From positions 1 through 7,261 of the forward strand of contig JAJZUH010000097.1 of NCBI GenBank assembly GCA_021847165.1: 7,261 bases of DNA, written 5' to 3'. Shown piece by piece: positions 1 to 7,261 of the stretch. The stretch is from Pseudomonadota bacterium. Lineage in GTDB: Bacteria > Pseudomonadota > Gammaproteobacteria > Burkholderiales > Gallionellaceae. The notes under the pieces are model-generated. The model was not told the origin of the DNA. It did not search any database and saw only the letters and a program-made list of their open reading frames with translations. Made by a program: the position numbers and the translations under genes. Each line of letters opens with the position of its first letter. The stretch's first letter is position 1.

Positions 1-644
1 ATGCGGCCATGATACTCGGCATCACCCGCGTCAAATCGGTCGCCGTCGGCATCGCCGTCATGTCCGCGCTGAATCGGCGCCCGAACGGAAAGCTCAGCAT
101 CGAGCATCTCTGGCTGCACAGCCTGGGAATTGCGCTGGCAATGTGCGCCCTGGCTCATGGCATGCCCAGCGGCAAGCGCCCGCTGGACGACGAGATCTTC
201 TTCGCCGGACTGTTGCACGACATCGGCTTCATGGTGCTCAACCATATCGACCCGGCAAGCAGCGATCTGCTGCAAATCAGGCTGACGACGGAAATCGGCC
301 GGCCCATCGGCGAAATAGAAGCGGAACTGATCGAGATCGGACACGGCGAACTGGGCGCCGAACTGGCACGCCACTGGGATCTGCCCGATGATATCGTGGC
401 CGTGCTGCGCCACCACCACGACGACCCCGCCGAAATGGCGGCGGGCACCGCACGAACCGTGTCCTCCCTGCTCCATCTGGCGGAGAAGCTGTTGCCGGCA
501 TTCGGCATCTCCGAGCACGTGGAGCCGGATATCGGCACACAGGACTGGCTCTTGCTGGGGATCGATCCGGCTCGCAGCGAAGAGCTGGCTGCATCCGCCC
601 GCGCGCAGGCGGAACACGCACGGCAGATCGCATCGACTTTCTGA
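1..644 (+). CDS. HDOD-domain signalling protein, 5' end cut by the window
   Basis: The frame is open from base 3 and ends in TGA at 642-644. The first ATG (9) is not the true start. The residues before it (Ala-Ala) and after it align with residues 77 onward of the next gene, so about 76 N-terminal residues lie outside the window. Visible are a Trp-Leu-His-Ser motif, the LHDIG motif carrying the HD pair, a GHGELGAELARHW segment and a RHHH segment, all typical of HDOD domains. HDOD proteins are degenerate relatives of HD phosphohydrolases. They act as cytoplasmic signalling or scaffold proteins, often linked to c-di-GMP, chemotaxis or stress control; the ligand cannot be read from sequence. The gene is roughly half identical to its downstream neighbour (judged by eye) and 25 bases upstream of it, so the two look like a tandem duplication in one operon. 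Confidence 0.9.
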   Translation, partial: AAMILGITRVKSVAVGIAVMSALNRRPNGKLSIEHLWLHSLGIALAMCALAHGMPSGKRPLDDEIFFAGLLHDIGFMVLNHIDPASSDLLQIRLTTEIGRPIGEIEAELIEIGHGELGAELARHWDLPDDIVAVLRHHHDDPAEMAAGTARTVSSLLHLAEKLLPAFGISEHVEPDIGTQDWLLLGIDPARSEELAASARAQAEHARQIASTF

Positions 645-669
645 ACAACGACGAACCAGGCACCTCGAC

Positions 670-1533
670 ATGAACACACCCATCGACCTCCGCCAAGCTG
701 TCCGCAACCTGAATTCGCTGCCGGCAATGCCGCTCATCGCGCAAAAACTGATGTCGCTGAAACTGGACAGCGAGGAAGGCGAAAAGCAGATGCTGCTGCT
801 GATCTCGCAGGACCCGATGATCTCGGCCAAGATCATCGGCCTGGCGAACTCGCCGCTGCTCGGCGCCTCGCGCAAGATCACGGCGATCAATGACGCGGCC
901 ATGCTGCTGGGGCTGACCCGGATCAAATCGGTCGCCACCGGCATCGCCGTCATGTCGCTGGTGAGCAAGCCCATCGGCCGTTTCGACCCGCAGGAACTCT
1001 GGCTGCACAACATGGGCGTCGCCTTTGCCATGCTGCCGGTGGTGCGCGCCATGCCGGCGAAGAACCGGCCGCAGGACGACCTGATTTTCCTCACCGGCAT
1101 GTTGCACGATATCGGCTATCTGGTACTGGCGCACCTGGACACCCGGCGCAGCGACGACCTGCACACCCGCTTCGTCATCGAGCCGGACCGGCCCGCCATC
1201 GAGATAGAACGCGAATTGCTGGAAATGACGCACGACGAGCTGGGCGCGGAGCTGGCGAAACACTGGAACCTGCCAAGCGAGATCGTCACCGTGCTGCGCT
1301 ACCACCACACACCGGAAGCGGCAGGGGCCGCCGAGGGACAGCCATTGGTGCGCATCGTCAACATCACGGAGAAGCTGCTCCCCCCGCTCGGCATCCGCGA
1401 GTTTGTCGGAAACCAGGTCGCGGCAGAGGAATGGACAGCGCTGGGAATCGACCCGGATCGCGCCGAAGAGATTGCCGAGCAGGTCGTGGAACAGGCCAAT
1501 CAGGCGGCACAGTTCACCAACTCGTTCAGCTGA
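670..1533 (+). CDS. HDOD-domain signalling protein (second tandem copy)
   Basis: A 287-residue protein, the usual size for a single-domain HDOD protein. ATG 670 is chosen because it starts at the canonical HDOD N-terminus (LPAMPLIAQKLMSL at residues 17-30). The open frame further upstream only overlaps the previous gene. The ribosome-binding site is weak, so translation may depend on coupling to the upstream copy. The HDOD core covers about residues 15-215: His113 in a WLHN motif, His146-Asp147 in LHDIGY, His188 in THDELGAELAKHW, and Tyr-His-His at 211-213. Several metal-ligand positions of HD enzymes are therefore kept, although HDOD proteins are generally thought to be non-hydrolytic. The C-terminal 60 residues resemble those of the first copy. 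The stop codon overlaps the end of the opposing CZB gene by 8 bp. The family is clear; the specific role is unknown. Confidence 0.92.
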   Translation: MNTPIDLRQAVRNLNSLPAMPLIAQKLMSLKLDSEEGEKQMLLLISQDPMISAKIIGLANSPLLGASRKITAINDAAMLLGLTRIKSVATGIAVMSLVSKPIGRFDPQELWLHNMGVAFAMLPVVRAMPAKNRPQDDLIFLTGMLHDIGYLVLAHLDTRRSDDLHTRFVIEPDRPAIEIERELLEMTHDELGAELAKHWNLPSEIVTVLRYHHTPEAAGAAEGQPLVRIVNITEKLLPPLGIREFVGNQVAAEEWTALGIDPDRAEEIAEQVVEQANQAAQFTNSFS

Positions 1534-1981
1534 CGCCCGCCCCTTGTTTCCTGATCGACTCGTTCAGTTCGGTGAGCGTGATCAGCACGCGGCGCAAGGC
1601 CTGCGACAATTCGTTCTTGCGCATATGCTCGGCAGCGATCCAGCTTCCGGCATGTATCATCGCCAGCACATCCGTAGCGAGATTGTGGAACTCGGCATGC
1701 GCATCGCGCAAACGGGCAAAGGAACGCAGTTGCCCGAATCGTTTCGTGCCGACACCCTGCAACCATCTCTCCAGTTCGCAATTCCGGTCGAATTCGGAAA
1801 GGTCGGCGCCCGCATCCAGCGGCTCGCCATTCAGATAATCCTTGACCCGCCCAAAGAACAGCACATGCGACTCCGCCACCTCGACGAAGTCTATCCCGAT
1901 GAACGCGTGGTCGTGCGCCCGATCGACCGGTTGCGGCGAATTGCCGCTCTCCTGCCCAACTCTTTCCCTGATCAGTTGCAT
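1526..1981 (-). CDS. Stand-alone CZB (chemoreceptor zinc-binding) domain protein
   Basis: This 151-residue soluble protein has the CZB ligand pattern: His39 in the first helix (AESHVLF), Cys68 in NCELERWL, then His95 and His99 in RDAHAEFH. CZB domains bind Zn2+ through three His and one Cys and usually sit at the C-terminus of chemoreceptors or on diguanylate cyclases such as DgcZ, where zinc or oxidants tune the output. Here the domain fills the protein from about residue 30 to the end, with no output domain. A separate zinc or hypochlorite-type sensing subunit acting on a partner is therefore an inference. The start ATG (1979-1981) is supported by GGGAGG six bases upstream. It converges on the HDOD gene with an 8-bp overlap of coding ends. 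The domain call comes from reading the motif and not from a profile search. Confidence 0.8.
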   Translation of the reverse strand: MQLIRERVGQESGNSPQPVDRAHDHAFIGIDFVEVAESHVLFFGRVKDYLNGEPLDAGADLSEFDRNCELERWLQGVGTKRFGQLRSFARLRDAHAEFHNLATDVLAMIHAGSWIAAEHMRKNELSQALRRVLITLTELNESIRKQGAGVS

Positions 1982-2013
1982 CGCAACCTCCCGAATCCTT
2001 TTCCAAGGCTGGC

Positions 2014-2042
2014 GTTGTATCGTCGAGTGCGGGCAAGGACAA
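2014..2042 (-). promoter_or_regulatory. Candidate sigma-70 promoter for the CZB gene
   Basis: Read on the minus strand, TTGTCC (2042-2037) and TACAAC (2019-2014) are separated by 17 bases. Each matches four of six consensus positions. Transcription would start near 2008, giving a leader of about 27 bases that contains the GGGAGG ribosome-binding site. The match is moderate and other placements in this AT-richer stretch are possible. Confidence 0.35.
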
Positions 2043-2050
2043 TATGCCGT

Positions 2051-2068
2051 ATGTACTAGACCGTACCT
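2051..2068. promoter_or_regulatory. Imperfect dyad, possible operator between divergent genes
   Basis: The sequence reads A-n-GTAC-N6-GTAC-n-T, symmetric about its centre. It lies between the divergently transcribed CZB and PBP5-like genes, just upstream of the CZB promoter candidate, where an activator could bind. It is short, and GTAC is self-complementary, so chance occurrence is possible. Confidence 0.25.
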
Positions 2069-2100
2069 ATACTCCCTCCGAAAAATATCTATACCCTCCC
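2067..2100. repeat. Direct repeat CTATAC-CYCYCC, two copies 22 bp apart
   Basis: CTATACTCCCTCC begins at 2067 and CTATACCCTCCC at 2089. The 22-bp period is about two helical turns, which would place a regulator's two half-sites on the same face of the DNA. The pair lies 30-60 bp upstream of the extended -10 element of the PBP5-like gene. An operator function is inferred. Confidence 0.35.
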
Positions 2101-2128
2101 TACCCCGGTGCCTGCCAAGCCGCGTGCT

Positions 2129-2137
2129 TGCTATAAT
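2129..2137 (+). promoter_or_regulatory. Extended -10 promoter (TGCTATAAT) for the PBP5-like gene
   Basis: A perfect TATAAT (2132-2137) preceded by TG at the extended -10 position. No good -35 box exists at 16-18 bp spacing, as expected for an extended -10 promoter. Transcription from about 2144 leaves a 20-base leader before ATG 2165. This argues against the in-frame GTG at 2108, which lies upstream of the promoter. Confidence 0.6.
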
Positions 2138-2164
2138 CCGCGCATTACAGCCCGATTGATTCCC

Positions 2165-3298
2165 ATGAAATTTGTCCTGTTGTTTCTATTCGCACTGATA
2201 CCGACGCAGGTATTCCCTCAAGAACCAGTCTCATCCCCGCCCATCCTTGCCGCCAGTTCCTATGCGCTGTACGACTACACCAGCGGACAGTTTCTGCTGG
2301 AACAGAATGGCAACGCGCGCATCCCGCCCGCCCACCTGACCAAACTGATGACCGCCTACGTCGCGTTCGGCGCGATCAAGCAAGGCAAGCTGTCGCTCGC
2401 CCAGCGGCTCATCCCCTCGGCTTACGCGACACGCACGCTGGCCGACGAACCGCGCATGTTCCTGAATGCGGGCAAGGCAGTGACCGTGGATGACCTGCTG
2501 CACGGATTGATCGTGCAGTCTGCCAACGATGCGGCGCGCGTGCTGGCCGAAACGCTGGCCAACCACGAGATGGCGCTGGCCGACATCATGAACGCAGAGG
2601 CCCAGCGGCTGGGACTGAAGGACACGCATTTCGTCAACGCCACCGGCGCGCCCGAAGCGCAGCACTACAGCAGCGCGCATGATCTGGCATTGCTGGCCGC
2701 CGCCATCGTGCGCGACTTTCCCGAGCTCTATCGCCTCTATGCGCAACGCGAATTCCAGTACGGCGGCATCAACCAGTTCAACCGCAACCGCCTGCTCTGG
2801 CTCGACCCGTTCGTGGACGGCCTGGCGGCGAGCAACAACGAAGCGGAAGAATTCGACCAGGTTGCTTCCGCCAGGCGCGATGACCACCGCCTGATCTCGG
2901 TCGTCATCGGCGCCGCCACCGATAAATTGCGCAGCAGCGAAAGCCAGCGGCTGCTGAACTACGGCTTCCAGGATTTCGAAACCATCAGGCTCTATTCGCG
3001 GGATCAGGCCGTCAGCGCCAAGCACATCTGGAAAGGCACATCCAACCAGCTCGACATCGGCTTCAGCGCCGACCGCTACCTCACCATCCCCAAAGGCCAG
3101 CGCAACGCGCTCAAGGCGACGCTGGAAACCCGGCAGCCGCTGCTGGCCCCGATCGACCGCGGCCAGCAGATCGGCACGCTGCACCTCAGCCTCGACGGCA
3201 AACCTTATCTGGATCTTCCCGTGGTTGCGCTGGACGATATACCATTGGCAAACGTATTCTCGCGCGGCATCGACAATATCCGCCTGCTGTTCCAGTAA
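2165..3298 (+). CDS. PBP5-type D-alanyl-D-alanine carboxypeptidase homologue lacking catalytic residues
   Basis: A 377-residue member of the DacA/DacC (PBP5, peptidase S11) family. Intact members trim the terminal D-Ala from peptidoglycan pentapeptides in the periplasm. ATG 2165 is chosen because it opens directly into a signal peptide (hydrophobic core at residues 3-12). The SxN motif is present (Ser119-Ala-Asn121), as are the PBP5 C-terminal beta domain and an amphipathic anchor-like end (FSRGIDNIRLLF). The SxxK motif, however, reads His57-Leu-Thr-Lys60, with histidine (CAC, 2333-2335) in place of the acylating serine. The KTG motif after VDGL reads Ala221-Ala222-Ser223 (2825-2833). Sequence on both sides of each site is well conserved and the frame is intact, so decay by frameshift or an assembly error is unlikely. 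Predicted: a non-catalytic murein- or protein-binding paralogue. The symbol dacC is withheld because activity is doubtful. Confidence 0.88.
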   Translation: MKFVLLFLFALIPTQVFPQEPVSSPPILAASSYALYDYTSGQFLLEQNGNARIPPAHLTKLMTAYVAFGAIKQGKLSLAQRLIPSAYATRTLADEPRMFLNAGKAVTVDDLLHGLIVQSANDAARVLAETLANHEMALADIMNAEAQRLGLKDTHFVNATGAPEAQHYSSAHDLALLAAAIVRDFPELYRLYAQREFQYGGINQFNRNRLLWLDPFVDGLAASNNEAEEFDQVASARRDDHRLISVVIGAATDKLRSSESQRLLNYGFQDFETIRLYSRDQAVSAKHIWKGTSNQLDIGFSADRYLTIPKGQRNALKATLETRQPLLAPIDRGQQIGTLHLSLDGKPYLDLPVVALDDIPLANVFSRGIDNIRLLFQ

Positions 3299-3387
3299 TC
3301 GGGCCAGGGTTGCGCGTGCATGGTTGCAGGCTGAAGTGCAAGGAATGAACCAGCGCGGTGCCGCGATCCGCCCGCACAGTGAACCTA

Positions 3388-3395
3388 CAGGGAGA
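3388..3395 (+). promoter_or_regulatory. Ribosome-binding site of the D-amino-acid aminotransferase
   Basis: CAGGGAGA ends five bases before ATG 3401 and fixes that start. No promoter or terminator was seen in the 102-base gap after the PBP5-like gene, so read-through from it is likely. Confidence 0.65.
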
Positions 3396-3400
3396 GCCGC

Positions 3401-4267
3401 ATGACCATCTATCTGAATGGCGCTTTCATGCCGATCGAGGAAGCCAGGATATCGGTGCTCGATCGCGGCTTCATCTTCGGCGACGGCGTGTACGAAGTCA
3501 TCCCGGTGTATTCGCGCCGCCCCTTCCGCCTGGCGGAACACCTGCAACGCCTGCAGCACAGCCTGGACGGCATCAAGCTGAAGAACCCGCACAGCGAGCG
3601 TGAGTGGACCGCCATCCTCAGCGAACTCATCGAACGCAACGCCCAGGATGGCCGCAATCAAGACCAATACCTTTACCTGCACATCACGCGCGGCGTCGCC
3701 AAACGCGACCATGCCTTCCCGAATCCGCCCGTGCCGCCCACCGTCTTCCTGCTGAGCAACCCGCTCACCACACCGCCGGCCGAACTGCTGCAAAGCGGCA
3801 TCGCCTGCATCACGGTCGCCGACAACCGCTGGCTGCGTTGCGACATCAAGGCCATCGCGCTGCTGCCCAACGTGCTGCTGCGCCAGGCAGCCGTCGAAGC
3901 GGGCTGCGCCGAGGCCATCCTGATCCGCGACGATGCCTTCCTCACCGAAGGCGCGGCGAGCAACATCTTCGTGGTGAAGAACGGCAAACTGCTGGCACCG
4001 CCCAAGGACAACCTCATGCTGCCCGGCATCACCTACGACGTCATTCTCGAACTCGCCGCAGCCAACGGCATCCCGTACGAGGTGCGCCGCGTGACCAAGG
4101 CGGAAGTGCTGGGCGCCGACGAACTGCTGCTGACCTCCAGCACCAAGGAAGTGCTCCCCATCACCCAGCTCGACGGCAAACCGGTAGGCAACGGCAAGCC
4201 CGGCGCGATGTTCGCCAAACTCCATCCGCTCTATCAGACCTTCAAACGCGAAGTGATGCGCAAATGA
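3401..4267 (+). CDS. dat: D-amino-acid aminotransferase (PLP fold type IV)
   Basis: A 288-residue class IV aminotransferase, the usual length. It interconverts D-alanine plus 2-oxoglutarate with pyruvate plus D-glutamate in the cytoplasm, linking the D-amino acids used for peptidoglycan. The PLP-binding lysine is Lys150 in the RCDIK motif, followed by LLPNVL. Glu183 in the TEGAASN segment is the expected contact to the pyridine nitrogen, and SSTKEVLPI near residue 250 is the phosphate-side motif. The Arg102-x-His104 pair (KRDHAFP) corresponds to the carboxylate-binding Arg/His of Bacillus D-amino-acid transaminase. That pair favours this activity over branched-chain aminotransferase or 4-amino-4-deoxychorismate lyase. 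The stop codon overlaps the ybeD start (ATGA), so the two are translationally coupled. The family is certain; substrate specificity is likely. Confidence 0.88.
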   Translation: MTIYLNGAFMPIEEARISVLDRGFIFGDGVYEVIPVYSRRPFRLAEHLQRLQHSLDGIKLKNPHSEREWTAILSELIERNAQDGRNQDQYLYLHITRGVAKRDHAFPNPPVPPTVFLLSNPLTTPPAELLQSGIACITVADNRWLRCDIKAIALLPNVLLRQAAVEAGCAEAILIRDDAFLTEGAASNIFVVKNGKLLAPPKDNLMLPGITYDVILELAAANGIPYEVRRVTKAEVLGADELLLTSSTKEVLPITQLDGKPVGNGKPGAMFAKLHPLYQTFKREVMRK

Positions 4268-4533
4268 TCGACCCCAAAGATTCCCTCATCGAATACCCCT
4301 GCGATTTCCCGCTCAAGATCTTCGGCGCGACGCAGCCGGATTTTGCCCAGGCCATCGCCAAAGTGGTGCTGGCGCACGCGCCGGATTTCGACAGCGCCAC
4401 CATCGAGATGCGCAGCAGCAGCAATGCGAAATATCTCAGCCTCACCTGCACCATCCGGGCCACCTCGCGCGAACAGCTCGACAACCTGTACCGCGACCTG
4501 ACCGCGCATCCGATGGTTAAAATGGTGCTCTGA
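4264..4533 (+). CDS. ybeD: YbeD/DUF493 family protein
   Basis: An 89-residue protein. The length, an acidic N-terminus with the YPCDFPLKIFG motif and an ending on HPMVKMVL are characteristic of the YbeD (DUF493, UPF0250) family. The fold is a small ferredoxin-like, ACT-resembling domain. A regulatory role near lipoate metabolism has been suggested because the gene usually sits directly upstream of lipB, as it does here; its biochemical function is not established. The ATG lies in an ATGA overlap with the aminotransferase stop, so it is probably translated by re-initiation, and no separate ribosome-binding site is needed. Confidence 0.9.
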   Translation: MIDPKDSLIEYPCDFPLKIFGATQPDFAQAIAKVVLAHAPDFDSATIEMRSSSNAKYLSLTCTIRATSREQLDNLYRDLTAHPMVKMVL

Positions 4534-4572
4534 CGACCCGGCCCCCGGCTGGACACAGCGAAGGATAGAGCC

Positions 4573-5220
4573 ATGCAACATCCCGCCATACACATCAAGG
4601 CACTGGGCCAGGTCGAGTACGAACCGACCTGGCGCGCCATGCAGCAGTTCACCGCCGAACGCACCGCCGATACCGTGGACGAGATCTGGCTGTTGCAGCA
4701 CCCGCCCACCTACACCCAGGGCCAGGCAGGCAAACCGGAACACCTGCTCAACTCGGCCGGCATCCCCGTGGTGAAGATCGACCGCGGCGGGCAGATCACC
4801 TATCACGGTCCCGGCCAGATCGTCGCCTACCTGCTGCTCGACCTGCACCGGTGGAAGATCAACGTGCGCGAACTGGTCCGCCTGATGGAACGGGCCGTCA
4901 TCGACCTGCTGGCCGAATACGGCGTCGCGGCAGAAGGCCGCGAAGACGCGCCCGGCGTATATGTCGGCGACGCCAAGATCGCCGCGCTGGGCCTCAAGAT
5001 CAAGCATGGCTGCAGCTATCACGGCCTGTCGCTCAATGTGGACATGGACCTGTCGCCGTTCGACAACATCAACCCCTGCGGCTACGAAGGATTGCGCGTC
5101 ACGCAATGCATCGAGCTCGGCATCACCATCCCGATAGAAGAACTGCAGGCGCAGCTCACGCAGAATCTGGTGCACGGTTTGCAGCGCCACCTCGACAGCA
5201 AGCGCCGGCTGGAACAGTGA
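4573..5220 (+). CDS. lipB: Octanoyl-[acyl-carrier-protein]:protein N-octanoyltransferase
   Basis: LipB transfers octanoate from acyl-carrier protein to the lipoyl-domain lysine of target proteins such as pyruvate dehydrogenase E2 and glycine cleavage H protein. The product is the substrate for the sulfur-inserting LipA. The protein has 215 residues, a normal length. It carries the [12 protein letters not shown] motif at residues 71-82, the catalytic lysine Lys135 in [10 protein letters not shown], the SYHGLSLNV segment at 148-156, and the acyl-accepting cysteine Cys169 in the NPCGYEG motif. AAGGA eight bases upstream supports ATG 4573. It follows ybeD after 39 bases. lipA, which often follows lipB, is absent, and the next feature is a regulatory region for ihfB. 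Confidence 0.96.
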
Positions 5221-5251
5221 CCATCTCTCTCCCGCCCTCGCTCACCAATGC

Positions 5252-5282
5252 AGTGCATCGGGCCGCTTGTTGGTGCAGCACT
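5252..5282. promoter_or_regulatory. Inverted repeat AGTGC-N21-GCACT, possible upstream activator site
   Basis: The arms at 5252-5256 and 5278-5282 centre about 100 bp upstream of the predicted sigma-54 start, where enhancer-binding proteins often sit. A second inverted repeat, CACCAA (5243-5248) with TTGGTG (5270-5275), overlaps it and has the same 21-base spacing. No known activator consensus (NtrC or NifA) is matched. There is no T-run, so neither is a terminator. Confidence 0.25.
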
Positions 5283-5309
5283 CCGCATATCGCAACGCCA
5301 CTCCCCGGC

Positions 5310-5322
5310 TAAGCTGTTGAAA
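5310..5322 (-). promoter_or_regulatory. IHF binding-site match upstream of the sigma-54 promoter
   Basis: On the minus strand the sequence TTTCAACAGCTTA fits the IHF consensus WATCAA-N4-TTR at all defined positions but one. It is preceded by a T-rich run (CTATTTTT) like the poly-dA/dT element of strong IHF sites. Its centre lies about 50 bp upstream of the predicted start, the usual place for IHF to bend DNA between an enhancer and sigma-54 polymerase. The downstream gene encodes an IHF subunit. Confidence 0.5.
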
Positions 5323-5339
5323 AATAGCACTGCCTGATC

Positions 5340-5355
5340 TGGCATGCTGCTTGCT
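5340..5355 (+). promoter_or_regulatory. Sigma-54 (-24/-12) promoter
   Basis: TGGCATGCTGCTTGCT matches the consensus TGGCACG-N4-TTGCW at every defined position except one (C to T). The invariant GG (5341-5342) and GC (5353-5354) have the required spacing. Transcription would start at about 5364-5366, just before a hairpin and terminator. Transcription from this promoter requires RpoN and an enhancer-binding activator, neither of which is encoded in the window. Confidence 0.65.
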
Positions 5356-5364
5356 CACTCCCTG

Positions 5365-5446
5365 ATTGAAAGTTGCATGGATAGGCTCTCTGCGACTTTC
5401 ATGTGTCTCTTCCCACCTTTGGGCATCCTCCGGGATGCCCGTTTTT
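5365..5446 (+). ncRNA. Candidate sigma-54-dependent small RNA or ihfB leader, about 80 nt
   Basis: The element is bounded by a sigma-54 promoter start near 5365 and an intrinsic terminator ending at 5446. It contains a 10-bp hairpin, GAAAGTTGCA (5368-5377) pairing with TGCGACTTTC (5391-5400) with one G-U pair and a 13-base loop holding TGGATAGG. A 20-base pyrimidine-rich single-stranded linker (5401-5420) follows, then the terminator hairpin. This hairpin, linker and terminator layout is classic for small RNAs. The alternative is an attenuated leader of ihfB, which starts 21 bases after the T-run. No known RNA family was recognised. Confidence 0.5.
5421..5446 (+). terminator. Intrinsic terminator upstream of ihfB
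   Basis: A perfect 8-bp stem, GGGCATCC (5421-5428) with GGATGCCC (5433-5440), closes a TCCG loop. In RNA this is a C(UCCG)G tetraloop of the very stable UNCG class. Five T residues (5442-5446) follow. It separates the lipB side from ihfB, whose ribosome-binding site begins nine bases later. Confidence 0.88.
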
Positions 5447-5454
5447 CATCGGAC

Positions 5455-5460
5455 AAAGGA
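5455..5460 (+). promoter_or_regulatory. Ribosome-binding site of ihfB
   Basis: AAAGGA sits seven bases before ATG 5468 and fixes that start. The bases CAAAGG (5454-5459) are exactly complementary to CCTTTG (5416-5421) on the other side of the terminator hairpin, so the site could be masked in a read-through transcript. Confidence 0.75.
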
Positions 5461-5467
5461 CCCGTTC

Positions 5468-5755
5468 ATGAATCGCAGCGATCTGATCATCAAACTGGCC
5501 GAGCAAAGCCCGAACCTGCAAGCGAAAGATGTCGAGCTGGGGGTGCGCATCATCATCGAGCAATTGGCAACGACCATCGCCAAAGGCAACCGGGTGGAGG
5601 TGCGCGGCTTTGGCAGCTTCGGCCTGAATTACCGCAAGCCGCGCAACGGACGCAACCCGAAGACAGGGGAAAAAATCGCCATCTCCGCCAAATACCATCC
5701 GCACTTCAAACCGGGGAAAGCGCTGAAGGAACTGCCTTGCCAGGAAGCAAAATGA
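5468..5755 (+). CDS. ihfB: Integration host factor beta subunit (HU/IHF family)
   Basis: A 95-residue protein, against 94 in E. coli IhfB, that collinearly matches the beta subunit. Glu44 and Arg46 in VEVRGFGSF sit at the positions that read the TTR element of IHF sites. The intercalating proline is Pro64 in the RNPKTGEK arm. PHFKPGKALKE is the typical C-terminal segment of the beta subunit. With IhfA (not in this window) it forms a heterodimer that bends DNA by about 160 degrees in nucleoid organisation, recombination and sigma-54 activation. HU is less likely because of the RNPKTG and PHFKPGK motifs. The gene sits alone behind a terminator, whereas in many proteobacteria ihfB follows rpsA. 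It could therefore be the only copy, moved, or a second IhfB-like copy. Confidence 0.9.
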   Translation: MNRSDLIIKLAEQSPNLQAKDVELGVRIIIEQLATTIAKGNRVEVRGFGSFGLNYRKPRNGRNPKTGEKIAISAKYHPHFKPGKALKELPCQEAK

Positions 5756-5862
5756 AAAAAGCACATGCCCGATTGGTCGAGATTTTCTGCCGGCTGATGG
5801 AAAGCAGCATGCCCTTGATAACGGCCATCACGCTGGCCGATGCGATCAACCTGCCCGAATGA
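5752..5862 (+). CDS. Small ORF of 36 residues, coupled to ihfB, function unknown
   Basis: The ATG overlaps the ihfB stop (ATGA) and has AGGAAG six bases upstream inside the ihfB 3' end, so translation by coupling is credible. The product begins MKKAHARLVEIF and ends in ADAINLPE. It could form one or two short helices and has no signal peptide or membrane segment. The spacing of Leu-Ala-Asp-Ala-Ile-Asn-Leu-Pro loosely recalls the recognition half of winged-helix regulators (LAxxLxLP). This is only a resemblance, and the ORF could be a truncated regulator. It ends 16 bases before the converging radical SAM gene. Not recognised as a known family. Confidence 0.5.
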   Translation: MKKAHARLVEIFCRLMESSMPLITAITLADAINLPE

Positions 5863-5878
5863 TGCCCACCTATCCTGG

Positions 5879-6943
5879 CTAGAACAGGCTCTGCTGCCCG
5901 CTCGCACTCGGCCTGATGAATCTCGACGTATCGAGCAGCACAGGCTCGCGATTGAAGCCCAGGCGTTCGCACGCAAGGTGAAAACGTCTGGACAACAGCT
6001 GCGCAAACAGGCCCTGGCCGCTGAAGCGCGAACCGAACTCGGGATCGTTCTCGCGCCCGCCGCGCATTTCGCGCAAACGGCCCATCACATGCTCCGCCTT
6101 CAGCGGGTAATGCACGGCAAGCCAATCCTTGAACAGGTCTTTCAACTCGTAGGGCAACCGCAACAAGGTATATGCCGTTGTGCGCGCACCGTGCTCGTAT
6201 GCCGCCTGCAGCACGCTCTCCAGCTCCGCGTCGGTGAGGAAGGGAATCACCGGCGCAACCATCACCCCGCACGGCACCCCCGCCTCGTTCAGCCGTTGGA
6301 TGGCCTGCAGCCGACGGCGCGGCGAAGCAGCGCGCGGCTCCAGCTTGCGCGCCAGCTCGGCATCCAGCGTCGTGACAGAAATGAACACCTGCACCAGATC
6401 CTCGCGCGCCAACTGCGCCAGCAGGTCGATGTCGCGCTCGACCAGCGCCGACTTGGTGACGATGGACAGCGGATGCCTGCACTCCGCCAGCACCGCCAGG
6501 ATCTGCCGCGTGATCTTCCATTCGCGTTCGATCGGCTGGTAGGGGTCGGTGTTGGATCCGAGCGCGATGGGTGAACATCGATAAGCGGGTTTCGCCAGCT
6601 CCGCGCGCAGCAGCGTTGCCGCCTCCGGCTTGGCAAACAGTTTCGTCTCGAAATCCAGTCCCGGCGAAAGATTCAGATAGGCATGCGAAGGCCGCGCATA
6701 ACAATAGATGCAGCCATGCTCGCATCCGCGATAAGCGTTGAGCGAATGATCGAACGGCAGGTCCGGCGAAGCGTGGCGCTGGATCACGCTTTTCGCCTTT
6801 TCTGCCGTCACGGTCGTCCTGAAGGGCGGCAACTCCTCATCCGCCGCACCCCAGCCATCATCGACACGCTCGCGCGCCACTTGCTCGAAGCGCCCCTCGA
6901 TCTGCAGCGTCGCACCACGCCCTTTTGCTACTTTATGTTTCAC
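5879..6943 (-). CDS. PA0069-type (SplB-like) radical SAM protein
   Basis: A 354-residue protein of the SplB-related radical SAM group (COG1533). The [4Fe-4S]/S-adenosylmethionine motif CxxxCxxC is Cys74, Cys78 and Cys81 in RGCEHGCIYCYARPSH. The downstream segments LGSNTDPYQPIE, SIVTKSALVERD and FISVTTLDAELARKLEPR follow the barrel order of this group. The reaction is unknown for PA0069-like proteins. SplB itself repairs the spore photoproduct, but this protein differs and should not be called a lyase. The start is GTG 6943, with AGGA nearby and a promoter about 75 bases upstream. The last five residues are QQSLF, close to the QL[SD]LF peptide that binds the replication sliding clamp. The family is secure and the function is open. 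Confidence 0.88.
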   Translation of the reverse strand: MKHKVAKGRGATLQIEGRFEQVARERVDDGWGAADEELPPFRTTVTAEKAKSVIQRHASPDLPFDHSLNAYRGCEHGCIYCYARPSHAYLNLSPGLDFETKLFAKPEAATLLRAELAKPAYRCSPIALGSNTDPYQPIEREWKITRQILAVLAECRHPLSIVTKSALVERDIDLLAQLAREDLVQVFISVTTLDAELARKLEPRAASPRRRLQAIQRLNEAGVPCGVMVAPVIPFLTDAELESVLQAAYEHGARTTAYTLLRLPYELKDLFKDWLAVHYPLKAEHVMGRLREMRGGRENDPEFGSRFSGQGLFAQLLSRRFHLACERLGFNREPVLLDTSRFIRPSASGQQSLF

Positions 6944-6997
6944 CCGATCCTGCCCCGCCGGCAGTTTTGCCAGCGCCTCCCCTACTCTCGACCAAAC

Positions 6998-7011
6998 AGA
7001 ACGTTCGTTCT
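6998..7011. promoter_or_regulatory. Perfect dyad AGAACG-TT-CGTTCT at the radical SAM start site
   Basis: Two perfect 6-bp arms around a 2-bp centre. The dyad begins at the predicted transcription start of the radical SAM gene, where a bound repressor would block initiation. The core GAAC-N4-GTTC has the form of the Gram-positive (Bacillus) LexA box but not the usual beta/gammaproteobacterial CTGT-N8-ACAG. LexA control is therefore a hypothesis, and another repressor is equally possible. Confidence 0.5.
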
Positions 7012-7017
7012 TTTGCG

Positions 7018-7047
7018 ACTATAGGGTGCACAGGAAGGTGATGTCAA
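7018..7047 (-). promoter_or_regulatory. Sigma-70 promoter of the radical SAM gene
   Basis: On the minus strand a perfect -35 box TTGACA (7047-7042) and TATAGT (7023-7018, five of six matches) are 18 bases apart. Transcription should begin near 7011, giving a leader of about 68 bases to GTG 6943. This is the strongest sigma-70 promoter match noticed in the window. Confidence 0.7.
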
Positions 7048-7223
7048 ACTGTATATGAATGGGATGCCGGTTCAGCCGCATATGCATCGGCACTGAGTGA
7101 CGAGTGGATGGCAGGTTCCACAAACGTCTCCAACTCGGCCAAAGCGGAAGTTTTAGATCCCTGTACGATTTGTCCATTTTCCCCGACATAGCAGACGAAA
7201 GTGTCTAGTCGTTCGGGGGCGAT
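7047..7223 (-). pseudogene. Possible decayed ORF fragment, perhaps of an IS110-type transposase
   Basis: No convincing gene was found in 7048-7261. On the minus strand a 59-codon open stretch lies between in-frame stops at 7224-7226 and 7044-7046 and has no usable start codon. Its conceptual protein begins with IAPERLDTFVCYVGENG. The ERLD segment and the spacing to a later ALAELETFVE recall the N-terminal DEDD region of IS110-family transposases (Asp, SK/PERLD, then a helix). With the upstream stop it would be a dead fragment. The opposite strand is also open for about 49 codons, so chance openness is quite possible. Confidence 0.18.
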
Positions 7224-7261
7224 TCAGCTTACAACCGGGCTTATTCAGTGTGTTGTTAAGG

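Follow-up and report, generated by a model that had tools for sequence, protein, structure and literature searches.

The dacA gene of the window (the whole 7,261-nucleotide stretch of DNA that was analysed) encodes a true, full-length homologue of PBP5/DacA whose catalytic residues have been lost while purifying selection has been kept, and it is best read as a pseudoenzyme under selection. The genome that holds it (1.85 Mb, 69% complete) appears, judging from its relatives, to belong to a genus of Sideroxydans-type Gallionellaceae. Based on the residues present in the active site, we predict that the window protein neither undergoes acylation nor has carboxypeptidase activity, and we propose, with moderate confidence, that it does not trim D-Ala-D-Ala but likely has a structural part in the peptidoglycan machinery, as a partner that is anchored in the membrane and does no cutting.

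The dacA gene and its locus

In a Pfam profile search, the window DacA matches Peptidase_S11 (PF00768; 184.9 bits, cut-off 27.6) and PBP5_C (PF07943; 73.1 bits, cut-off 21.2), and the protein carries a signal peptide and is confidently predicted to adopt the PBP5 fold, the structure alignment comprising 79 sequences (the window DacA and 78 of the 240 listed database proteins). Codon 57 (2333-2335) specifies His and codons 221-223 (2825-2833) specify Ala-Ala-Ser. The preliminary description of this DNA had reported the replacement of both motifs, SxxK by HxxK and KTG by AAS, and its coordinates match ours to the base, just as the flanks, the SxN motif, the signal peptide, and the C-terminal anchor that it described as kept were all found (Table 1). 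E. coli PBP5 (DacA) has the same combination of Peptidase_S11 and PBP5_C, but the window protein differs from it in having His in place of the acylating Ser, AAS in place of KTG, and an acidic KTG loop. Arg256 is what we take to be the equivalent of Arg248 in E. coli PBP5, the numbering being that of the E. coli sequence.

Table 1. Position of dacA, its parts, and the downstream genes in the window.
Feature	Position	Strand	Basis
dacA/PBP5 orthologue, 377 aa, catalytically degenerate	2165..3298	+	ATG at 2165; ORF, Pfam PF00768 and PF07943, predicted structure
Peptidase_S11 (transpeptidase-fold) domain	2234..2917	+	PF00768, 186.4 bits on the contig
Motif 1, HLTK, residues 57-60, replaces SxxK; Lys60 kept	2333..2344	+	
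Motif 2, SAN, residues 119-121; SxN kept	2519..2527	+	
Motif 3, AAS, residues 221-223, replaces KTG	2825..2833	+	
Loop after motif 3, NNEAEE, residues 224-229, acidic in the window's subclade	2834..2851	+	
Arg256, taken as equivalent to E. coli PBP5 Arg248	2930..2932	+	
PBP5_C domain, residues 271-359	2975..3241	+	PF07943, 73.1 bits
C-terminal helix, residues 364-375, predicted membrane anchor	3254..3289	+	DSSP on model
dat, D-amino-acid transaminase-like class IV aminotransferase	3401..4267	+	PF01063, 174.4 bits
ybeD-like gene of the conserved block	4264..4533	+	tblastn synteny; name from the preliminary description
lipB, octanoyltransferase	4573..5220	+	NF010922, 317.3 bits, cut-off 235

The altered motifs are not the product of an assembly error or a frameshift, an explanation that we rejected because the single-contig genome G004 encodes a protein identical to the window DacA, and because DacA of S. 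lithotrophicus ES-1 (P0017; genome G028) is changed in like manner, with Gln at position 57 (AQLTK) and ATG at positions 221-223. The window and G004 genes are separated by 10 synonymous and no non-synonymous differences. Elsewhere in the genus, dacA of G027 (L032, G027:C14:19858-20981) is divided over two reading frames, either through an error or by a real break, and three genomes, all less than 90% complete, give no dacA match at 1e-30 (G003, G019, and G024).

The gene sits upstream of dat with a gap of ~105 bp, and the NCBIfam D-amino-acid transaminase models score the dat product under their cut-offs. By tblastn synteny, the order dacA-dat-ybeD-lipB is common to the window's genus and to genera with intact motifs, and dat begins at most 400 bp downstream of dacA in 29 of the 30 rows of the genus, the gene of G001 reaching the contig end. 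This shared locus makes the degenerate and the intact proteins orthologues, and hidden paralogy was rejected on the same grounds. HDOD genes lie upstream of dacA in many loci, again by tblastn synteny; the window has two in tandem (9-644 and 502-1533), an arrangement common to several relatives; some members of the sister clade have their HDOD match on the other strand. The dacA-dat spacer (3299-3400), ~105 bp in both the window and G004 and ~12-15 bp in many relatives of the genus, carries a cluster of the base differences between these two sequences.

Distribution and order of the motif losses

Aligning the motifs of the orthologues, which the preliminary description had proposed, showed that the KTG lysine is lost in every row of the genus that was read and is mostly kept outside the genus. 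The DacA-locus protein was read in 139 rows, 119 of them from 117 genomes of the family (149 family genomes have a dacA match), with the remaining 20 coming from other families within the order; within the genus, 30 of 34 genomes were read, the others being the three that gave no match and G026, which has the gene in pieces only. Lys221 is absent in 30/30 rows of the genus and in 7/109 rows outside it, where 102/109 keep it, a difference that is more than chance. The seven are G035, G062, G068, G162, G163, G058, and a contig of G135 whose dacA is of the genus type; this contig (G135:C109, L033) is probably mis-binned, or possibly transferred, as the genome in which it sits belongs to another genus and shows 5% contamination. 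The protein of G162 (L125, genus g36) lacks both catalytic residues (AALTK, SAD, EIG), while G035, G062, G068, G163, and G058 are single losses of the lysine and G123 is a loss of the serine.

Residue 57 is more varied: in the 29 rows of the genus that cover the site it is Ser in 16, His in seven, Gln in four, and Ala in two. The same picture extends to database proteins. In the near set, the best 120 of 7122 matches, Ser57 is present in 13 and Lys221 in none, residue 221 being Ala in 117/120 and Thr in 3/120, and the remaining active-site residues are largely kept (K60 and S119 in 120/120, N121 in 113/120). A further search (best 120 of 7861, of which 88 were new) gave Gln221 in 81/88 and Ala221 in 7/88, and Ser57 is retained in 79 of these 81 Gln proteins, with Ala in one and a gap in one. 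Sulfuricella-like proteins, the best 120 of 8000, have Lys in 120/120 and Ser in all 118 that cover the site.

The phylogeny, a FastTree tree with local support values built without the motif columns and without three rows (L032, which is partial, L128, and L129), recovers the genus as monophyletic (0.998) and divides it into two subclades; the G135 contig falls within the genus. When the lysine is scored as kept or lost, a single loss, basal to the genus, suffices under parsimony; when the residues at position 221 are told apart, separate changes from Lys to Gln, Ala, and Ser within the genus cost no more, so that one loss in the ancestor is the more economical interpretation but is unproven by parsimony. 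The serine was replaced by His a single time, within the window's branch once G030 had diverged, and His changed to Gln twice; this branch includes S. lithotrophicus ES-1. Since G030 lacks the lysine and has the serine, the lysine was lost before the serine in the window's branch. The losses were stepwise, with the lysine going first (to Gln in one subclade and to Ala or Ser in the other) and the serine being replaced later by His or Gln in the window's branch. In the sister subclade (for example, L017-L027, L029-L031, L110, and L111), the third motif is a well-kept QTA or QTS and the serine is mostly kept, the exceptions being G012 and G002, which also lack Ser, and G002 lacks K60 as well. 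QTA/QTS is an unusual third motif that could reflect altered specificity.

Selection and changes in the cleft

The strength of selection was estimated with codon models in custom code (M0, F3x4) on 10/12, 7/17, and 7/7 members of the three clades. The clade lacking both Ser and Lys has an omega of 0.111, near to that of the intact genus g37 (0.099) and of the QTA clade (0.091), and a fit with omega = 1 falls short by 572 log units. In a joint fit, omega is 0.117 in the clade versus 0.094 in the rest (LRT 6.66, p ~0.01), and it is 0.256 on the stem branches (LRT 32.7), a rough value given that synonymous sites on the deep branches are probably saturated. The rise on the stem together with the low value within the clade points to a faster stem phase followed by ordinary constraint. 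Recent decay was rejected as the main cause, with an omega of 0.111, a far worse fit at omega = 1, and only silent differences from G004. The view of the preliminary description that the losses are not random decay is supported, as they are old and clade-wide in a gene that evolves almost like its intact counterparts. It had also held that intact orthologues at this locus, combined with relaxed selection, would speak for recent decay; the intact orthologues do exist, but selection is relaxed only at the KTG loop, with a small overall rise.

Specifically, the KTG loop (residues 216-234) has an omega of 0.197 in the clade versus 0.036 in the intact genus, a difference of ~5-fold, and the corresponding loop of the QTA clade is fairly constrained at 0.087. 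Values for the clade and the intact genus are 0.026 versus 0.022 for motifs 1 and 2 together, 0.096 versus 0.079 for the S11 domain, 0.134 versus 0.117 for PBP5_C, which is thus under no tighter constraint, and 0.035 versus 0.056, with wide errors, for the anchor (residues 356-377). For the neighboring dat gene, omega is lowest in the clade lacking Ser and Lys (0.070), followed by the QTA clade (0.084) and g37 (0.092).

The KTG loop has also changed in character. Intact relatives mostly have HTESAG or HTETAG at residues 224-229, where the window has NNEAEE; A228 and G229 have given way mostly to acidic residues, and C231 is changed too. Averaged over the 12 rows of the window's clade, residues 217-236 carry a net charge of -4.1, compared with -2.7 for the QTA clade and ~-1 for intact genera. 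Eleven positions that are at least 95% conserved in 77 intact proteins are changed in the near set of 120, and four of them are at the motifs or the KTG loop (57, 221, 229, and 231); it should be noted that the 77 are a chosen set, in which Ser and Lys are fully conserved by construction. They come from the 89 family rows outside the genus, leaving out g3 (one row), g29 (four rows), and seven others with a lost motif, mis-binned, divergent, or second copies. The near set has 197 positions with conservation of at least 95% and the intact set has 121, but as the near set is the less diverse of the two, these numbers are descriptive only. The Arg248-equivalent arginine is present in 29/30 rows of the genus and in 97/120 proteins of the near set (best 120 of 7122). 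The faster KTG loop and the retention of the arginine in only 97/120 favor a role outside the cleft. The selected, non-enzymatic role put forward in the preliminary description is thus supported insofar as it dispenses with acylation, and less so in its suggestion of D-Ala-D-Ala binding.

Proposed role and the other D,D-peptidases

Based on where constraint remains, we now put forward a hypothetical scheme for the window protein. The ancestor of the genus would have lost the KTG lysine and one branch would later have lost the serine, leaving the trimming of pentapeptides to PBP4, the short S11 paralogue, or the PBP7-like protein. As it is the KTG loop that is clearly relaxed, and constraint persists on the body and the anchor, the retained role would lie outside the cleft, in the body of the folded protein and in its membrane anchor, through which it may contact wall synthases or other D,D-peptidases. 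E. coli PBP5 is described as self-interacting and the serine-less PBP5(S44G) as acting through its presence (PMC5596342), which affects shape (PMC5596342, PMC2909392); PBP5(S44G) is also reported to be distributed more uniformly in the envelope and to fail to complement (PMC2909392). PBP5(S44G) is, however, a point mutant altered at Ser44 only and is harmful in E. coli, whereas the window protein is natural, lacks both motifs, and is under purifying selection. Several observations count against a structural role: inactive PBP5 is reported to be harmful, not useful, in E. coli (PMC2909392, PMC4916385); every protein of the near set retains K60 and S119 despite the loss of the nucleophile, and a pure scaffold would not need them unless they are structural; the slightly raised omega of the clade and the elevated omega of the stems are compatible with some relaxation; PBP5_C is no tighter than in the intact genus; and the neighboring dat is under stronger constraint within this clade.

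The invariance of K60 and S119, together with the frequent retention of N121 and the arginine in the near set, speaks for the main rival, in which the inactive cleft would still bind stems ending in D-Ala-D-Ala and so would likely shield pentapeptides from trimming or compete with the active D,D-peptidases. A role of this kind has been proposed for E. coli PBP6a (PMC4916385, PMC5596342). However, the KTG loop is the very part that is relaxed, its fall in net charge would disfavor a carboxylate, and the arginine is lost in 23/120 near proteins. PBP6a (DacC) itself keeps its active-site serine, S66, and has an ampicillin acyl-enzyme structure (PDB 3ita), whereas the window protein has no acylating serine. 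We regard such binding as tentative and rather unlikely.

An altered enzyme seems unlikely: the ancestor would have changed its specificity, with KTG becoming QTA and Ser being kept, and only the window's branch, on later losing the residual activity, would be a pseudoenzyme. The prevalence of Gln in the further proteins, the serine in 79/80 of the Gln proteins covering the site, and the constrained KTG loop of the QTA clade are consistent with this, but G012 and G002 of that clade have lost the serine, and the present role of the window protein would be left unexplained. The KTG lysine is, moreover, generally needed for substrate binding and turnover, which also counts against a working QTA enzyme. 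More doubtful still is a rebuilt cleft, in which K60, S119, His/Gln57, and an acidic NE-x-EE loop would make up a clade-specific site that accepts some other ligand of the periplasm, perhaps a cation; if true, this would be a neofunctionalized descendant of PBP5, binding or catalytic, in iron-oxidizing bacteria. Slow decay of a dispensable gene, kept for lack of time or because of polar effects on dat, is very improbable: the slightly higher dN/dS, the relaxed KTG loop, the sporadic absence of Lys or Ser elsewhere in the family (G035, G062, G068, G123, G162, and G163), the three incomplete genomes with no match, and the split gene of G027 would fit it, but the overall dN/dS of 0.11, the exclusively synonymous differences from G004, and the retention of signal, fold, and anchor across the clade do not.

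Pseudoenzymes are already known as a kind; in the open-licence literature searched, we found no description of a PBP5 orthologue that lacks both motifs and is kept across a clade. Inactive PBP5 has so far been studied as a laboratory mutant, and here one has been made by evolution and kept across a clade that has a cultured carrier, S. lithotrophicus ES-1, in which the structural and catalytic roles of PBP5 may be naturally separated. We also considered whether M. tuberculosis Rv2911, an 'evolved' PBP homologue (PDB 4p0m), offers an earlier example of a dead S11 protein, and rejected this; all three of its motifs are reported to be present, the serine is PMSF-modified, and nothing there indicates a dead enzyme (PMC4281109). 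Public records call the changed-motif proteins (P0017, P0020, P0085, and others) beta-lactamase or D-Ala-D-Ala carboxypeptidase, labels that are likely wrong as to activity, going by the motifs, and inferring penicillin targets from nothing but homology can lead astray.

The preliminary description had proposed looking for a second, intact DacA or DacC, and the search turned up intact PBP4, PBP7-like, and short S11 proteins elsewhere in the genus, with gaps. By profile search, S13 (PBP4) is above cut-off in 29/34 genomes of the genus, a thirtieth match, in G031, being weak and within DacA itself, and the PBP4 motifs are intact in 5/5 loci read. The short S11 paralogue, recognized by frame length and identity, is present in 24/34, and its motifs are intact in 17/17 loci read (16 in the genus and one in G035; L158 has KSG); the PBP7-like S11 is intact in all four that were read. 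The window's own genome, at 69% completeness, yielded besides DacA only a PBP7-like S11 and no S13 match, and G004, with the identical DacA, also has PBP4. Dependence on the short S11 paralogue is unsupported, as it was not found in G004, G015, G020, or G023 (each 99% complete), and since G020 has neither an S13 match nor this paralogue, the replacement either varies from species to species or is lacking. VanY-type replacement was likewise rejected, with a match in 1/20 genomes tried (14 of the genus), the one being outside the genus, and YkuD L,D-transpeptidases occur in 14/14 genomes tried. In G028 (G028:C1:201916-203316), G005, G011, and G003, the S13 match of PBP4 falls in two pieces, between which lie ~80-100 bp of extra sequence in one open frame.
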